Shown here: positions 1-64,000 of the stretch, one piece after another
How positions within the stretch are numbered: the first letter of the stretch is position 1
Layout of the letters: each line of letters starts with the position of its first letter
From: Drouetiella hepatica Uher 2000/2452
GTDB taxonomy: Bacteria; Cyanobacteriota; Cyanobacteriia; Elainellales; Elainellaceae
Assembly (NCBI GenBank): GCA_019359505.1
Contig: JAHHHD010000018.1
Location: 1 to 64,000, forward strand
Direction: 5' to 3'
DNA: 64,000 bases
The notes under the pieces: generated by a model
What the model saw: the letters and a program-made list of their open reading frames with translations, nothing else
Database searches by the model: none
What the model was told of the DNA's origin: nothing
Position numbers and translations under genes: made by a program

Positions 1-147
1 AGCTTATTCTTCGGCTTTAGCTTCATGGCTCGCTTCTCTGAGGGATGGGGACTAAACTATCTTCCCCCCACAAGAAACCTCGATCCTGCTTTTAGATGTC
101 AATGAAATTTAAGATGCGTTTGCCCTGTTTTACTGGAGTAAGGAACT
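1..147. other. left flank downstream of dnaA, possible start of a minus-strand gene
   Basis: Non-coding as far as can be seen. On the minus strand an ATG at position 26 opens a frame reading MKLKPKNK that runs off the window edge. A purine-rich stretch precedes it but there is no clear ribosome-binding site. The fragment is too short to identify and does not look like the start of dnaN. Confidence 0.2.
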
Positions 148-1536
148 TTACTTTCGAGCAGGTTTCTGAGCTTGACTAGAAAAGTGAATGCGATCGCTCA
201 ACTGTCGCAGATTTCTCGCCAAGTCAGGATCGGTATTCTTGAGCTGGCTGATCTTTTCGCAGCTATATAGAACCGTTGTATGGTCTTTGCCACCGAAGAC
301 TTCGCCAACCTTGGGTAAGCTGAGGTGGGTATGCTGCCGCATCAAAAACATACCAATTTGACGAGCAACGCTGATTTCACGACGACGGGAGCTGCCCTTC
401 AAATCTTCGATCGGGATTTCAAACATTTCTGAGACAGCCGTAATGACCGCTTCGGGCGTGGCTTCAACGCGATCGTTGGGCGGATTCAGTACAGGAGAAA
501 TATTCTCTACCGTCATGGGTAGACCCGAAATCGAGGTGTAGGCAACGGCTCTAATCAACGCCCCCTCTAGCTCTCGGATATTGGATGTATAGGTGGAGGC
601 GATGTACTCAATCACATTGCGCGGCAGACGAATGTTGTCGTATTCGGCCTTCTTTTGCAGAATCGCCATGCGGGTTTCTAGATCCGGAGCCTGGATATCG
701 GCAATCAGCCCCATGGAGAAACGAGAGCAGAGGCGCTCCTGCAAGCGGGGAATTTGGCTAGGGGGGCGATCGGATGCAATCACCACCTGCTTACCTGCCT
801 CGTGCAGCGTATTGAACGTGTGGAAAAACTCTTCCTGGGTGTACTCTTTGCCCTCAATGAACTGAATGTCATCCACCAGCAGCACGTCCACCGCCCGGTA
901 ATGCTCCCGGAAGCTCTGCATACTGTCTTTGCGGATGGCGGCAATCAGGTCGTTGGTAAATTTCTCGGTCGAGACGTAAAAGATCTTTGCCTCTGGGTTG
1001 ATTTCTAGGCGGTAATGCCCAATCGACTGCATCAGATGAGTCTTGCCCAACCCAACCCCGCCACAGAGGAATAAGGGGTTAAATTCGCGTCCGGGAGATT
1101 CGGCTACCGCCAGAGATGCCGCGTGCGCCATACGGTTATTGGAGCCAACGACGAAGCGAGAGAAGACAGACTTGGGATTCAGCTCAGAGTGGCGAACGCG
1201 CTGCGTGGTTTCTGCTACCGGAGCCTGCATGGGTAGCGGCATTAGCGCGTCGGAGGCTTCCAAGGGCGAACTGTCGGCTGCACCTCCCGGCTTAACGGCA
1301 ATATGAATCTCGACCGAGTAGCCCAAGATGTCTTGAACCACGTCTGCGATCGCTTTCACGTAATATTTTTGCAGCCAATTGCGGGCAAACGGGTTGGGCG
1401 TGCAGATCATCAGGCTCGTCTGATCGAGTCGCTCGGCCGTAGCAGGCTTAATCCAAGTCTCGAAAGTCGGGCGGCTAAGCTGAAGCTGAAGCCGCTCCAG
1501 CACCTGATTCCAAAAACCCTCTAGACTCGTTTCCAC
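148..1536 (-). CDS. dnaA: chromosomal replication initiator protein DnaA
   Basis: 462 residues, the normal bacterial length. DnaA is the AAA+ ATPase that binds DnaA boxes and opens the replication origin. Visible features in order: an N-terminal domain I ([10 protein letters not shown]), a variable linker, the Walker A motif [10 protein letters not shown] near residue 160, Walker B (LLVDDIQFI), the arginine-finger region, and the C-terminal DNA-binding signature [15 protein letters not shown]. The start is GTG at 1536, preceded by AGGTGA at a good distance. The neighbour on its 5' side is rnhA on the same strand; dnaN is not seen nearby, as is common in cyanobacteria. One weak DnaA-box-like sequence lies upstream at 1598-1606. 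Confidence 0.97.
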
Positions 1537-1636
1537 CGCTCACCTCGATCTTTAATGCAGTGAGTATAGTCGAAACTTCGCCTTGTCTACACAGAAATTT
1601 CCCACAGTTTTTTACAGTTTTTTTATAGCATCAGGC

Positions 1637-2509
1637 TTAATCAACGCGCTCTAGCTGCCACAAAATCTGGTTGCCTTCTCGACGGACGCGGGACACCACC
1701 CAGTTTCGCCATACCCAGTTGTCGCCCCGACTGGTAACGGCGCTGGCGTTTACATCCATCAAGTCAGCCAGTTCTGAACTGGTGATCAAATAGCCTTTGC
1801 CCGCGATCTCATCGGCCATATGCAGCGTTTCGACCATGTTACGTAGCTGGAAAACCCTCACCTCACGCGGCAAGTCCAAATCTAAAGTTTCAGGATTAGG
1901 CAAACTGGCAGGATTCATAGCTGATTCGGGTTCAGGTTCATGAAGGTCAAGGGCAGCAGGATCAGCGCTCTGAGTGGATTGTATCGTTTTCGATAGGGAG
2001 ATGTTAGGCGGGGAAGAGCTAATGTCAACCGTTTTCTGCAATTTGGGAGTTCCGCCCAGAGAGAAGGCGCGGGCAATCTCATCACAGCGATCGTTCCCTA
2101 CATCGCCAGAGTGCCCTTTGACGTAGCGCCAGTCCAGCTTGAACTGGCGGCTGGCTTTCTGGTTGAGCTGATCCAGCGTTTCCCACAGCTCTTGATTTAG
2201 CACAGGCTTATTGGTAGAAGTTTTCCAGCCCTTCTGCTTCCAGCCCTTAATCCACTTGGTGATGCCGTTTTTGACATACTCGCTGTCGGTATATAGACCG
2301 ATCGGCTCAGATTGGTCAGTCTTGACGAGATATTCCAGAGCTGCGATTGCCGCCTGAATTTCCATGCGGTTGTTGGTGGTTTGGCGATCGGCTCCCCCCA
2401 TTTCATGCACTGAGCCGTCGGCAAAATACACGACTGTTCCCCACCCGCCCGGTCCCGGATTTCCAGAACAGGCACCGTCGGTGTAAATGCTTTTAATTAG
2501 CTTGCTCAT
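1637..2509 (-). CDS. rnhA: ribonuclease HI with C-terminal extension
   Basis: 290 residues, about twice the usual RNase HI. Residues 1-150 form the catalytic domain that cuts RNA in RNA:DNA hybrids: the acidic residues are visible in YTDGACSGNPGPGGWG, RMEIQAAIAAL, LYTDSEYV and DVGNDRCDEIAR. A low-complexity linker of about 60 residues follows, then a domain of about 75 residues (from VFQLRNMVETLHMADEI to the end) that reads like a small helical winged domain ending in WQLERVD. I recall similar C-terminal extensions in other cyanobacterial RNases HI; their role is not known to me. It lies 100 bp upstream of dnaA on the same strand and may be co-transcribed with it. Confidence 0.93.
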   Translation of the reverse strand: MSKLIKSIYTDGACSGNPGPGGWGTVVYFADGSVHEMGGADRQTTNNRMEIQAAIAALEYLVKTDQSEPIGLYTDSEYVKNGITKWIKGWKQKGWKTSTNKPVLNQELWETLDQLNQKASRQFKLDWRYVKGHSGDVGNDRCDEIARAFSLGGTPKLQKTVDISSSPPNISLSKTIQSTQSADPAALDLHEPEPESAMNPASLPNPETLDLDLPREVRVFQLRNMVETLHMADEIAGKGYLITSSELADLMDVNASAVTSRGDNWVWRNWVVSRVRREGNQILWQLERVD

Positions 2510-2644
2510 AGAAACTTAGCCCCAAAACCTTTTCACAGAAATGTAGCCACAGAAGAACTGTAGTATAGCCGTACTTGATTCTACTTGAGCAATGGATACG
2601 CCCAAAATATTGCCCAAAATATCAAGCTGCCCAAGATTTCTGGC

Positions 2645-3853
2645 TCAAGACTCCTTTAAGGTCGTCCAGCATTCTTGGGCGATCGCCCAATTTTCCTGGG
2701 CATGAATCACCAATACCTTTACCGTGGAGTCTGCGGCGGAAATCAACTGATCCTGAGGACGGCTATTGTTTTTCTCTGCATCTAGCTTTATCCCCATATA
2801 CGAAAAGTTTTCGCAGGCTCTAGATCGAATATCAGCGGCGTTTTCGCCTACGCCTGCCGTAAACACCAGCGCGTCTATACCGTTGAGAGTAGCCACCATG
2901 CTGCCGATCAAAGCCCGCAGCCGATGGATGTAGATATCTAGCGCCAGCTTGGCGCGCGGGTTGTCCTGTGCCGCTTGGGTGACTAACCGCATGTCGTTGG
3001 AAATGCCGGAAACGCCCATCAGACCCGAATCTTGGTTAAGCGCATGATCGAGCCGATCGATCGTGTAACCCTCCTCCCGCAGCATGTAAAGCAAAATGCT
3101 GGGATCGACTGAGCCAGAGCGATTGCCCATCATCAGTCCGTCTAATGGCGTGAAGCCCATCGTAGTATCGACGCTGCGACCGTCTTGAATGGCGGCGAGC
3201 GAACAGCCGTTGCCCAAGTGGCAGGTGATGATTTTCAAATCCTCTAGACTTTTGCCTAAAATCTGCGCCGTTTTCTGGGCACAGTAGCGGTGATTGGTGC
3301 CGTGGAAGCCATATCGCCGCATGCCCTTTTCTGACCACTCGTAGGGAACGGGATAAACGGCAGCAAAGTCGGGAATGCGGGCGTGGAAGGCGGTGTCAAA
3401 AACCGCCACCTGCGGCACGTCACCCAAGATTTCCTCAATGGCGTTGATGCCTTCCAAATTAACGGGATTATGGGCAGGCGCTAGATCTGAGAGATGATCG
3501 ATCGCCGCTTTCACTTCTGCTGTAATCCTCACGCTGTCCTTGTAGTCCTGTCCGCCATGCACCACCCGATGCCCCACTCCCTGAATTTCGGACGGGTCTG
3601 CGATCACTTGAGTTGCGCCACTCCAGAGGGTGCTGAGCATATGCTCCATCACAGGCAAGCGAGATTCAAACGCCGTGGATTCCTTTAGCTCTTGCCCCTT
3701 AGCCTTGACTTTGAGTTCGGCTTTGTCTCGCGACCAGTCAATCTGCGCTTCCCAGATAGGTTCGGGCGGCTGATCGGGCAGGCGATCGTCTGGGACATCA
3801 TAAAAACAGCTTTTTTGACTGCTCGACCCGGCATTCAGCACCAAGATTTTCAT
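2645..3853 (-). CDS. ackA: acetate kinase
   Basis: 402 residues, full length. It interconverts acetate plus ATP with acetyl phosphate plus ADP in the cytoplasm. Family signatures are clear: the N-terminal MKILVLNAGSSSQK, the GHRVVHGG motif, the VAVFDTAFH segment, YGFHGTNHR, the HLGNGCSLAA phosphate-binding loop and FTAGVGENAADIR near the C terminus. No phosphotransacetylase gene is adjacent. It lies between rnhA and miaA on the same strand with gaps of more than 100 bp, so co-transcription is uncertain. Confidence 0.97.
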   Translation of the reverse strand: MKILVLNAGSSSQKSCFYDVPDDRLPDQPPEPIWEAQIDWSRDKAELKVKAKGQELKESTAFESRLPVMEHMLSTLWSGATQVIADPSEIQGVGHRVVHGGQDYKDSVRITAEVKAAIDHLSDLAPAHNPVNLEGINAIEEILGDVPQVAVFDTAFHARIPDFAAVYPVPYEWSEKGMRRYGFHGTNHRYCAQKTAQILGKSLEDLKIITCHLGNGCSLAAIQDGRSVDTTMGFTPLDGLMMGNRSGSVDPSILLYMLREEGYTIDRLDHALNQDSGLMGVSGISNDMRLVTQAAQDNPRAKLALDIYIHRLRALIGSMVATLNGIDALVFTAGVGENAADIRSRACENFSYMGIKLDAEKNNSRPQDQLISAADSTVKVLVIHAQENWAIAQECWTTLKES

Positions 3854-3965
3854 GGCTTTCCAATTCAGCGGCTTTTCAACTCAGCAATAGCACGGCATCC
3901 TTCAGTTTGCCGGAAAGTTCGCCGATAGGAAAGTTCGCAGGATTGCAAATGACGTGAATCTGGAC

Positions 3966-4925
3966 TCATGGAGCAAGAAATGCCTGTATTTTTGCCCAAA
4001 CCTGCTCCAGCAGATCCGGGCAATCGGCGTCAAACCAGGCGATCGTCGAGTCAGCCCTAAACCAGGTGCGCTGCTGCTTGGCAAACTGGCGCGTGTGTAG
4101 GACGATCGCTGCCTCCGCCTCTGCCCGTGAGGTCTTTCCCGATAGATAATGCTTAATCTCTTGATAGCCCAAGGTATTGAGCAGCGGCAAATCTGCGCCG
4201 TATTTTTGACAAAGTGCCGCCACTTCTTCCACAAAGCCTGCCGTCATCATTTGCGCTGTTCGCCTATGGATGCGCTGCCCCAAAGCCTCAACGTTGGCGC
4301 AATCTAACCCAATTTGCAGAATCGGGTAGGCAGGAGGCACTTCGCCTTGCTGAGCTGAAATCGGCTGACCTGTGACGTAAAACACCTCCAGCGCCCGTAG
4401 GGTTCGCACCGGATCGTTGGGGTGAATTTTTTTTGCCGACCAGGGATCAATTTGCTCTAAGAAGGCATAGCATTGAGGCTGTCCTAGGGAGCGGAGCTGC
4501 GATCGCAATTCTTCCTGAGGCGGAACTCTGGGAATTCGCAAGCCGCGAACGATCGATCGGATGTAGAGTCCGGTGCCGCCGACGAGGAGAGGGACAGGGC
4601 GTGGGATTTGGGGTGTAGCGTGAAATGTGGCAATTAGCTCCTGTGTCTGCTGCTGATATTGAGCCAGGGTGAGGGTTTCGGTGGGATCGCAAATGTCGAT
4701 CAGGTAATGTGGGACGCGATTTTGTTCAGCGTTCGAGGGTTTGGCAGTGCCAATGTCAAATTCACGGTAAACCTGGCGAGAGTCGGCACTGAGAATAGCC
4801 CCATTCAAGCGTTCTGCTAACGCCAAAGCCAAACTCGATTTTCCAGTTGCCGTCGCACCGCAAATCACGACTAGAATAGGAAGTGCGGGAAGTAATACGT
4901 TTGTATTGATAGGACTTGCAGACAT
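3966..4925 (-). CDS. miaA: tRNA dimethylallyltransferase
   Basis: 319 residues. It transfers the dimethylallyl group to N6 of adenosine 37 in tRNAs that read UNN codons. The P-loop GATATGKS is at residues 23-30, followed by the substrate-threonine and DSRQVYREFDIGTAKP motif typical of MiaA, HYLIDICDPTE, the LVGGTGLYIRSI segment and a C-terminal LHTRQFAKQQRTWFR motif. Start is ATG at 4925. The 190-bp gap to the divergent gyrB must hold promoters for both genes. Confidence 0.96.
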   Translation of the reverse strand: MSASPINTNVLLPALPILVVICGATATGKSSLALALAERLNGAILSADSRQVYREFDIGTAKPSNAEQNRVPHYLIDICDPTETLTLAQYQQQTQELIATFHATPQIPRPVPLLVGGTGLYIRSIVRGLRIPRVPPQEELRSQLRSLGQPQCYAFLEQIDPWSAKKIHPNDPVRTLRALEVFYVTGQPISAQQGEVPPAYPILQIGLDCANVEALGQRIHRRTAQMMTAGFVEEVAALCQKYGADLPLLNTLGYQEIKHYLSGKTSRAEAEAAIVLHTRQFAKQQRTWFRADSTIAWFDADCPDLLEQVWAKIQAFLAP

Positions 4926-5042
4926 TAAGGTTCACACGTGTAACAAAAGCTATATATGTTAAGTCTTGTCAAGATAAGCGCCAACCCATCCCCTTGCAGA
5001 ACCGCGTCTCAGACTAGCTTAAAACAGCCTTAAACAGTTTTC

Positions 5043-5051
5043 TGCTATAAT
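5043..5051 (+). promoter_or_regulatory. candidate extended -10 promoter for gyrB
   Basis: TGCTATAAT matches an extended -10 element (TGnTATAAT) and lies 67 bp before the gyrB start. No good -35 hexamer sits 17 bp upstream, which fits an extended -10 promoter. Prediction from sequence only. Confidence 0.45.
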
Positions 5052-5117
5052 TTTGATGTATTTTGATGTTTTGAAGTTATTAGACGGCTTCAAACCGCAC
5101 AAAGGAGCACTTCATCC

Positions 5118-7055
5118 ATGACGACTGACTACGGTGCCGACCAGATTCAGGTTTTAGAAGGTCTGGAGCCTGTCCGGAAACGACCCGGCATGTACATTGG
5201 TACGACGGGTCCCCGTGGTTTACATCATCTAGTGTATGAGGTGGTGGATAACTCTGTTGACGAAGCTTTGGCGGGTCATTGCAAAAATATCCAAGTCAAG
5301 CTAGATGCTGATGGCTCGGTCACCGTAACCGATGACGGGCGCGGCATTCCGACCGATATCCATCCCCGCACAGGGAAGTCTGCGCTAGAAACCGTCATGA
5401 CGGTGCTGCACGCAGGGGGCAAATTTGGCGGCGGCGGTTATAAAGTGTCTGGTGGACTGCACGGAGTTGGTATTTCCGTCGTCAACGCTTTGTCCGAGTG
5501 GGTGGAAGTGACGGTGTGGCGGGAAAACAAGGTGCATCTCCAGCGGTTTGAACGGGGCGTGCCTATTGGCGAACTGCAAGTTAAACCTGCTGCTGGACAT
5601 CCGACTGGAACTTCTGTCAGCTTCAAGCCTGATATTCAGATTTTTACGATTGGCATTGAGTTCGACTACAATACGCTGTCGGGTCGTCTGCGCGAACTGG
5701 CGTACCTCAACGCTGGGGTAGAAATCACCTTTACGGACAATCGGCTAGAGCTGCTAAAGGTCAGCGAACCGCGCGTAGAAATCTACCACTACGCGGGCGG
5801 CATCAAGGAATACATCAGCTATATCAATAGCGACAAGCAGCCGCTGCATGAAGAAGTCGTCTATGTGCAGGGCGAACGCAACAATGTCCAGATCGAGGTG
5901 GCTCTGCAATGGTGCGTTGATGCCTACACAGATAACCTGCTGGGTTTTGCCAACAACATTCGCACGATCGATGGAGGCACCCATCTAGAAGGGCTAAAGG
6001 CAGTGCTGACCCGAACCATGAATGCGATCGCCCGGAAGCGCAACAAGCTTAAAGAGGGCGATTCTAACCTGGCAGGCGAAAACATCCGCGAAGGGCTGAC
6101 GGGCGTGATCTCGGTGAAGGTGCCCGACCCGGAGTTTGAAGGACAGACTAAGACAAAGCTGGGCAATACTGAGGTTCGTGGCATTGTCGATTCGCTGGTC
6201 GGGGAAGTCTTGACAGAATATCTAGAGTTTCGTCCTAGCGTTGCCGACGCAATCTTAGAAAAAGCGATTCAGGCTTTTAATGCGGCTGAGGCGGCGCGAC
6301 GGGCGCGTGATTTGGTTCGCCGTAAGTCGGTATTGGAGTCTTCAACCTTACCGGGCAAGCTGGCAGACTGTAGCTCCCGCGACCCTTCAGAGTCAGAAAT
6401 CTTCATCGTGGAGGGAGATTCTGCGGGCGGAAGTGCCAAACAAGGACGCGATCGCCGCTTCCAAGCCATCCTGCCGCTCCGGGGCAAAATTCTCAACATT
6501 GAGAAAACAGATGATGCCAAGATCTATAAAAATACTGAAATCCAGGCGCTGATTACCGCTCTGGGTCTAGGCATCAAGGGCGAGGAGTTTGATCCGTCTC
6601 AGCTCCGCTATCACCGTATCTGCCTGATGACTGACGCAGACGTAGATGGGGCACACATTCGGACGCTGCTGCTCACTTTCTTCTATCGCTATCAGCGATC
6701 GCTAGTCGATCAAGGCTACATCTATATCGCCTGTCCGCCGCTCTACAAGATTGAGCGGGGGCGCAACCACTACTACTGCTATAGCGATCGCGAACGGGAG
6801 CAGATTACCTCTGGCTTTCCAGACAACGCCAAGTATGACATTCAGCGGTTTAAGGGCTTGGGCGAAATGATGCCGCAGCAGCTTTGGGATACCACCATGA
6901 ATCCTGAAAGCCGGACGCTCAAGCGCATCGAAATTGAAGATGCCGCAGAAGCCGATCGGATCTTTACAGTGCTGATGGGCGATCGCGTGGCTCCCCGGCG
7001 CGAGTTCATTGAAACCTATGGCTCAAGACTCAATCTAACTGATCTAGATATTTAG
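5118..7055 (+). CDS. gyrB: DNA gyrase subunit B
   Basis: 645 residues, the length of the short (non-enterobacterial) GyrB. It is the ATPase subunit of the enzyme that introduces negative supercoils. Domain order: GHKL ATPase ([51 protein letters not shown]), the transducer domain, and the TOPRIM metal site ([16 protein letters not shown] and [14 protein letters not shown]), ending with [18 protein letters not shown]. The start ATG has AAAGGAG upstream at 5102-5107. No intein interrupts the ATPase or TOPRIM motifs. Its stop codon overlaps by 4 bp the end of a small convergent gene. Confidence 0.98.
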
Positions 7056-7240
7056 GGCTTTTCTCGCTGCCACCAGAGCAGGTAAACCAGCACACCGACC
7101 TGCACAGGAAGCAAGATCAGCTCTTGCTTCAGGAGGGGCGATTCTAGCCCAGAGAACGCGGCAAAATAGACTGCGCCAAGCAGCGGTAGGGCAAAAATTA
7201 GGCGCTTCGGCTTTAAAGTGGGCATTTTTAAGGTGGGCAT
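7052..7240 (-). CDS. small membrane protein, unknown
   Basis: 62 residues with two hydrophobic stretches ([18 protein letters not shown] and [16 protein letters not shown]) and a basic end, so it is probably a two-helix inner-membrane protein. The start lies in a 15-bp tandem duplication that gives MPTLK twice; either ATG could be used. It follows the DUF2752 gene by 27 bp on the same strand and overlaps the gyrB stop codon by 4 bp in convergent orientation. I do not recognise the family. It is probably real because of its hydrophobic pattern and operon position. Confidence 0.5.
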
Positions 7241-7267
7241 GGCGATCGCGAAAAAGAGTAAGGGAAC

Positions 7268-7780
7268 CTACAGCGCTTTTGCACCCAGAGTCAATTGTTG
7301 CCAAAGAATTGTATCGGCAAGGTCGAAGGGCAGCAGTCCGTTTCCATAGCGTGCATACATACGGAGCGCATAGTAGCCAAAGAACAGCAAAATACCGATC
7401 GCAATGAGGATCAAGTACCTCTCATTCAAGAAAGACAATTGCCCATAGTCGGTCAGCCTGCGTCCTGCCATTAATTCAATGGCGGCATAGAAGGCCACAA
7501 CCAGGCAAATGCCAAACAGAAAAGGGGCAAACAGATGATAGGTTAGAGCCTGCTGCCAGTCTCCTCGGACGATCGCCATAAACGATCGCGTCATGCCGCA
7601 GCCCGGACTGGGGAAGCCAAGCAGCTGCTGGAAAAAACACTTTTGCGGCGTGAGTCTTAGCCCCTCATTGTAGAGAAATGCACCGATTACGGGTGCAAGA
7701 CTCAGTCCTAAGATAGCCCAGCGAATCCATACACTGGAGCTTGAAAGGGTGGGCGATCGTTTAATCCGACGTTCAATCAT
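7268..7780 (-). CDS. DUF2752 family membrane protein
   Basis: 170 residues with four predicted membrane helices (around residues 18-38, 70-95, 110-130 and the C-terminal part). The cysteine-containing segment CFFQQLLGFPSPGCGMTRSF matches the CPfk.LtGipCPgCGmTRa motif that I associate with DUF2752. The function is unknown. It lies between the TM2-domain gene upstream and the 62-residue membrane protein downstream on the same strand with short gaps, so the three likely form one transcription unit. Confidence 0.75.
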   Translation of the reverse strand: MIERRIKRSPTLSSSSVWIRWAILGLSLAPVIGAFLYNEGLRLTPQKCFFQQLLGFPSPGCGMTRSFMAIVRGDWQQALTYHLFAPFLFGICLVVAFYAAIELMAGRRLTDYGQLSFLNERYLILIAIGILLFFGYYALRMYARYGNGLLPFDLADTILWQQLTLGAKAL

Positions 7781-7799
7781 GACTTTTAAGCCTCATATG

Positions 7800-8087
7800 C
7801 TAGAACCAAGGCTTCTTACCCGTAATATAAGTAGCCACAAACTCTTCATCGCTCTTAGTCAGGTAAATAATGCCTTCCGCTAATCCCACTACGCCCATGG
7901 CGGTTGTTGCTAGCACAGGGATGACAAAACAGGACAGTACAATTCCGGCTACCGAGACTCCCAGCATAATGAAAGCTTCAGACTTGTAGCCCAAAATGAA
8001 TTTATGAACGCCAAAAGCGCCGATTAAAATGCCGCAAATTCCGGCAGCAATCTTTTTATCTGCGCCCGGTAGGGTGGAATTAGTCAC
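7800..8087 (-). CDS. TM2 domain-containing protein
   Basis: 95 residues. The TM2 domain is visible as a positively charged start followed by GILIGAFGVHKFILGYKSEAF and a second hydrophobic segment (AGIVLSCFVIPVLATTAMGVVGLAEGIIYL); the acidic residue usual in the turn is partly replaced. I place the start at GTG 8087 because AAAGGAG lies 6 bp before it; a longer frame from TTG 8150 has no ribosome-binding site. It is first in a probable three-gene unit with DUF2752 and the 62-residue membrane protein. The role of TM2 proteins in bacteria is unclear. Confidence 0.75.
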   Translation of the reverse strand: MTNSTLPGADKKIAAGICGILIGAFGVHKFILGYKSEAFIMLGVSVAGIVLSCFVIPVLATTAMGVVGLAEGIIYLTKSDEEFVATYITGKKPWF

Positions 8088-8247
8088 GGAAAACTCCTTT
8101 AAATAGCTTGAGATCAGGTGAGCTGGAACAAAATTTTGGTTCCAAACCAAACTTCGGTTCTGGGATTAATGTGCCCGGATCAATCTCAAGACAAACGGAG
8201 GGTTGTAGAATTCTTTACTGCACGTTACAGATGAAGGACAAAGCCAG

Positions 8248-9024
8248 ATGGATGTGATTCCAGCGATCGACCTGCTCAACGGGCAATGTGTGCGGCTCTA
8301 CCAGGGAGACTATGCCCAGTCGCAGGTATTTGATGAAAATCCGATGGCGGTGGCGCAGCAGTGGGCAGCGCAAGGGGCAACCTGGCTGCATCTGGTCGAT
8401 CTGGATGGCGCAAAGGCGGGGCATCCAGTGAACCAAGAAGCGATCGCGGCAATTATGCAGTCAGTGGATGGGCTGCCTGTGCAGGTGGGGGGTGGCTTGC
8501 GCGATCGACAGTCGGTGGCAGATCTGCTGGCGCTGGGCGTGCGGCGGGTGATTCTCGGCACGGTTGCCGTTGAGCAGCCAGACTTAGTGAAGGCGCTCTG
8601 CCAGGAGTTTCCCGGTCAAATTGTTGTGGGTATTGATGCCCGCAACGGCAAGGTGGCAACACGCGGCTGGCTAGAGACTTCTGAGGTGGAAGCCGTCACC
8701 CTGGCGCAGCAGATGGCAAATTTGGGCGCTGCCGCCATCATTTACACCGACATTCACCGTGACGGCACAATGCAGGGCCCCAACCGCGAGGCTTTACGAG
8801 AGTTGGCAGAGGCGATCGCCATTCCGGTCATTGCCTCCGGCGGCGTGAGTTCCATCACAGACCTGCTGAACTTACTGGCGCTGGAGCCGATCGGCGTGAG
8901 TGGGGCGATCGTCGGGCGGGCGCTATACACGGGCGATATTGTCTTGAAGGAGGCGATTCGGGCGGTAGGGAACGGACGCTGGCAAGATGTGCCGCCTGAT
9001 TTGGGCAACTCGGCATTTGCGTAA
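8248..9024 (+). CDS. hisA: phosphoribosylformimino-5-aminoimidazole carboxamide ribotide isomerase
   Basis: 258 residues. HisA catalyses the Amadori isomerisation that is the fourth step of histidine biosynthesis. The (beta/alpha)8 barrel is recognised by [22 protein letters not shown] at the start (the Asp of PAIDL is the catalytic base), VQVGGGLRD, the second catalytic Asp in [14 protein letters not shown], and VIASGGVSS. It stands alone on the plus strand, between the minus-strand TM2 gene and fabH, without other his genes. Confidence 0.96.
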
Positions 9025-9185
9025 GCCTAGAAAAATTTTGGATTGACTCTGAATCCAGAATAGAGCAGCCCATTGGTCTGTCAATTGTTAGCTGACGGGT
9101 GGATGAGTGGATGAGGGTTCCCATCTCACCCATCTACCCTCTTACCCTCTACCCATCTACCCGCTCACTACTACTTGACTAACCA
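9025..9185. repeat. intergenic region with degenerate short repeats
   Basis: Between the convergent ends of hisA and fabH. Positions 9095-9172 hold repeated GGATGAGT units followed by pyrimidine-rich CCCATCTACCC and CTCTTACCC units. The same type of sequence occurs at 43077-43151. No gene is seen. Confidence 0.5.
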
Positions 9186-10181
9186 CTAACGCCCCCAGCG
9201 AAAGACAGCCGCGCCCCAGGTTAGCCCTGCCCCAAAGCCGGAAGTGGCGATCGCATCCCCACTCTTAATCTTGCCCGATCGCACGGCTTCATCTAGGGCG
9301 ATCGGGATGGAGGCGGCTGAGGTGTTGCCGTAGCGTGCCATATTGCTGATCACTTTCTCAGAAGGAATGCCCAGACGATCGGCAACGGCATCTAAGATTC
9401 TCTGGTTTGCCTGATGCAGCACCAGCCAGTCTACCTGCTCGACGCTGAGATTGGCGCGAAATAGGGCTTTCTCAATCACTTCCGGGACTTTGCGAACGGC
9501 AAAGCGATAGACTTCCTGACCATTCATTTGAATGAACTGAAAGCTGCCTTGCCCGATCGTCACTGGCTCAATCAACGTTTTAGGCTGCGCCTGATAGGCT
9601 AGGGTCAGGCAATTATTCTGAGTGCCGTCGCTGCGTAGCTCAAAGCCCAAGAGGCGATCGCACTCCAAATTTGCTTGCATGACTACAGCCCCGGCTCCGT
9701 CGCCAAACAGAACACAGGTACGGCGATCGCTCCAGTCTGTCCAGCGTGAAAGAAGGTCGCCGCCAATCACCAGCACGTTTTGATAAACTCCGGTACGAAT
9801 AAACTGCGCCGCTGTCACTAGACCAAACACAAAGCCAGAGCAGGCTGCCGTCAGATCGAAGGCAACCGCTTTCATGGCTCCTAGCTCTGCTTGAATTTGA
9901 CTCGCCGTCCCAAATAAATCGTCAGGAGTGGAGGTCGCTAGGATAATCAGATCCACATCCATTGGCTGGATGTTCGCCATATCTAGAGCTTTTTGGGCAG
10001 CTTCAACGGCGATCGTCTTCAGAGATTCCTGGGGCTGTGCTAGGTGGCGCTGCCGAATGCCCGTGCGATCGGCGATCCACTCATCGGAAGTCTCGACAAT
10101 TTGGCTGAGAGTGCCATTGTCCAAAATATGAGCTGGCGCAGCGGAGCCGCTTCCAGTAAAGGCAATGCCTATTCCGTTCAA
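9186..10181 (-). CDS. fabH: 3-oxoacyl-[acyl-carrier-protein] synthase III
   Basis: 331 residues. FabH condenses acetyl-CoA with malonyl-ACP to start fatty-acid synthesis. The catalytic Cys114 is in DLTAACSGFVFG, the catalytic His in WLVLHQANQRI and the Asn in NMARYGNTSAAS. The start codon is TTG at 10181, with GGAGAG 6 bp before it inside the end of plsX. Only 3 bp separate it from the plsX stop, so the two are translationally linked. The plsX-fabH order, with rpaB upstream, is one I recall from other cyanobacteria. Confidence 0.97.
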   Translation of the reverse strand: MNGIGIAFTGSGSAAPAHILDNGTLSQIVETSDEWIADRTGIRQRHLAQPQESLKTIAVEAAQKALDMANIQPMDVDLIILATSTPDDLFGTASQIQAELGAMKAVAFDLTAACSGFVFGLVTAAQFIRTGVYQNVLVIGGDLLSRWTDWSDRRTCVLFGDGAGAVVMQANLECDRLLGFELRSDGTQNNCLTLAYQAQPKTLIEPVTIGQGSFQFIQMNGQEVYRFAVRKVPEVIEKALFRANLSVEQVDWLVLHQANQRILDAVADRLGIPSEKVISNMARYGNTSAASIPIALDEAVRSGKIKSGDAIATSGFGAGLTWGAAVFRWGR

Positions 10182-10184
10182 GAT

Positions 10185-11243
10185 TTACTCTCCGTCTAGG
10201 GCAGTAGCTTCAGTTTTGGGAGACAGTTTTGGTGACTCAGCCTGATACTGGGACTGTAGGCGATCGAGCACTCGGTTATCAACCGCTTCTTTGGCGATGC
10301 GGATGGCATTAAAAATCGAAGGAGCCTGAGAACTGCCGTGGCTGATGATGCAGATGCCCGCCACGCCCAGCAGCAAACCGCCGCCATGTTCCGCATGATC
10401 GATTCGCTGTTTAATCCGCTTTAAGTTGGGCTTGAGGAGCAGGGTACCCAGCTTGCCGCGCCAGCCGCGAGGCAGCTCTTCTCGCAGGATTTGCAGCAGC
10501 ACGCCACCCACTGCTTCGGCAAACTTCAGCAGCACGTTGCCGACGAAGCCATCGCAGACAATCACGTCAAAATTGCCGGACAGAACATCGCGCCCTTCGG
10601 CATTTCCTGCAAAGGGAATGCGAGGATTTTGCTCCAGCAGCTCGTAGGTGCGCAGCGCCAAATCATTGCCCTTAGAAGGCTCCTCGCCAATATTCAGCAG
10701 CCCCACCTTGGGTTTCTCGATTCCCAAGACATACTGGGCGTAAATGGTGCCCATAACGGCAAACTGCTCCAGAAACTTGGGGCGACAGTCTACGTTTGCG
10801 CCCATGTCGAGCAGCAGTACCGACTTGCCCGCCAGGATAGTGGGCAGCACGGTACCAATGGCAGGGCGATCGATACCGGGCAGACGACCTAAGCGCAGCA
10901 AAGCCGAAGCCATTGCCGCGCCCGAATGCCCCGCAGAAACCACTGCATCCGCTCGACCTTCCTTTACCAAAGTCATTGCCACGTTGATGGAGGATTTGGG
11001 CTTGCGGCGGATCGCGGTTAGCGGCTCCTCATGCATTTCCACCAAATCCTCTGCGGGCACCACCTCTACCTGAATAGAGGAGCTGTGTTGCTTAATTAAG
11101 TCGGCGAGCTGCTGCGGGTCGCCAACGAGCAGGATCTCCACACCCAGCTCTGCCTGTGCCCTCAGTGCACCAGCTACGATTTCGGCGGGAGCAAAATCTC
11201 CCCCCATTGCGTCAATTGCGATCCTTGCCTGAGTCGATCCCAT
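10185..11243 (-). CDS. plsX: phosphate acyltransferase PlsX
   Basis: 352 residues. It makes acyl-phosphate from acyl-ACP, the first step toward phosphatidic acid in the PlsX/PlsY route. Signatures: ARIAIDAMGGDFAP at the N terminus, SAGHSGAAMASALLRLGRLPGI, LLDMGANVDCRP, NIGEEPSKGN, and VCDGFVGNVLLKFAE. Start is ATG at 11243. It lies 3 bp upstream of fabH and about 140 bp downstream of rpaB on the same strand. Confidence 0.97.
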   Translation of the reverse strand: MGSTQARIAIDAMGGDFAPAEIVAGALRAQAELGVEILLVGDPQQLADLIKQHSSSIQVEVVPAEDLVEMHEEPLTAIRRKPKSSINVAMTLVKEGRADAVVSAGHSGAAMASALLRLGRLPGIDRPAIGTVLPTILAGKSVLLLDMGANVDCRPKFLEQFAVMGTIYAQYVLGIEKPKVGLLNIGEEPSKGNDLALRTYELLEQNPRIPFAGNAEGRDVLSGNFDVIVCDGFVGNVLLKFAEAVGGVLLQILREELPRGWRGKLGTLLLKPNLKRIKQRIDHAEHGGGLLLGVAGICIISHGSSQAPSIFNAIRIAKEAVDNRVLDRLQSQYQAESPKLSPKTEATALDGE

Positions 11244-11332
11244 TGATGAAGAGTGATAGAAACCTCACAAATTTTATCAGATGGACTCTACCCAGCGGTG
11301 CAGAGAATTAACAGGAATCCAGATTTGCTCAG

Positions 11333-11365
11333 CAATTTACTGGCAATTTACTGGCAATTCACTGG
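11333..11365. repeat. three tandem copies of an 11-bp unit
   Basis: CAATTTACTGG is repeated at 11333-11343 and 11344-11354, with a one-base variant CAATTCACTGG at 11355-11365. It lies in the gap between the end of rpaB and the start of plsX. Confidence 0.9.
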
Positions 11366-11383
11366 CAACTTGCTCAGTAAAAC

Positions 11384-12115
11384 CTATTCGACTTCGCCCG
11401 GTGGGACAATCCGCTGGAACAAATAGCCTGTTCCGCGCGCCGTCAGAATTAGCTCAGGGTTGCTAGGGTCGTCTTCTAATTTGGCGCGTAGCCGAGAAAT
11501 ATGCACATCCACGACGCGCGTGTCCACATGACGCTCAGGCGTATAGCCCCACACCTCTTGCAGAATCTCCGAGCGAGAGAAAGGTTCGCCCGATCGCCCT
11601 ACCACCAGTTCTAGCAGGCTAAACTCCATGCCCGTCAGCCGAATGCGCTCATCGCCCTTATAAACCTGTCGCTTGTTGGTATCAATGCGGATGTTGTTAA
11701 TGTGAATCACGCCAGAGCTAGGAATTCCAGAGCTACCGACCTTTTCAACGCGCCGTAGCACCGATCGAATGCGGGCTTCTAGCTCTTTGGGCGAGAAGGG
11801 CTTAACCACATAATCATCAGCTCCTAGCTCCAGACCCGTGATGCGATCGGCAACATCGCCCAAAGCCGTTAGCATAATAATGGGCACATCAGACTCTTTG
11901 CGAAGCTCTTGGCAAACCCCATAGCCGTCTAGCTTCGGCATCATCACGTCCAGCACTACCAAGTCAGGATTGGCATTGCGAAAGGTTTCTAGCGCCTCTT
12001 CTCCATCTGCTGCCGTAACCACATCGTAGCCAATCATAGAAAGCCGCGTTTCCAAGATCCGCCGGATGCTCGCTTCATCATCTACAACTAGAATTTTTTC
12101 TTTATGATTTTCCAA
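11384..12115 (-). CDS. rpaB: OmpR-family response regulator RpaB (Ycf27)
   Basis: 243 residues from TTG 12115, which gives MENHKEKILVV, the N terminus I recall for RpaB. A GTG at 12127 is also possible but lies directly on the AAGGAG. The receiver domain has DDE at 12-14, the phosphoacceptor Asp56 in LVVLDVMMP, and Lys in VVKPFSPKELE. The winged-helix DNA-binding domain ends VDVHISRLRAKLEDDPSNPELILTARGTGYLF. RpaB is the essential light and redox response regulator of cyanobacteria, binding HLR1 sites in photosystem gene promoters. It diverges from radA and precedes plsX-fabH. Confidence 0.93.
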   Translation of the reverse strand: MENHKEKILVVDDEASIRRILETRLSMIGYDVVTAADGEEALETFRNANPDLVVLDVMMPKLDGYGVCQELRKESDVPIIMLTALGDVADRITGLELGADDYVVKPFSPKELEARIRSVLRRVEKVGSSGIPSSGVIHINNIRIDTNKRQVYKGDERIRLTGMEFSLLELVVGRSGEPFSRSEILQEVWGYTPERHVDTRVVDVHISRLRAKLEDDPSNPELILTARGTGYLFQRIVPPGEVE

Positions 12116-12409
12116 TTTACTTAACACTCCTTAAAAAATCATTTTCAAAGTTAGTTTTTGTCGCTCTATCATTAAGATATCGGCTTATTCAATTCACATT
12201 AGAACCCCAGACTGCCTATTATATGCAGTTTTCAGAATTTTCTTAACTTTTCTTGCTCATGGATTTTAGAAACAGTTCTTACTGAAAGTCTTAACGAGTT
12301 GTTAAAGAATCGATCCCCCAATTTTCAACATTATCTCCAGTGAAATTTGGGGACTCTAACAAAAAACTAAGGTTTTACATAACGCACTTCAGATTTGAAT
12401 GGGCAAACC
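12116..12409. promoter_or_regulatory. divergent promoter region between rpaB and radA
   Basis: About 290 bp, A+T-rich. It must carry promoters for both genes. A near-palindrome lies at 12289-12308 with arms TCTTAAC and GTTAAAGA. I found no convincing HLR1 double repeat. AAGGAG at 12122-12127 (minus strand) serves rpaB. Confidence 0.4.
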
Positions 12410-13906
12410 ATGGCTAAGTCTCGATCGCTCTACGTTTGCAATCAATGCGGCACTGAATCTTCTCAATACTATGGCAGGTGTCCGGCTTGCAAAGAGTGGA
12501 ACTCTCTGCTGGAGCAGGTCGTTGCCGCCACGCCCACGGGAAACCGCGCCGCCTCGCTCACGACTTCGCGTAAGCCACACGCTGCCAAAGCCCAGCAAAC
12601 TGCTCCTATTGCGGCTCTCACTCTTCAGCAGATTGCTGACTATCCCCAATCTCGCCTGTCTTCTGGCTACACCGAACTCGATCGCGTTTTGGGTGGCGGC
12701 ATTGTTCCGGGTTCACTCGTTCTTATTGGCGGCGATCCAGGTATCGGCAAATCGACGCTGCTGCTACAGGCAGCCAATCGGCTGGCGATGCGGTATCGAA
12801 TGCTTTACGTCTGTGCCGAAGAGTCGGGGCAGCAGGTAAAGCTCCGATCGCAGCGGCTAGGCATTGGGCGGGTAGCGGCAGATGAGGAAATCGAGACAGC
12901 AGAATACGACTCGTCCAGCGCTGTAGAAGCCGTTTCCAATAATCTCTATTTGCTGCCTGAAACCGATCTAGAGTCAATTTTGCGGGAATTAGAGTCACTG
13001 CGACCGCAGGTTGCTGTGATTGACAGTATCCAGGCACTGTATTTTGCCTCGCTCAATTCTTCGCCAGGATCGGTGGCTCAGGTCCGGGAATGTACTTCTG
13101 CGCTGATGCAGGTAGCAAAACGAGAGAATATCTCGCTGTTTATTGTTGGCCATGTCACCAAAGAAGGGGCGATCGCAGGGCCTAAAGTTCTGGAGCATCT
13201 GGTAGACACGGTGCTGTATTTTGAGGGCGATCGCTTTGCCAGCCATCGGTTATTGCGTGCCGTGAAAAATCGTTTTGGAGCCACCAACGAGCTGGGCGTG
13301 TTTGAGATGGTCGATCGCGGCTTAGAAGAAGTCCGCAATCCCTCGGAGTTATTTTTGGGCAATCGGGAGGAGCAGTCTCCGGGCACGGCAACGATCGTGG
13401 CTTGTGAGGGAACGCGACCGCTAGTAGTGGAGCTTCAGGCATTGGTTAGCCCCACGAGCTATCCTTCACCCCGGCGATCGACCACGGGTATTGAATACAA
13501 CCGGCTGCTGCAAATTTTGGCGGTGCTGGAGAAGCGGGTCGGCATTCCCCTATCTAAGCTCGATGCCTACGTTGCCTCTTCGGGCGGGTTAAACGTGGGG
13601 GAACCTGCGGCAGACCTGGGTATTGCCGTGGCGGTAGCGGCAAGTTTTCGCGATCGCACGGTCGATTTAGGGACAGTTCTGATCGGTGAAGTGGGGCTAG
13701 GCGGACAGGTGCGCCCTGTCTCGCAAATGGAGCTGCGGCTAAAGGAGGCTGCAAAGCTAGGGTTTAAGCGGGCGATCGTGCCTACGGGTCAGATTCCCTC
13801 TGGCGTGGGACTGGAAATCATTCCCGTCTCGCGGGTGGTGGATGCAATTACGATCGCGCTGGGGGGTGGGAAGGCGTCAGCTTCAGAGAGTGACGCGGAG
13901 AATTAA
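12410..13906 (+). CDS. radA: DNA repair protein RadA (Sms)
   Basis: 498 residues from ATG 12410 (MAKSRSLYVCNQCG), the standard start; an in-frame TTG at 12395 is less likely. RadA is a RecA-like ATPase that helps process recombination intermediates. Features: N-terminal C4 zinc finger (CNQCG and CPAC), Walker A GGDPGIGKSTLLL, Walker B VAVIDSIQAL, the RadA-specific KNRFG motif (VKNRFGATNELGVF), and a C-terminal Lon-like domain (YVASSGGLNVGEPAADLGIAVA). It diverges from rpaB. Confidence 0.96.
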   Translation: MAKSRSLYVCNQCGTESSQYYGRCPACKEWNSLLEQVVAATPTGNRAASLTTSRKPHAAKAQQTAPIAALTLQQIADYPQSRLSSGYTELDRVLGGGIVPGSLVLIGGDPGIGKSTLLLQAANRLAMRYRMLYVCAEESGQQVKLRSQRLGIGRVAADEEIETAEYDSSSAVEAVSNNLYLLPETDLESILRELESLRPQVAVIDSIQALYFASLNSSPGSVAQVRECTSALMQVAKRENISLFIVGHVTKEGAIAGPKVLEHLVDTVLYFEGDRFASHRLLRAVKNRFGATNELGVFEMVDRGLEEVRNPSELFLGNREEQSPGTATIVACEGTRPLVVELQALVSPTSYPSPRRSTTGIEYNRLLQILAVLEKRVGIPLSKLDAYVASSGGLNVGEPAADLGIAVAVAASFRDRTVDLGTVLIGEVGLGGQVRPVSQMELRLKEAAKLGFKRAIVPTGQIPSGVGLEIIPVSRVVDAITIALGGGKASASESDAEN

Positions 13907-14191
13907 CCCCACATTGGTGCTGGCGATGAATGGGAGGGTTGGGGGCGAATGTAGAACATGGAATACTTTTCAAATGTTCGCTTACACAGCATTCATCTCC
14001 CCATTAGGCAGTGCCTGGAATGATTTGAAGATCTTTAAGATGTCATTTGCGTTGAGATGGTACTTCATTGAGACCATCCAAAAAGAATGAAAAATCTATC
14101 CCTTTGACGAAATGGAGAGATAGAGAATTAAAGCTGCGATCGCCCAGTGGGATGACATGAATGGGCGAAGTATTGCTCTATCAAAACTCAT
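13907..14191. other. intergenic region after radA
   Basis: About 285 bp. No conserved reading frame, hairpin element or RNA is evident. It probably holds the promoter of the small gene that starts at 14192. Confidence 0.4.
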
Positions 14192-14506
14192 ATGCTAGAG
14201 CAGTCAAAAGTTAAGGGTGGATACGGCGCCGTGGATAATGACCTAGGTAGTCAAATTACTGACTCCAAGTTTGCTGTTTATACCTGCGAGATTAACCTCA
14301 AATTCAGGTTGATTGAAGAGCGGCAGGTAATCTATAACCGTGAGCTACTCTTGGAGCGTCTACTAGACGCTATTTCCTGTCGCGCTGATCAGTACCTTGA
14401 ACCGATTGAATCAAACGTGAAAACTCAAGAGCTATCTGACATGGAGGCTTCTCCACAGATGCGTCGTCAGCTCATTTGGCTACGCAACTCTAAAAATATC
14501 TCCTAA
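14192..14506 (+). CDS. small protein, Npun_R1517-like family, copy 1
   Basis: 104 residues. The core FAVYTCEINLKFRLIEER, then a hydrophobic helix (LLERLLDAISCRADQYLEP) and the tail SPQMRRQLIWLRNS, resemble the small cyanobacterial family that RefSeq names Npun_R1517 heterocyst-differentiation regulator. That match is from memory and needs a search. A paralogue lies 260 bp downstream with the same architecture. There are no membrane segments. The name does not prove a role in heterocysts, since I see no heterocyst genes here and such proteins occur in non-heterocystous species too. The first 25 residues are variable. Confidence 0.6.
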   Translation: MLEQSKVKGGYGAVDNDLGSQITDSKFAVYTCEINLKFRLIEERQVIYNRELLLERLLDAISCRADQYLEPIESNVKTQELSDMEASPQMRRQLIWLRNSKNIS

Positions 14507-14764
14507 ATTTCCTAGTATTGGCTGATGTTTAAATACCCTAGATCTGCTTTGCCCTGCCGCTCGTTTACACTTAGAAGTCTGTATTGAATGCTACTCAATT
14601 CTTCCAATCCAGATAGCCAGGGTTTGCGTACTTATAAAGGATCTTAGTTAGCGATTCTCCGATCCAGAATGAGCCATGAGGTAAACCAAACAATCGTCGC
14701 TCGCTCAACCAGGTGCTATGAAAAATGTAGTGCCGCACTGTCAGGACTTCTACATCGAAAGCAG

Positions 14765-15085
14765 ATGACAATTGATCAAAACAGTGGTACCGAAAATAAA
14801 AAAAATGCTCTGAGCGAAAAAATAGAAGGTCAGACCAGTCATTCTGAGTTTGCCGTCTATGATTGTGAAATTAATCTGAAGTTCAGACTCATTGAAGAAA
14901 AGCAAATTCTTAACAAGCGAGACGGTCAGCTTCTACAGCTTCTTCTAGACGCTCTAGCTCAGGGGGCTGATGCGTATCTTGAACCTACCAAAGCAGAGGT
15001 AAAAGCTCAGGAGGTTCCTGATGACAAAGTTTCTCCACGCATGCGTCGTCATTTGATTCGCTTGCGTAACTCTACAGATCCTTAA
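14765..15085 (+). CDS. small protein, Npun_R1517-like family, copy 2
   Basis: 106 residues from ATG 14765 (MTIDQNSG). An upstream in-frame ATG at 14669 would add 32 residues that have no counterpart in copy 1. The core FAVYDCEINLKFRLIEEK, the helix LLQLLLDALAQGADAYLEP and the tail SPRMRRHLIRLRNSTDP match copy 1 closely, so the two arose by tandem duplication and have since diverged. The end overlaps the convergent metallo-hydrolase gene by 4 bp. A DNA-binding or regulatory role is plausible from the basic C-terminal tail but is inference. Confidence 0.6.
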   Translation: MTIDQNSGTENKKNALSEKIEGQTSHSEFAVYDCEINLKFRLIEEKQILNKRDGQLLQLLLDALAQGADAYLEPTKAEVKAQEVPDDKVSPRMRRHLIRLRNSTDP

Positions 15086-16038
15086 CTTTCGTGCGAGAGA
15101 TGCGAACCTGCGGTCACCAGTTGAATGGTTAGCCCTTCGCGGGCAAGACCTGCGTTAGGAAAATGCTTTTGGGCTTCTAACTCAACCCGATCGAGAAAAT
15201 CATCTGTGTAATCCGAATCGTGATGAAAGAGAGCAAGCTGCTTTGCCTGAGCCAGCATTGCTATCTCTACGCCAGTGCTCCAGACTGAAGAGAGCTGATC
15301 ACAGCCATTTGGCTGACTACCTGTAACCTGAGCCGCATCGTAGATCAGCAAATCTGCGTGGTGCGCCAGATAAAGCAAGCCTTGATCCACCTGATTGACT
15401 GAAGTATGAATTGAGGTTTCAATATCAGTTGCGTAGACTGCCGAGTATCCGTTCCAGGTGACTCGATACCCCAATGCGCCATTAGAGCGATTAAGGGCGA
15501 TCGCTTCTACCACTACGTCATCCAGCTCAATCACCGATCCAGGGGCGATATCGTGAAATTGAAGGTGCGATCGCATTGTCTGGATGGGCGTTGGAAAATG
15601 AGGGCGTAACATTTGGCTATAAAGGCGCTGCTTAATGGATGCGCCGTTTGCTCCTACCGCTCCATAAATGTCAAACCGATTGCCTGGATGAAAGGCAGGC
15701 ACAAAAAATGGAAATCCTTGGATTCGATCCCAGTGCGTATGCGTGAAAAATAGGTGAGCCTGCACAGGTGCTTCGTGGATGAGAGACTTTCCTAACGCTC
15801 GTAGTCCTGTGCCTCCATCAAAAATTAAGTGCTTGCCGCCAGCACACATCTCGACACAAGCCGTGTTGCCGCCATAGCGCAGGGTTTCAAAACCGGGGGT
15901 GGGAATGTCTCCTCGCACGCCCCAGAATTTCACCGTGAATCCCAATGATCGGTCGATCGCCTCTTTGGGCAAAGTTCCACTAGACAAAGTTCCGCTGGGC
16001 AACTGAGAGCGATTCATTGAAAAGTCAAAGCCTGACAT
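15082..16038 (-). CDS. metallo-beta-lactamase-fold hydrolase
   Basis: 318 residues. The fold is recognised by FWGVRGDIPTPG, RYGGNTACVEM, LIFDGGTGLRALG and FFTHTHWDRIQGFPFF, with VTWNGYSAVYATDIET and LLIYDAAQ later. The usual HxHxDH metal motif reads HTHWDR, so the last His is Arg105. I recall HTHWDR in other cyanobacterial members, so it may be a family trait rather than a defect. The substrate is unknown. An imperfect 15-bp tandem duplication at 15970-15999 encodes the repeated SGTL near the N terminus. It is convergent with the small paralogue gene and overlaps it by 4 bp. Confidence 0.85.
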   Translation of the reverse strand: MSGFDFSMNRSQLPSGTLSSGTLPKEAIDRSLGFTVKFWGVRGDIPTPGFETLRYGGNTACVEMCAGGKHLIFDGGTGLRALGKSLIHEAPVQAHLFFTHTHWDRIQGFPFFVPAFHPGNRFDIYGAVGANGASIKQRLYSQMLRPHFPTPIQTMRSHLQFHDIAPGSVIELDDVVVEAIALNRSNGALGYRVTWNGYSAVYATDIETSIHTSVNQVDQGLLYLAHHADLLIYDAAQVTGSQPNGCDQLSSVWSTGVEIAMLAQAKQLALFHHDSDYTDDFLDRVELEAQKHFPNAGLAREGLTIQLVTAGSHLSHES

Positions 16039-16157
16039 TTGAATTATTGATTTAACCCTTGATTAGCAAAGCTTCACGGTTTTTACATTCTTCCTACTCT
16101 CAGAATTCCCTAATCTGAATCGGCTCAATCAAGCATTTAGTGGTAAGTATCTATTAA

Positions 16158-16235
16158 CTCCTTGCAAATTAGGTTTAGTGGGGGCGCAACCCCCACTAAA
16201 CCTAATCTCAAAACTTTAATCTGCAAGAGGTCTAT
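16158..16235. repeat. intergenic hairpin element, family A, copy 1
   Basis: A 78-bp element with an inner perfect inverted repeat TTAGGTTTAGTGGGGG / CCCCCACTAAACCTAA around GCGCAA and an outer inverted repeat ending CTGCAAGAGGTCTA. Near-identical copies lie at 17874-17955 and 25394-25475. The left outer arm is worn here. No open reading frame of its own. Confidence 0.85.
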
Positions 16236-16335
16236 TGTTGTCCATCGTAAGCAGAGTAGGCAATGCCTACCCTATCAAGTAGATCTGAGAATAGGTTACT
16301 ACATTGAATTCTTAAACCCTGTCTACTAACCCTGC

Positions 16336-16848
16336 CTACTTTTGCGCTGCTTTAACGCAAGCTTCGACTAAAGGCATGACCTGATCGACATCCTTCCACC
16401 CTAAAATCTCAGTCACCTTCTTTTCCAGATTCTTGTAGCTTCTGAAGAATTCGGCAATTTCTTCCAGACGATGGGGTGATACGTCCTTCAAAGACTTCAC
16501 GTCAACATAGCGAGGATCTTTATCGGGAACGCAAAGAATTTTTTCATCGCGATCGCCGCCATCAATCATCTCTAACATGCCAATGGGACGAGCCGCAATG
16601 ACACAACCTGGAAAAGTTGGCTGATCCATAAGCACGATACCATCTAGCGGATCACCATCATCAGCCAGCGTATTGGGCACAAACCCGTAGTCGTAGGGAT
16701 ATTGCACCGAAGAGAATAGCACTCGATCCAGCGCAAAAGCATTCATATCCTTGTCAAACTCATACTTGTTCTTGCTGCCTGCTGGAATCTCAATCAGAAC
16801 GTTGATAATTCCCGGCTTAGGCTGGGCAGGAATGAGCGTTAAATCCAC
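16336..16848 (-). CDS. ppa: inorganic pyrophosphatase (family I)
   Basis: 170 residues from GTG 16848, which has GGAG 8 bp upstream and yields the usual [13 protein letters not shown] start; a longer frame from 16899 adds 17 residues not found in the family. It hydrolyses pyrophosphate to phosphate, driving biosynthetic reactions. The metal-binding acidic cluster DDGDPLDG is at 63-70, preceded by [11 protein letters not shown] and [10 protein letters not shown]. Monocistronic by its spacing. Confidence 0.96.
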
Positions 16849-16946
16849 AGCGTTTCTCCAAATAACAAAACTAGGGGGTGTAGCCAAAAGCTTGCACATG
16901 CAAAACTCTAACCCATTTTAGCTACCCCTCTGAGAGCATTTTTGGT

Positions 16947-17056
16947 GAGACTTACGCAGATTAAAGCGAAATCTGTCCCCCAAACTCCAATTCTGGGGAA
17001 GCTGGAGTTCAAAGTCCCCCAGGATTGGGGAGTTGGGGGAGCTGATGCGTAAGTCC
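16947..17056. repeat. intergenic element, family E, copy 1
   Basis: About 110 bp bounded by the inverted repeats GACTTACGCA and TGCGTAAGTC. Inside are arms such as CCAATTCTGGGGAAGCTGG and CCCCAGGATTGGGG. A related copy in opposite orientation is at 53072-53182. It lies between ppa and a small membrane protein gene. Confidence 0.75.
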
Positions 17057-17073
17057 ATAAGCAATGGCTTCAG

Positions 17074-17292
17074 CTACTCTCTGCTTTTCAAAATCTGAGG
17101 TGGCGTTTGCCAGACTTGACCTACAGAAAACTCTTCTGAAGAATTGCTTGAGGAAACATGATCGGAGGAAAAGTGGGCGATCGCAATCATCGGGACAGTT
17201 AACGTCAGGAGGGCGATCAGGGTACCCAAAAGGTTGGCTAGCGGTTGAGAAGTCTGTACAGGGGGGTTGCTAGCTGTACTACCAGGTTCCAT
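17074..17292 (-). CDS. small single-helix membrane protein, unknown
   Basis: 72 residues: a polar N terminus, one hydrophobic helix at about residues 18-40 (LANLLGTLIALLTLTVPMIA), and a polar tail rich in Ser and Glu. I have a weak recollection of similar short proteins in other cyanobacteria but cannot name the family. No strong ribosome-binding site. It lies alone between repeat element E and a stretch of short tandem repeats at 17345-17388. Confidence 0.45.
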   Translation of the reverse strand: MEPGSTASNPPVQTSQPLANLLGTLIALLTLTVPMIAIAHFSSDHVSSSNSSEEFSVGQVWQTPPQILKSRE

Positions 17293-17428
17293 ATTGAAAA
17301 TTGCTCTGTAAATTAAATGTAGATTGGACGTGGCTTCGCAGATGGCTTAAGGGCTAAGCCATAAGAGCTAATGCCATAAGGGCTAATATGACTATCCTAG
17401 AAGCAGATTGTAAATGCCCTAAACCATT

Positions 17429-17872
17429 TTAGTCATCTTCCAGACGATTCATCATCCGCAGAAACTCTAGAGGCAACCCATCTGCATCGGCAATAAACGC
17501 GACTTCATAGACGCGATCGCCAATCATCTGCTGCGTTGGCTCTAGCAAAACCTGCAAAGGCTGCATTGGCTCTGAGGTTTGAGCGTTCTGAAATTTATCC
17601 TTTAGATGGTCTAGCCACTCCGGTAAATCAGCAGTGATGTCTGTCAAATCAAACGACAGGTGATAGTAGCCCGTGTAATGCTCATCCCCGAAGGCATCGG
17701 CTGCCGGACGAGGCTGAGGCACCTGCAATAGCTCAATTCGTCCACCCAAACCTTCCATCCAGCACGCGAGGGTAATGCCTGCCGTAAATCGTTCGCAGAC
17801 TTGAAACCCAAGCTGTTCGTAGAAGGCGATCGCCTGATGAATATTGGAGGTGCGAATGGAAGCGTGATGCAT
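17429..17872 (-). CDS. VOC (glyoxalase/bleomycin resistance) family protein
   Basis: 147 residues from ATG 17872 (MHHASIRTSNIHQAIAFYEQLGF). The two beta-alpha-beta-beta-beta modules of the vicinal-oxygen-chelate fold are visible: the first with FYEQLGFQVCERFTAG and the second ending VAFIADADGLPLEFLRMM, where the Glu is the usual metal ligand. The reaction is not predictable. The in-frame extension upstream is a translation of repeat element A and is not part of the protein. The element ends 2 bp before the start codon, and no ribosome-binding site is seen. Confidence 0.85.
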   Translation of the reverse strand: MHHASIRTSNIHQAIAFYEQLGFQVCERFTAGITLACWMEGLGGRIELLQVPQPRPAADAFGDEHYTGYYHLSFDLTDITADLPEWLDHLKDKFQNAQTSEPMQPLQVLLEPTQQMIGDRVYEVAFIADADGLPLEFLRMMNRLEDD

Positions 17873-17873
17873 A

Positions 17874-17955
17874 GTAGGCTTCTTACAAATTAGGTTTAAT
17901 GGGGGCGCAGCCCCCACTAAACCTAATCCCAAAACTTTGATTTGCAAGAGGTCTA
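17874..17955. repeat. intergenic hairpin element, family A, copy 2
   Basis: Same element as at 16158-16235: inner inverted repeat around GGGGGCGCAGCCCCC and an intact right end TTTGCAAGAGGTCTA. It abuts the start codon of the VOC gene (minus strand), so its transcript would carry the hairpin in the 5' leader. Confidence 0.85.
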
Positions 17956-18002
17956 ATGAGGGGCGAACTGAATAACTGGAGACAGGCTGTTCAAACAGAC
18001 GG

Positions 18003-18509
18003 CTATTCAAACAGACGGAAGTAGGGATAGCGAACGGGTGCGCCCGGTTCTTTTTCCAAATCAAAGTTGATTACATCCCAGCAAGGTTCCTCAGCCGAGT
18101 CGGGACTAAACTCGACCGGAAGCCCGTATAGCCTTGGGCGAGGCGCATCTGGCTGACCTCGCCAAGGGGCACTGCGCTCCAGATAGGTGCCAATCAAATC
18201 TTTGTAACGCTGGGCAATAATAACGCGGGTAGCACGATACCCTTGCGTATAGAGGCGATCGAGCGCTTCATGAATTTCAAAGCGGATGCCGTCTGGATGC
18301 GTGTGCTGACGGTACCATTCATTGTTCCACTGCCGCCAGTGCCGCCCAGACTGGAGATGGACTAGCTCAGCCGTCTTGGGGTCTGCCTCAAACGCACCAT
18401 GCCGATGACAGAGATAAGTATCGGTGAGTGTAAGCGCTGGAATCGTTTGGCGACAGTGAGGACATTGAATTTCTGCACCAAAGATTGGATATTGTAAAGC
18501 TGGGTTCAT
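18003..18509 (-). CDS. TIGR02652 family protein
   Basis: 168 residues from ATG 18509 (MNPALQYPIFGAEIQCPHC). A zinc-ribbon-like CPHC and a later CHRHG suggest metal binding near the N terminus. The body HWRQWNNEWYRQHTHPDGIRF, EIHEALDRLYTQGYRATRVI and CWDVINFDLE is what I recall as TIGR02652, a conserved hypothetical family almost confined to cyanobacteria. Function unknown. It diverges from the gamma-carbonic-anhydrase-like gene with about 100 bp between start codons. Confidence 0.8.
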   Translation of the reverse strand: MNPALQYPIFGAEIQCPHCRQTIPALTLTDTYLCHRHGAFEADPKTAELVHLQSGRHWRQWNNEWYRQHTHPDGIRFEIHEALDRLYTQGYRATRVIIAQRYKDLIGTYLERSAPWRGQPDAPRPRLYGLPVEFSPDSAEEPCWDVINFDLEKEPGAPVRYPYFRLFE

Positions 18510-18612
18510 CATTAATTTGGTGTCAGCATATGCGACCTGAGCCAATTCCAGTAGTTTTATTATACTCTGTGACAAATCTGGAGTCTTGGAAAATCTGGTA
18601 GAAATAATCCGC

Positions 18613-19131
18613 ATGAGTAGCTATTGGCCTCCCCCTGATTTATCAAAAGCCGCCTTTGTTGCGCCCAATGCCACGATCGTCGGTCATGTAGAAATTGCGT
18701 CTGGCGCAAGCATCTGGTACGGCGCGGTAGTCAGAGGAGATGTCGAGCGTATTGCCATTGGCGAATGCACTAATATTCAGGACGGCGCAGTGCTGCATGG
18801 CGATCCGGGTCAGCCGACCCTTTTAGAGGCTCATATCACTGTGGGACATCGCGCCGTGATTCACAGTGCTCAGATTGGGCAAGGCTGCCTGATTGGAATT
18901 GGGGCGATCGTTCTAGATGGCGTCAAGGTTGGAGCAGGCAGCATCATTGGCGCAGGGTCGGTTGTCACTAAAGATGTGCCTGAGCGATCGCTGGTCATGG
19001 GCATTCCGGCAAAAGTCTCGCGAACTCTTTCAGAAGCTGAGGTAGCGCATTTGATCGATCATGCGCTCAAATACGAGAAGTTGGCATTAGTTCATGCAGG
19101 GCGAGGTGCCGATTTAGGGTTTGTTCTTTAG
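18613..19131 (+). CDS. gamma-carbonic-anhydrase-like hexapeptide-repeat protein
   Basis: 172 residues from ATG 18613 (MSSYWPPPDLSKAAFVAP); an in-frame TTG at 18586 is less likely. The left-handed beta-helix is built from repeats such as NATIVGHVEIASGASIWYG and GAIVLDGVKVGAGSIIGAG. Histidines in VLHGDPG and VGHRAVIHSA correspond to the zinc ligands of gamma carbonic anhydrases. The family (YrdA/CaiE/PaaY) includes enzymes with and without carbonic anhydrase activity, so activity here is not assured. Confidence 0.87.
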   Translation: MSSYWPPPDLSKAAFVAPNATIVGHVEIASGASIWYGAVVRGDVERIAIGECTNIQDGAVLHGDPGQPTLLEAHITVGHRAVIHSAQIGQGCLIGIGAIVLDGVKVGAGSIIGAGSVVTKDVPERSLVMGIPAKVSRTLSEAEVAHLIDHALKYEKLALVHAGRGADLGFVL

Positions 19132-19141
19132 ACCTAGCTTC

Positions 19142-19243
19142 TATGGCGCTACGCGCTCAGATCCAATGAGTTATTTTTTGAGAGCCGCGCGGAGCGCGGC
19201 TCTCAAAAAATAACTCGTCCTAACTCAATTACGTAATGCCATA
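19142..19243. repeat. intergenic hairpin element, family B, copy 1
   Basis: Bounded by TATGGC and GCCATA, with a perfect central inverted repeat GAGTTATTTTTTGAGAGCCG / CGGCTCTCAAAAAATAACTC around CGCGGAGCG. Related copies are at 33988-34082 (opposite orientation) and 60081-60172. It lies just after the gamma-carbonic-anhydrase-like gene and next to an element of family C. Confidence 0.85.
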
Positions 19244-19256
19244 AATATAGAGGAAC

Positions 19257-19340
19257 GGCTAAGGCGGTTAGGCTTAGGACATTTAGGGGTGGGGCGCTGC
19301 GCCTCACCCCAAATGTCCTAAACAAACTGGTGACAGCTAT
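19257..19340. repeat. intergenic hairpin element, family C, copy 1
   Basis: It begins GGCTAAGGCGGTTAGG and ends AACTGGTGACAGCTATG. The core is an inverted repeat GGACATTTAGGGGTGGGGCGC / GCGCCTCACCCCAAATGTCC. Full copies are also at 37802-37899 and 54263-54359, with fragments at 29524-29549 and 53233-53276. Confidence 0.85.
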
Positions 19341-19426
19341 GAATATTAATTGTAAATATATGTAACGCTAGACCTAGTAAAACCCGCCATTTCAAAGCAA
19401 AATAGAGCTTAAACATGAGAGTTATT

Positions 19427-19432
19427 TATAAT
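19427..19432 (+). promoter_or_regulatory. candidate -10 element for psbY
   Basis: TATAAT lies 22 bp before the psbY start codon, which would give a very short leader. No recognisable -35 hexamer at 17 bp. Sequence-only prediction. Confidence 0.35.
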
Positions 19433-19454
19433 TCTTTAAGGGAGAAACTTAGCT

Positions 19455-19568
19455 ATGGATTGGCGTATTTTAGTTGTGGTGTTGCCCCTGGCGCTGGCGC
19501 TGGGTTGGGTGTTTAAGAACATTGGACAGGCTGCGTTGAAGCAGGGCAAAGACTTCATCGATAAGTAA
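19455..19568 (+). CDS. psbY: photosystem II protein Y
   Basis: 37 residues: MDWRILVVVLPLALALGWVF followed by KNIGQAALKQGKDFIDK. PsbY is a single-helix subunit at the periphery of photosystem II near cytochrome b559. The MDWR start, the one membrane helix and the positively charged tail match the family. GGGAGA lies 10 bp before the ATG. The gene stands alone between repeat elements B and C on the left and the DUF445 gene on the right. It is easily missed because of its size. Confidence 0.9.
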   Translation: MDWRILVVVLPLALALGWVFKNIGQAALKQGKDFIDK

Positions 19569-19740
19569 GCTTGAGCTGAAAGATTTGCTTTGTGAGCGGA
19601 AAAACAAAAAATTGTCAGTAGTTTGATGTGAGTCAGATTGTTGTAACTCCTGGATGCGATCGCTTTTGTGAACCCTGTTTTATGCGGGATCTGAGGGCGA
19701 TCGCTTTTATGCCCGTCTTATGGCTGCGAATTTGCCAGAT

Positions 19741-20970
19741 CTACTGCAACAGCAGACTCACCGTTTGCAGCAGACCAATGACCAGCCCCAAAACGCCACC
19801 CAGATTGACGATCGCCTGAAGTTCGCTTTTGACAATGCCCTGAATTGCCAGCTCTAAATCCTTGGGAGAGGTTGCCCGGACGCGATCGATAATCACTTGA
19901 TCGATATTCAAAATGGGAATAGCCTGAGCCACGATCATTTCTAGATCTCGCTCCAGGTAGCGCTCTAGCACCAGGGTCAGCTCCTGGCTGACGGGCTGAA
20001 GGGCGCTAGTGACCGCATCTGAGGTGCGCAAGCGATTGAGCAGCAGCGCCGCCACATTATTCCAGTCGATCGAATCGCTCAGCCCCTGTAAGACATCGGA
20101 GCCTTTGAGCTGAACATAGCCCCGGACGCTGTCGCGCATGGTTTTCCGCAATTGCCGCACGGTAGAAACAGGCAGGTTTTGCAAAGAGAGATTTTGCAAC
20201 AGCTCTTTGAGGCGAGCTTGAATTCCCAGAGAGGTAACCAGCTCAGCAATGCGGGCGTTGCTCTGTTCGCGATCGTCCAAACAGTAAGTCCGCAGCCGCG
20301 TTAGAGTGTTTCGCACTCCAAACAGGTTGGCGACCACCCAGTAGGTACCGCTGGTTTTCTCGCGCAAGCCTTCGTCGATGACACGAATATTGCGATCGGT
20401 TAGGAAATCGACCAATACCTGCCGAATAGCATCAGGCGGCAACACGGTTTCCAGCAGCCAGCTAGAGAGCTGAACTGCCTGTGCTTCAGTCAGCCTTAAC
20501 TCTAGAAGCACCTGGTCAAAAATTTGGTTGAGCTGGGTTTCCAAAAAGTCTTCGCGCCGCGCCATGACCTTAATGAGACGGGGCAGCGACTGTCCCAGCA
20601 AATCTCTGAGGATATTGGCAACAATCTTGATTGCCTTTTCTTCATTCGCTCCTTGAGCTTGTTCTAGCGCTAGCCCCAGCAGCCAGTAGATTGCCGCTTG
20701 GATGCGTTCGGTTTGCAGTAGCTTCCGCGCCAGGTTTTTTAGCTCGTCGGGGGTCAGCAGCGATCCCATAATAGTGTCAGCAATGCGCTTTGCTAGGCGC
20801 TCTTGGTTGCTAGGAATAAGTCCGGGGGTGAAGGGAAGCCGCCTACCGCCGACATACAGCGCTCGATAGGGTCGAAACAGCATTTTGATGGCAATGTCAT
20901 TGGTGAAGTAGCCAATGATGCCACCTACGATCGGCGGTGCCGCTAGAGTCCAGAGAGTCGCAAGATCCAA
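19741..20970 (-). CDS. DUF445 family membrane protein
   Basis: 409 residues. It has a hydrophobic N terminus ([27 protein letters not shown]), the motif [28 protein letters not shown] typical of DUF445, a long helical middle, and a C-terminal helix ([19 protein letters not shown]). Thus it is anchored at both ends with a large soluble middle. The start is TTG at 20970 with no clear ribosome-binding site. The function is unknown to me. It is followed on the same strand by nothing close; menG lies 40 bp upstream. Confidence 0.87.
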
Positions 20971-21010
20971 GGGAGTTAAGAATGGGGGTTAAGGATTAGA
21001 GGGTTCACTA

Positions 21011-21838
21011 TTACTTCGTAGCAACCAGGATACCCATCATGTCAGCAGCGATCGGGTAATGCACGGCATGGGAAAATCCGGCTTGATCCGCCAGAACGAC
21101 CTGTTCAGCGCCAGATGGAAAGCGATCGAGACTGGGGCTAATGTAGGCATACTCTTCTCTCAGACCCAGTCCTGCTGCCATCGGCACTACGAGGGTATCC
21201 AGATACCATTGCTGCAAGCTACGCAGATACGGGTTGCTAGGACGATGAAAGTCGAGAATGGCAACTTTAGCACCTGGTTTCAAGACGCGCTGGAGTTCTT
21301 CAAGGCTTCGCGGAATATCGGTGACGTTGCGTAGACCGTAGCCGAGGGTTGCTGCATCAAACTGGTTGTCATCAAAAGGAAGATGGAGGGCATCACCTTC
21401 TATCCAGGTTATGGGTAGCGGCTGAAAGTTTTGCTCAACTCGCTGCCGAGCTGTTGCCAATAGCGCCGCCGAAAAATCTAGCCCATAGACTTGTCCCCCA
21501 TAGGCTTGTCCCCTATAGGCTTGTTGCCCATAGGTTTGCCCTTCGGCTTTTGCACCTGTCTTTGCGCCTGCCTTTGCGCCTGCCTTTGCACCTACCTGTC
21601 TAGCAAGCATCTGGGTCAGATCACCGCTACCGCAGCAAACATCCAAACAAACTGAGCCAGGAGAAGCATTGCTCCACTTAACCGCCATTTGCTTCCAAAC
21701 TCGATGCAGCCCTAGGCTAAGCCGATCGTTTAGGCGATCGTACTCAGGAGCAATGCGATTAAATATTGTCTGAATATCTTTAGCAACAGGAGAGGCAGTT
21801 GAATTAGTAGAAGCCAAGTTTACAGAAGCACTGTTCAC
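21011..21838 (-). CDS. menG: UbiE/MenG quinone C-methyltransferase with repeat insertion
   Basis: 275 residues, about 35 longer than usual. In cyanobacteria this enzyme methylates the naphthoquinone ring in phylloquinone synthesis. Family motifs are IFNRIAPEYDRLNDRLSLGLHR, the SAM-binding CLDVCCGSGDLTQML, YGLDFSAALLATARQR, DAATLGYGLRNVTD and VAILDFHRPS. Between motif I and YGLDFS sits a low-complexity insert: GAKA-type repeats followed by repeats of the form QAYGGQ (DNA about 21490-21600). It is in frame and within a surface loop by family structure, so the enzyme may still work. Start is GTG 21838. Confidence 0.92.
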   Translation of the reverse strand: MNSASVNLASTNSTASPVAKDIQTIFNRIAPEYDRLNDRLSLGLHRVWKQMAVKWSNASPGSVCLDVCCGSGDLTQMLARQVGAKAGAKAGAKTGAKAEGQTYGQQAYRGQAYGGQVYGLDFSAALLATARQRVEQNFQPLPITWIEGDALHLPFDDNQFDAATLGYGLRNVTDIPRSLEELQRVLKPGAKVAILDFHRPSNPYLRSLQQWYLDTLVVPMAAGLGLREEYAYISPSLDRFPSGAEQVVLADQAGFSHAVHYPIAADMMGILVATK

Positions 21839-21954
21839 AGAAACACTGCGGTTAGTTTATAAGCTAATCCTACACAATCTGTGAGACAGGAAGTTTGCGG
21901 ATTAAATCTCAAATGCTTGGAGGATTTCCGAACTGAAAATCTGCTGCAAATTGA

Positions 21955-22914
21955 TTAAGCACAGGCGATCGCCATGCCAATCTGCTGAGTTGCCAGGTTA
22001 ATGAGCATCAATTTATCAGCTTGCACAAGGTGAGGCTTGCTCCATTGCAGCGACAGGACGGCTACCACCTGATGCTTGAACACCACAGGAGCGACTATAT
22101 GCGCTCGGATGTCTGAATCACCAGGGTGGAGCCGAGGTTCTAAATCGTTTGGCACAGAGAGTTTTTGCACAGAAGACTGGAGTTGGTGTGTAGCGATCGC
22201 TGCCTCTACTAGCGGATCTTGATCGAGGGGCTGACCCAAACCCTCGCTTTCAGAACCATAGACTCCTTGCACACCCAAAGATCCCTCGACGCTCTCTCCC
22301 TCGACGCTCTTTCCCTCAACTCTCTGGACAACACAACGATCGGCACCCAGAGCTTTGCCACAGGCATCAGCGATCGGCTTAAGGCAATCATCTTTGTGAG
22401 CCGCCTGAGCTACTGCTGCAATAATTAGGCTGAGTAGAGTGGTTTGAGCTTGAGCCTGATGCAGCTCCTCCGTCCGCTGCTTTAGCAAGTCATAGGTTTC
22501 AGCTGCTCTTTGCACAACGCCCTTTAATTCATGGGGGTCCCAAGGCTTCGTGATGTACTTATAAACCTGTCCAGAGTTAATTGCCTCTACAAGGTCTTCA
22601 ACATCCGTAAAGCCTGTCAGAATAATCCGCATTGTGTCAGGAAACTGAGGCACAGTCTTGCTCAGAAACTCAGTTCCTTTCATTTCTGGCATTCGCTGAT
22701 CAGAAATAATCACGGCAACTTCGCCTTCAGTTGACAAAATCTCCAGAGCCGTGATGCCGCTCTCAGCCCTCAAGACGTTGAAGTCTCTCCGGAAGGTGCG
22801 ATAGAGCAGGTCGAGATTGTCTGGCTCATCATCCACGACCAGCATCTTAGGCTTTTGAGGACGCTCTGAATTCATAAACTGGCTAGGGGTAGGTTCTGAA
22901 AAGGCACTACTCAT
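21955..22914 (-). CDS. response regulator with C-terminal GAF domain
   Basis: 319 residues from ATG 22914. Residues about 24-140 are a receiver domain: VVDDEPDNL, the phosphoacceptor Asp in VIISDQRMPEMKG, and KYITKPWDP. This resembles RpfG-type receivers. After a helical linker (AETYDLLKQRTEELHQAQAQT) comes a GAF domain (SLIIAAVAQAAHKDDCLKPI to IGMAIACA) that holds a short repeated SVEGE/SVEGS stretch. There is no output domain beyond GAF. Its partner kinase is not adjacent. Confidence 0.85.
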   Translation of the reverse strand: MSSAFSEPTPSQFMNSERPQKPKMLVVDDEPDNLDLLYRTFRRDFNVLRAESGITALEILSTEGEVAVIISDQRMPEMKGTEFLSKTVPQFPDTMRIILTGFTDVEDLVEAINSGQVYKYITKPWDPHELKGVVQRAAETYDLLKQRTEELHQAQAQTTLLSLIIAAVAQAAHKDDCLKPIADACGKALGADRCVVQRVEGKSVEGESVEGSLGVQGVYGSESEGLGQPLDQDPLVEAAIATHQLQSSVQKLSVPNDLEPRLHPGDSDIRAHIVAPVVFKHQVVAVLSLQWSKPHLVQADKLMLINLATQQIGMAIACA

Positions 22915-23382
22915 AAAACTGTACTCTTGCAAGGCTAAGGTCTAATGGATTTGAAGCTTGTAAAAATGAGCGAGTCAAACAGCCCTTTTGAGAGATTCTG
23001 CCTCCGAGCAAATTCAAATCAGGGCTGCTTCGCTTAGTCTTGCCACTTTTGACCTAGTTCTAACTCTCTAACGGAGGCTAATGAGAAAACAGACACAAAT
23101 TATTGTGTCAACTCTAGCGCCCTAACCCAAAATCATTGGGGACATAGTCTAGCTACATCCCCAATCTCTAAGGCAATAATTTTTTGGCAGCGATCGCAAA
23201 GAACCTATGGTCATTGCTTATCCTACCCCTACCTAGCTTTGCCGCAGACTCTCAAGAATCGCTAATATCAGCAACTAGGCGATCGAGCAACAGGCGCTTC
23301 AGTTTATCTCTCACTCAATTTATCTTGTACTCAAGATGTCTCACTTTTAACTAGCGTAGCGAGGATGTAGCGTCAATACGCC
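22915..23382. other. intergenic region between rpsU and the response regulator
   Basis: 468 bp without a recognisable gene. A terminator-like hairpin lies at 23135-23165 (ATTGGGGACATAG / CTACATCCCCAAT, two mismatches), about 220 bp downstream of rpsU on the minus strand. I see no tRNA or known ncRNA in it. Confidence 0.45.
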
Positions 23383-23562
23383 CTAACGAAAACGCCTCTT
23401 GCGGCGAGCCATAATTGCTTTACGCTTGTGTTTTTCTAAAGGAGTCTCAAAATGGCGATGGCTCTTAACATCTGCTAAGATGCCCGCCTTTGAAACCTCT
23501 CGCTTAAACCGACGCAAAGCAGACTCAATTCCTTCATTTTCGCCTAAGACCACTTGGGTCAT
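23383..23562 (-). CDS. rpsU: 30S ribosomal protein bS21
   Basis: 59 residues: [20 protein letters not shown] then [20 protein letters not shown] and a basic end [10 protein letters not shown]. bS21 is a small-subunit protein that binds near the anti-Shine-Dalgarno region of 16S rRNA. All family features are present, with the [15 protein letters not shown] core and the lysine/arginine tail. AAGGAG lies 8 bp before the ATG. It is not next to dnaG or rpoD as in enterobacteria. Long gaps on both sides suggest it is transcribed alone. Confidence 0.95.
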
Positions 23563-23692
23563 CCTGGGTGCTCCTTAACTTGAGGGACTATAAAAAATAG
23601 CTGGGTCAGCCACACACGAGATAACTGACTATGACATTTTAGGAATTATAGGCAGCTTCGGCAATACAGATTTTAAGGTAAATCTTAGAGAA

Positions 23693-24952
23693 TCAGCGAA
23701 CTAAAGATAAATTCATAGAACCAAAGTTAGTTGTGAGGGCGACATTAAGAGTTTCAAGAGCTTGCACCAACCACTCAACCGCCTCACGGGCAGACATTTC
23801 ATAATGGCTGAATAGAATAGAGAGCCGCCGCTCTAGGCAAGGTCTGACCTTGCGACAAATCAAGACAATTTTGAGCAAGATGCCAATGGTGGCGATCGGG
23901 CCTAAGTTGGTGATTAGATCAATAAACATAAAGTGGTTGGGGCTTTGGGGCTTATCGGCAACCAAAAAGTTGAGCAGGTGGTTGCAGATACGAATGAGCC
24001 AAAAATCGTTGAGGCACTGGTGGCTGCTGTCGGGCAAAACGTCTTGCAGATAGTAGTAGAGCTGGTTATTAAACTTGCGATTGCCATAGGCTGGATCAAC
24101 CGAAGCCGTGATGTATTGATATAAATCGTCTTTGAACGATCGAATAGAGGGCGATGAGCCAACATGGGTCATGAAGTTGAGTGCAATATCTTTGTGAGTT
24201 CGCGACCCTTCGATCTTGCCAATATAGTGATGTAGGGCTTGACTCAAATCTTGATCGGTGAGCAGCGTGGGGTTCGTGACCGGAAGGATAATGTGCTGAG
24301 AGTCGGCAGTGGGAGATTGGGTGGAATGCGATCGCCTTACCTGATAGGTCACATACTGCGACAGATCAATCTCGAACTGTTTTTGTCGAACGAGCTGAAT
24401 TTTCTGCACGGTTGTCTTCTGTTCTTGCGTACTCCCGTCACTCAGCAAGCAGTGTTCATATAAGTACGGATAGCGGCGAATCAGCATCCCTAGGGGGCGA
24501 TTGCCCTGAGATTCGGCGGCTTCAGTTAACACCTGAGCCAGACGGCGCAACGTCAAATATTGCTCTGTTTCGGTAAATTGGTTGATGAGGCTATGCAGCC
24601 GTTTAATGGTGTAGGAATGGGTGGCGCTGATGCCAAACGCATGGGGTGGCGACTCAAATAGCTTCACAAGCTGCGGAATTGCCAGCTGCGACTGAGGGCG
24701 AGCTTGCCAACGGTTAATCAAAATGTGGCAGCAGCGATTGAGAATGTAGCGAAAGTCTTCGGTTGCTAGCTCAGACCCCACAATCTTTTTCAACGCCTGA
24801 GAGATCTGCTGATCTGGATAGCCCGTTCCATTCAGAAACAGCGTTTGGAAACGCGTAATCATTTCTGTCGGTGACTCTAGCTCAATCCAGTGCAGCAAAT
24901 GATCGTAGATCTGCTGCTCTTCCTGCATGATGGGGCGATTGTAACGACTCAT
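23693..24952 (-). CDS. conserved cyanobacterial protein, unknown
   Basis: 419 residues from ATG 24952 (MSRYNRPIMQEEQQIYDHLL); a TTG at 24985 would add 11 residues. The sequence is mostly helical with polar helices (IYDHLLHWIELESPTEMITRF, FRYILNRCCHILINRW, LTLRRLAQVLTEAAESQG). A more hydrophobic C-terminal part (IATIGILLKIVLICRKVRP) could be a membrane helix. I recall similar long proteins in other cyanobacteria but no named domain. It lies upstream of rpsU on the same strand and diverges from murF. Confidence 0.7.
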   Translation of the reverse strand: MSRYNRPIMQEEQQIYDHLLHWIELESPTEMITRFQTLFLNGTGYPDQQISQALKKIVGSELATEDFRYILNRCCHILINRWQARPQSQLAIPQLVKLFESPPHAFGISATHSYTIKRLHSLINQFTETEQYLTLRRLAQVLTEAAESQGNRPLGMLIRRYPYLYEHCLLSDGSTQEQKTTVQKIQLVRQKQFEIDLSQYVTYQVRRSHSTQSPTADSQHIILPVTNPTLLTDQDLSQALHHYIGKIEGSRTHKDIALNFMTHVGSSPSIRSFKDDLYQYITASVDPAYGNRKFNNQLYYYLQDVLPDSSHQCLNDFWLIRICNHLLNFLVADKPQSPNHFMFIDLITNLGPIATIGILLKIVLICRKVRPCLERRLSILFSHYEMSAREAVEWLVQALETLNVALTTNFGSMNLSLVR

Positions 24953-25393
24953 CTGACTATCGGTAACCACAGTTGACAATTCCAATAAATTCCAAAACTC
25001 GCAAGGCGCATACTTGAAGGCTCATACTTACTAAGCCAGTACGTACCGCACGAGTATCCGTAACAGATGATTGAACTTACGCCCAGCGTATCCGATAATA
25101 CTCGGAATCTATAACTAGATCTTGTGATTAATATCACTGCAAGTTTAAATTTATGAATAAGCTAAGCATTTTTACGCTGGTTTTTCATCTTTGAAGCTTC
25201 AAAGAGCCAAATCTAGTCTACGTGTTTTTACTCATGCTAGATTTAAAGTATACTCAAATACCTTAAATTGCGTAACGGTTAATCCGATCGCCCCATTTGC
25301 GAGAGGATGATTTGCAGGGGTATCATGGCTGCTAATTCATCCAGCGCTGATTTCATTTGGCTCTTACATTTGGCTGGTGTTGGTCTAGACAGA

Positions 25394-25475
25394 TTAGACC
25401 TCTTGCAAATTAGGTTTAGTGGGGGCTGCGCCCCCACTAAACCTAATCCCAAAACTTTAATCTGCAAGAAGTCTA
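25394..25475. repeat. intergenic hairpin element, family A, copy 3
   Basis: Here the left outer arm TTAGACCTCTTGCAAATTAGG is intact and pairs with TCTGCAAGAAGTCTA at the right. The inner inverted repeat is centred on GGGGGCTGCGCCCCC. Compare the copies at 16158-16235 and 17874-17955. Confidence 0.85.
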
Positions 25476-25491
25476 TTGTTGATTTTTTGTT

Positions 25492-25534
25492 GATTTTTTT
25501 GAAAGGAGCGCTGAGCGCTCCTTTCAAAAAAATC
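25492..25534. repeat. strong 20-bp-arm hairpin beside element A
   Basis: GATTTTTTTGAAAGGAGCGC pairs perfectly with GCGCTCCTTTCAAAAAAATC across the loop TGA. It could act as a terminator on either strand, but no gene ends just before it. Confidence 0.85.
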
Positions 25535-25623
25535 AGCAACACATTTGAAACACAACCCATTTGGCTCTTATCTGTCGAAATTTATCTACATAACCATTTA
25601 TCTATATAACCAAAGTATCCAGC

Positions 25624-26976
25624 ATGGCTTGTCGCGTTTCTTTGGGTCAGTTAATCGAAATTTTGGATGCCACGCCCGTTAATTTGACGGCAGCAGCTTT
25701 ATCGCAAAGGGCGATCGGCGTTGTCACGGATAGCCGTCACCTTCAGCCCGGTGAAGTCTTCTTGGCGCTGCGGGGCGATCGCTTTGATGGGCATGGGTTT
25801 GTGCCGACGGTGATTCAGCAGGGCGCAATTGCGGCGATCGTTGATCGGGCTGACGATCAGGCTCAGCTGCCACTGCTCTGGGTGAAAGACACGCTGCAAG
25901 CCTACCAGGCGATCGCTCACTGGTGGCGCAACCAGTTTAAGATTCCGGTGATTGCCATCACAGGTTCGGTGGGAAAAACCACCACGAAAGAGCTAGTTGC
26001 CGCAGTTTTGGCGACTCAAGGCTCGGTGCTGAAGACTCAGGCGAACTACAACAATGAAATTGGTGTGCCTAAAACATTGCTGGAGCTAGAGCCAAGTCAC
26101 GACTATGCGGTGATTGAAATGGGAATGCGGGCGGCTGGAGAAATTGTGCTGCTGACGCAGATTGCCCGTCCTGACATTGCTCTCATTACCAATGTGGGCA
26201 CGGCGCACATCGGCATCTTGGGATCGGAACAGGCGATCGCCAATGCAAAATGTGAGCTACTGCAACAGCTTCAGCCCACAGGCACAGCAATTCTGAATCA
26301 GGACAACGATCGCCTCATCCGGACGGCAGCAGAAGTCTGGCAAGGCAAAACCATCACCTACGGATTGGAAGGCGGCGATTTGCAGGGGGAGTGGGTGGAT
26401 GCTGCAACGTTGCGAGTCGATGGCATAGACTTTAAGCTGCCATTACCCGGTCGGCACAATGCCCTCAATTATCTGGCGGCGCTAGCAGTTGCCAAAGCTT
26501 TGCAGATTAATTGGGAAAGTTTGACGCAGGAACTATCCGTCGAAATGCCGAAAGGACGATCGCACCGCAGGGAATTGCCTCACGACATCGTGATTTTGGA
26601 CGAAACCTATAATGCGGGACTGGAATCGATGATTGCCTCCCTGCATCTGCTGGCTGAAACTCCCGCTAAGCGAAGAATTGCGGTGCTGGGCACCATGAAA
26701 GAGCTGGGCGATCGCTCTCCAGAATTTCATCATCAGGTGGGTGTGGCGGCGCAGCAGCTCAACCTGGATGCCCTGCTGATTTTGGCAGATGCTGCCGAAA
26801 GTCAGGCAATGGCGGCGGGAGCAGGCAGCTTGCCCACGGAGCAATTTTCTAGCCATGATGAGGTTGTGGAGCGGCTGCGAGAAACGATGCAGTCAGGCGA
26901 TCGTATCTTGTTCAAGGCATCGCGGGCAGTTGGGCTAGATCAGGTCGTGGAGGAACTTCTCAAAAACGCTAGGTGA
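25624..26976 (+). CDS. murF: UDP-N-acetylmuramoyl-tripeptide--D-alanyl-D-alanine ligase
   Basis: 450 residues. MurF adds D-Ala-D-Ala to the UDP-MurNAc-tripeptide, the last cytoplasmic step of wall precursor assembly. Features: N-terminal VVTDSRHLQPGEVFLALRGDRFDGH, the ATP-binding loop AITGSVGKTTTKE, NYNNEIGVPKTLL, ALITNVGTAHIG, PGRHNALNYLAALAVA and ILDETYNAG. Start ATG 25624. obgE follows after a gap that contains a 17-bp tandem repeat. Confidence 0.97.
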   Translation: MACRVSLGQLIEILDATPVNLTAAALSQRAIGVVTDSRHLQPGEVFLALRGDRFDGHGFVPTVIQQGAIAAIVDRADDQAQLPLLWVKDTLQAYQAIAHWWRNQFKIPVIAITGSVGKTTTKELVAAVLATQGSVLKTQANYNNEIGVPKTLLELEPSHDYAVIEMGMRAAGEIVLLTQIARPDIALITNVGTAHIGILGSEQAIANAKCELLQQLQPTGTAILNQDNDRLIRTAAEVWQGKTITYGLEGGDLQGEWVDAATLRVDGIDFKLPLPGRHNALNYLAALAVAKALQINWESLTQELSVEMPKGRSHRRELPHDIVILDETYNAGLESMIASLHLLAETPAKRRIAVLGTMKELGDRSPEFHHQVGVAAQQLNLDALLILADAAESQAMAAGAGSLPTEQFSSHDEVVERLRETMQSGDRILFKASRAVGLDQVVEELLKNAR

Positions 26977-26986
26977 ATTTTTTTAT

Positions 26987-27079
26987 ATTTCACCCAACTT
27001 TGCATTTCACCCAACTTTGCATTTCACCCAACTTTGCATTTCACCCAACTTTGCATTTCACCCAACTTTGCATTTCACA
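26987..27079. repeat. five perfect tandem copies of a 17-bp unit
   Basis: ATTTCACCCAACTTTGC is repeated without change at 26987, 27004, 27021, 27038 and 27055, followed by a partial copy from 27072. It fills most of the gap between murF (ends 26976) and obgE (starts 27131). There are no spacers, so it is not a CRISPR array. Confidence 0.97.
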
Positions 27080-27130
27080 CTCCATACGCAATTCCATTAC
27101 CATCAAAGAAGGCAATTCGTTTAAAGATCC

Positions 27131-28228
27131 ATGCAATTTATTGATCAGGCGGAAGTTGAAGTTCAGGGTGGGAATGGAGGCGATGGAATGGTTGCCTTCC
27201 GCCGAGAGAAATATGTACCTGCGGGTGGCCCATCGGGCGGCAATGGCGGTCATGGTGGCTCGGTGATTTTTGTGGCGGCAGAGCGGCTGCAAACCCTGCT
27301 GGACTTTAGATTCGCCCATGTTTTTAAGGCAGATGACGGCGATCGCGGTGGCTCCAAAAGCATGACGGGGGCTTCGGGGAGCGATCGCGTGGTCGAGGTT
27401 CCCTGCGGCACGGTCATCTATAACGCTGAGACAGGTGAAATTTTGGGCGATTTGGTAGAGCCAGGGCAAAGGCTGTGTGTGGCTAAGGGTGGCAAGGGCG
27501 GATTGGGCAACAAAGCTTTTCTTAGCAACCGCAACCGCGCCCCTGAGCGAGCCTTACCGGGAATTCCGGGAGAAATTTGGTCGATTCGACTAGAGCTAAA
27601 GCTATTGGCGGAAGTGGGAATTATTGGCTTGCCCAACGCCGGAAAATCTACGCTGATCTCTTCCCTGTCTGCGGCGCGACCGAAGGTGGCAGACTATCCG
27701 TTTACGACGCTGGTGCCTAACTTGGGCGTGGTGCAAAAGCCCAGCGGCGACGGCACGGTCTTTGCCGATATTCCTGGATTAATTGAGGGAGCGCACTTAG
27801 GTACGGGCCTGGGACATGATTTTCTCCGGCACATTGAGCGAACCCGCGTGCTGCTGCATTTAATTGACGCAACTTCAGAAGATCCGATCGCCGCCTATCA
27901 AACCATTCAGGCAGAACTAACGGCATATGGTCGCGGCTTAGAAAACCGTCCTCAGCTGATCGGCATTAACAAAGTAGATGCTTTTCTGGCGGATGATCCC
28001 CTGCCAGAAGCGATCGCCACTCAGCTTCGCGAACTGACCTCAGACCCGATTTTCATCATCTCAGCCGTTGCCCGCACAGGCTTAGAACCAATGCTGCAAG
28101 AGGTTTGGCGGATTCTAGAGGCTCGCAATGAGGCAGAAGCGGAGGCAGCTCGATTAGAAGCGGAAGAAGAGTTGGGAAGTGAAGCAGAATCGGTTTTTGC
28201 AATGCGATCGCCCCTCCAAAGCTTTTGA
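27131..28228 (+). CDS. obgE: GTPase ObgE/CgtA
   Basis: 365 residues. Obg is a ribosome-associated GTPase involved in 50S maturation and stress control. The N-terminal glycine-rich Obg fold ([40 protein letters not shown]) is followed by the G domain with G1 [10 protein letters not shown], switch [14 protein letters not shown]3 [10 protein letters not shown] and G4 INKVDAF. It ends with an acidic tail rich in Glu and Ala, so a full Obg C-terminal (OCT) domain is absent, as usual in many bacteria. Start ATG 27131. Confidence 0.96.
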
Positions 28229-28254
28229 AAGGTTCGCAGAGCGAACCTTTCAAA
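28224..28254. terminator. bidirectional terminator-like hairpin after obgE
   Basis: TTTGAAAGGTTCGC pairs with GCGAACCTTTCAAA across AGA. It overlaps the obgE stop codon and lies 24 bp from the end of the convergent adenosine-deaminase-like gene. It could serve both. Confidence 0.6.
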
Positions 28255-28277
28255 GAACTCAATGCTCCCTTTAGCCT

Positions 28278-29306
28278 TTAACCCACTAGATTCAGCTCTG
28301 GGTGCAAAATCCCCTCTAGAATCGAAGCTGGGCGCTGCTTATGTTTCCAGGCAAAGGCGTGACGAAAAGCAGCATCCTGACAGGCTTGCAGCTCCTCAAA
28401 GCCAATAATGTCGTAGGTTAGCAGGTTCTCGTACTCGAACGGCAGCCGCATGTTGTGCAATCCGGCATTGTCTGTGCAGATAGCAATGTCTACTCCGGCT
28501 TCTAGACAGCGATCGAACACGACTTTAAGCTGCTGAATGCTCTCCAGCGTCCCCGTTTTAAGGTAGGTCGTGGGGCAAACCTCCAGACATTGCCCCTCTC
28601 TGGCAATTTGGGGCAACAGCTCAGGATACAGTAATGGAATCTGAATGCCGTGCCCAATGCGCATTAGATAGGGCAATAGCTCTGGATAGCAGCCTTCGGT
28701 GGTTTCATAGAGGTGCCCAGTGGTGTTTAGCCCTCGCGATCGCGCATAGGCATATAGCTCCACAAATTCGCCCAGACGAGCGCGATAATGAGCATCGCCC
28801 CCGGCTACGTCAATGCCGCAAACATATTCATTAGCTGCTGCTAAGTCTACGATCGCTTTATTCACCTCGTAGGGCAGGCGCGAGTGCATACATAAAATTT
28901 GGCTGGTGACGATCGGGTATTCCACCGCCTGACTCGCAATCCCGACGGTTTCAACGATCTCCGCCATTTGGTCAATCCGCTCCGTTTGGCTGAGATGCTC
29001 TGGAGTTCGCAAGTACGGCGTGTAGCGCAGCTCTAGATAAGCCAAATTTTCGAATACATAGGCTCCACGAATCAAACGATAGATGAAGTAAGGCAGCGTG
29101 TCTTGAGTCTGCACTTTTTCGACGAGCGTATGTAGCTCTAGGTATTCATCTAGCGTTTTGCGCGGGCGTGTATAGAAATCCTCGAAAGCCTCGTAGTCCG
29201 CAAAAGGCTCGGCTAGGTTAGCTTGGTTGCGCTGAAAGTAGCGCCACAGCACACGAGGAACAACGGAACCCCCTAAATGACGATGTAATTCTGCGTATAG
29301 AGCCAC
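28278..29306 (-). CDS. adenosine deaminase-like amidohydrolase
   Basis: 342 residues. The TIM-barrel metal site of the adenosine deaminase family is visible: ELHRHLGGSV at the N terminus, TTGHLYETTEG (in place of HAGE), RIGHGIQI, CPTTYLKTG, and ICTDNAGLHN (in place of SDDP). The zinc ligands appear present, but the second Asp of the DD pair, which contacts the substrate ring in true adenosine deaminases, is Asn280. The substrate may therefore differ. It is convergent with obgE and is probably monocistronic. Confidence 0.82.
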   Translation of the reverse strand: MALYAELHRHLGGSVVPRVLWRYFQRNQANLAEPFADYEAFEDFYTRPRKTLDEYLELHTLVEKVQTQDTLPYFIYRLIRGAYVFENLAYLELRYTPYLRTPEHLSQTERIDQMAEIVETVGIASQAVEYPIVTSQILCMHSRLPYEVNKAIVDLAAANEYVCGIDVAGGDAHYRARLGEFVELYAYARSRGLNTTGHLYETTEGCYPELLPYLMRIGHGIQIPLLYPELLPQIAREGQCLEVCPTTYLKTGTLESIQQLKVVFDRCLEAGVDIAICTDNAGLHNMRLPFEYENLLTYDIIGFEELQACQDAAFRHAFAWKHKQRPASILEGILHPELNLVG

Positions 29307-29709
29307 AAGAACCTCTTTTAGTAATTTTGGTAATTTTTGATGAGCTGCTTTTAATGAGCTGCTTTTGATGCGCTACGAGGCCGGAACTCTATCAGATTTC
29401 TAGTTTTTACTATTTTGATTCCCTACAGGATATCAGCAGATTAATTTGTCCCGCTTAATATAAGTATAGATAAATTACGATCGACCGAACTTTCCCTGAT
29501 CTTCTGGGCGTTTGATCTTTTGATATGGCTGTCGCCAGTTTGCTTAGGATCGTGGATTAGATAACCTGTACAACCGATCCGCTGCCAGGGCTTAGCATTG
29601 CTAAGCCCCTACTAAGCCCTTACTTCGCGCCTCACCATAACTGTCCCCGTCTTAATCGCCAACGCCAGAAAAGTGGTTGAATGAGGCTAAATATGCGTGG
29701 GGAGATTCT
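29307..29709. other. intergenic region with repeat fragments
   Basis: 403 bp. It holds a 14-bp tandem repeat ATGAGCTGCTTTTA/G at 29340-29367, a fragment of element C (GGCTGTCGCCAGTTTG) at 29524-29549, and an inverted repeat GGGCTTAGC / GCTAAGCCC at 29588-29608 that resembles one at 44392-44412. No gene is seen. Confidence 0.5.
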
Positions 29710-30309
29710 ATGAAAATTAAATGGGGACTGAGTGCGATCGCCGGACTCTTATTATCAGGCAGCCACGTACCGCTTAGCTCAGCGCAGATGGTGCCAGCCG
29801 TGCCACCCGTACCAACCGCGCCCTGGTACAACTGTCTGACACGCGAAGTGTGGACACCCGAAAAGCAAGCCTGGTGTAAGAAGGTAGAGGCGCTGAGAAA
29901 TGCCGCTTATACCATTCCTCAAAGTCCGAGTTATGTTCTTCCCGAACTGATAGCTGTCAAACTAATCAACGGTAGATACGAAGACAGAGCCAAGCAAATA
30001 TCAGCAACTTTTGTGAGTCAGCAAGGCTCGATCGTGTTTGGTGACCTAAATGACGATGGGACTGAAGATGCTGTCAGCCTATTATCAGTTAATACAGGAG
30101 GTTCGGGCGTGTTCACCTACCTGGTTCTCTCGATCAATCAAAATGGAGTGCTGAAACCTATGTTTCCCGTCCTGTTGGGTGATCGCATTCAGTTCAAATC
30201 TATGGCGATCGAGCCGGGTAAGATCAGACTTACCATAGTTACTCAGGGCGCGAATGACTCGATGTGTTGTCCGACTCAGGAAGTGACTAAAACCTTTGAC
30301 TTACGGTAG
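29710..30309 (+). CDS. secreted protein with an Asp-rich FG-GAP-like motif
   Basis: 199 residues from ATG 29710, with GGAG about 6 bp upstream; an earlier in-frame start at 29677 would hide the signal peptide. MKIKWGLSAIAGLLLSGSHV is a signal peptide with likely cleavage after SSA. The mature part has four cysteines (NCLTREVW, WCKK, MCCPTQE) and the segment VFGDLNDDGTEDAVSLLSV, which is like the calcium-binding loop of FG-GAP or dockerin-type repeats. I do not recognise a named family. Probably periplasmic or secreted. Confidence 0.65.
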   Translation: MKIKWGLSAIAGLLLSGSHVPLSSAQMVPAVPPVPTAPWYNCLTREVWTPEKQAWCKKVEALRNAAYTIPQSPSYVLPELIAVKLINGRYEDRAKQISATFVSQQGSIVFGDLNDDGTEDAVSLLSVNTGGSGVFTYLVLSINQNGVLKPMFPVLLGDRIQFKSMAIEPGKIRLTIVTQGANDSMCCPTQEVTKTFDLR

Positions 30310-30338
30310 CTTGTGCCTATGTGTTAGCTCTTGTTACA

Positions 30339-31955
30339 TTAGCTCCTGTTGAAAACAGGCAGCAACACAGTAAAGATAGACCCTTCATTTACCTTACTCT
30401 TAACGGCGATCGATCCGCCGCAGCGCAAGAGAAGTTGCTGAACGATCGACAAACCCAACCCAGAACCGCTGGAATCCTCACCGGAGGCAATGCGAATGCG
30501 ATAGAAGCGATCGAAAATCTTGGGCAAATCCGATTGGGCAATGCCGACACCTGTATCGCGAAACTCGATTTGCACATAGTCGCCTTGCTGCTTTGCCCGT
30601 ACCCAAACCTGCCCAGCGCTGGAAGTGAATTTGATGCTGTTGTGCAACAGATTAATCACAATCTGCTTGAGCCAAGGGCTAATGCAAGAAACAGGCAGCA
30701 AGTCCTCCGGAATGGTGTAGCCCAGCATAATCCCCTTTTCTTGGGCAAGCGGCTGGTAGGTGCTGACGACCCCCGGCACAATTTCAGAAAGCCGTAGAGC
30801 CTCCATGGGTACCTGATCGACCGTGCTCTCAATTTGTACGAGATCTAGAACGCTGGTAATTAGCGAACTCTGGCGATCGCATTCCTGGCTCAGCATATCC
30901 ATGTATCTTTGGCGCTGGGGCGGCTTGATGCTGGGTGAGTTCAGCAACGAAAGCGCCGTTTTCATAGTGGTCAAGGGCGTACGCAACTCTTGCCCCATAA
31001 TTTTGATGAACTCATCTTTCTGATGAACGGTGTTCAACAACTCATCATTTTCTAGCCGCAATGTAGAGACGCTTTCAGACTGTCGGCGGTGGGTCGCGCC
31101 ACTGCGCCAGATATCTTCCTGTCGCTGGATTTGTTTGACGAGCAAATCGCCCAACAGAACGGGGTTCAGCGTGGTTACAGTTCCAGTCTCAACTAGCTGC
31201 TCCCAGGTAATTAACAGCTTTGCCACAACGTCGCTGGATTGGGTTTCAGGCTGACCAAAGCAAATAGCGCGATTAATTCCATCTAAGACCTGTCGTAGCG
31301 TATCAGCCTCAAACGTACAAAGACCTAGGAGCGGATGCTTTTGTTCTAGCGATTCTGCCGTTACCGCAGGTGTTGCTAACGGCAGCTTGGCGGCTTTTGC
31401 CGATCGCCCCTCACTCTTAGATAACCCCGATCGCGGACGATGCACCAGCATCAATCCATAAAACTCAGGTGCAGCCACCAGCAAAAAATATTCTCGCTTC
31501 AGCTGGCTCTGTGCCGCTAAGGGCAAAGAATGAATCTGTGAGCCTTGCATGATTTCATCTAGCGCGATCGGTTCTCGGCTTTGACCCAAGACTTGATCAA
31601 GTTCTGTATCCGTTGCTTCCAGACTCATTTCTGAAAGATCCCAGGGAGCCTCAGATTTTGCAGCCGATCTTTTACTTCCCTTACTTTTCTCTAAATCTTG
31701 CTGAGTTTGTAGACAATATAGCGAGTAAGGAGCCGTTGCCAGCTGACAAAAACGCTGAACCTCTGCTTGCCAGACTTCACCTTTAGGCAGCTTTAACCAG
31801 ACTGTTGCTGGAATCTTTCGCTCGATCAGCAAATCAAAAACTAGCCCAACCGTAGACTTAAAGGTAGTTGGGCTAATTTTGAGAGGCTGAGGAGTCTGAT
31901 TGAAATCAGCAGCTAGTTCATAAAGGGAGGTATCAGGAGAGCGAGAAAGATTCAT
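30339..31955 (-). CDS. histidine-kinase-like protein lacking the phosphoacceptor histidine
   Basis: 538 residues without membrane segments. The N-terminal 300 residues form an unidentified sensory region. They are followed by a coiled segment (SESVSTLRLENDELLNTVHQ) and a HisKA-like dimerisation helix FIKIMGQELRTPLTTMKTAL. The canonical SHELRTPL His is Gln322 (CAA codon at 30990-30992). The ATPase domain is intact: N box IVINLLHNSIKF, G1 FRDTGVGIA and G2 GSGLGLSIVQQL. The protein may bind ATP without autophosphorylation. No response regulator is adjacent. It is convergent with the secreted protein gene. Confidence 0.85.
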   Translation of the reverse strand: MNLSRSPDTSLYELAADFNQTPQPLKISPTTFKSTVGLVFDLLIERKIPATVWLKLPKGEVWQAEVQRFCQLATAPYSLYCLQTQQDLEKSKGSKRSAAKSEAPWDLSEMSLEATDTELDQVLGQSREPIALDEIMQGSQIHSLPLAAQSQLKREYFLLVAAPEFYGLMLVHRPRSGLSKSEGRSAKAAKLPLATPAVTAESLEQKHPLLGLCTFEADTLRQVLDGINRAICFGQPETQSSDVVAKLLITWEQLVETGTVTTLNPVLLGDLLVKQIQRQEDIWRSGATHRRQSESVSTLRLENDELLNTVHQKDEFIKIMGQELRTPLTTMKTALSLLNSPSIKPPQRQRYMDMLSQECDRQSSLITSVLDLVQIESTVDQVPMEALRLSEIVPGVVSTYQPLAQEKGIMLGYTIPEDLLPVSCISPWLKQIVINLLHNSIKFTSSAGQVWVRAKQQGDYVQIEFRDTGVGIAQSDLPKIFDRFYRIRIASGEDSSGSGLGLSIVQQLLLRCGGSIAVKSKVNEGSIFTVLLPVFNRS

Positions 31956-32074
31956 AGGGTTCTGCTTTCAGGGGGATGAATGTAAAGCTCAATTGTGTTA
32001 GCACGATGCCCCTCATTCTATCTAATACCGTTTTCTCAGAAATTTACTTTTTGCTGATTTTTGAATGCCGATTG

Positions 32075-33610
32075 TTAAATCAGCGCAAAGCGTTGCATGA
32101 GCGCCTCGCGGGCTTGCTCCCGATCGTCAAAGTGAACCTTCTCAGTCCCCAAAATCTGATAATCCTCGTGACCTTTGCCCGCGATCAGCACGCCATCCCC
32201 TGGTTTCGCCTCCAAAATAGCCAGACGAATCGCCTCAGCCCGATCGCCCATCACGGTTATGTGGGCGCTAGCGGGAATTCCAGCCTGAATATCTTGCAGG
32301 ATGCGTTCTGGATCTTCGGTACGCGGATTGTCAGAGGTGACAATTGCCCAATCGGATAGGCGGGCTGCAATCTCGCCCATCAAAGGGCGCTTGGTGCGAT
32401 CGCGATCTCCGCCACAGCCAAACACACAGATCATTCGACCCGAAATGAAGGGTCGAGCGGCTCTCAGCATGTTTTCTAGACTGTCGGGAGTATGGGCATA
32501 ATCTACAATAACGCTGATGTCCTGATCGGGCTGGAACTGTACCTGCTCCATGCGTCCCGGCACTCCGGTGAACTGGGGCAAAGCTTGGGCGATCGCCTCC
32601 AGATCTAGCCCCAGATGCAAGGCTGCCCCAACTGCCGCCAGCAGATTTGCTAGGTTAAACTGACCGACTAAAGGCGATCGAAAGGCAAGTGACCCGTTAG
32701 GGCTATGCAAAATTCCCTGTACGCCTTCTGCTGCATAGACTAAATCACTGGTCCACAGGTCGACCGTATTTTCGTCGACCGTATTTTCGAGGCTGGCTAG
32801 GCTGTAAGTCCAAACTCGATCGGGGGGAAGGCGATCGATCAATTGCCGTCCATAGGCATCATCTCGGTTAATAATGGCTCGTCCCTTTAAGTAATCGGAG
32901 CTAAACAAGAGTGCCTTGGCTTCAAAGTAATCATCCAGATCTTTGTGGTAGTCGAGGTGATCTTGGGTCAGGTTGGTGAAAACCGCCACCTCAAACGGAC
33001 AGCCCCAGACGCGCCCCTGCGCCAAGGCATGGGAACTCACCTCCATCACGGCATACTGGCAGCCTGCATCCACAGCTTCGCTGAGCTGTGCCTGTAGCTC
33101 TGGCGCAAAGGGAGTCGTGTGGGCAGCAGTCTGCTGATGACCTGCCCAACGGCTGTAGAGCGTGCCAAACAGTGCGGTAGGCTGCTGGCTCTGGTTGAGC
33201 AAAAATTCGATTAAGTGGGTAGTAGTGGTTTTGCCGTTGGTGCCCGTCACGCCCACCATCGACATTTTCTGTCCCGGATTGCCGTAGAAGGCCGTTGCAA
33301 TTTGGGCACAGGCGTGAGGCATATCGGCAGATGTGATAAGGCAAGGATTCTGATGCCCAGCTCCAGAAACCTTCTGTGCCGCTGAAGGCGAAACCAGAGC
33401 GGCAATGGCTCCAGCGGCGATCGCCCCCGACCAAAACTCGCCGCCATCGACCCTTGTACCCGGCATTCCGATGAACAAATCCCCTGGCTGACAGGCGTGA
33501 GAGTTGGTCGCCAAACCCGTGACTTTTTGATCTAAGGCAGGGTGTTGGGGCAAAGAAACATCGGGTAGCGTTGCCAGTAGCTCTCTCAACGTCATGTCAA
33601 AAAGTTTCAT
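32075..33610 (-). CDS. murE: UDP-N-acetylmuramoyl-tripeptide synthetase MurE
   Basis: 511 residues from ATG 33610; a TTG at 33616 has a better-spaced AAGGAG and is a real alternative. MurE adds the third residue (usually meso-diaminopimelate here) to UDP-MurNAc-dipeptide. Features: GLATNSHACQPGDLFIGMPG, ATP loop GVTGTNGKTTTTHL, MEVSSHALAQGRVWG, FTNLTQDHLDYHKD, VDYAHTPDSL and the DNPRTEDP motif that selects diaminopimelate. A perfect 15-bp tandem duplication at 32759-32788 repeats ENTVD in frame. Confidence 0.96.
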   Translation of the reverse strand: MKLFDMTLRELLATLPDVSLPQHPALDQKVTGLATNSHACQPGDLFIGMPGTRVDGGEFWSGAIAAGAIAALVSPSAAQKVSGAGHQNPCLITSADMPHACAQIATAFYGNPGQKMSMVGVTGTNGKTTTTHLIEFLLNQSQQPTALFGTLYSRWAGHQQTAAHTTPFAPELQAQLSEAVDAGCQYAVMEVSSHALAQGRVWGCPFEVAVFTNLTQDHLDYHKDLDDYFEAKALLFSSDYLKGRAIINRDDAYGRQLIDRLPPDRVWTYSLASLENTVDENTVDLWTSDLVYAAEGVQGILHSPNGSLAFRSPLVGQFNLANLLAAVGAALHLGLDLEAIAQALPQFTGVPGRMEQVQFQPDQDISVIVDYAHTPDSLENMLRAARPFISGRMICVFGCGGDRDRTKRPLMGEIAARLSDWAIVTSDNPRTEDPERILQDIQAGIPASAHITVMGDRAEAIRLAILEAKPGDGVLIAGKGHEDYQILGTEKVHFDDREQAREALMQRFALI

Positions 33611-33679
33611 AGTCAACAGCTCTCCTTGTGCCTGTTTTTTGCGCCTGGTTTTCTCGCCTGTCAGCGGCTAATCTTGCGC

Positions 33680-33982
33680 TTATTCTGCCTCATTTTTTGG
33701 ATTTCCCCCTAAGAATTTCTGCAAAACCTGCTCAATTTGCTGAACTGAGGCGCGGGGAGAAAAGCGAGGCAGAGGGGTTAGAGTGAAGCGCTGAGCCGCT
33801 GGCTCTAGATCCCGCACCGCGTAAAGAACCGGAATTTCGTACTGGTAAGCCTGGAACCAGTCCTCTTGGGTGGTGATATCCCGGATTTCCAGGTCAAGCG
33901 GGAGGTTCTGAACTTGCTCAAGTTTGAGCTGGAGCGCTTCACAAAGATGGCAACCGGGCTTGCTGTAGAGAATCAGGCGCAT
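33680..33982 (-). CDS. glutaredoxin-like protein (DUF836 type)
   Basis: 100 residues with a thioredoxin fold: LILYSKPGCHLCEAL with the CxxC pair Cys11 and Cys14, and the cis-proline segment YEIPVLYAV. It resembles the DUF836 glutaredoxin-like family. It lies 70 bp upstream of murE on the same strand. Repeat element B ends 5 bp before its start codon and no ribosome-binding site is visible. Confidence 0.82.
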   Translation of the reverse strand: MRLILYSKPGCHLCEALQLKLEQVQNLPLDLEIRDITTQEDWFQAYQYEIPVLYAVRDLEPAAQRFTLTPLPRFSPRASVQQIEQVLQKFLGGNPKNEAE

Positions 33983-33987
33983 AGGTT

Positions 33988-34082
33988 TATGGCATCACGT
34001 AATTGAGTTAGGACGAGTTATTTTTTGAGAGCCGCGCGGCTCTCAAAAAATAACTCATTGGATCTAAGCGCGTAGCGCCATA
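33988..34082. repeat. intergenic hairpin element, family B, copy 2
   Basis: TATGGC at the left and GCCATA at the right bound 95 bp with the central arms GAGTTATTTTTTGAGAGCCG and CGGCTCTCAAAAAATAACTC. Orientation is opposite to the copy at 19142-19243. The element sits directly upstream of the glutaredoxin-like gene. Confidence 0.85.
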
Positions 34083-34175
34083 CAAAATAAAGGGGACAGG
34101 ATGAAGTAACGATCCCTAAACCAAAGCCCAAATTAAAGCTGGTAGGATGGAGGTAAACGCTCACGAATCTACTTT

Positions 34176-34643
34176 ATGGCATTGGATAACTTGCGGGATC
34201 TCTATCAACAGGTGATTCTGGAGCGCTACAAAAAACCCCGCAATCGCGGCAAGGCTGACCCGATCGATCGCTACCAAAAGGGTCATAATCCTTCTTGTGG
34301 CGACACGATCGAGCTGACTGTCAAACTTAGCGAGTTGGGCGATCGCATCGACGATGTGAAATTTGAGGGAGAGGGCTGCGCGATCGCGATGGCATCCGCC
34401 GATTTAATGGCAGACGCACTCCGGGGTAAAACCACTGACGAAGCGCTGGAAATGGTGCAGCGGTTTCAGTCGATGATGCGGGGCGAGGCAGAGTTTCCTC
34501 AAGATTTGCGCAAGCTCAACGTCATGCAGGGCGTGGCGCAGTTTCCAGTTCGCATCAAGTGCGCCAATCTCTCTTGGCATACCCTCAAAGCCGCTCTGGA
34601 ATCTTCCCAGGCTCAGCCCGTAGCGGCAGTGAGCAACGAATAG
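34176..34643 (+). CDS. sufU: SufU-type Fe-S cluster assembly protein
   Basis: 155 residues. SufU-type proteins take part in iron-sulfur cluster building, as scaffold or as zinc-dependent sulfurtransferase partner of SufS. The three conserved cysteines are Cys41 (NPSCGD, with Asp43), Cys68 (GEGCAIAMASADLM) and Cys129 (RIKCANLSW). Start ATG 34176. The ycf51 gene follows 47 bp later on the same strand. Confidence 0.92.
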   Translation: MALDNLRDLYQQVILERYKKPRNRGKADPIDRYQKGHNPSCGDTIELTVKLSELGDRIDDVKFEGEGCAIAMASADLMADALRGKTTDEALEMVQRFQSMMRGEAEFPQDLRKLNVMQGVAQFPVRIKCANLSWHTLKAALESSQAQPVAAVSNE

Positions 34644-34690
34644 GGTCACACAGCAAAGCCTCACCGAGTTCCCTTTATTTTTGTTCTTTC

Positions 34691-35227
34691 ATGCTTACAC
34701 CTGCTGCATTTCAACTCTACGCCCAATGGGTCGGCATCGCTACGCTGGTCTTGGGGGCGATCGCCGGACTGAGCTTTCTTTTCAAGTGGGGCTTTCGGTT
34801 TCGGTTGGTGGGTATTACGGGCTTCAGCATTGTGTTAACCGTCGGTTTGTTTGCCCTTAGCGTTGTGCCCTTTACCCGAACCGTTGTACCGGGTGCTGTG
34901 CGGTTTTTAACCGTGTATGATTCGGGTGCCGATCAGGCAGTAATTGTTGTCTCGTCCACCATTACCGAATCTGAGCTAGATGCCACGCTACGACAGGCTG
35001 CCAGCGACTTGTTTTCGGTAGGGCGGCTGAGCCGAGGTCGGCAGCAGCTGACAATTCGGGCACGAGCAGTCGTGCATCCAGAGCCAGGGCTGACTCAGCC
35101 GCTCATTTTAGGTCAGGTGAAGCGATCGCTTTTCGATCGCAAGGATGACCAAATGGAAATTGAAATTTTCTCCGAAAACCTGGCGAAACTGCCCTCTGCC
35201 GCTGAAAGATCCTTAACAGACAGTTAG
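34691..35227 (+). CDS. ycf51: Ycf51 family protein (DUF2518)
   Basis: 178 residues from ATG 34691 (MLTPAAFQLYAQWVGIATLV). Two membrane helices lie near the N terminus (about 12-32 and 42-62), joined by FKWGFRFRLVGITGF, followed by a soluble domain with VPFTRTVVPGAVRFLTVYDSG. This pattern matches Ycf51, found in cyanobacteria and some algal plastid genomes. The function is not established to my knowledge. It probably shares a transcript with sufU. Confidence 0.88.
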   Translation: MLTPAAFQLYAQWVGIATLVLGAIAGLSFLFKWGFRFRLVGITGFSIVLTVGLFALSVVPFTRTVVPGAVRFLTVYDSGADQAVIVVSSTITESELDATLRQAASDLFSVGRLSRGRQQLTIRARAVVHPEPGLTQPLILGQVKRSLFDRKDDQMEIEIFSENLAKLPSAAERSLTDS

Positions 35228-35321
35228 CTAGAATACAAATGTAGTAAAGTTGTGTTTACTGTAAGGTTGCCTTTACTTCGTTTTCCTCCCTTTTGCAGAT
35301 CTCCACTGAGATTCTCCGATT

Positions 35322-36503
35322 ATGACTGACGCAGTACTGCTTGCTGATGCTACCGTAGCGCCAATGCCAATCCTGGCTGTGGCTCCTGCGCAGGTGATGA
35401 GAGGCGCAGGAATTTTGGCTCAGGCAGGGGCAGCGATCGCCCGTCTGGGCAAGCGTCCTCTGGTCGTGGGGGGCGATCGAACTTTAGAAGTCGTCCATGC
35501 GCTGTATCCTGCGCTGGAGGCTGTGGGAGGGGCGATCGCCCAGGCATCCTACGGGGCAGATTGTAGCGAGTCGGGATTGAAAACCCTGGTAGAAGCCGTG
35601 GCTCAACATGGAGCTGATCTGATCATTGGCGTGGGCGGCGGCAAGGCTCTAGATGCCGCAAAACTCGTGGCACATCGCTGTAATTTACCTGTAGTCACGG
35701 TTCCTACCTCTGGCGCAACTTGTGCCGCCTGGACAGCACTCTCCAATGTTTATTCAGAGCAGGGCGCATTTCTGTATGATGTGGGCTTGGTCAAATGTCC
35801 CGATCTGCTAATCCTGGACTATGACCTAGTGCAAACTGCCTCACGCCGGACGCTGGTGGCAGGTATTGGCGATGCTCTGGCAAAATGGTATGAGGCTTCG
35901 GTCAGCAGCGGACATTCGGAGCAAACGCTGATCATTGCTGCCGTGCAACAGGCAAGAATTCTCCGAGATTTGCTGTTCCAAAAATCTGCGGCGGCGTTGC
36001 AGACTCCAGGGAGTGAGGTCTGGCGAGAAGTGGTCGATGCAACGGTGCTGCTAGCCGGGGTGATTGGTGGATTGGGGGGAGCGCAGTGCCGTACAGTTGC
36101 TGCTCATGCCGTTCACAATGGCTTGACGCAGCTCCCCCAAAGCCACGGAGTGCTGCATGGTGAAAAGGTTGCCTATGGCATTCTGGTGCAGCTCCGCTTG
36201 GAAGAGCTGATGCAGGGCAGCGTTTTGGCAGAAACCTCTCGTCAGCAGCTGCTAAAGTTTTATGGCGAAATGGGCTTGCCTCAGAGCCTTAATGATTTAG
36301 GGCTGGGTGAAATCACCTTGGCTGAGCTGCATCAAGCGGCAGTCTTTGCCTGTCGTCCGGGTTCAGATATTCATCATTTGCCCTTTGCCATGACGCCAGA
36401 GCATCTGATGGCGGCAATGGTGTCTACGACTGCCTCTGGCAATGCTTCCGGCGCTGCATCAGGCTCAGATCGAAGCTTCAAATCCGTTGACTCTGAACCA
36501 TAG
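35322..36503 (+). CDS. iron-containing alcohol dehydrogenase family protein (glycerol dehydrogenase-like)
   Basis: 393 residues. The NAD-binding part contains LIIGVGGGKALDAAKLVAHR and VVTVPTSGATCAAWTALSNVY, and the metal-binding part GIGDALAKWYEA and the histidines in HAVHNGLTQLPQSHGVLHGEKVAYG. This places it with GldA-like polyol dehydrogenases. The substrate cannot be predicted. The C-terminal tail is a short Ala/Ser/Gly repeat (ASGNASGAASG). The aminotransferase gene follows 55 bp later on the same strand. Confidence 0.88.
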   Translation: MTDAVLLADATVAPMPILAVAPAQVMRGAGILAQAGAAIARLGKRPLVVGGDRTLEVVHALYPALEAVGGAIAQASYGADCSESGLKTLVEAVAQHGADLIIGVGGGKALDAAKLVAHRCNLPVVTVPTSGATCAAWTALSNVYSEQGAFLYDVGLVKCPDLLILDYDLVQTASRRTLVAGIGDALAKWYEASVSSGHSEQTLIIAAVQQARILRDLLFQKSAAALQTPGSEVWREVVDATVLLAGVIGGLGGAQCRTVAAHAVHNGLTQLPQSHGVLHGEKVAYGILVQLRLEELMQGSVLAETSRQQLLKFYGEMGLPQSLNDLGLGEITLAELHQAAVFACRPGSDIHHLPFAMTPEHLMAAMVSTTASGNASGAASGSDRSFKSVDSEP

Positions 36504-36558
36504 AATCTAACCAATAGCGCCGGGGCAGAACCCCTCAATTTTTTATCCCTTTTGCAGC

Positions 36559-37743
36559 ATGAACCTAGACTGGATTACCCCCGCCGATCGCCTCCGTAGC
36601 CTTCCTCCCTATGTCTTTGCTCGTCTAGATGAGCTGAAGGCGCGAGCGCGAGAACAGGGGCTAGATTTAATTGATCTAGGCATGGGAAATCCAGATGGAG
36701 CCACCCCTCAGCCGATCGTCGATGCAGCGATCGCCGCTCTCCAAAATCCTGCGAATCATGGCTATCCGCCCTTTGAAGGCACTGCCGACTTCCGCCGCGC
36801 CATCACCGACTGGTACTATCGTCGCTACAACGTCGCGCTTGATCCAGATGGCGAGGCGCTGCCGCTGCTGGGGTCAAAAGAAGGGTTGGCGCATCTGGCG
36901 ATCGCCTACATTAATCCGGGTGACTTGGTGCTGGTGCCCAGTCCGTCCTATCCAGCGCATTTTCGGGGACCTTTGATTGCGGGGGGCAAAATCTATCCGC
37001 TGATCCTTAAGCCCGAAAACGACTGGCTAATTGACCTGAAGGCGATTCCTGACGCGATCGCTCAGCAAGCAAAAATCCTTTACTTCAACTATCCCAGCAA
37101 TCCGACTGCCGCCGTTGCCCCGCGCGAGTTTTTCGAGGAAATTGTAGCGTTTGCCCATCGGCACGAGATTATGCTGGTGCATGACCAGGCTTACGCAGAG
37201 CTAGCGTTCGACGGCTATCAGCCCACTAGCCTGCTGGAAATTCCCGGCGCAAAGGACATTGGCGTAGAGTTTCATACCATGTCTAAAACCTACAACATGG
37301 CAGGTTGGCGGGTTGGATTTGTCGTCGGCAATCGCCACATTATCCAGGGCTTGCGGACGCTGAAAACAAACCTGGACTATGGCATTTTCGCGGCATTGCA
37401 AACAGCGGCTCAGACAGCGCTCAACCTTCCCGATGTCTATCTGCATGACGTGCAGGATCGCTACCGCACCCGGCGCGACTTTTTGATTGCAGGGCTGGCA
37501 AAGCTGGGCTGGGATGTGCCCAAAACCAAAGCTACTATGTATCTCTGGGTTGCCTGCCCTCCCGGCATTGGCTCCACAGATTTTGCCCTGTCGGTGCTGC
37601 AACAGACGGGCGTAGTGGTGACACCTGGAAACGCCTTTGGGGCAGGCGGCGAAGGCTATGTGCGGATTAGCTTGATTGCCGACTGCGATCGCCTTCAGGA
37701 AGCGCTCGATCGGTTTGATAAGGCAGGGATTCGCTATTCCTGA
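36559..37743 (+). CDS. class I/II PLP-dependent aminotransferase
   Basis: 394 residues. The fold-type I pattern is clear: LIDLGMGNPDGATPQP, the cofactor loop GSKEGLAHLAIAY, FNYPSNPTAAVA (Asn binding PLP), HDQAYAELAFDGY, and the Schiff-base lysine Lys243 in SKTYNMAGWRVGF. The sequence is close to the alanine and LL-diaminopimelate aminotransferase group (AlaC/DapL-like). Which amino acid it uses cannot be decided here. It probably forms an operon with the preceding dehydrogenase. Confidence 0.9.
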   Translation: MNLDWITPADRLRSLPPYVFARLDELKARAREQGLDLIDLGMGNPDGATPQPIVDAAIAALQNPANHGYPPFEGTADFRRAITDWYYRRYNVALDPDGEALPLLGSKEGLAHLAIAYINPGDLVLVPSPSYPAHFRGPLIAGGKIYPLILKPENDWLIDLKAIPDAIAQQAKILYFNYPSNPTAAVAPREFFEEIVAFAHRHEIMLVHDQAYAELAFDGYQPTSLLEIPGAKDIGVEFHTMSKTYNMAGWRVGFVVGNRHIIQGLRTLKTNLDYGIFAALQTAAQTALNLPDVYLHDVQDRYRTRRDFLIAGLAKLGWDVPKTKATMYLWVACPPGIGSTDFALSVLQQTGVVVTPGNAFGAGGEGYVRISLIADCDRLQEALDRFDKAGIRYS

Positions 37744-37801
37744 TCTTGGAGTTTGAATTCTAGATTGACTCTAAAATCCAAAGCCCCCAAATATCTAGAT
37801 C

Positions 37802-37899
37802 TGGCTGTCGCCAGTTTGTTTAAAACATTTAGGGCGGGGCGTGAAGCGCCCCACCCTAAATGTCCCCGTCCTGAGTCCTAACCGCCTTGACGGTTGCTA
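37802..37899. repeat. intergenic hairpin element, family C, copy 2
   Basis: It begins TGGCTGTCGCCAGTTTG and ends CCGCCTTGACGGTTGC. The core arms are ACATTTAGGGCGGGGCG and CGCCCCACCCTAAATGT. It fills the gap between the convergent aminotransferase and ndhJ genes, so it may act as a terminator for both. Confidence 0.85.
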
Positions 37900-37917
37900 A
37901 ACTCCTTGGGCGAAGCC

Positions 37918-38448
37918 CTAGTAAGCGTCTTGAAGCTCGTAGAAGTCGGGAGAGATGTAGTCTTTACGTAAAGGCCAGCCCACCCAGTCTTCTGGCATTA
38001 GCAGCCGCTTCAGGTTAGGATGCCCTTCATAGGTAATGCCATACATATCGTAGCTTTCGCGCTCTTGCCAGTCGGCTCCTTTCCAAATCCAGTAAACCGA
38101 GGGAACTCTGGGATCTTCTCTGGGCAAGAATACCTTTACCCGCACTTCTTCAGGGCGATCGGCATTATCGCTAAGTTTAATCAGGTGATAGGTGCTAACC
38201 AGCTCGCCGCCCGGCCCCGTGTCATAGGCCGCCTGACACTGAAGGCAATTAAAGCCATAGGCATTCAGCGCCGCGCAAAAGGGTAAGAGAAAATCGCGAT
38301 CGACCTTCAATACCTCTACGCCAAGATGGTCAGTTTCTAAAACTTCATGCTCAAAGTCATTTTCGGTGAGCCAACGAGAGGTGCTACCCACTTCAACGAT
38401 GGCAGTTTCAGGAGTTGCAGTTTCAGGAGCCAAATTTTCTTCAGCCAC
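37918..38448 (-). CDS. ndhJ: NAD(P)H-quinone oxidoreductase subunit J
   Basis: 176 residues from GTG 38448, 9 bp after AAGGAGG; a TTG frame from 38457 is less likely. NdhJ is a hydrophilic subunit of the cyanobacterial photosynthetic complex I (NDH-1), homologous to NuoC. Motifs: [55 protein letters not shown] and [20 protein letters not shown] at the end. It overlaps the end of ndhK by 8 bp in a ndhC-ndhK-ndhJ operon. Confidence 0.96.
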
Positions 38449-39178
38449 GCTCAACAACCTCCTTCTCAGGCTGCAACTCTTGAGCCACAGGCGAAACGGG
38501 TAAGCCCATCGCTTCCATCAGCTCCTTCGGCGGCGCTTGACGAGCAGCCGTCTGGAGATACTTCCCGGTGAGAATATCGGGGACAGGCTTCATGCTGTGG
38601 GTCGTGCTGTAGTAGCGGTGCGTTTGGGCAAACGTGCCGCGCTCTGCCAGCGCCTCATTCGAGATTTTTTTGCGCAACTTGATGATGGCATCAATAATGG
38701 CTTCTGGTCGGGGAGGACAGCCCGGAATATAAACATCCACCGGGATCAGCTTGTCTACACCACGCACTGCCGAAGGTGAATCCATGCTGAACATACCCCC
38801 CGTAATGGTGCAGGCTCCCATGGCGATCACATACTTGGGATCAGGCATTTCCTCATAGAGGCGCACCAGTGCTGGAGCCATTTTCATCGTCACCGTGCCT
38901 GCCGTAATAATCAGATCTGCCTGACGCGGGGTCGATCGGGGCAGCAAGCCAAAGCGATCGAAGTCAAAGCGAGAGCCAATCAGTGCCGCGAACTCAATGA
39001 AACAGCAGGCTGTGCCGTAGAGCATCGGCCAGAGGCTGGAAAGACGTGCCCAGTTGTTCAGATCGTCTACCGTGGTCAGAATCACGTTTTCTGACAGATC
39101 CTGGGTCACTTGAGGACGACCGATCGGATTTAACAGCTTCTCGGCTGCATCACCGGAAGTGGGAGGATTCATGACCAT
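38441..39178 (-). CDS. ndhK: NAD(P)H-quinone oxidoreductase subunit K
   Basis: 245 residues. NdhK (NuoB homologue) carries the [4Fe-4S] cluster N2 next to the plastoquinone site. The ligands are visible in [23 protein letters not shown] and [11 protein letters not shown]. Other motifs include [20 protein letters not shown]. It overlaps ndhC by 10 bp at its start and ndhJ by 8 bp at its end, which implies coupled translation. Confidence 0.97.
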
Positions 39179-39567
39179 TCAAGTGCTCCTTTACGCCAAG
39201 CGTAGACCAGACCGATAAGTAAAATGCCGATAAAAACTAGGGCTTCAATAAACGCCAGCAGACCAAGCTGATTGAACGCGACTGCCCAAGGGTAAAGAAA
39301 CACAGTCTCCACATCAAAGATGACGAATACTAGGGCAAACATGTAGTAGCGGATGTTGAACTGAATCCAGGCTGCGCCCAGTGGCTCCATCCCAGATTCG
39401 TAGGTGGTGCGCCGCTCTACGCCCGTTCGGCGAGGGGAAAGCAAAGTGGAGAGGATGATTGCCGCAGCACACACCAGGCTACAAACAATCACGAATCCCA
39501 GGAGATATTCGTAACCGTGAAGGACAAACACAATAGCTGCTGTTGTATGGGTTGACTCACCTTTCAT
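39169..39567 (-). CDS. ndhC: NAD(P)H-quinone oxidoreductase subunit 3
   Basis: 132 residues from ATG 39567. NdhC (NuoA homologue) is a three-helix membrane subunit of NDH-1. The loop motif [20 protein letters not shown] and the second and third helices ([21 protein letters not shown] and the C-terminal [17 protein letters not shown]) are typical. The family is usually about 120 residues with an MFVL start; a GTG at 39531 would give exactly that, but it lacks a clear ribosome-binding site, so the start is undecided. First gene of ndhC-K-J. Confidence 0.95.
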
Positions 39568-39647
39568 GTTACCTGGTTTTTACCTTGTCGCAAGGCGCAA
39601 ACAGCGGGCAGCCATACCGAGAGGCAATGGTGAGGATTGGGAAATGC

Positions 39648-40094
39648 TTAATCACTAGCAATCATGATGTTGCTAGATTTAATCACCGCATAAACGTCTT
39701 TGCCCTCGCTGAGTTCCAGATGTTCGGCTGAAGCGCGAGTAATGGTTGCTACCAGCTCTGCACCCGACGCAATTTCCACGATAACCTCAGCGCTAGTCAC
39801 GCCCAAGATCAGCCGTTTCACCCTGCCTCGCAAAACGTTCCGCGCACTGACTTTTAAGGGTTTTAGCTCAGAATCTAGCTCTAGGGACTCGTTTTCAGAA
39901 AGCCTTTCCTCAAAAATAGCTTCCTCCTGATCCGATCGCTCTGTCGAAGCCTGGGCTAGAGGCATTAGATCGCGGATCATCTGCCGCAAGATCTCGGTCT
40001 TACTGCGCTGAGACTGTTGACAATATTGATCCAAAAGCTGCCGTTCCTCTTCCGAAGATTGAAAGGTAATCCATCCTTGCTGTTTTCTGGGCAT
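39648..40094 (-). CDS. ribbon-helix-helix / TOBE (molybdate-binding-type) regulator
   Basis: 148 residues from ATG 40094 (MPRKQQGWITFQSSEEERQL). Residues 1-45 look like a ribbon-helix-helix DNA-binding domain (GWITFQSSEEERQLLDQYCQ and KTEILRQMIRDLM). An acidic linker follows. The C-terminal 65 residues match a single TOBE/Mop domain (SARNVLRGRVKRLILGVTSA, SAEHLELSEGKDVYAVIKSS), which binds molybdate in ModE and molbindins. It diverges from modA with a perfect 17-bp palindrome in between, suggesting molybdate-responsive control of modA and of itself. This is inference. Confidence 0.8.
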   Translation of the reverse strand: MPRKQQGWITFQSSEEERQLLDQYCQQSQRSKTEILRQMIRDLMPLAQASTERSDQEEAIFEERLSENESLELDSELKPLKVSARNVLRGRVKRLILGVTSAEVIVEIASGAELVATITRASAEHLELSEGKDVYAVIKSSNIMIASD

Positions 40095-40103
40095 TGCTGG
40101 GAA

Positions 40104-40120
40104 TACCAACTTAGTTGGTA
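40104..40120. promoter_or_regulatory. candidate operator between the TOBE regulator and modA
   Basis: TACCAACTTAGTTGGTA is a perfect inverted repeat with 7-bp arms and a 3-bp centre. It sits 10 bp upstream of the regulator start codon and 84 bp upstream of modA, where an autoregulating ribbon-helix-helix dimer would be expected to bind. Confidence 0.6.
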
Positions 40121-40203
40121 ATATAAATATTTGAGATGTAAAGGCTGTGGTCTAAAGACGGTCGCAAACTCTGATCTATCTAAATCTATTAGGGCACTGG
40201 CAC

Positions 40204-41019
40204 ATGAAAAAGAGACACTTTCTCATCTTTTTAGGCGGACTCCTAGCAACTTTGCTTTTGACTCTAAGGGTTTCGACTCTGGGGGGTTTGACTCTGGATT
40301 TGAGAGACTCTGTGACCGCACAGACGAGCGGAGGTCTACTAATTTCCGCTGCTGCCAGCTTGCAAAATGTCTTGGAGGCGATCGATCCCCAAGCTGAGCA
40401 AACCGTTGGTGCTGGCGTTAACTACAATTTTGGATCTTCTGGCGCATTGCAGCAGCAAATTGAACAGGGCGCACCTGCTGACGTGTTCATCTCCGCTGCC
40501 TCACGCCAAATGGATGCCTTGCAGCAGAAAGGGTTGATCTTGACGGATACCCGCCGCAATCTGCTGACCAACCATCTGGTGCTGATTGTGCCCAGCAATT
40601 CAAGCCTGAACCTGACGAGCTTTCGACAGTTGACGGGAGATAAGGTGCAAAAGATTGCCGTGGGCGAACCTCGCAGCGTCCCGGTCGGGCAATATACTGA
40701 GGAGCTATTTAAAAATTTAGGCATCTTAGCGCAGGTGCGATCGAAGCTGATATATGGCAACAGCGTCCGTAACGTGCTGGCAGCGGTCGAGAGCGGCAAT
40801 GTTGATGCGGGCATTGTCTACACTACCGATCGGCTAATCTCAACTCAGGTCAAGCAAGTTGCCACCGCACCGGATGAGCTACATTCGCCGATCGTTTACC
40901 CGATCGCCGTTCTCAAAGAGAGCAAGAATCCACAAGCCGCCAAAAGCTATGTGGAGTTTTTGAGCAGTAGCCCAGCCAGCGCCGTGTTTCAGCGCTACGG
41001 CTTTGGCATATCCGAGTAA
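40204..41019 (+). CDS. modA: molybdate ABC transporter substrate-binding protein
   Basis: 271 residues. ModA is the periplasmic molybdate-binding component. A long signal peptide (residues 1 to about 38, KKRHFLIFLGGLLATLLLT) precedes the mature protein. Family motifs: LLISAAASLQNVLEAI with the ligand-binding Ser, YNFGSSGALQQQIEQGAPADVFISA, IAVGEPRSVPVGQYTEE and SGNVDAGIVYTTD. No modB or modC is next to it: the following gene is on the other strand. The permease and ATPase must be elsewhere. Control by the divergent TOBE regulator is likely. Confidence 0.93.
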   Translation: MKKRHFLIFLGGLLATLLLTLRVSTLGGLTLDLRDSVTAQTSGGLLISAAASLQNVLEAIDPQAEQTVGAGVNYNFGSSGALQQQIEQGAPADVFISAASRQMDALQQKGLILTDTRRNLLTNHLVLIVPSNSSLNLTSFRQLTGDKVQKIAVGEPRSVPVGQYTEELFKNLGILAQVRSKLIYGNSVRNVLAAVESGNVDAGIVYTTDRLISTQVKQVATAPDELHSPIVYPIAVLKESKNPQAAKSYVEFLSSSPASAVFQRYGFGISE

Positions 41020-41021
41020 AG

Positions 41022-41540
41022 CTAAACTCTGAGCGCTGCGATAATGAGTCCCCGCTGCTGTCCATCCAAGATGGCAATATTGGTGAGGTGTCCCTGAGGC
41101 TGAAAGCCCAGTCCTTCAAATAGCCGCTGGCTACCAATATTGTGGTCAAAATACATGGCCAGGAGCGTCGTCACGCCCAGCTGAGGACAGAATTCTATCA
41201 GGCGTTTGATCAGGTGTTTGCCGTAGCCCTGGCGCTGGTGCTGGGGGGCAATATAGATGCTAATTTCGGCCGTGGCGCTGTATGCGGGGCGACCCGCGTA
41301 GAAAGAGGTGAGGCTAATCCATGCAGCGATTTCTTTGTCTTCTTCGTTTTTGCCTCCTTCGTTGGCAACTTCCAAAACCCATAGCGGTCGCTTATCAGGG
41401 TGATATTGCTTAAACCAGAGGTAGCGGCTTTCTACCGTGATTGGCTCCAGATCGGCAGTGGCAATCCGGGTTGGAATGGCGGCATTGTAGATCTCTACGA
41501 TCGCAGGTAAATCTGATTCCTGAGCATCCCGGATATTCAT
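41022..41540 (-). CDS. GNAT-family N-acetyltransferase
   Basis: 172 residues. The GNAT fold is recognised by IRDAQESDLPAIVEIYNAAI at the start, AWISLTSFYAGRPAYSATAEISIYI, the acetyl-CoA pyrophosphate loop PQHQRQGYGKHLIKRLIEF, and NIGSQRLFEGLGFQPQGHL. It is most like phosphinothricin/methionine-sulfone acetyltransferases (Pat type). The substrate is uncertain. It is convergent with modA, with 2 bp between stop codons, and diverges from the dihydropyrimidinase gene. Confidence 0.87.
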   Translation of the reverse strand: MNIRDAQESDLPAIVEIYNAAIPTRIATADLEPITVESRYLWFKQYHPDKRPLWVLEVANEGGKNEEDKEIAAWISLTSFYAGRPAYSATAEISIYIAPQHQRQGYGKHLIKRLIEFCPQLGVTTLLAMYFDHNIGSQRLFEGLGFQPQGHLTNIAILDGQQRGLIIAALRV

Positions 41541-41669
41541 AGCCTCTCTCCCACAGCAGTACTGCCCTATTAAAACAAATGACAGCTTCTAAATAAGTTC
41601 GCCATTGATCTATTGCTTGACCCCAAATGTAGTAGGTTGTCAGCAGTTTTGCAGGGTCGAGGAGCAATG

Positions 41670-43076
41670 ATGGACGTGTTAATTAAGGGTGGCAGAATTG
41701 TCACGGCTGTAGATGACTATGTTGCCGATGTGCTGATTAAGAATGGGCAGATTGAGGCGATCGCCCGTCACATTCCTTCAGAGTCCGCGATCGTCCATAA
41801 CGCAGCGGGACTGCTGGTAATTCCGGGCGGAGTGGATGTGCATACCCATATGGAGTTTCCCTTGGGGGATGCCGTCACCTGCGACACGTTTGAAACCGGA
41901 ACGCGATCGGCTGCCTTTGGGGGCACCACAACGATCGTAGATTTTGCGCTTCAGCAGCGAGGCGAAACGCCAAAACAGGCGCTCGATCGCCGTATGGCAG
42001 TAGCAGAACCTAAAGCCTGTGTGGATTATAGCTTTCACATTATCCTCACAGATATCACGTCCGATGCTCTGGCGGAGCTGCCAGATTTGATCGATCGCGA
42101 CGGCATTTCCAGCTTCAAGATGTTTATGGCATACCCTGGCGTGCTGATGGTGGACGATGCCGGAATATTTAAGGCAATGCGCAAAGTAGGCACACAGGGC
42201 GGCATGATCAATATCCATGCCGAAAACGGCAGCGTTATTCAAGTGCTGATTGAGGAAGCGCTGGCTCAAGGCAACACCTCACCCAAGTTTCATGCCCTGA
42301 CGCGACCCCGGATCATGGAGGCGGAAGCCAGCCATCGCGCCATCCGCCTTGCCGAGCTTGCCGAAGTTCCAGTGTATCTGGTGCATCTATCGGCAAAAGA
42401 GGCACTGGAGGAGGTCGTGGAAGCCCGCGATCGCGGTATTTCAGCCTTTGCCGAAACCTGCCCCCACTATCTGTTTCTGGGCATTGAGGAATACGATCGC
42501 CCTGATTTTGAACCTGCCAAATTTGTCATGACTCCGCCGCTGCGAGATCACGACTGCCAGGAGGCGCTTTGGCGCGGACTCAAGTTTGACGATCTGCAAA
42601 TTGTTTCCACCGATCACTGCCCCTTTTGCTTCAATGAAAACCCTTATGGTATCCACCGCTCTAAGCAGCTTGGACACGACAATTTTGAGCGCATTCCCAA
42701 CGGCGCACCGGGCGTAGAGTTTCGTCTGCCCCTCATGTTTGACGGCGGTGTGGGCATGGGCAGAATTTCGCTAAACCGCTTTGTACAGCTCACCGCCACC
42801 GCTCCCGCTAAAATGTTTGGGCTGTTCCCCCGCAAAGGGACGATCGCAGTGGGCAGCGACGCCGATCTGGTGCTGTTTGATCCGCTCAAGGTTCATACCC
42901 TCAGCGCTAGCACCCATCACTCCAACGCCGACTACACCCTCTACGAAGGGCGCAAGGTGACGGGCAAAGTCGAAAAAGTATTTCTGCGGGGCGAACTGGT
43001 GGTAGATGGCGACGCTTGGCTGGGTCGTCCGGGGAATGGAGCGTTTCAGAAGCGATCGGCATCGGGGAGAGTTTAG
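41670..43076 (+). CDS. dihydropyrimidinase (hydantoinase-like)
   Basis: 468 residues from ATG 41670, with GAGGAG 5 bp upstream; ATG 41667 is in the same frame. The binuclear metal site of cyclic amidohydrolases is complete: DVHTHMEFPL, the lysine to be carboxylated in ISSFKMFMAYPG, INIHAENG, VYLVHLSAKEAL and STDHCPF. It would hydrolyse dihydropyrimidines or hydantoins. No dihydropyrimidine dehydrogenase or beta-ureidopropionase gene is adjacent, so pathway context is lacking. Confidence 0.92.
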   Translation: MDVLIKGGRIVTAVDDYVADVLIKNGQIEAIARHIPSESAIVHNAAGLLVIPGGVDVHTHMEFPLGDAVTCDTFETGTRSAAFGGTTTIVDFALQQRGETPKQALDRRMAVAEPKACVDYSFHIILTDITSDALAELPDLIDRDGISSFKMFMAYPGVLMVDDAGIFKAMRKVGTQGGMINIHAENGSVIQVLIEEALAQGNTSPKFHALTRPRIMEAEASHRAIRLAELAEVPVYLVHLSAKEALEEVVEARDRGISAFAETCPHYLFLGIEEYDRPDFEPAKFVMTPPLRDHDCQEALWRGLKFDDLQIVSTDHCPFCFNENPYGIHRSKQLGHDNFERIPNGAPGVEFRLPLMFDGGVGMGRISLNRFVQLTATAPAKMFGLFPRKGTIAVGSDADLVLFDPLKVHTLSASTHHSNADYTLYEGRKVTGKVEKVFLRGELVVDGDAWLGRPGNGAFQKRSASGRV

Positions 43077-43283
43077 GTGGGTAGATGGGTAGGTGAGTAG
43101 ATAGAAAATTCCTCATCCACTCATCCACTCATTCACTCATCCACTCATCCCAAAACCCAAAACCTTCACGCTCATTTTGCAAAGTGTTGATATTGTTTCA
43201 TTTTTCATTTCAGCGGGTGAATTTTGAATAATGCAGGTTAGTTTGGATGAATTCGCCTGATTTAGGGAACCAAGGAATTACGT
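43077..43283. repeat. intergenic region with an 8-bp tandem repeat
   Basis: CTCATCCA occurs in five tandem units at 43112-43151 (the third CTCATTCA, the last CTCATCCC), preceded by GGTGGGTAGATGGGTAGGTG. The same kind of sequence is present at 9095-9172. The right half probably holds the promoter of the SIMPL-domain gene. Confidence 0.85.
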
Positions 43284-44207
43284 ATGGTGAGGAAGTCTCT
43301 ATTAACTGTGGGCTTGAGTGCGGCGATCGCCTCTCTCTCCATCTGCACAGTGTCCATTTGCACGACCGCTCAAGCCGTCAATGCGGCAACATCCAGCGAT
43401 TCGCCTGATCTAGATGCCACGCCATCTGTGACTGCGCCGATCGCCCAGCCTGTTCAAGTGGCACAACTTTTCTATCCCCCTGCTACTGACGATCATCAGG
43501 TACTGATGGTTGTTGGGCATGGAAAAATTAGCCGACCTGCTGACAAAGCCTCAGTTCAGCTGATCGTACTAAGCTACGACATCTCCACATTCAATCCCTA
43601 TCCTGTCTCTGATCCGGCTGCTAGCGGGGCGGAACTGCCTGAGCCACCCCCCATTCCCCCTTTGACTGAGGAGATACTAAAGCCTTTCGTGGCTGCCCTG
43701 GTGGCCGCTGGGGTTCCTGCTAGCGATATCACGGTCGAGATGGGTGATGTCCCTGGTGCAAGCCCCTACAACTATTATGGTGAAGGCAGTGCCGCGATCG
43801 CCTTTGATCTGGCTGAACCGACGAGCGATCGCGTTGAAGAGATCATGGCGGCTGCTCAAGAAGCGACAAGTGACAAGCTTTACCTTCAGGATCGCTATAT
43901 CGGCTACGTTACGAATAGCTGTGATGATATGGAGGCACAAGCCTACATTGCTGCTGTTGCCGATGCTCGCGATCGGGCACAGATTCTTGCTACCGCCATG
44001 CAGGTAGAGATGAGTCAAATCTCCTCAGTAGCAGAGATGCCTGTCACTCTAGGCTCTACTCCTTACCCTTCTCCTTGCGACCTAGAAAATCTGCCTCAAG
44101 CTGCGGCCTATGGCTACTCTACGCTCTCTTACTATGATCCATCCGCTCCGGTAGAAGTTACCCTTCAGCGCGATTTGTATGTCACTTATCCAGTGCGGCA
44201 ACGATAG
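43284..44207 (+). CDS. SIMPL domain (DUF541) secreted protein
   Basis: 307 residues. A signal peptide (LLTVGLSAAIASLSICTVSI, with a repeated SICT) is followed by a variable segment and a DUF541/SIMPL domain: VLMVVGHGKISRPADKASVQLIV, VAALVAAGVPASDITVEM, ATSDKLYLQDRYIGYVT, and AQAYIAAVADARDRAQILATAMQVEMSQIS. SIMPL proteins are periplasmic or surface proteins of uncertain function. AAGGA precedes the ATG by 9 bp. The gene ends before a pair of strong hairpins. Confidence 0.82.
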   Translation: MVRKSLLTVGLSAAIASLSICTVSICTTAQAVNAATSSDSPDLDATPSVTAPIAQPVQVAQLFYPPATDDHQVLMVVGHGKISRPADKASVQLIVLSYDISTFNPYPVSDPAASGAELPEPPPIPPLTEEILKPFVAALVAAGVPASDITVEMGDVPGASPYNYYGEGSAAIAFDLAEPTSDRVEEIMAAAQEATSDKLYLQDRYIGYVTNSCDDMEAQAYIAAVADARDRAQILATAMQVEMSQISSVAEMPVTLGSTPYPSPCDLENLPQAAAYGYSTLSYYDPSAPVEVTLQRDLYVTYPVRQR

Positions 44208-44258
44208 AAGCTAATCTTGCATCTAGGTTCAGGAGATCGCAAAGTCCTCCTAATTTTT

Positions 44259-44309
44259 CTAAAAGCTGGATTTCAAAGGCGCAGAGCGCCTTTGAAATCC
44301 AGCTTTTAG
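44259..44309. terminator. 24-bp-arm hairpin after the SIMPL gene
   Basis: A perfect inverted repeat whose arms start CTAAAAGCTGGATTTCAAAG and end TTTGAAATCCAGCTTTTAG, with an AGA loop at 44283-44285. Likely to end transcription from the SIMPL gene 52 bp upstream. Its right arm overlaps the next palindrome by 4 bp. Confidence 0.6.
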
Positions 44310-44339
44310 GGTTTTGTGGCGCGCGCCACAAAACCCTAA
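44306..44339. repeat. perfect 34-bp palindrome
   Basis: TTAGGGTTTTGTGGCGC is followed directly by its reverse complement GCGCCACAAAACCCTAA with no loop. It overlaps the right arm of the preceding hairpin, so the two structures compete. Confidence 0.9.
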
Positions 44340-44595
44340 TTTGCCCTCTACTGATACCAATTTGAATTAGAACCACGACAGATCCCGGTATGGGCTTGGC
44401 ATTGCCAAGCCCCTTCTGAGGTTCGATGTGCCCACAAATTCGTTTAAATCGGTATGAGGCTTGAATCTAGGTTTAACTCGACGGTCTACTAAACTTAAAG
44501 CGAAACCTCCAAATCTTAGGGTAAATTGCTAAGTGGTTATGTCTAAGTGGTTATGTCTATACTGCTTGTAAAAGTCCTGGTATCAGAGGTTTTGT

Positions 44596-45333
44596 ATGGA
44601 CTCTAAAGATATTGCTGCCCTGATTCATCCTTTTATCGCGATCGGTTTTGTATTTCCTCTCATAGGCGTGGTAGTTTACTTCGCAACGCTGACTCGTAGC
44701 CGTCGGCTCAAAACTCAAGAAGAAGGCGGTAAGAGCAAAATTCCGCCGACGGTGGGCACCGAGCATCTGAAACTTGGACGCTTGCTCAGTAACTCGGTCG
44801 TTTCTGTGGCGCTCTTGGGGCTGGCATACCCCATAGTCTCCAAATTTCTCGAAAAACAAACTTGGAATTCGGAACCTCTGCGAGCAGGGTTTGTGATGCT
44901 AATGTTTGTTTTGACGATCGTCTCCTTAATTTTTTTGAACAAAGCCAGGGCAAAACTCTGGCGAGGTATTTTTGCGACGCTAACCGGGATGGGGCTGATT
45001 TTGCTGGGTTGCCAACCTGAAATTTATCGGCGTGGATCTGAGTGGTATATCTCTCACTACCACTACGGTATTTTGGCAGCTCTGCTCATGATTTTTTCCC
45101 TTGCCACTTTCCCTGACATCTATGCCGATCGCACCCACCGTTGGCGCAATGTTCATATTGTTCTCAACAGTTTTGCTTTCCTTTTGTTTATTGGGCAGGG
45201 TTTTACGGGCACCCGCGATCTCCTGGAGATTCCCCTAGCTTGGCAAAGCCCTTACATTGAGCAGCTTTATATCAATAACTGTCAGCCGCCAACCGCACCT
45301 GGAGCCTGTGCTGTTCAACCTGCCAAGAAGTGA
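44596..45333 (+). CDS. DUF4079 family membrane protein
   Basis: 245 residues with about six hydrophobic segments. The order IAALIHPFIAIGFVFPLIGV, EHLKLGRLLSNSVVSVALLG, ISHYHYGILAALLMIFSLA and WRNVHIVLNSFAFLLFIGQGFTGTRDL matches DUF4079, a cyanobacterial and plant family. The regularly placed histidines in membrane helices suggest a b-type haem protein, which is inference. Start ATG 44596. It stands alone, convergent with the next small gene. Confidence 0.8.
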   Translation: MDSKDIAALIHPFIAIGFVFPLIGVVVYFATLTRSRRLKTQEEGGKSKIPPTVGTEHLKLGRLLSNSVVSVALLGLAYPIVSKFLEKQTWNSEPLRAGFVMLMFVLTIVSLIFLNKARAKLWRGIFATLTGMGLILLGCQPEIYRRGSEWYISHYHYGILAALLMIFSLATFPDIYADRTHRWRNVHIVLNSFAFLLFIGQGFTGTRDLLEIPLAWQSPYIEQLYINNCQPPTAPGACAVQPAKK

Positions 45334-45367
45334 GGCTTGGCTAACTTAAGGCTTGTCTAAACTAATG

Positions 45368-45808
45368 CTAGTTAGACTGATCTCCGCATACCCACTTCCA
45401 CAGAGGGTGCGTTTTTCCCTGCTGACGAATCTGCAAAACCTGTTTTTCGAGATAAGCCTGATAGGGTTGCGGTAGCCCCAGCAGAAGGTTGCGGCTGTGC
45501 CACACTAAAGCGGCAACTGTCATGCCAAGGCAGATTCCTAGACCGATCGCAGACAGGCGGTTGTAGATCAAACCGTAGCGAACAGCCGCCCAAGTCAAAT
45601 GATCGCGCCATAGAGAAATTTCTGAGCGCAAACCCCAAAGACTGAGAGGCGCTAAAGTTAGCCACAGTAACCCTACGACTGTCCAGCGACCGTAGACTAT
45701 GGTTCGATGCAGTCGCCGCACCTGATGCTGAAACACAAGATCGTGAGATTCGGTGCTGGAGGGCGATGCGCCGCTAGGCGAAGAATTGAAGGAGTCTTGG
45801 GGCGGCAT
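45368..45808 (-). CDS. membrane protein, unknown
   Basis: 146 residues from ATG 45808 (MPPQDSFNSSPSGAS); a TTG at 45835 lies across a 14-bp tandem duplication (45805-45832). A Ser-rich start is followed by a basic segment (HQVRRLHRTIVYGRW) and two hydrophobic helices (TVVGLLWLTLAPLSLWGL and SAIGLGICLGMTVAALVW), then an amphipathic end. I do not recognise the family. It diverges from the PstS/DUF4912 gene. Confidence 0.6.
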   Translation of the reverse strand: MPPQDSFNSSPSGASPSSTESHDLVFQHQVRRLHRTIVYGRWTVVGLLWLTLAPLSLWGLRSEISLWRDHLTWAAVRYGLIYNRLSAIGLGICLGMTVAALVWHSRNLLLGLPQPYQAYLEKQVLQIRQQGKTHPLWKWVCGDQSN

Positions 45809-46019
45809 GAATGAGTTCGCATGAATGAGTGCCAAAAGCCTGATATTATGATCCCCTAACTTTCAAGGATTTGATCCCTTCGATCCCTGGGGTTTGTGCC
45901 ATCTTTATCACGAATTAAGCCTAAGTCTGGGTAAACAGACGGCTCTTGACGAGGGGTATATAATTTGGGCAAATCTTTTGTAAAGATTAACAGCTAGGGT
46001 TGGTTAACATTCACTCCAA

Positions 46020-49000
46020 ATGATGTCTCACAGAAGAAGTTCCCCGGTCATTGCCCTGACTCTGCTCCTTGCCCTGGTCGCTGCTCCCAAATCTCCAGCA
46101 GCATCATTTAGAACCGACCCTATTCTGGCGCAAGCTCCGGCTTCTCCAGCATTCAGGTTGCCAGAGAGCGTTGCTAACGATACGATCGTCAAGATTGATG
46201 GCTCAACCAGTTTAGAAACAATTAACCAGTTGCTGAAGCAGCGCTTTCAGCAGCGCTATAACGGCACTAAAGTAGAAGACAGCTACTCTGGAACAGACTC
46301 AGCGCTTCAATCTGTGCTGAATGGCACGGCAGATCTGGCGGCAATTGGTCGCCCCTTGACCGACGCAGAAAAAGCTGAGGGTTTGACCGCTGTGCCGATC
46401 GCCCGTCACAAGATTGCCATTCTAGTTAGCCCAGATAATCCTTACACAGGCGACATTTCCTACCAGCAATTTGCCCAAATCTTTCGAGGAGAAATCACAA
46501 ATTGGTCGCAGCTGGGTGGCAGCCCTGGGGCAATCCGCTTTATCGATCGCCCCGACAGCAGCGATACTCGGCTAGCGTTTAGCAACTACCCGGTCTTTAA
46601 GGCATCGCCTTTCGAGGCAGGGGCAAATGCTGCCAAAGCAGATGACACAACGGATGCAGTCATTCAGCAGTTAGGCACAGATGGCATCGGCTTTGCGATC
46701 GCTGATCAAGTGCTCGATCGCCAAGACGTGCGAATTGTGCCGATGCACAAGACCCTGCCTACCGACCCACGCTATCCCTTTTCTCAGCCGTTAGCCTATG
46801 TCTACAAAGGCAATGCTAGTCCGGCAGTGCTGGCTTTCCTGGGCTTTGCTACCGATGCCTCTAATCGACAGGCGATTGAGCAAGCAAGGGCCTCTGATGC
46901 GATCGCGGCGGTTGGCTCTTCAGCGGTTCCTTCTGCCCTAGCCAGTCCTTCTGTAGCGGCTCCCAGCGAGGCTCCTGCAGTGGTGGCTGCACCCGATCCA
47001 GTGGCTGCACCTGATCCAGAAGCTACACCCAATCCAGTGGCTGCACCCGCTTCAGGAGACTGGATACCCTGGCTTCTTTTGCTTCTATTAGGCGGTATGG
47101 GGGCGCTGTTTTGGGCGCTAAAAGGACGGCGGCGCCCTGATCTGCGGGTAGAAGATGCTAGAACTCCTGCTCCTCTCGTACCGCCTGTGGATGTGGCTCC
47201 GACCCGTTCAGCGCCGCCTGTACCTTCTCCCGGTGCAGTAGGAGCTATAGGCGCTGTGGGAGCTGTGGGCGCGATCGCAGCCGGAGCCGCCGCTCTCAGC
47301 ACAGCCCGACAGAACAGCCGCATTATTCTCACGCCCCGTAATTCGGAACAAGCCTACGCCTATTGGGAAGCACCTGAAGCCCACAAAGCTGAACTGCGAG
47401 ACCAGGGAGGCGAAGCGCTAAAGCTACGCATTTACGACGTTACAGATATTGATTTAGAGACTCAATCGCCCCACAGCGTTTTGCAGTATGACTGTGCCGA
47501 AACGGATCAAGATCGGCATGTGCCTATTTCTGAGAGCGATCGAGACTACCTTGCAGAAGTTGGTTACGTCACGGCGGATCATCGCTGGCTGATGCTGGCG
47601 CGATCGGCTCCGGTGCGGGTGGTTGCTGATCCGGTGATTTCTGACCCGATTATCCCCGATCCGGTTATCTCTGACGTTGAAGCTGTTGAAGCAAAATCTA
47701 CAAACGGTTTGGGATTGGGGGCGATCGCAGGAGGTGCAGCACTGGCAACCGCCGCTCTAGGCGCTCTATCACCCGAACCTGAGATTCCTACAGCTGAGCC
47801 GGAAATCAGCGCGCCAATTCCATCAGAGCCGATCCCGCCAAGCCGCATTATCCTCACGCCCCGTAATTTTGAAGATGCTTATGCCTACTGGGAAACACCG
47901 GAAGCTGCAAAAGCTGCTTTGCGCCAGCAAGGGGGTGAAAAACTGACTTTGTTGCTTGCTGACGTAACGGGTCTGGATTTGAACACACAGATTCCCTACA
48001 ACGTTCAGCAGTTTAGCTGCGCCGAAACTGAAACCGATCGCCACTTGCCGATTCTGGTGGGCGATCGCGACTATATTGCTGAAATTGGCTACCTTACGGC
48101 AGATAACCAATGGCTGCTACTAGCCCGTTCTGAGCCAGTTCGGGTGCCTATCCCGCCTGCTGGATCTGTCGAAGCCGCTGACAGTCTGCTGGTAGAGAGT
48201 GAGCCTGTTGCTGGCGAGTCTGCCATTGTGACGGAGAAAGATGATGGCTTAGCTGAAGAGCCTGTGAATGAAGCTGCTGGAGCCGCTTCGCTAGAGCCAG
48301 GATACGCATTTCTGGGTATGCCTTGGGCAATGAGGAGCGATCGTCCTCCAGCGGCAAAATCTAATTTAATCTACCCCAATCTGACTGGCGAAGACTTGGC
48401 TTCGGTAGATGAAGGCTTGCCTGACCTGCCCCTAGGCTATGACGAGAGCCGTATTACTCTAATGGCACGCGATCCTCACTGGGCTTATGCCTACTGGGAT
48501 ATTGCTGCTGAACAGCGGGAGGAGCTACGGCAGATTGGGGGCACAAGCCTTGCACTGCGCTTTTACGATGTCACTGATGTGAGTCTAGATACGCAAAATC
48601 CCCATAGCCTTCAACAGTATTACTGCGACGAAGCTGCGCGAGACTGGTACATCCCTGTCCCTGTCAGCGATCGCGATTACATCGTCGAAATCGGTTACGT
48701 TACCTCTGAAGGGACTTGGCTGATGCTGGCGCGATCGATTCCCGTTCGCATTCCGCCTGTCTATCCCTCTGAATGGTATGAGGAAAAGTTCACTACGGTT
48801 CCCTGGGAAGAAGAAATTCGTACCCGTGTGTTTCAAGAGTTAGGGGAACCCTACCGATGGTCTAGCTTTGAGAATCCCTCTTACGATCGCATTTTTAGAC
48901 TGGCTGAGATTGCTCAAGAGCAGCGCATCTCTGGGTCGCTATTTGGGTCTATGCAGCAGGTACCTAGCTCGTTTGTGCTGCCTACCGTACCGGGGATATC

Positions 49001-50153
49001 GGGCACTGTGTCAGGCATAGGCATGATGTCAGGTATCGGTATTTCTAGAATGTCGGGCATTGGCATGTCGGGCATTGGCATGTCGGGCATCGGCATGTCG
49101 GGCATCGGCATGTCGGGCATTGGGATTGGCGCATTTCCCGCTCTGCTCAGCATGTCCGGTATGGGAATGTCGGGTATCGGCATGTACACTGCATCCGGTA
49201 TCGGCAGCCTATATACGACATCCGGTATGGGATTGGCAGGAATGTCGGGTATTGGCATGTACACTGCATCTGGTAGTGGGCTGGCAGGAATGTCGGGTAT
49301 TAGTATGTATACCCTGTCTGGTGCTGGTATGTCCGGTATTGGTATGTCTGGTGTTGGTATTTCTGGGGCATCAGGCATTGGCTACACTATGTCCGGCATT
49401 GGTATGTCCGGTGTTGGCATGTCGGGTATTGGTATGTACACTTTATCTGGCATAGGAATAGCAGGAATGTCGGGCATTGGCTACATCATGTCCGGTATTG
49501 GTATGTCTGGTGTTGGTATGTCCGGGGCATCAGGCATTGGCTACACTATGTCCGGCGTTGGCATGTCCGGCGCATCAGGCATTGGCTACACTATGTCCGG
49601 CGTTGGTATGTCTGGTGTATCAGGCGTTGGCTACACTATGTCGGGCGTTGGCATGTCCGGTGTTGGCATGTATACTGCATCCGGTATGGGCAATATGTCC
49701 AGCAATGGTTTTGCAAATACATCAGGGATCGGCACCTTATCGGGTGTAGGTTTGGCAACTGCATCAGGCATAGGCACGTACAATCTGTCCGGTATAGGTA
49801 TGTATGGTCTATCCGGTGTGGGTCTGTATGGCTTGTCAGGCATGGGTTCTTCAAACTCAATACCGCCTCTTCAACCCCGCAAATTTTGGCTTGTTGCTGA
49901 TGCTGAATTAATTGTGCATGGTGCAACAGAGCCAGATGCCACTGTCTCGATCGCTGGACAAACGGTTCGCCTCAGCCCTGACGGAACCTTCCGGTTTCAA
50001 ATCATGTTTCCAGACGGCAATTTTGATTACCCCATTCTTGCCGTTGCTGCGGATGGTGAGCAGACGCGATCGCTTCACATGAGGTTTAGCCGTGAAACTC
50101 CGGTGCATCATGCAAACACAAAAGATGAGGCAGTGAATGAATGGAAAGCTTGA
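46020..50153 (+). CDS. PstS-like / three DUF4912 / SGIG-repeat surface protein
   Basis: 1377 residues. Order: signal peptide (1-28); a PstS-like phosphate-binding domain at about 45-290 (IVKIDGSTSLETINQLLKQR, ADLAAIGRPLTDAEK, LGTDGIGFAIAD); an Ala/Pro linker; a membrane helix near 348-368 (WIPWLLLLLLGGMGALFWAL); three DUF4912 domains starting near 432, 608 and 810 (SRIILTPRN..AYAYWE, ending WLMLARS.PVRV); a repeat region of MSGIG-type pentapeptides at about 990-1277; and a C-terminal beta-domain (FWLVADAELIVHGATEPDAT). The PstS part would be outside the membrane; the DUF4912 and repeat parts would be on the other side if the helix spans once. Function unknown. Confidence 0.85.
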   Translation: MMSHRRSSPVIALTLLLALVAAPKSPAASFRTDPILAQAPASPAFRLPESVANDTIVKIDGSTSLETINQLLKQRFQQRYNGTKVEDSYSGTDSALQSVLNGTADLAAIGRPLTDAEKAEGLTAVPIARHKIAILVSPDNPYTGDISYQQFAQIFRGEITNWSQLGGSPGAIRFIDRPDSSDTRLAFSNYPVFKASPFEAGANAAKADDTTDAVIQQLGTDGIGFAIADQVLDRQDVRIVPMHKTLPTDPRYPFSQPLAYVYKGNASPAVLAFLGFATDASNRQAIEQARASDAIAAVGSSAVPSALASPSVAAPSEAPAVVAAPDPVAAPDPEATPNPVAAPASGDWIPWLLLLLLGGMGALFWALKGRRRPDLRVEDARTPAPLVPPVDVAPTRSAPPVPSPGAVGAIGAVGAVGAIAAGAAALSTARQNSRIILTPRNSEQAYAYWEAPEAHKAELRDQGGEALKLRIYDVTDIDLETQSPHSVLQYDCAETDQDRHVPISESDRDYLAEVGYVTADHRWLMLARSAPVRVVADPVISDPIIPDPVISDVEAVEAKSTNGLGLGAIAGGAALATAALGALSPEPEIPTAEPEISAPIPSEPIPPSRIILTPRNFEDAYAYWETPEAAKAALRQQGGEKLTLLLADVTGLDLNTQIPYNVQQFSCAETETDRHLPILVGDRDYIAEIGYLTADNQWLLLARSEPVRVPIPPAGSVEAADSLLVESEPVAGESAIVTEKDDGLAEEPVNEAAGAASLEPGYAFLGMPWAMRSDRPPAAKSNLIYPNLTGEDLASVDEGLPDLPLGYDESRITLMARDPHWAYAYWDIAAEQREELRQIGGTSLALRFYDVTDVSLDTQNPHSLQQYYCDEAARDWYIPVPVSDRDYIVEIGYVTSEGTWLMLARSIPVRIPPVYPSEWYEEKFTTVPWEEEIRTRVFQELGEPYRWSSFENPSYDRIFRLAEIAQEQRISGSLFGSMQQVPSSFVLPTVPGISGTVSGIGMMSGIGISRMSGIGMSGIGMSGIGMSGIGMSGIGIGAFPALLSMSGMGMSGIGMYTASGIGSLYTTSGMGLAGMSGIGMYTASGSGLAGMSGISMYTLSGAGMSGIGMSGVGISGASGIGYTMSGIGMSGVGMSGIGMYTLSGIGIAGMSGIGYIMSGIGMSGVGMSGASGIGYTMSGVGMSGASGIGYTMSGVGMSGVSGVGYTMSGVGMSGVGMYTASGMGNMSSNGFANTSGIGTLSGVGLATASGIGTYNLSGIGMYGLSGVGLYGLSGMGSSNSIPPLQPRKFWLVADAELIVHGATEPDATVSIAGQTVRLSPDGTFRFQIMFPDGNFDYPILAVAADGEQTRSLHMRFSRETPVHHANTKDEAVNEWKA
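48987..49850 (+). repeat. coding tandem repeat of a 15-bp SGIG unit
   Basis: About 860 bp built from variants of ATGTCCGGCATTGGT (MSGIG), with Val, Ala and Ser substitutions. Between about 49515 and 49640 a 45-bp higher-order unit (GIGYTMSGVGMSGAS) recurs. Third-position changes (GGC/GGT, TCC/TCG/TCT) are common, so the units are not freshly copied throughout. All length changes are multiples of 3. Confidence 0.95.
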
Positions 50154-50180
50154 GATTTTGAGCTGAGCGCGTTGAGAACC

Positions 50181-51107
50181 TTAAGTTAAAAAATTGCCTT
50201 CTGGATCGATAAAATGCCAGTTACTGTCTAGCTTTACCCAGGCGAATCCTCCGGCAAAGGAACCTGCCTGGGTAAACTGTGGCTTGATCGCTATTTTTCC
50301 AGTTCGATCAATGTACCCGATCTGACCGTTGAGAGTGACAGCAGCCAGTCCCGACGCAAAATCGGCGGCAAAGCTAAACTGTGGCGCGATCGCTATCTCT
50401 CCCTGGGGATTGGCGTAACCCCACTGACTGCCCACCAACACCGCCGCTAGTCCTTGTGAAAAATCTGAGGCAAAATCAAATTTGGGAGCGATCGCCGTAG
50501 CTCCCGTCACGTCTAAAAATCCCCAGATCGAACCCTTCCGAATTCGTCCCAACCCCTCAGAGAAGCTAAAGGCTCCATCAAAACTTGAGGGAATCACGAT
50601 AGCGCTCGTGCGATCGATATATCCGGGCTGCCCTGCGATCCGCACGACTGCCCGTGACTCCGAAAAACTCCAGGCATCCTCAAACTGTGGCTCGATCGCC
50701 CATTTGCCCTGCGGATCAATATAGCCGTAGCTCTCGTCTAGCTTGACCGCTGCTACCCCTTCCGAAAAATCGCTGTTGAGCGTAAACTGTGGCTCGATCG
50801 CCATCTCTCCTGCCAGATTGATATAGCCATAGCGACTGCCTGTGCGCACCGCCGCCAACCCGTTGGCAAAAGCATTGGCACCTGGAAACTGAGGCGGAAT
50901 GACTACAGCTCCCGTCCGGTCAATATAGCCGCATACATCGTTGACACGCACTAGCGCCCGACCTTCTGAGAAAGCAGACACGCCGTCAAAGCTAGGATCT
51001 ATAGTGATTACCTCTTTTCCGGTGCGATCGATGTAGGCATAGCGATCGCCTATGCGTACGGCGGCAAGTCCTTCTGAAAAATCTGAGGCAAAATCAAATC
51101 TAAGCAT
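50181..51107 (-). CDS. WG-repeat protein
   Basis: 308 residues made of nine consecutive WG-type repeats of about 34 residues; each has a [WYC]GYIDRTG-like core (for example YAYIDRTG, CGYIDRTG, YGYIDPQG, WGFLDVTG, WGYANPQG, IGYIDRTG, WHFIDPEG) and an F.EGLAAV segment. There is no signal peptide or other domain. WG-repeat proteins are thought to form beta-solenoids or propellers for protein binding; the target is unknown. It is convergent with the PstS/DUF4912 gene, with 27 bp between stop codons. Confidence 0.9.
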   Translation of the reverse strand: MLRFDFASDFSEGLAAVRIGDRYAYIDRTGKEVITIDPSFDGVSAFSEGRALVRVNDVCGYIDRTGAVVIPPQFPGANAFANGLAAVRTGSRYGYINLAGEMAIEPQFTLNSDFSEGVAAVKLDESYGYIDPQGKWAIEPQFEDAWSFSESRAVVRIAGQPGYIDRTSAIVIPSSFDGAFSFSEGLGRIRKGSIWGFLDVTGATAIAPKFDFASDFSQGLAAVLVGSQWGYANPQGEIAIAPQFSFAADFASGLAAVTLNGQIGYIDRTGKIAIKPQFTQAGSFAGGFAWVKLDSNWHFIDPEGNFLT

Positions 51108-51190
51108 CGTGGATTAAGCTGCTAATCGTCAAAACAAGAGTGTTACTGTTAAAAGCTGAAGCTAATTATTAGAAGCCCAACGATTCTCGC

Positions 51191-51814
51191 ATGTATGCCT
51201 TAGCAATTCACACCGCCAGTGCTGATCTGGGTTTAGCCTTAAGCAATTTTGATGACCTGACGCGCTGCCAAACTTGGGCGTTAGGTCGAGAGGTTTCTAC
51301 CCATTTACATCTGCATTTAGCTGAATTTCTGCCGCCACAAATCTGGTCAGACTTAGCATTTTTAGCGGTCGCCAAAGGAGCCGGAAGCTTTACGGGCACT
51401 CGCATTGGCGTTGTCACCGCACGCACTCTCGCCCAGCAGCTCAAAATTCCGTTGTTTGGCATCTCGACTCTAGCAGCGATCGCCCAAGCTCACCTTACTA
51501 GCCCATTTAAACCCGCAGATTCAGAAACAACCCTACCCGATCTGGCAGTGCAAATGCTGGCGCAACGCGGGGAAGTTCATGTGGCAATCTACTCTCCTGA
51601 GTTGAAACCGCTGCTAGAAGATACGGTAATGAGTCAAGCTCAGTGGCAACAAACTCTGGAAACTTGGGCTAGACCTTACCACCTAATGACTGCCGCAGAT
51701 GGGCTAGGAACCACGACTCCCGCGCTTTTAGATCTAGCCTATCGAGATTGGCAGCGGGGCGATCGCCCAGACTGGTCAACCGTACTGCCTTTTTATGGAC
51801 AAAGCCCAGTTTAG
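51191..51814 (+). CDS. tsaB: tRNA threonylcarbamoyladenosine biosynthesis protein TsaB
   Basis: 207 residues. TsaB is the ASKHA-fold partner of TsaD and TsaE in making t6A at position 37 of ANN-decoding tRNAs. Motifs: ALAIHTASADLGLAL at the start, VAKGAGSFTGTRIGVVTARTLAQ (the family signature) and the LFGISTLAAIA segment. Start ATG 51191. It stands alone, diverging from the WG-repeat gene and convergent with the ABC permease. Confidence 0.93.
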   Translation: MYALAIHTASADLGLALSNFDDLTRCQTWALGREVSTHLHLHLAEFLPPQIWSDLAFLAVAKGAGSFTGTRIGVVTARTLAQQLKIPLFGISTLAAIAQAHLTSPFKPADSETTLPDLAVQMLAQRGEVHVAIYSPELKPLLEDTVMSQAQWQQTLETWARPYHLMTAADGLGTTTPALLDLAYRDWQRGDRPDWSTVLPFYGQSPV

Positions 51815-51845
51815 GTCTTCCAAAAACATTGGGAGACTTAAAATC

Positions 51846-52979
51846 CTAGCGCTGGAGATTTCGTGGATCGAGGGCATCGCGCAAGCCATCTCCTAGAAGG
51901 TTAAATGCCAGCACCGTCAACACAATCAAAATAGCAGGAGACCATACCAGCCAAGGTTGCAGCACCAAAACTGAGGCATTGGTAGCAACCGACAGCATAT
52001 TGCCCCAAGAGGGATCAGGCTCCTGAATACCCAGCCCAATCAGGCTAAGAACCGCCTCTGCAACGATAAAGCTAGGGATAGTCAAAGTGGCAGAAATAAT
52101 GATGTAGGTGGCAGTTTGCGGCAATATGTGACGAAGAATGATGTAGAGCGATCGCCCTCCCATTGCCTTTGCCGCCTGCACATACACCCGCTCCTTAATG
52201 GATAGCACCTGCCCACGCACGACTCGCGCCAGACCTGACCAACTGACGAAAGAGGTAATGATCACAATTAGCAAAAATCGCTGAGCGCTTGTCAAACCGG
52301 GCGGCAGTATTCCTCCTAAAGCCACCAGCAGGTAGATAGAAGGAATCACCATCAGCACTTCCACAATTCGCATCAAAACCACGTCTACGACACCGCCGAA
52401 ATAGCCTGAAATACCGCCCACCAGAAGACCTAGCGGAAAAGTAATCAATGTTCCCACAATACCGATAAACAGGCTGATGCGTCCTCCATGCACCAGACGA
52501 CTAAACTGATCTCGCGCCTGTTCATCGGTGCCCAAAAGATTGATTCGCCCCTCTCCTGTCGTGCCAAACAGGTGGAGATTGCTCTTGATCCCCGGAAACA
52601 GCTCTATGTCTTCTAGCTTAGGATCGCTGAGGGAAAACTGTGTCGGCAGCGGCAGCTTCACCTGCAAAAACTGATATTCGTCACCCTGAACAAAAAGACG
52701 CAAGGGCGAAGGGCGAGTGCGATCGATCTTGAGGGCGCGATCGCCAGTCTCTAAGCTGACAGGACCTTGAGTTGTGGGATATACCTGAGGCCCTGTAAAT
52801 CCTTGCTCACTGAACCAGTGAATCTGTGTGGGTGGCAGCAGCGATCCGTCAGGTTGAGAAGTTTTAGGGCTGTAGGGCGCAACAAATTCTGCAAAAATCA
52901 CGACTAGGTAGAACATCAGCAAGATAGATGCTCCTATTCGTGCCAAAGGATTTCGCTTGAGATTGCGCCACCAGGTCAT
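51846..52979 (-). CDS. peptide/nickel-type ABC transporter permease (DppC/OppC family)
   Basis: 377 residues from ATG 52979, with GGAG 6 bp upstream; an in-frame start 12 bp earlier is also possible. Residues 1-30 have the N-terminal ARIGASILLMFYLVVIFAEF helix, followed by a periplasmic insert of about 110 residues, then five helices with the EAA loop (QAAKAMGGRSLYIILRHILPQ). The end NLLGDGLRDALDPR is the OppC signature. The substrate-binding, second permease and ATPase genes are not adjacent. Confidence 0.9.
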   Translation of the reverse strand: MTWWRNLKRNPLARIGASILLMFYLVVIFAEFVAPYSPKTSQPDGSLLPPTQIHWFSEQGFTGPQVYPTTQGPVSLETGDRALKIDRTRPSPLRLFVQGDEYQFLQVKLPLPTQFSLSDPKLEDIELFPGIKSNLHLFGTTGEGRINLLGTDEQARDQFSRLVHGGRISLFIGIVGTLITFPLGLLVGGISGYFGGVVDVVLMRIVEVLMVIPSIYLLVALGGILPPGLTSAQRFLLIVIITSFVSWSGLARVVRGQVLSIKERVYVQAAKAMGGRSLYIILRHILPQTATYIIISATLTIPSFIVAEAVLSLIGLGIQEPDPSWGNMLSVATNASVLVLQPWLVWSPAILIVLTVLAFNLLGDGLRDALDPRNLQR

Positions 52980-53071
52980 AGCTTGCTCCAAATCAGTTGT
53001 GACTGATCATAGCAATCTCAAACGCGATCTCAACTGCAACATCTGCGAGAGTTGATTCATGAATATTGAAT

Positions 53072-53182
53072 GGGACTTACGCATCTGACCCTCAAATCCC
53101 ACAATTCTGGGAGACTTTGAACTCCGGCTTCTCCAGAATTGGGGGTTGGGGGGCGGATTTCGCTTCAATTTGTGCAAGTCCT
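53072..53182. repeat. intergenic element, family E, copy 2
   Basis: It begins GGGACTTACGCATCTG. It shares with the copy at 16947-17056 the segments CTTTGAACTCC, CCAGAATTGGGG and TTGGGGG in reverse orientation; the right end is worn (GTGCAAGTCC). It lies 92 bp upstream of the ABC permease start. Confidence 0.65.
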
Positions 53183-53232
53183 GTTGAAAATAATGCTGAA
53201 AAATCAACCTTATATTTAAATGGACTAATCTT

Positions 53233-53276
53233 CGCGCCCTGCCCTAGATGTCCTAACCGCCTTGGCGGTTGCCATA
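53233..53276. repeat. fragment of element C
   Basis: CGCCCTGCCCTAGATGTCCT followed by AACCGCCTTGGCGGTTGCCAT matches the right half of the full copies at 37802-37899 and 54263-54359. Confidence 0.7.
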
Positions 53277-53499
53277 CGTATGACTTTAAACGCTGACTTT
53301 AGCTAAAAACCTTTCTTCTAATTACGGGTGCATCATCCAAGAGAAGTCTTTATGTACCCGTGAATCTCTATCAGACGGGTGACGGCTACCCCGGATGAAA
53401 TCATTTACCTTTGAATCAAGTAAACAAATGTGAAGTTTTGCACCGCACATTGTGCAGCCTCATGCGACTTCATTTTTGGACTTTAGTTAGGAGAATGCA

Positions 53500-54120
53500 A
53501 TGATCAGAAGAAACTCAATTTCAAGTAAGCTGCTGGTTGGACTAGCAGGGCTAGGCTTGACCGCAGCACTCGGAGCCTGTACTGCCGGAACAGACTCCGC
53601 TTCCACAACCGCCACCGAATCGCCGATCGCGGAAGCAACACAAAGTCCCATGGCGGATAGCCCTATGGCAGGCACTTCAGCAACAGGGCAGGGTTCTACC
53701 AATACTCTGAACCAAGTTGTTGCCGACGACAGTTCTTTTAGCACCTTGAGGGCTGCCATTCAAGCAGCAGGCTTAGAGGCAACCTTAAGCGGAACTGAGC
53801 CGTACACGATCTTTGCTCCTACCAACGAGGCATTTGCTGCTCTTCCTGCTGGAACCCTTGATCAGCTTTTGCTGCCTGAGAACAAAGCCAAGCTTCAGCA
53901 AGTGCTGAGCTATCACGTTGTACCGGGCACCGTCACCTCTGCGGACATCACACCGGGAGAAGTTACGACTGTAGAGGGCGCACCTGTGAATGTCACCACC
54001 AACGCGGGTGAAGTTACGGTAGGAGATGCTAAGGTCACCAAAGCAGACATCACTGCCAGCAATGGTGTTATTCACGCGATCGATAAGGTGCTTTTGCCTC
54101 CTACTCTGCAAGCTCAGTAG
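53500..54120 (+). CDS. fasciclin (FAS1) domain lipoprotein
   Basis: 206 residues. The signal peptide ends in a lipobox (LGLTAALGAC), so Cys is lipidated and the protein is tethered to a membrane. A Thr/Ser/Ala-rich linker with a repeated ESPIAEATQSPMADSPMAG motif leads to one FAS1 domain: FSTLRAAIQAAGLEATLSGT, PYTIFAPTNEAFAALPAGTL, LSYHVVPGTVTSADI and NGVIHAIDKVLLPP. FAS1 domains act in adhesion. GGAG lies 8 bp before the ATG. A hairpin terminator follows at 54213-54243. Confidence 0.92.
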   Translation: MIRRNSISSKLLVGLAGLGLTAALGACTAGTDSASTTATESPIAEATQSPMADSPMAGTSATGQGSTNTLNQVVADDSSFSTLRAAIQAAGLEATLSGTEPYTIFAPTNEAFAALPAGTLDQLLLPENKAKLQQVLSYHVVPGTVTSADITPGEVTTVEGAPVNVTTNAGEVTVGDAKVTKADITASNGVIHAIDKVLLPPTLQAQ

Positions 54121-54212
54121 CTGCATTCATCCATCGCAAAGTATCAAGAGCGAGTATCTAGAGCATTCATTCTCTGCGGCTAATGTTTCGGGAACGGCTG
54201 GGTAGATGAAAA

Positions 54213-54243
54213 AAGCGGTCAGAATCATCGATTCTGACCGCTT
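54213..54243 (+). terminator. terminator hairpin after the fasciclin gene
   Basis: AAGCGGTCAGAATC pairs perfectly with GATTCTGACCGCTT across ATC. It lies 92 bp after the fasciclin stop codon and is preceded by an A tract, so it could also work for the opposite strand. Confidence 0.7.
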
Positions 54244-54262
54244 AATAGTTGGAGCTGATTTC

Positions 54263-54359
54263 AGCTATGGCAACCGCCTTGGTGGTTAGGATGAAGACAT
54301 TTAGGGTGGGGCGCGAAGCGCCCCACCCTAAATGCCATAGGCAGACTGGCGACAGCTAT
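54263..54359. repeat. intergenic hairpin element, family C, copy 3
   Basis: It begins AGCTATGGCAACCGCCTTGG and ends AGACTGGCGACAGCTAT. The core arms are CATTTAGGGTGGGGCGC and GCGCCCCACCCTAAATG. It lies 14 bp beyond the end of the catalase gene, so it may also act as its terminator. Confidence 0.85.
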
Positions 54360-54373
54360 AAAGGAACGACTCC

Positions 54374-55852
54374 CTAGGCATGAACAGTCTGAGGCTCCAG
54401 CATAGCTGGATCGATTTCAATGCCCAATGCCTTGGCAACTCGCTGACCGTAATCCCTATCTGCCCGAAAGAAATGACAGAGTTGGCGCATTTGCAGATCC
54501 TGTCTTGCGCCGCCCAATGCCGTTGCGATCGCCTTTGCCGTGCGATCTTTCTGACCCTCGTCTAGAATCCGCCACAGCATCCCAGCTTGGGTATAGTTGT
54601 CGTCATCTTGGGTGTTGTAGCGATCGGCAACGACATCTCCCAGAGGCAGTCCCGGATCTCTGTACTCCGGCGCTTCTTTAGGCGCATTGTCATCACTGTT
54701 GGGAAAATAGTTGGGGCTGCTGCCGCCGTAGCCGACCGACATTGCGCCATCGCGCTGGTAATGCATCACGGGGCAGCGCGGCTTATTGACCGGAAGCTGC
54801 TTGTGGTTAGTCCCCACACGGTGAAGATGGGCATCGGCATAGGACATCAAGCGAGCTTGCAACACTTTGTCAGGGCTAGCAGAAATGCCTGGAACGAAAG
54901 CTGAGGGGCTAAAGGTTGCTTCTTCTACTTCAGCAAAGTAGTTTTCAGGATTGCGATTTAGCTCTAAAACGCCGACCTCCATCAGCGGATACTCGCTGTG
55001 GGGCCAGATTTTGGTCAGATCAAACGGATTCCATCGGAAGGTTTTTGCCTGTTCTTCCGTCATGATCTGCACCTTCACCGTCCACTTGGGATAGTCGCCC
55101 CGATCGATCGCCTCAAACAAATCCCGCTGGTGCGATTCTCGGTCTGTGCCGATGAGCTGGGCAGATTCTTCGCTCGTCATGCATTGGATTCCCTGGTGGG
55201 TTTTGAAGTGAAACTTGCACCAGACGCGTTCTCCCTGAGCGTTGATAAACGAAAAGGTGTGGCTACCAAACCCATCCATGTGACGGTAGCTGAGAGGGAT
55301 ACCGCGATCGCTAAACAAAATCGTCACTTGGTGCAGCGATTCTGGATTGAGCGACCAGAAATCCCACTGCATATTAGGATCGCGCAGGTTTGTCTGTGGG
55401 TGACGCTTTTGAGTATGAATAAACTGCTGAAACTTGTAAGGATCGCGCACAAAGAAAACAGGGGTGTTGTTTCCCACCAAATCCCAGTTGCCTTCTTCGG
55501 TGTAAAACTTCACGGCAAAACCGCGCACATCTCGCTCTGCATCCGCTGCACCCCGCTCTCCAGCAACGGTGGAAAAGCGGAGAAACACTTCGGTCTGTTT
55601 GCCGACTTCCGAGAGAAATTTTGCTTTGGTATACTCAGGAATGGCATGAGTCACGGTGAAGGTGCCGTAGGCTCCAGAACCTTTGGCATGAACCACTCGC
55701 TCTGGGGTGCGCTCCCGATTAAAGTGCTGCATCTGCTCTAGAAGCTGCACATCCTGCATCAGCAGCGGGCCGCGCTCACCTGCCGTCAGCGAATTTCTGT
55801 TGTCTGCGATCGGGCAGCCGTCTGCGGTGGTCAAGATTTTCCGTTCGCTCAT
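54374..55852 (-). CDS. katA: monofunctional haem catalase
   Basis: 492 residues, the size of small-subunit catalases. It dismutates hydrogen peroxide. The catalytic His is in [19 protein letters not shown], the Asn in [14 protein letters not shown], and the haem-ligand Tyr in [16 protein letters not shown]. The segment [20 protein letters not shown] is also typical. Many cyanobacteria rely on KatG or peroxiredoxins instead, so this enzyme is an accessory trait. AAGGA lies 9 bp before the ATG. Its upstream region has two operator-like sites. Confidence 0.95.
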
Positions 55853-55918
55853 AGGGATTAGTCCTTAATAATATCTAGTGATATCTGAGTGATATTTGAA
55901 TCGGCTAGCTCAATTCAT

Positions 55919-55960
55919 ACTCATTATGAGTACGTGAGGCTTGTCATACTCATAACGAGT
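55919..55960. promoter_or_regulatory. paired operator-like sites between katA and the PNPOx-like gene
   Basis: ACTCATTATGAGT (55919-55931, near-perfect palindrome) and ACTCATAACGAGT (55948-55960) share CATACTCATnAnGAGT and are 29 bp apart centre to centre, close to three helical turns. They lie 66-108 bp upstream of katA. The regulator is unknown. Confidence 0.55.
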
Positions 55961-56121
55961 GTGATTTACAAGGGCTGTTTTCTAATATTGCAATCTTTTG
56001 AAGGTCAAAACATGAGATCTACTTTGGCTCTCTTGCAAATTAGCTCTTAAACTGAAATTTACTCGTTTATCCACCCGTTTATAGTCCGCAGTCTTGTAGC
56101 CCACATCACAAATTGACTTTT

Positions 56122-56679
56122 ATGGCTAAAGTCTTTGACCACATCACCGACGAGCTTCAGAAATTTATTGCTGCGCAGCAGGTCTTTTTTGTCGCCACCT
56201 CACCCCTGAGCGCCACCGGGCACATCAACCTTTCTCCCAAGGGACTAGATAGCTTTCGTATCTTTTCGCCCCACCAAGTCGCCTATCTGGATCTAACAGG
56301 CAGCGGCAACGAAACCTCTGCCCATCTTCAGGAAAATGGGCGCATCACCTTCATGTTTTGCGCCTTTCACGGTAAGCCGATGATTTTGCGCCTTTTTGGG
56401 CAAGGACACACGGTTCTCCCTGGTTCCCCCGATTGGGAAACATTTTACGCTCTATTCCCAAACCTACCGGGAACGCGACAGATTTTTGTGGCGACGATCG
56501 ATCGCATTCAAACCTCCTGCGGGACGGGTGTGCCCTTATTTGAATATCAGCAGCAGCGCGATGAAATGGTGCAATGGGCGGCTAAAAAAGGTGAAGCTGG
56601 AATTCACACCTATCAACAACAGAAAAACTGCATCAGTATTGACGGACTGCCTACACCGCTGGGGTTGAATCTAAAATAA
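56122..56679 (+). CDS. pyridoxamine 5'-phosphate oxidase-like (FMN-binding split-barrel) protein
   Basis: 185 residues from ATG 56122 (MAKVFDHITDELQKFI); a TTG at 56113 is a less likely start. The split-barrel fold shows in FFVATSPLSATGHINLSPKG, VAYLDLTGSGNETSAHLQEN, ITFMFCAFHGKPMILRLFGQ and a C-terminal SIDGLPTP. Such proteins bind flavin or F420-like cofactors; PdxH activity is not implied. The gene diverges from katA across about 270 bp, so it may share the oxidative-stress control suggested by the paired sites. Confidence 0.82.
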   Translation: MAKVFDHITDELQKFIAAQQVFFVATSPLSATGHINLSPKGLDSFRIFSPHQVAYLDLTGSGNETSAHLQENGRITFMFCAFHGKPMILRLFGQGHTVLPGSPDWETFYALFPNLPGTRQIFVATIDRIQTSCGTGVPLFEYQQQRDEMVQWAAKKGEAGIHTYQQQKNCISIDGLPTPLGLNLK

Positions 56680-56747
56680 TTGATTTCATTCAAAGCGGTA
56701 AGCTCGGAATAGGCAACCGAGCGACACTTTAGGTTTGGATTAGCGCT

Positions 56748-57596
56748 ATGAAACCACAAACATCAGATGCGATAGACCTGGATTCTTATTTTCAACGCAT
56801 TGGCTACGGGGGCGATCGCCGTCCAACACTCGATACTTTACGAGCCATTCATCAACAGCACGCCCAGACCATTCCGTTTGAAAACCTTAGCCCATTGCTC
56901 AAACAACCTGTGTTCCTTGATTTAGCTACGTTGCAGCAAAAATTGGTTCATGAGGGTCGTGGGGGCTATTGTTTCGAGCAAAACTTGCTGCTGCGATCGG
57001 TTTTACTGGCTCTCGGCTTTAAGGTTACAAATTTGGCGGCTAGAGTGCTGTGGAATCTTCCAGAAGGGACAATCACGCCTCGGAGTCATATGTTGCTCTG
57101 CGTGAAAATTGACAAAGAGCCGCATATTGTGGACGTTGGATTTGGAGGAATAACGCTGACTGCGCCGCTAGCTTTGATACCAGACATTGAGCAAAATACG
57201 CCCCATGAACAGTTTCGCTTGATAGCTGCGAACAATACCTACACCATGCAGGTCATGATGGCTCATGTCTGGAAACCCCTTTATTACTTCGATCTTCAGG
57301 AGCAAAAGCTGCCTGACTATGAGGCAAGTAATTGGTATGTCTCAACCCATCCGAACTCGCTTTTCGTGACAAACCTCATAGCGGCAAGACCTGATTCAGA
57401 TTGTCGTTATGCACTGCGCAACAATCAGTTGAGGACACATTATTTGAGTGGTCGCACCGAACAACGTAGTCTTTCAACGGTTGCAGAATTGCGTGCTGTG
57501 CTTGAGGATGTTTTTGGTGTCAACTTGAGAGCGATCGCTAATCTCGATCCTGCGCTCAGACAGGTCATCGAGCAGGTCATCGAGCAAACCCAATGA
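56748..57596 (+). CDS. nat: arylamine N-acetyltransferase
   Basis: 282 residues. NAT transfers an acetyl group from acetyl-CoA to arylamines. The Cys-His-Asp triad is Cys75 (GRGGYCFEQN), His114 (TPRSHMLL) and Asp129 (IVDVGFGG). A 12-bp perfect tandem duplication at 57561-57584 repeats VIEQ in frame near the C terminus. It follows the PNPOx-like gene by 68 bp on the same strand and may be co-transcribed with it. Confidence 0.94.
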   Translation: MKPQTSDAIDLDSYFQRIGYGGDRRPTLDTLRAIHQQHAQTIPFENLSPLLKQPVFLDLATLQQKLVHEGRGGYCFEQNLLLRSVLLALGFKVTNLAARVLWNLPEGTITPRSHMLLCVKIDKEPHIVDVGFGGITLTAPLALIPDIEQNTPHEQFRLIAANNTYTMQVMMAHVWKPLYYFDLQEQKLPDYEASNWYVSTHPNSLFVTNLIAARPDSDCRYALRNNQLRTHYLSGRTEQRSLSTVAELRAVLEDVFGVNLRAIANLDPALRQVIEQVIEQTQ

Positions 57597-57622
57597 CTTC
57601 CGCCCCCAAGCACAATCCTGCG

Positions 57623-58141
57623 CTAGAAGGACAGCCCAAAAATCAAGATGTAGATGAGCAAACCGGAAATAATGCCGTAAGCGCAGCCTACTAGAGATTT
57701 AAAGGGAATCTGCCCGGAAATCCAGATGAAAGCGCTGAGGGTGATAGATAGCGCAACTTCTCCCAGAGGAATTCCTCGGTTGAAGTAGAGAACGGTATAG
57801 CGTGTGAACAACATCAGGAAAATAATCCAGATTCCAGACAGCACAAAAGGAATGACATTGAGCATTCCATGGGGCAAACTGAGATTATTCTTAGGCTTAT
57901 CCGGCGATCGATTAGAAAAAGAGATAAACCCCGTGATCAATAGCGGTAGCGCCGTTGCCGCTAAGCTCTTAACCCCCGCTTCTGAACTAAGGCTAAAAGC
58001 TTGAATAATTAAGTTGAGCAATAGTCCTGCAAGGATAAGTTGCGCGACCATCACCAGAATCCGATTTAGTGTATATCTCAGCGACTGAGCATGACCCCTA
58101 ATATATTCCGTTTTTTGAGCAGGTTCAGTATCTTGAGGCAT
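57623..58141 (-). CDS. membrane protein, unknown
   Basis: 172 residues from ATG 58141. After a polar start come four hydrophobic helices (LVMVAQLILAGLLLNLIIQA, LAATALPLLITGFISF, VIPFVLSGIWIIFLMLF, and the C-terminal IISGLLIYILIFGLSF). A lysine-rich loop (NRSPDKPKNN) lies between helices 2 and 3. I do not recognise the family. It is convergent with nat. Confidence 0.6.
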   Translation of the reverse strand: MPQDTEPAQKTEYIRGHAQSLRYTLNRILVMVAQLILAGLLLNLIIQAFSLSSEAGVKSLAATALPLLITGFISFSNRSPDKPKNNLSLPHGMLNVIPFVLSGIWIIFLMLFTRYTVLYFNRGIPLGEVALSITLSAFIWISGQIPFKSLVGCAYGIISGLLIYILIFGLSF

Positions 58142-58339
58142 GGTAATCACCGCGTTTGAATCGAGTTGAAAATCTATATTTATCGGCAGACCCTTAACCC
58201 TAAATTCATAACATTAGTTGTCGATCGCTGTCGCTACCCTAAGGCATAGATAGAAGCCAAACGTTACCAATTTTAGGAATGAATTTTTGTGAAAGGGATG
58301 CTCCGTAACCTATCCAGGGATCTCAGAGCTGGAAAGAGA

Positions 58340-59998
58340 TCATCTGTACGGTACTTCAGGTTCTTTGGATTCTTCGATCGCTAATAGGAGTTGAGAGGGG
58401 CGATCGCCTCCCGCATACACCGTCACGGTAATGACCTGTGCATTGATTAACTTACGCTCAGCGGGCATTTCTGCGCCTGGGTTTATGGGGTAGGCAGGGA
58501 AAGAGGCGGCACTGATGCTGAGACGAATGCGACTGCCTGAGGGAATGCAGATGCAGGTGGGTTGAAGAGTAATGAGATAGGAGGCAGGCAGGGCAGAGGA
58601 TGTGGGAATATGCAGATAGCCTTGGGTAAAGTTGAAAACGCTGCTGTTGAACTTGACCTCAGAGAGAATAGCGCAGAGGTCAAAGCTAGGAGTGTCAGCG
58701 GTACAGTAGATTTGAACCCTCGATTCTCCAGCGATGTGTAAATCTGCCTCTAGGGGTTCTGAGGTGTAGGTGAGGATATCAGTGCGGCAGTCTAAAGCAG
58801 CGCGATCGAATGCTCCAGCAGGCAGAGTGGCATGTCCACCGAGAGAGGGGACAGGTCGCCAAGGGTCATGGATGAGTAGATCAGGGAAGGTGGGACGTGG
58901 AACGTGAGGGGTAAGGGAGCCTTCGCGATCGCCCAGTGCCGAAAGCCCAGTGCTGGAGAGAAAGTAAGCTTCTGAGGGGTGAGCCGGAAGGTGTTTAAAT
59001 TTGCGCCAGCGGTTTGTCCCCATTTCAAAGAGGCTGACGGGGAGTTCTTCTAGCGCTCCTACACCTTTGAGAAAGTAATCAAACCACTGAATTTGTAGGC
59101 GATCGATCGCGCTATTGGCGTTAGCGCCGTAGTCGATCGCTCCTGTTCTGCGACCCCAAGGCAAATGCGCCCAGGGTGCCACCATGAGATGCTGTGGGAA
59201 CTGGCTACGGGCTGCCATTGCTCTATAGAGCCGCATTGTGCCCCGTAGATAGGGGTCAAACCAGCCGCCAATATGCAGCATGGGCAGATCAACCTTCTGC
59301 ATATGAAAATGGGGCGAGATCTGCCAATAATCATCACTGGGGTCAGCATGACTGAGCCAAGCATGATAATGAGAATCAGGCGCAAGCTGCCGCAAAATTC
59401 CTGACTGCGGGCAGACCGGATCATGTAAGGGCGGATTGCGAGCAGCAGAGTAGAGCGTTTGGTAAGCTTCTGCGTCTCCTTTGCGTCGTGCTGTCTCTGC
59501 GGCAAGCTGCATTGCCCAGCCTAAATTGAGCTGATAGCAGAAAGCGCCGCCTTCGTATGCCCAGTCGTGATACAAGTCGTAGCCCACCATGCTAGGGGCA
59601 AGCACCTTGAGGGCAGAGGGTTGGGCGATCGCGGCATAAAGTTGTGTCATGCCTTGGTAAGAAAAACCGTACATACCCACTTGTCCATTGCTTTGGGGTA
59701 AACTTGCTGCCCATTGCACGGTGTCAAAACCATCCTCAACTTCGTGAGCAAACAGTTCAAACTCACCCTGCGATGAGCCTCGACCCCGCACGTCTTGAAT
59801 CACAACAATATATCCCTGTGCCGCATACCAAATAGGATGGGCATAGACAACGGTGGAGGCGATCGCTCTGCCGTAAGGCTGTCGCATGAGCAGCACCGGG
59901 AATTCGTCCTCGCGATCGGGGTAATAGACGTCAGCATCAAGCCGTACGCCATCACGAGTCTGCATGGACAGGGTTTGCTTAGGGCGAACAGGAAGCAT
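58340..59998 (-). CDS. CocE/NonD family hydrolase (peptidase S15-like)
   Basis: 552 residues. The alpha/beta-hydrolase core has LLMRQPYGR, VIQDVRGRGSSQGEFE, the nucleophile elbow GMYGFSYQGMTQL with the catalytic Ser, and LHIGGWFDPYLRGTMRLY with the catalytic Asp. The C-terminal jelly-roll domain (from about residue 380) is typical of X-Pro dipeptidyl peptidases and cocaine-esterase-like acylases. The substrate is unknown. There is no signal peptide. Repeat element B copy 3 lies upstream of its start. Confidence 0.9.
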   Translation of the reverse strand: MLPVRPKQTLSMQTRDGVRLDADVYYPDREDEFPVLLMRQPYGRAIASTVVYAHPIWYAAQGYIVVIQDVRGRGSSQGEFELFAHEVEDGFDTVQWAASLPQSNGQVGMYGFSYQGMTQLYAAIAQPSALKVLAPSMVGYDLYHDWAYEGGAFCYQLNLGWAMQLAAETARRKGDAEAYQTLYSAARNPPLHDPVCPQSGILRQLAPDSHYHAWLSHADPSDDYWQISPHFHMQKVDLPMLHIGGWFDPYLRGTMRLYRAMAARSQFPQHLMVAPWAHLPWGRRTGAIDYGANANSAIDRLQIQWFDYFLKGVGALEELPVSLFEMGTNRWRKFKHLPAHPSEAYFLSSTGLSALGDREGSLTPHVPRPTFPDLLIHDPWRPVPSLGGHATLPAGAFDRAALDCRTDILTYTSEPLEADLHIAGESRVQIYCTADTPSFDLCAILSEVKFNSSVFNFTQGYLHIPTSSALPASYLITLQPTCICIPSGSRIRLSISAASFPAYPINPGAEMPAERKLINAQVITVTVYAGGDRPSQLLLAIEESKEPEVPYR

Positions 59999-60394
59999 GG
60001 GAAACGATAAGGAAAGGCTTTGAAGATGATCTTAATGCCTCTTGAGTTTCTCCAGATCCAGCAGATTGAAAAATTAGGTGTATGGCACTACCTACCTGAG
60101 TGAGGACGCATTGTTTTTGAGAGCCGCGCGGCTCTTAAAAATAACGGATTGGATCTCAGCGTGTAGCGTTATGGAAGGTAGCGATCGCTCCTAGTTTAAG
60201 AGCCAAATTTTCGGTATTTACGGAACTTTTTGATCAGGCTGAATTTACTGGAACTAATTGACCAACCTTGTGTCAATAGATTCAACTGTCACATAGCAAA
60301 CATAGAGCAACCCTGCAGGAATTGGGATTACGCCCACCTGGTTTGCTCAAGTTTGCTTGGCTTACAAACTGGCTTAGGTATCAGGAGGATCAAT
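59999..60394. other. divergent intergenic region upstream of the L,D-transpeptidase-like gene
   Basis: 396 bp holding element B copy 3 at 60081-60172. The right part (60200-60394) contains a few short inverted repeats (for example GCTTGGCTTACAAACTGGCTTAG-like stretches near 60360) but no riboswitch class that I can identify. Confidence 0.4.
60081..60172. repeat. intergenic hairpin element, family B, copy 3
   Basis: It begins TATGGCACTACC and ends TGTAGCGTTAT. The central GTTTTTGAGAGCCGCGCGGC pairs with GCTCTTAAAAATAAC with a few mismatches, so it is older than the other two copies (19142-19243 and 33988-34082). Confidence 0.75.
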
Positions 60395-61972
60395 ATGTCG
60401 CAAGATTTCGTAGCTGTAGGGCAATCCCGCACATTGCAAACTCAGCCTCAACTACGACTACAGGCAAATCAGGGGCATTTCCAGAATCCGCTCAAAAAAT
60501 CTAATCAAAATCTCTCGACCCGCATCTCATCTGCCGCATCTAAATCCGCCAAATCCACCAAGGGCAACTTTCAATTTCTACGCCTCGGCAATTCAGGATC
60601 GTCTCTAGACACCCAGATTCAGTCTCTTAACGGTTCGTCCAACTTTATCAAGAACACGCTGAATAGCGCTCACAACATTGGGGATTTTAGCGGCAAAACC
60701 AGCTATGGCTGGAGCGATGCGCTGAACTCTAACAACCCAGATGACTTCTTTAAGTTCAGTCTGTCTAACGGGCAGCGAGTAGCGCTTTCACTGGATAATT
60801 TGCAGGGTAGCGCTAATCTGCGGTTGCTCAAAGCCAACGGTACGCAAATCAAGCAGTCAGTTGGGAGCAGCATTAGCAGCAGCTTGCGATCGGGCACCTA
60901 CTATGTGCAGGTTTCTTCAAACGATGCCACCTATTCTCTGAACATGAAGGGAACAGGGCAGGCAAATGATGCGGGTAACGCAACGCGATCGGCGCTAGAT
61001 GCAGGTAATTTGACCCGAACGAATCGCACGTTTCGGCGGATAATTGGGGGCAAGGATTCAGTAGATGTCTATCGCTTTGATCTGAGTGAAAAAAGCAATG
61101 TAGAGCTAGCGTTGGGCAGCCTCAAAAATGATGCAAGTCTGCAACTTCTAGATGGCAGAGGCAATGAGATTGACCTGTCTGATTCTGACGGCAATGCAGG
61201 TGAATCAATCACCAAACAACTAGGAGTAGGCACTTACTACGTCAAAATTGCAACTGCATCTAGGAGCAGTATGCGCTATGCCTTGGAAATGAATACTGGA
61301 GTCGTTAGCCCAGCTAATTCCGGCTCTAACTCCAGCTCTAACAATGGCTCTAATTCCGGATCTGGCTCAAGTTCAAACAATGGCTCTAGTTCTTCCGGAT
61401 CTAATTCTTCTGGCTCCGGTTCTTCTGGATCTAGCTCTAGCTCTACTTCTGGATCTAGTAGTGGATCTAGTAGTGGCAGTAGTTCAAGTAGCACAACCCC
61501 CTATTTACGCCTTTCTAAAACCAACCGCGTCAATGCTAATGGTTTGGTAGAACTCCAGTTAGAGCTGATGAAAGGTAACAAGTCAGTTGATAAAGTCGTG
61601 ACAATTTCAGGTCAGCCCGGAAAGCAAGCCTTCAAGTTGCCCAATCAAAGCAAGTCAGGGTCTATGGAGCCTTTGCCAGAAGGGAAGTGGACGCTGGGTT
61701 CGCCCGAATGGGCAGGCGGAAAGGGCAACTATAGCTCTAGCTGGGGAGAAGGGCTAGGCTCTGTTTGGATGGGTATGGAACCCACTATGAGTACGTCGCG
61801 ATCGGCGATTGGGATTCACCTTGACAGCAACGCTAGCTACTCGCCGGGAACCGCTGGGTGTATTGGTGTAACCAGTAAAAGTGATTTACAGAAGGTTGTA
61901 AGCTGGTTTGATAACTCCTTTGCGCCAAAAACGGTAGTCGTCGATTGGGGACTAGGCAGCGTCATCGCTTAA
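60395..61972 (+). CDS. PPC-domain protein with C-terminal L,D-transpeptidase-like domain
   Basis: 525 residues from ATG 60395, 6 bp after a perfect AGGAGG. Two bacterial pre-peptidase C-terminal (PPC) domains lie at about 90-185 (DDFFKFSLSNGQRVALSLDN, GTYYVQVSSNDATYSLNM) and 190-300 (DSVDVYRFDLSEKSNVELAL, VGTYYVKIATAS). A Ser/Gly/Asn-rich linker spans about 306-366. The C-terminal domain has the His and Cys pattern GIHLDSNASYSPGTAGCIGV (Cys489), resembling the HxnGCxG signature of YkuD-type L,D-transpeptidases. No classical signal peptide is seen. A cell-wall role is inference. Confidence 0.68.
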   Translation: MSQDFVAVGQSRTLQTQPQLRLQANQGHFQNPLKKSNQNLSTRISSAASKSAKSTKGNFQFLRLGNSGSSLDTQIQSLNGSSNFIKNTLNSAHNIGDFSGKTSYGWSDALNSNNPDDFFKFSLSNGQRVALSLDNLQGSANLRLLKANGTQIKQSVGSSISSSLRSGTYYVQVSSNDATYSLNMKGTGQANDAGNATRSALDAGNLTRTNRTFRRIIGGKDSVDVYRFDLSEKSNVELALGSLKNDASLQLLDGRGNEIDLSDSDGNAGESITKQLGVGTYYVKIATASRSSMRYALEMNTGVVSPANSGSNSSSNNGSNSGSGSSSNNGSSSSGSNSSGSGSSGSSSSSTSGSSSGSSSGSSSSSTTPYLRLSKTNRVNANGLVELQLELMKGNKSVDKVVTISGQPGKQAFKLPNQSKSGSMEPLPEGKWTLGSPEWAGGKGNYSSSWGEGLGSVWMGMEPTMSTSRSAIGIHLDSNASYSPGTAGCIGVTSKSDLQKVVSWFDNSFAPKTVVVDWGLGSVIA

Positions 61973-62008
61973 GAGATTAAGAAGCAACTGCAATATCACT
62001 TGAGATTG

Positions 62009-62043
62009 TTCTTAGCAGCATTCCGTAGGAATGCTGCTAAGAA
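62009..62043. terminator. bidirectional terminator hairpin
   Basis: TTCTTAGCAGCATTCC pairs perfectly with GGAATGCTGCTAAGAA across GTA. It lies between the convergent ends of the L,D-transpeptidase-like and MFS genes. Confidence 0.75.
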
Positions 62044-62056
62044 TTCTCGCGTACAT

Positions 62057-63241
62057 TCACTCCATCGGTTTTGGCTGTAAAGCCGATCGTCGTTGCCCCA
62101 AATACAGGACTGCAACTAAAGCGACTCCGATCAGGGCAAGTGCTGTGTAGTTAACGACTGTCCACCCCCAATCATTCAGCAACCGACCCGATAGAAATGT
62201 GGTGAACGCCACAAAGCTAAGCATGAGAAAGTCGTGAGCTGCCTGGGTTTTGGCCCGTTCAGCAGGTGTATAGGTTTGAGTTAGCAATGTGGTAGAGCCA
62301 ATAAACATAAAGTTCCAGCCAATCCCCAATAGCAGTAAAGCTCCAAAAAAGTGGGGTGCACTTGTGCCCGCAAGATTGACAGCGATACATAGCCCGTTGA
62401 GAAAGATACCCGTTGAGATAATGGTTAGCACTCCAAATCGAGCAATCAAATAGCCTGTAAACAGCGATGGAGTAAACATGCCCAATACATGCCACTGAAT
62501 CACTGAAGCAGCGGTGTGAAAAGGATGGTGAACTGCAACCATCGCCAAGGGTGTTGCCGTCATCAACAGCGCCATCACACCATAGCCGATCATACTGCCC
62601 AGCACTGCGACGATAAACACAGGCTGTTGCATGATTGATCCCAATTCACGTCCATGCTCTTGATATTTTTGCTGTAAAAGCGGTGGCAGATTGAGTGCGC
62701 TCAAGACTAGCAGCGTCAGAAGCTGGAGAAGGGCGATCGCCACGAAGCCCCCTGCAAAGGTGACTGGCAGCCAGTCCTTTGTCCAGGTAGCGAGTTCAGG
62801 CCCAATCAGGGCAGCTAGGATGCCGCCTGCAATCACGAAAGAAATGGCGCGCGAACGGAACGCTTCTGTTGCTACATCCGCAGCAGTAAAGCGGTAATAG
62901 CCAACAAATCCGTTAGAGATGCCATAGAGGATCGTCGAGAGGCTAAACAGAGCAAAATTTCCCATAAGGACGGCATAGATGCCCAAGCATGATCCCATCA
63001 GCCCGATTAACGCCCCTGTCATGAAGCCGAGCTTACGTCCTCGCTTCAGAATGAATGCAGCTGGAATAGTAGTCAGCATCGTTGCCAATTGCAAGAGTGC
63101 CAAGGGCAAGGTGGCAAGAGATTTATCTGCGGCAATTGTCGAACCGATCAGTGCCGCAATAGTAAACAGAATGATACTGCCAGCCATGGCGAGCGCCTGA
63201 CAAAGGGCAAGCAGGAAAACGATTCTTTTATCAGGATTCAT
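62057..63241 (-). CDS. MFS transporter
   Basis: 394 residues from ATG 63241 (MNPDKRIVFLLALCQALAMA); a TTG at 63253 is less likely. About 12 hydrophobic segments are visible. The loop between helices 2 and 3 reads LKRGRKLGFMTGALIG, a degenerate MFS motif A, and a long cytoplasmic loop sits in the middle (LPPLLQQKYQEHGRELGS). The substrate is unknown. It is not next to a recognisable pathway gene. Confidence 0.85.
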   Translation of the reverse strand: MNPDKRIVFLLALCQALAMAGSIILFTIAALIGSTIAADKSLATLPLALLQLATMLTTIPAAFILKRGRKLGFMTGALIGLMGSCLGIYAVLMGNFALFSLSTILYGISNGFVGYYRFTAADVATEAFRSRAISFVIAGGILAALIGPELATWTKDWLPVTFAGGFVAIALLQLLTLLVLSALNLPPLLQQKYQEHGRELGSIMQQPVFIVAVLGSMIGYGVMALLMTATPLAMVAVHHPFHTAASVIQWHVLGMFTPSLFTGYLIARFGVLTIISTGIFLNGLCIAVNLAGTSAPHFFGALLLLGIGWNFMFIGSTTLLTQTYTPAERAKTQAAHDFLMLSFVAFTTFLSGRLLNDWGWTVVNYTALALIGVALVAVLYLGQRRSALQPKPME

Positions 63242-63330
63242 GAGTGGGTGCAATCTAAATTGAAAAGCTTGAGATGCCCGTTATCCTGCCAGAGTTTACT
63301 GGATTCGTACAGGGATAGTTCTCTCTACTT

Positions 63331-63356
63331 TTACTAGATACAGTTACTAGATACAG
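63331..63356. repeat. two perfect tandem copies of a 13-bp unit
   Basis: TTACTAGATACAG is repeated without change at 63331-63343 and 63344-63356, between the MFS gene and the histidine kinase gene. Confidence 0.95.
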
Positions 63357-63437
63357 TTGCACTTTATTCACTTTCAGAGAGGGGTAGTGGTATTTAGGTA
63401 AGGACTCCCCTCATTTTCAGCCTTTGCAGATTGCACT

Positions 63438-64000
63438 CTAACCAAACTCACTGGGCGGCGAGAGAGGTAGCTCAACGATGAAGCGGTTCTGTCCAGCAGT
63501 GCTTTCAGCCCGAATAGTTCCCCCCAAGTAGGCAGACTGTTTTTTGATCAAGGCTAAGCCTAATCCGGTTCCGCCATGCTTCCAGCGATCGCTCGTCGGC
63601 ATTCGATAGAACTTGTCAAAAATGCGCGTTAGCTCATCAGCCGGAATTTCGTTTCCACTGTTGCAAACCACGATCTGCATCCGATTTTCAGGCTGAAGGT
63701 GAACAGTCACTGCAATTTCTCCACCCGAAGGCGTGTATTTACAGGCATTCGTCAGTAATTCTGTGAGAATGTGGGTCAGAATCGATCGATCAGAAACCAG
63801 CACTGGAAGATCCGCTGGCGTAACGACTGGCGTAACGACCCGTAACTGTTGCTGACGGCTTTGAGCACGTTCCTGAAAAGTAGCGACGACTTGAAAAACC
63901 CACTCGCTGAGGGGAATAGAGACCCATTCCACTAGATGCTCGCCTGCCTCAAGCTGCAATAGTTCTAGCAAGTTGTTGACCAAAGCCAATTCCTGATTGC
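63438..64000 (-). CDS. sensor histidine kinase, C-terminal part (cut by window end)
   Basis: 187 residues visible; the 5' end lies beyond position 64000. The frame continues to the window edge (NQELALVNNLLELLQLEAGE), so no start should be placed here. The ATPase domain is complete: N box ILTELLTNACKYTPSGGEI, G1 VVCNSGNEIP, the F box IFDKFYRM and G2 GGTGLGLALIKK. The segment before it is the end of the HisKA helix. A 12-bp tandem duplication at 63816-63839 repeats VVTP in frame. The phosphoacceptor His and sensory domains are out of view. Confidence 0.9.
   Translation of the reverse strand, partial: NQELALVNNLLELLQLEAGEHLVEWVSIPLSEWVFQVVATFQERAQSRQQQLRVVTPVVTPADLPVLVSDRSILTHILTELLTNACKYTPSGGEIAVTVHLQPENRMQIVVCNSGNEIPADELTRIFDKFYRMPTSDRWKHGGTGLGLALIKKQSAYLGGTIRAESTAGQNRFIVELPLSPPSEFG

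Follow-up and report, generated by a model that had tools for sequence, protein, structure and literature searches.

Pseudo-histidine kinases, split CheA kinases, and ATPase-dead phosphotransferases are kinds of signalling protein that are already known. The pseudokinase DivL of Caulobacter crescentus and other alphaproteobacteria features a conserved residue other than His in its H-box, namely Tyr, with Ala in one species, according to the available excerpts of PMC4211667. In Rhodobacter sphaeroides, CheA3 and CheA4 each stay unlabelled on their own, and CheA3 becomes labelled once the two are combined; the same source includes an earlier database count of HisKA proteins that lack HATPase (available parts of PMC3591291). 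Spo0B, ChpT, and PhyT/PhyP are dimeric phosphotransferases that combine a DHp-type His with a degenerate ATPase domain, as stated in the accessible portion of PMC5898713. Additionally, RetS and GacS of Pseudomonas (PDB 7n0e, 6dk7, 6dk8) are two histidine-kinase-like proteins in one complex, going by the title of 7n0e. Here, we describe a cyanobacteria-wide DICT kinase without the H-box His, together with its ATP-dead counterpart. Both are new as far as open-licence PMC text goes, in which no paper on either was found; older or subscription papers may describe either. The first is called Q, a label for the His-less histidine-kinase-like gene and its family, and the second P, for the mirror-image protein.

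Q lies in a window of 64,000 nucleotides, by which the whole stretch of analysed DNA is meant, at positions 30339–31955 on the reverse strand. It encodes 538 amino acids and is defined by its open reading frame, its Pfam matches, and a set of 144 distinct homologues that includes Q itself. All its parts are read on the reverse strand, beginning with a DICT sensory domain (residues 9–173; 31437–31931; PF10069, 86 bits with a cut-off of 23.8). The C-terminal part of the sensor and the signalling helix follow (residues 209–311; 31023–31331), supported by AlphaFold helices and the match to P. The kinase core consists of a HisKA/DHp domain (residues 312–377; 30825–31022; PF00512, 47.1 bits, cut-off 26.9) and a HATPase_c/CA domain (residues 427–534; 30354–30677; PF02518, 95.4 bits, cut-off 26.4). 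Q thus has both domains of an orthodox HisKA kinase above the Pfam cut-offs. The intact N, G1, and G2 boxes of its ATP site, as originally predicted, are likewise those of such a kinase, and the F box is intact too. What Q lacks is the phospho-acceptor His. The plus strand reads ttg at 30990–30992, so that codon 322, at the phospho-acceptor position, is CAA on the reverse strand and specifies Gln; this direct reading agrees with the original prediction of Gln in place of the H-box His. On its sequence, Q would therefore be unable to autophosphorylate at the usual site. The AlphaFold model, built on a 34-row alignment, has a mean pLDDT of 82.8, with values mostly of 80–95 over residues 11–90 and 141–170 of the DICT domain. 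It contains helices at 217–234, 242–259, and 265–338, and a long signalling helix leads into the DHp hairpin, which is accompanied by a regular CA domain. The best PDB fold matches of the model are histidine kinases, and the pseudokinase DivL is among them.

DivL is alike in having a non-His H-box, intact N, G1, F, and G2 boxes, and lineage-wide conservation (excerpts of PMC4211667), and Q therefore shares the DivL-type combination of a conserved non-His residue with otherwise intact boxes. Q differs in having Gln (also Arg, Leu, or Glu) at the site, in carrying DICT rather than PAS, in being cyanobacterial, and in lying often close to a protein that has the His but no ATP site. Without PAS domains or Tyr at the site, Q is not an orthologue of DivL, which is one of many kinase structures matched. 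Q also lacks the P1, P3, and P4 make-up of a CheA protein, being of the DICT-HisKA-HATPase_c type.

The Q family was found in 175 of 388 cyanobacterial genomes at a match of E 1e-50 or better. The 144 distinct sequences come from part of these genomes together with loci from a scan of named genomes. At the position of Gln322 they carry Gln in 129 cases, Arg in seven, Leu in four, Glu in three, and His in only one. All 42 long matches among the 44 loci of the named-genome scan are without His, the remaining two being one fragment and one unrelated kinase. By comparison, His occupies the aligned position in each of 29 other kinases that were read from the genome of the window. A single-base sequencing error, which had been offered as an explanation, is refuted by the 143 of 144 distinct homologues that lack His and by independent assemblies of close relatives, where the codon is CAA (L031) or CAG (L032, L033). 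The family is also set apart from other kinases: on profile A1, no member scores below 290 bits, whereas the strongest of 59 kinases outside it reaches 204 bits, and these outsiders have His. It is almost certain that the family as a whole lacks the H-box His. Eight members are short, with 254–303 amino acids, and are without most of the DICT domain (L114, L118, L119, L120, L121, L123, L127, L105); seven of them belong to genus code g105, with an H-box of QELNNP or QDLNNP. Within the window, positions 63462–64000 on the reverse strand belong to a HisKA kinase (L022) that runs on past the window and has an intact H-box, SHELRSPLNNIKMAI. It is of the type nearest to the Q family among His-bearing kinases.

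A tree of the 144 family sequences, with eight His-bearing paralogues from the genome of the window added, separates the family from the paralogues with an SH-aLRT of 96. The H-box residue changes at least seven times on this tree; members with Leu make up a single clade, and those with Arg fall into one group together with one Gln row. The sole His-bearing member (L098/L170, genome G025) groups with two Gln rows from which it differs at 4 to 7% of residues, and its codon, CAT, differs by one base from those for Gln in the sister sequences. The convergent gene next to it encodes a P with an intact His. The simplest reading of this quick tree with its long-branch outgroup is that His was lost before the Q family radiated and returned once later. 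No His-bearing intermediates were found in 30 Q-less genomes or among the 29 kinases of the window's genome. Moreover, no Q relative was found in five genomes of tiny-genome cyanobacteria. There, apart from two fragments (149 and 172 amino acids) that were left out, only kinases with an H-box His and one MASE1-type protein (L291, genome G026; H-box read by eye) are present. From their motifs, we take these kinases to be SasA-, NblS-, PhoR-, and Hik2-like. Q is an ancient and conserved cyanobacterial family of DICT-sensor histidine-kinase-like proteins.

Among the 143 family members whose sequences cover the CA domain, Asn439 and Asp467 are each present in 143, there is no variation at Phe481 and Phe484, and the G2 glycines occur in 140 (Gly499) and 139 (Gly501). 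In the DHp domain, Ala334, Tyr351, and Gln362 are found in 144/144, Lys332 and Leu337 in 143/144, and Cys359 is nearly or fully invariant. The two positions of the E/DxxT/N motif, present in the window protein as QELRT, are both kept in 115 of 144 members and lost in 29; the losses take in whole lineages in which the family signature stays. Conservation is thus stricter for nucleotide binding than for the phosphatase motif. The suggestion of an ATP-binding pseudokinase or partner protein is supported by this invariant ATP site and by the disappearance of His across a phylum-wide family. The further suggestion of a module that uses another residue finds no support, as the only two columns in which over 40% of members have His, 172 and 438, both lie outside the DHp domain. 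The dN/dS of 0.035–0.185 in 10 of 11 close pairs, those for which it was computable, indicates that the gene is under purifying selection.

P is a DICT-like, histidine-kinase-like protein present in 371 of the 388 genomes. In the window's genome, it has 576 amino acids and lies on another contig than Q (L212, positions 1336–3066, plus strand, equivalent to 50080–51807 of contig C62 of genome G000). Across 81 P sequences, the H-box has His in 81/81, Glu at H+1 in 77/81, and Thr at H+4 in 81/81. The ATP site, on the other hand, retains the N-box Asn in 17/81, the G1 Asp in 0/81, and the glycines equivalent to Gly499 and Gly501 in 3/81 and 0/81. P has therefore kept its HExxT motif and lost its ATP site, and in six P proteins scanned HisKA is above and HATPase_c below the Pfam cut-off. 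To judge by these residues, P seems to be a phospho-acceptor whose ATP site does not work. RetS is among its fold matches. RetS itself keeps the H-box His. The CA domain of P is equally degenerate in the 30 genomes without Q that were read. These include tiny-genome cyanobacteria, whose kinases read here all have the H-box His, and it follows that P is not in need of Q everywhere. P resembles Spo0B, ChpT, and PhyT/PhyP in its DHp-type His and degenerate ATPase domain, as far as the accessible portion of PMC5898713 describes them, and differs in being cyanobacterial and in having a DICT-like sensor of its own.

The losses in Q and P, tabulated in 143 Q sequences, one of them with His, and 81 P sequences, are complementary over the same domains. 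One protein is without the acceptor and the other without the catalytic site, as in a split kinase. The likeness of the two proteins also extends beyond the kinase core. In a profile-profile comparison, they align from where the DICT domain ends to the C-terminus with an E of 1.1e-26. When the kinase core is removed, the sensory parts alone still give an hhalign score of 74.2 (E 7.7e-10), compared with at most 23.4 in 20 column-shuffled controls and 20.0 in the reversed control; residues 136–271 of Q match P. The sensor of P is also matched by other DICT proteins of the window's genome, which points to a diverged DICT-type sensor in P; by Pfam, DICT was not detected in the six P proteins scanned. 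As the sensors of both Q and P resemble other DICT proteins, they share a sensor of a type rather than one unique to the pair. A special similarity of the DHp domains of Q and P, with three shared columns that are rare in other kinases, was considered but carries little weight; the 68 kinases used for comparison had been selected with a pattern that demands H or N at the H-box, so that their His is not independent evidence and plays no part here.

Gene order links the two proteins further. Upstream of Q on the reverse strand lie murE (32075–33616; NCBIfam TIGR01085, 561.7 bits), which is a conserved neighbour, and then a glutaredoxin-like (DUF836) gene (grx; 33680–33982; PF05768, 74 bits). Among 101 representatives with at least 1.6 kb of upstream sequence, murE is upstream of Q on the same strand within about 1 kb in 50, and the glutaredoxin-like gene is near in 50/50 of these. 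P lies within 6 kb of Q in 26 of 144 representatives, mostly as the convergent neighbour, and also neighbours Q in one Arg and one Glu lineage (L106, L152). The complete order cysH, grx, murE, Q, P is found at L144, L155, L157, and L208. The genome of the window has this cluster in two pieces, with grx-murE-Q in the window and P adjoining cysH on the other contig. Q with murE and grx, and P with cysH, are apparently halves of one ancestral cluster.

Both proteins have recorded places in 120 genomes, sharing a contig in 45 and lying on different contigs in 75. The distance is less than 25 kb in 30 of the 120 and more than 25 kb in 15 of the 45 same-contig cases. Within 2 kb they are found in 11 genomes of seven family codes, always as convergent neighbours. 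As a control, the near-universal kinase that we take from its motif to be NblS (380 of 388 genomes) is within 25 kb of Q in 0/77 genomes, versus 22/77 of the same genomes for P. In genomes G065, G304, G349, and others, NblS-like matches have one or two apparent internal stop codons. The linkage of Q and P is real, but it also covers murE, grx, and cysH; it may thus reflect inherited gene order rather than function and does not prove the latter. Co-occurrence is not obligate, as P is without Q in 199 of 388 genomes and Q without P in three. P accompanies Q in 172 of 175 genomes by lists tallied by reading, the other three being fragmented drafts of 78, 69, and 96% completeness; the base rate of P is so high that its presence with Q says little. 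Other kinases near Q (17/144) look like chance, given that some 80 kinase matches occur in the genome of the window. Beside Q, positions 29677–30309 on the plus strand encode a small protein that, by eye, probably has a signal peptide; its TTG start is uncertain, and it has no NCBIfam match. The plus-strand frames at 30321–30797 and 26973–27266 are opposite or overlapping real genes and probably spurious; the latter starts with a repeated peptide, FHPTLHFTQLCISPN, a sign of a short tandem repeat in the DNA upstream of the gene for an Obg-like GTPase.

As the best explanation among several, we tentatively propose that the window protein may supply the catalytic half of a split kinase and phosphorylate P in trans. 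The CA domain of Q would phosphorylate the His of P, probably in a mixed DHp bundle or a higher complex, with the two related sensory domains as its gate. P could then pass the phosphoryl group to a response regulator or take it from one. The complementary losses, the related sensors, and the linked genes all support a split kinase, and an ATP site kept better than the phosphatase motif is what would be expected if catalysis in trans matters. CheA3/CheA4 are the nearest parallel, with one protein having a kinase part and no acceptor, and the other an acceptor and phosphatase activity and no kinase part (available parts of PMC3591291). They are, however, of the CheA class with a separate P1, whereas Q and P have the full length of HisKA-type proteins, and their modules have degenerated at individual residues; trans-phosphorylation has been demonstrated for CheA3/CheA4 in the same excerpts, whereas for Q and P we infer it. 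The main argument against a dependence of P on Q is that the ATP site of P is equally lost in the 30 Q-less genomes. In a fuller account, Q and P would be the halves of a HisKA-class split kinase derived from a duplicated DICT-sensor kinase by reciprocal loss, Q having kept ATP binding and catalysis and P the His. P would then be an ancient phospho-acceptor hub, charged by Q in about half of the phylum and by another kinase elsewhere; taken as a whole, this account is rather unlikely.

Alternatively, Q may be an allosteric pseudokinase in the manner of DivL, which is possible, if doubtful. It would bind a response regulator, perhaps phosphorylated, on the invariant DHp surface, and its ATP- and DICT-dependent conformation would switch P or another kinase on or off, with no phosphotransfer catalysed by Q. 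Regulators usually dock on this part of the DHp domain of kinases, and the region is almost invariant in Q (Lys332, Ala334, Tyr351, Gln362). Moreover, the DivL structure 4q20 matches the Q sequence with 67.3 bits and takes ranks 10 and 21 among the fold matches, and DivL, too, has replaced its H-box His and kept the N, G1, F, and G2 boxes (excerpts of PMC4211667). Nevertheless, DivL has PAS where Q has DICT, no response regulator gene was seen as a conserved neighbour of Q among the neighbour-cluster examples checked with Pfam, and an ATP-site Asn and Asp kept in 143/143 exceed what a pure scaffold needs. The same two residues weigh against a monofunctional phosphatase, in which the E-x-x-T motif of Q would dephosphorylate one response regulator charged by other kinases. 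The E/DxxT/N motif serves phosphatase activity in HisKA kinases, and its presence in the window protein and in 115 members in all speaks for such a role. A phosphatase, as originally suggested, could therefore apply to the window protein, but the 29 members without the motif include whole lineages, while Asn439 and Asp467 are never lost; as a function of the family, it is quite improbable. Lastly, Q could be a relic or an error, that is, a kinase whose His was lost recently by mutation or misread in sequencing, and which is decaying or inactive. The one His-bearing member, a single base from the Gln codons of its sisters, might suggest so, but that sequence falls within a clade of Gln members, His is absent from 143 of 144 members across a deep tree, and dN/dS is 0.035–0.185. 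As a general account, this reading is refuted by the residue counts, the tree, and dN/dS, and it retains hardly any credence. Whatever probability lies beyond the trans-kinase, DivL-like, and phosphatase readings is left for mixtures of these and for readings not yet thought of.

For the biology of cyanobacteria, the His is gone from Q nearly everywhere and the ATP site never, which means that selection keeps the ATP-dependent half of the machine. P is a signalling protein conserved in nearly all cyanobacteria, the smallest genomes included, whose own ATP site looks dead. If Q works on P, the two would form a split kinase of the common HisKA class, and models of such an arrangement show ultrasensitive or bistable switching, according to the available parts of PMC3591291.
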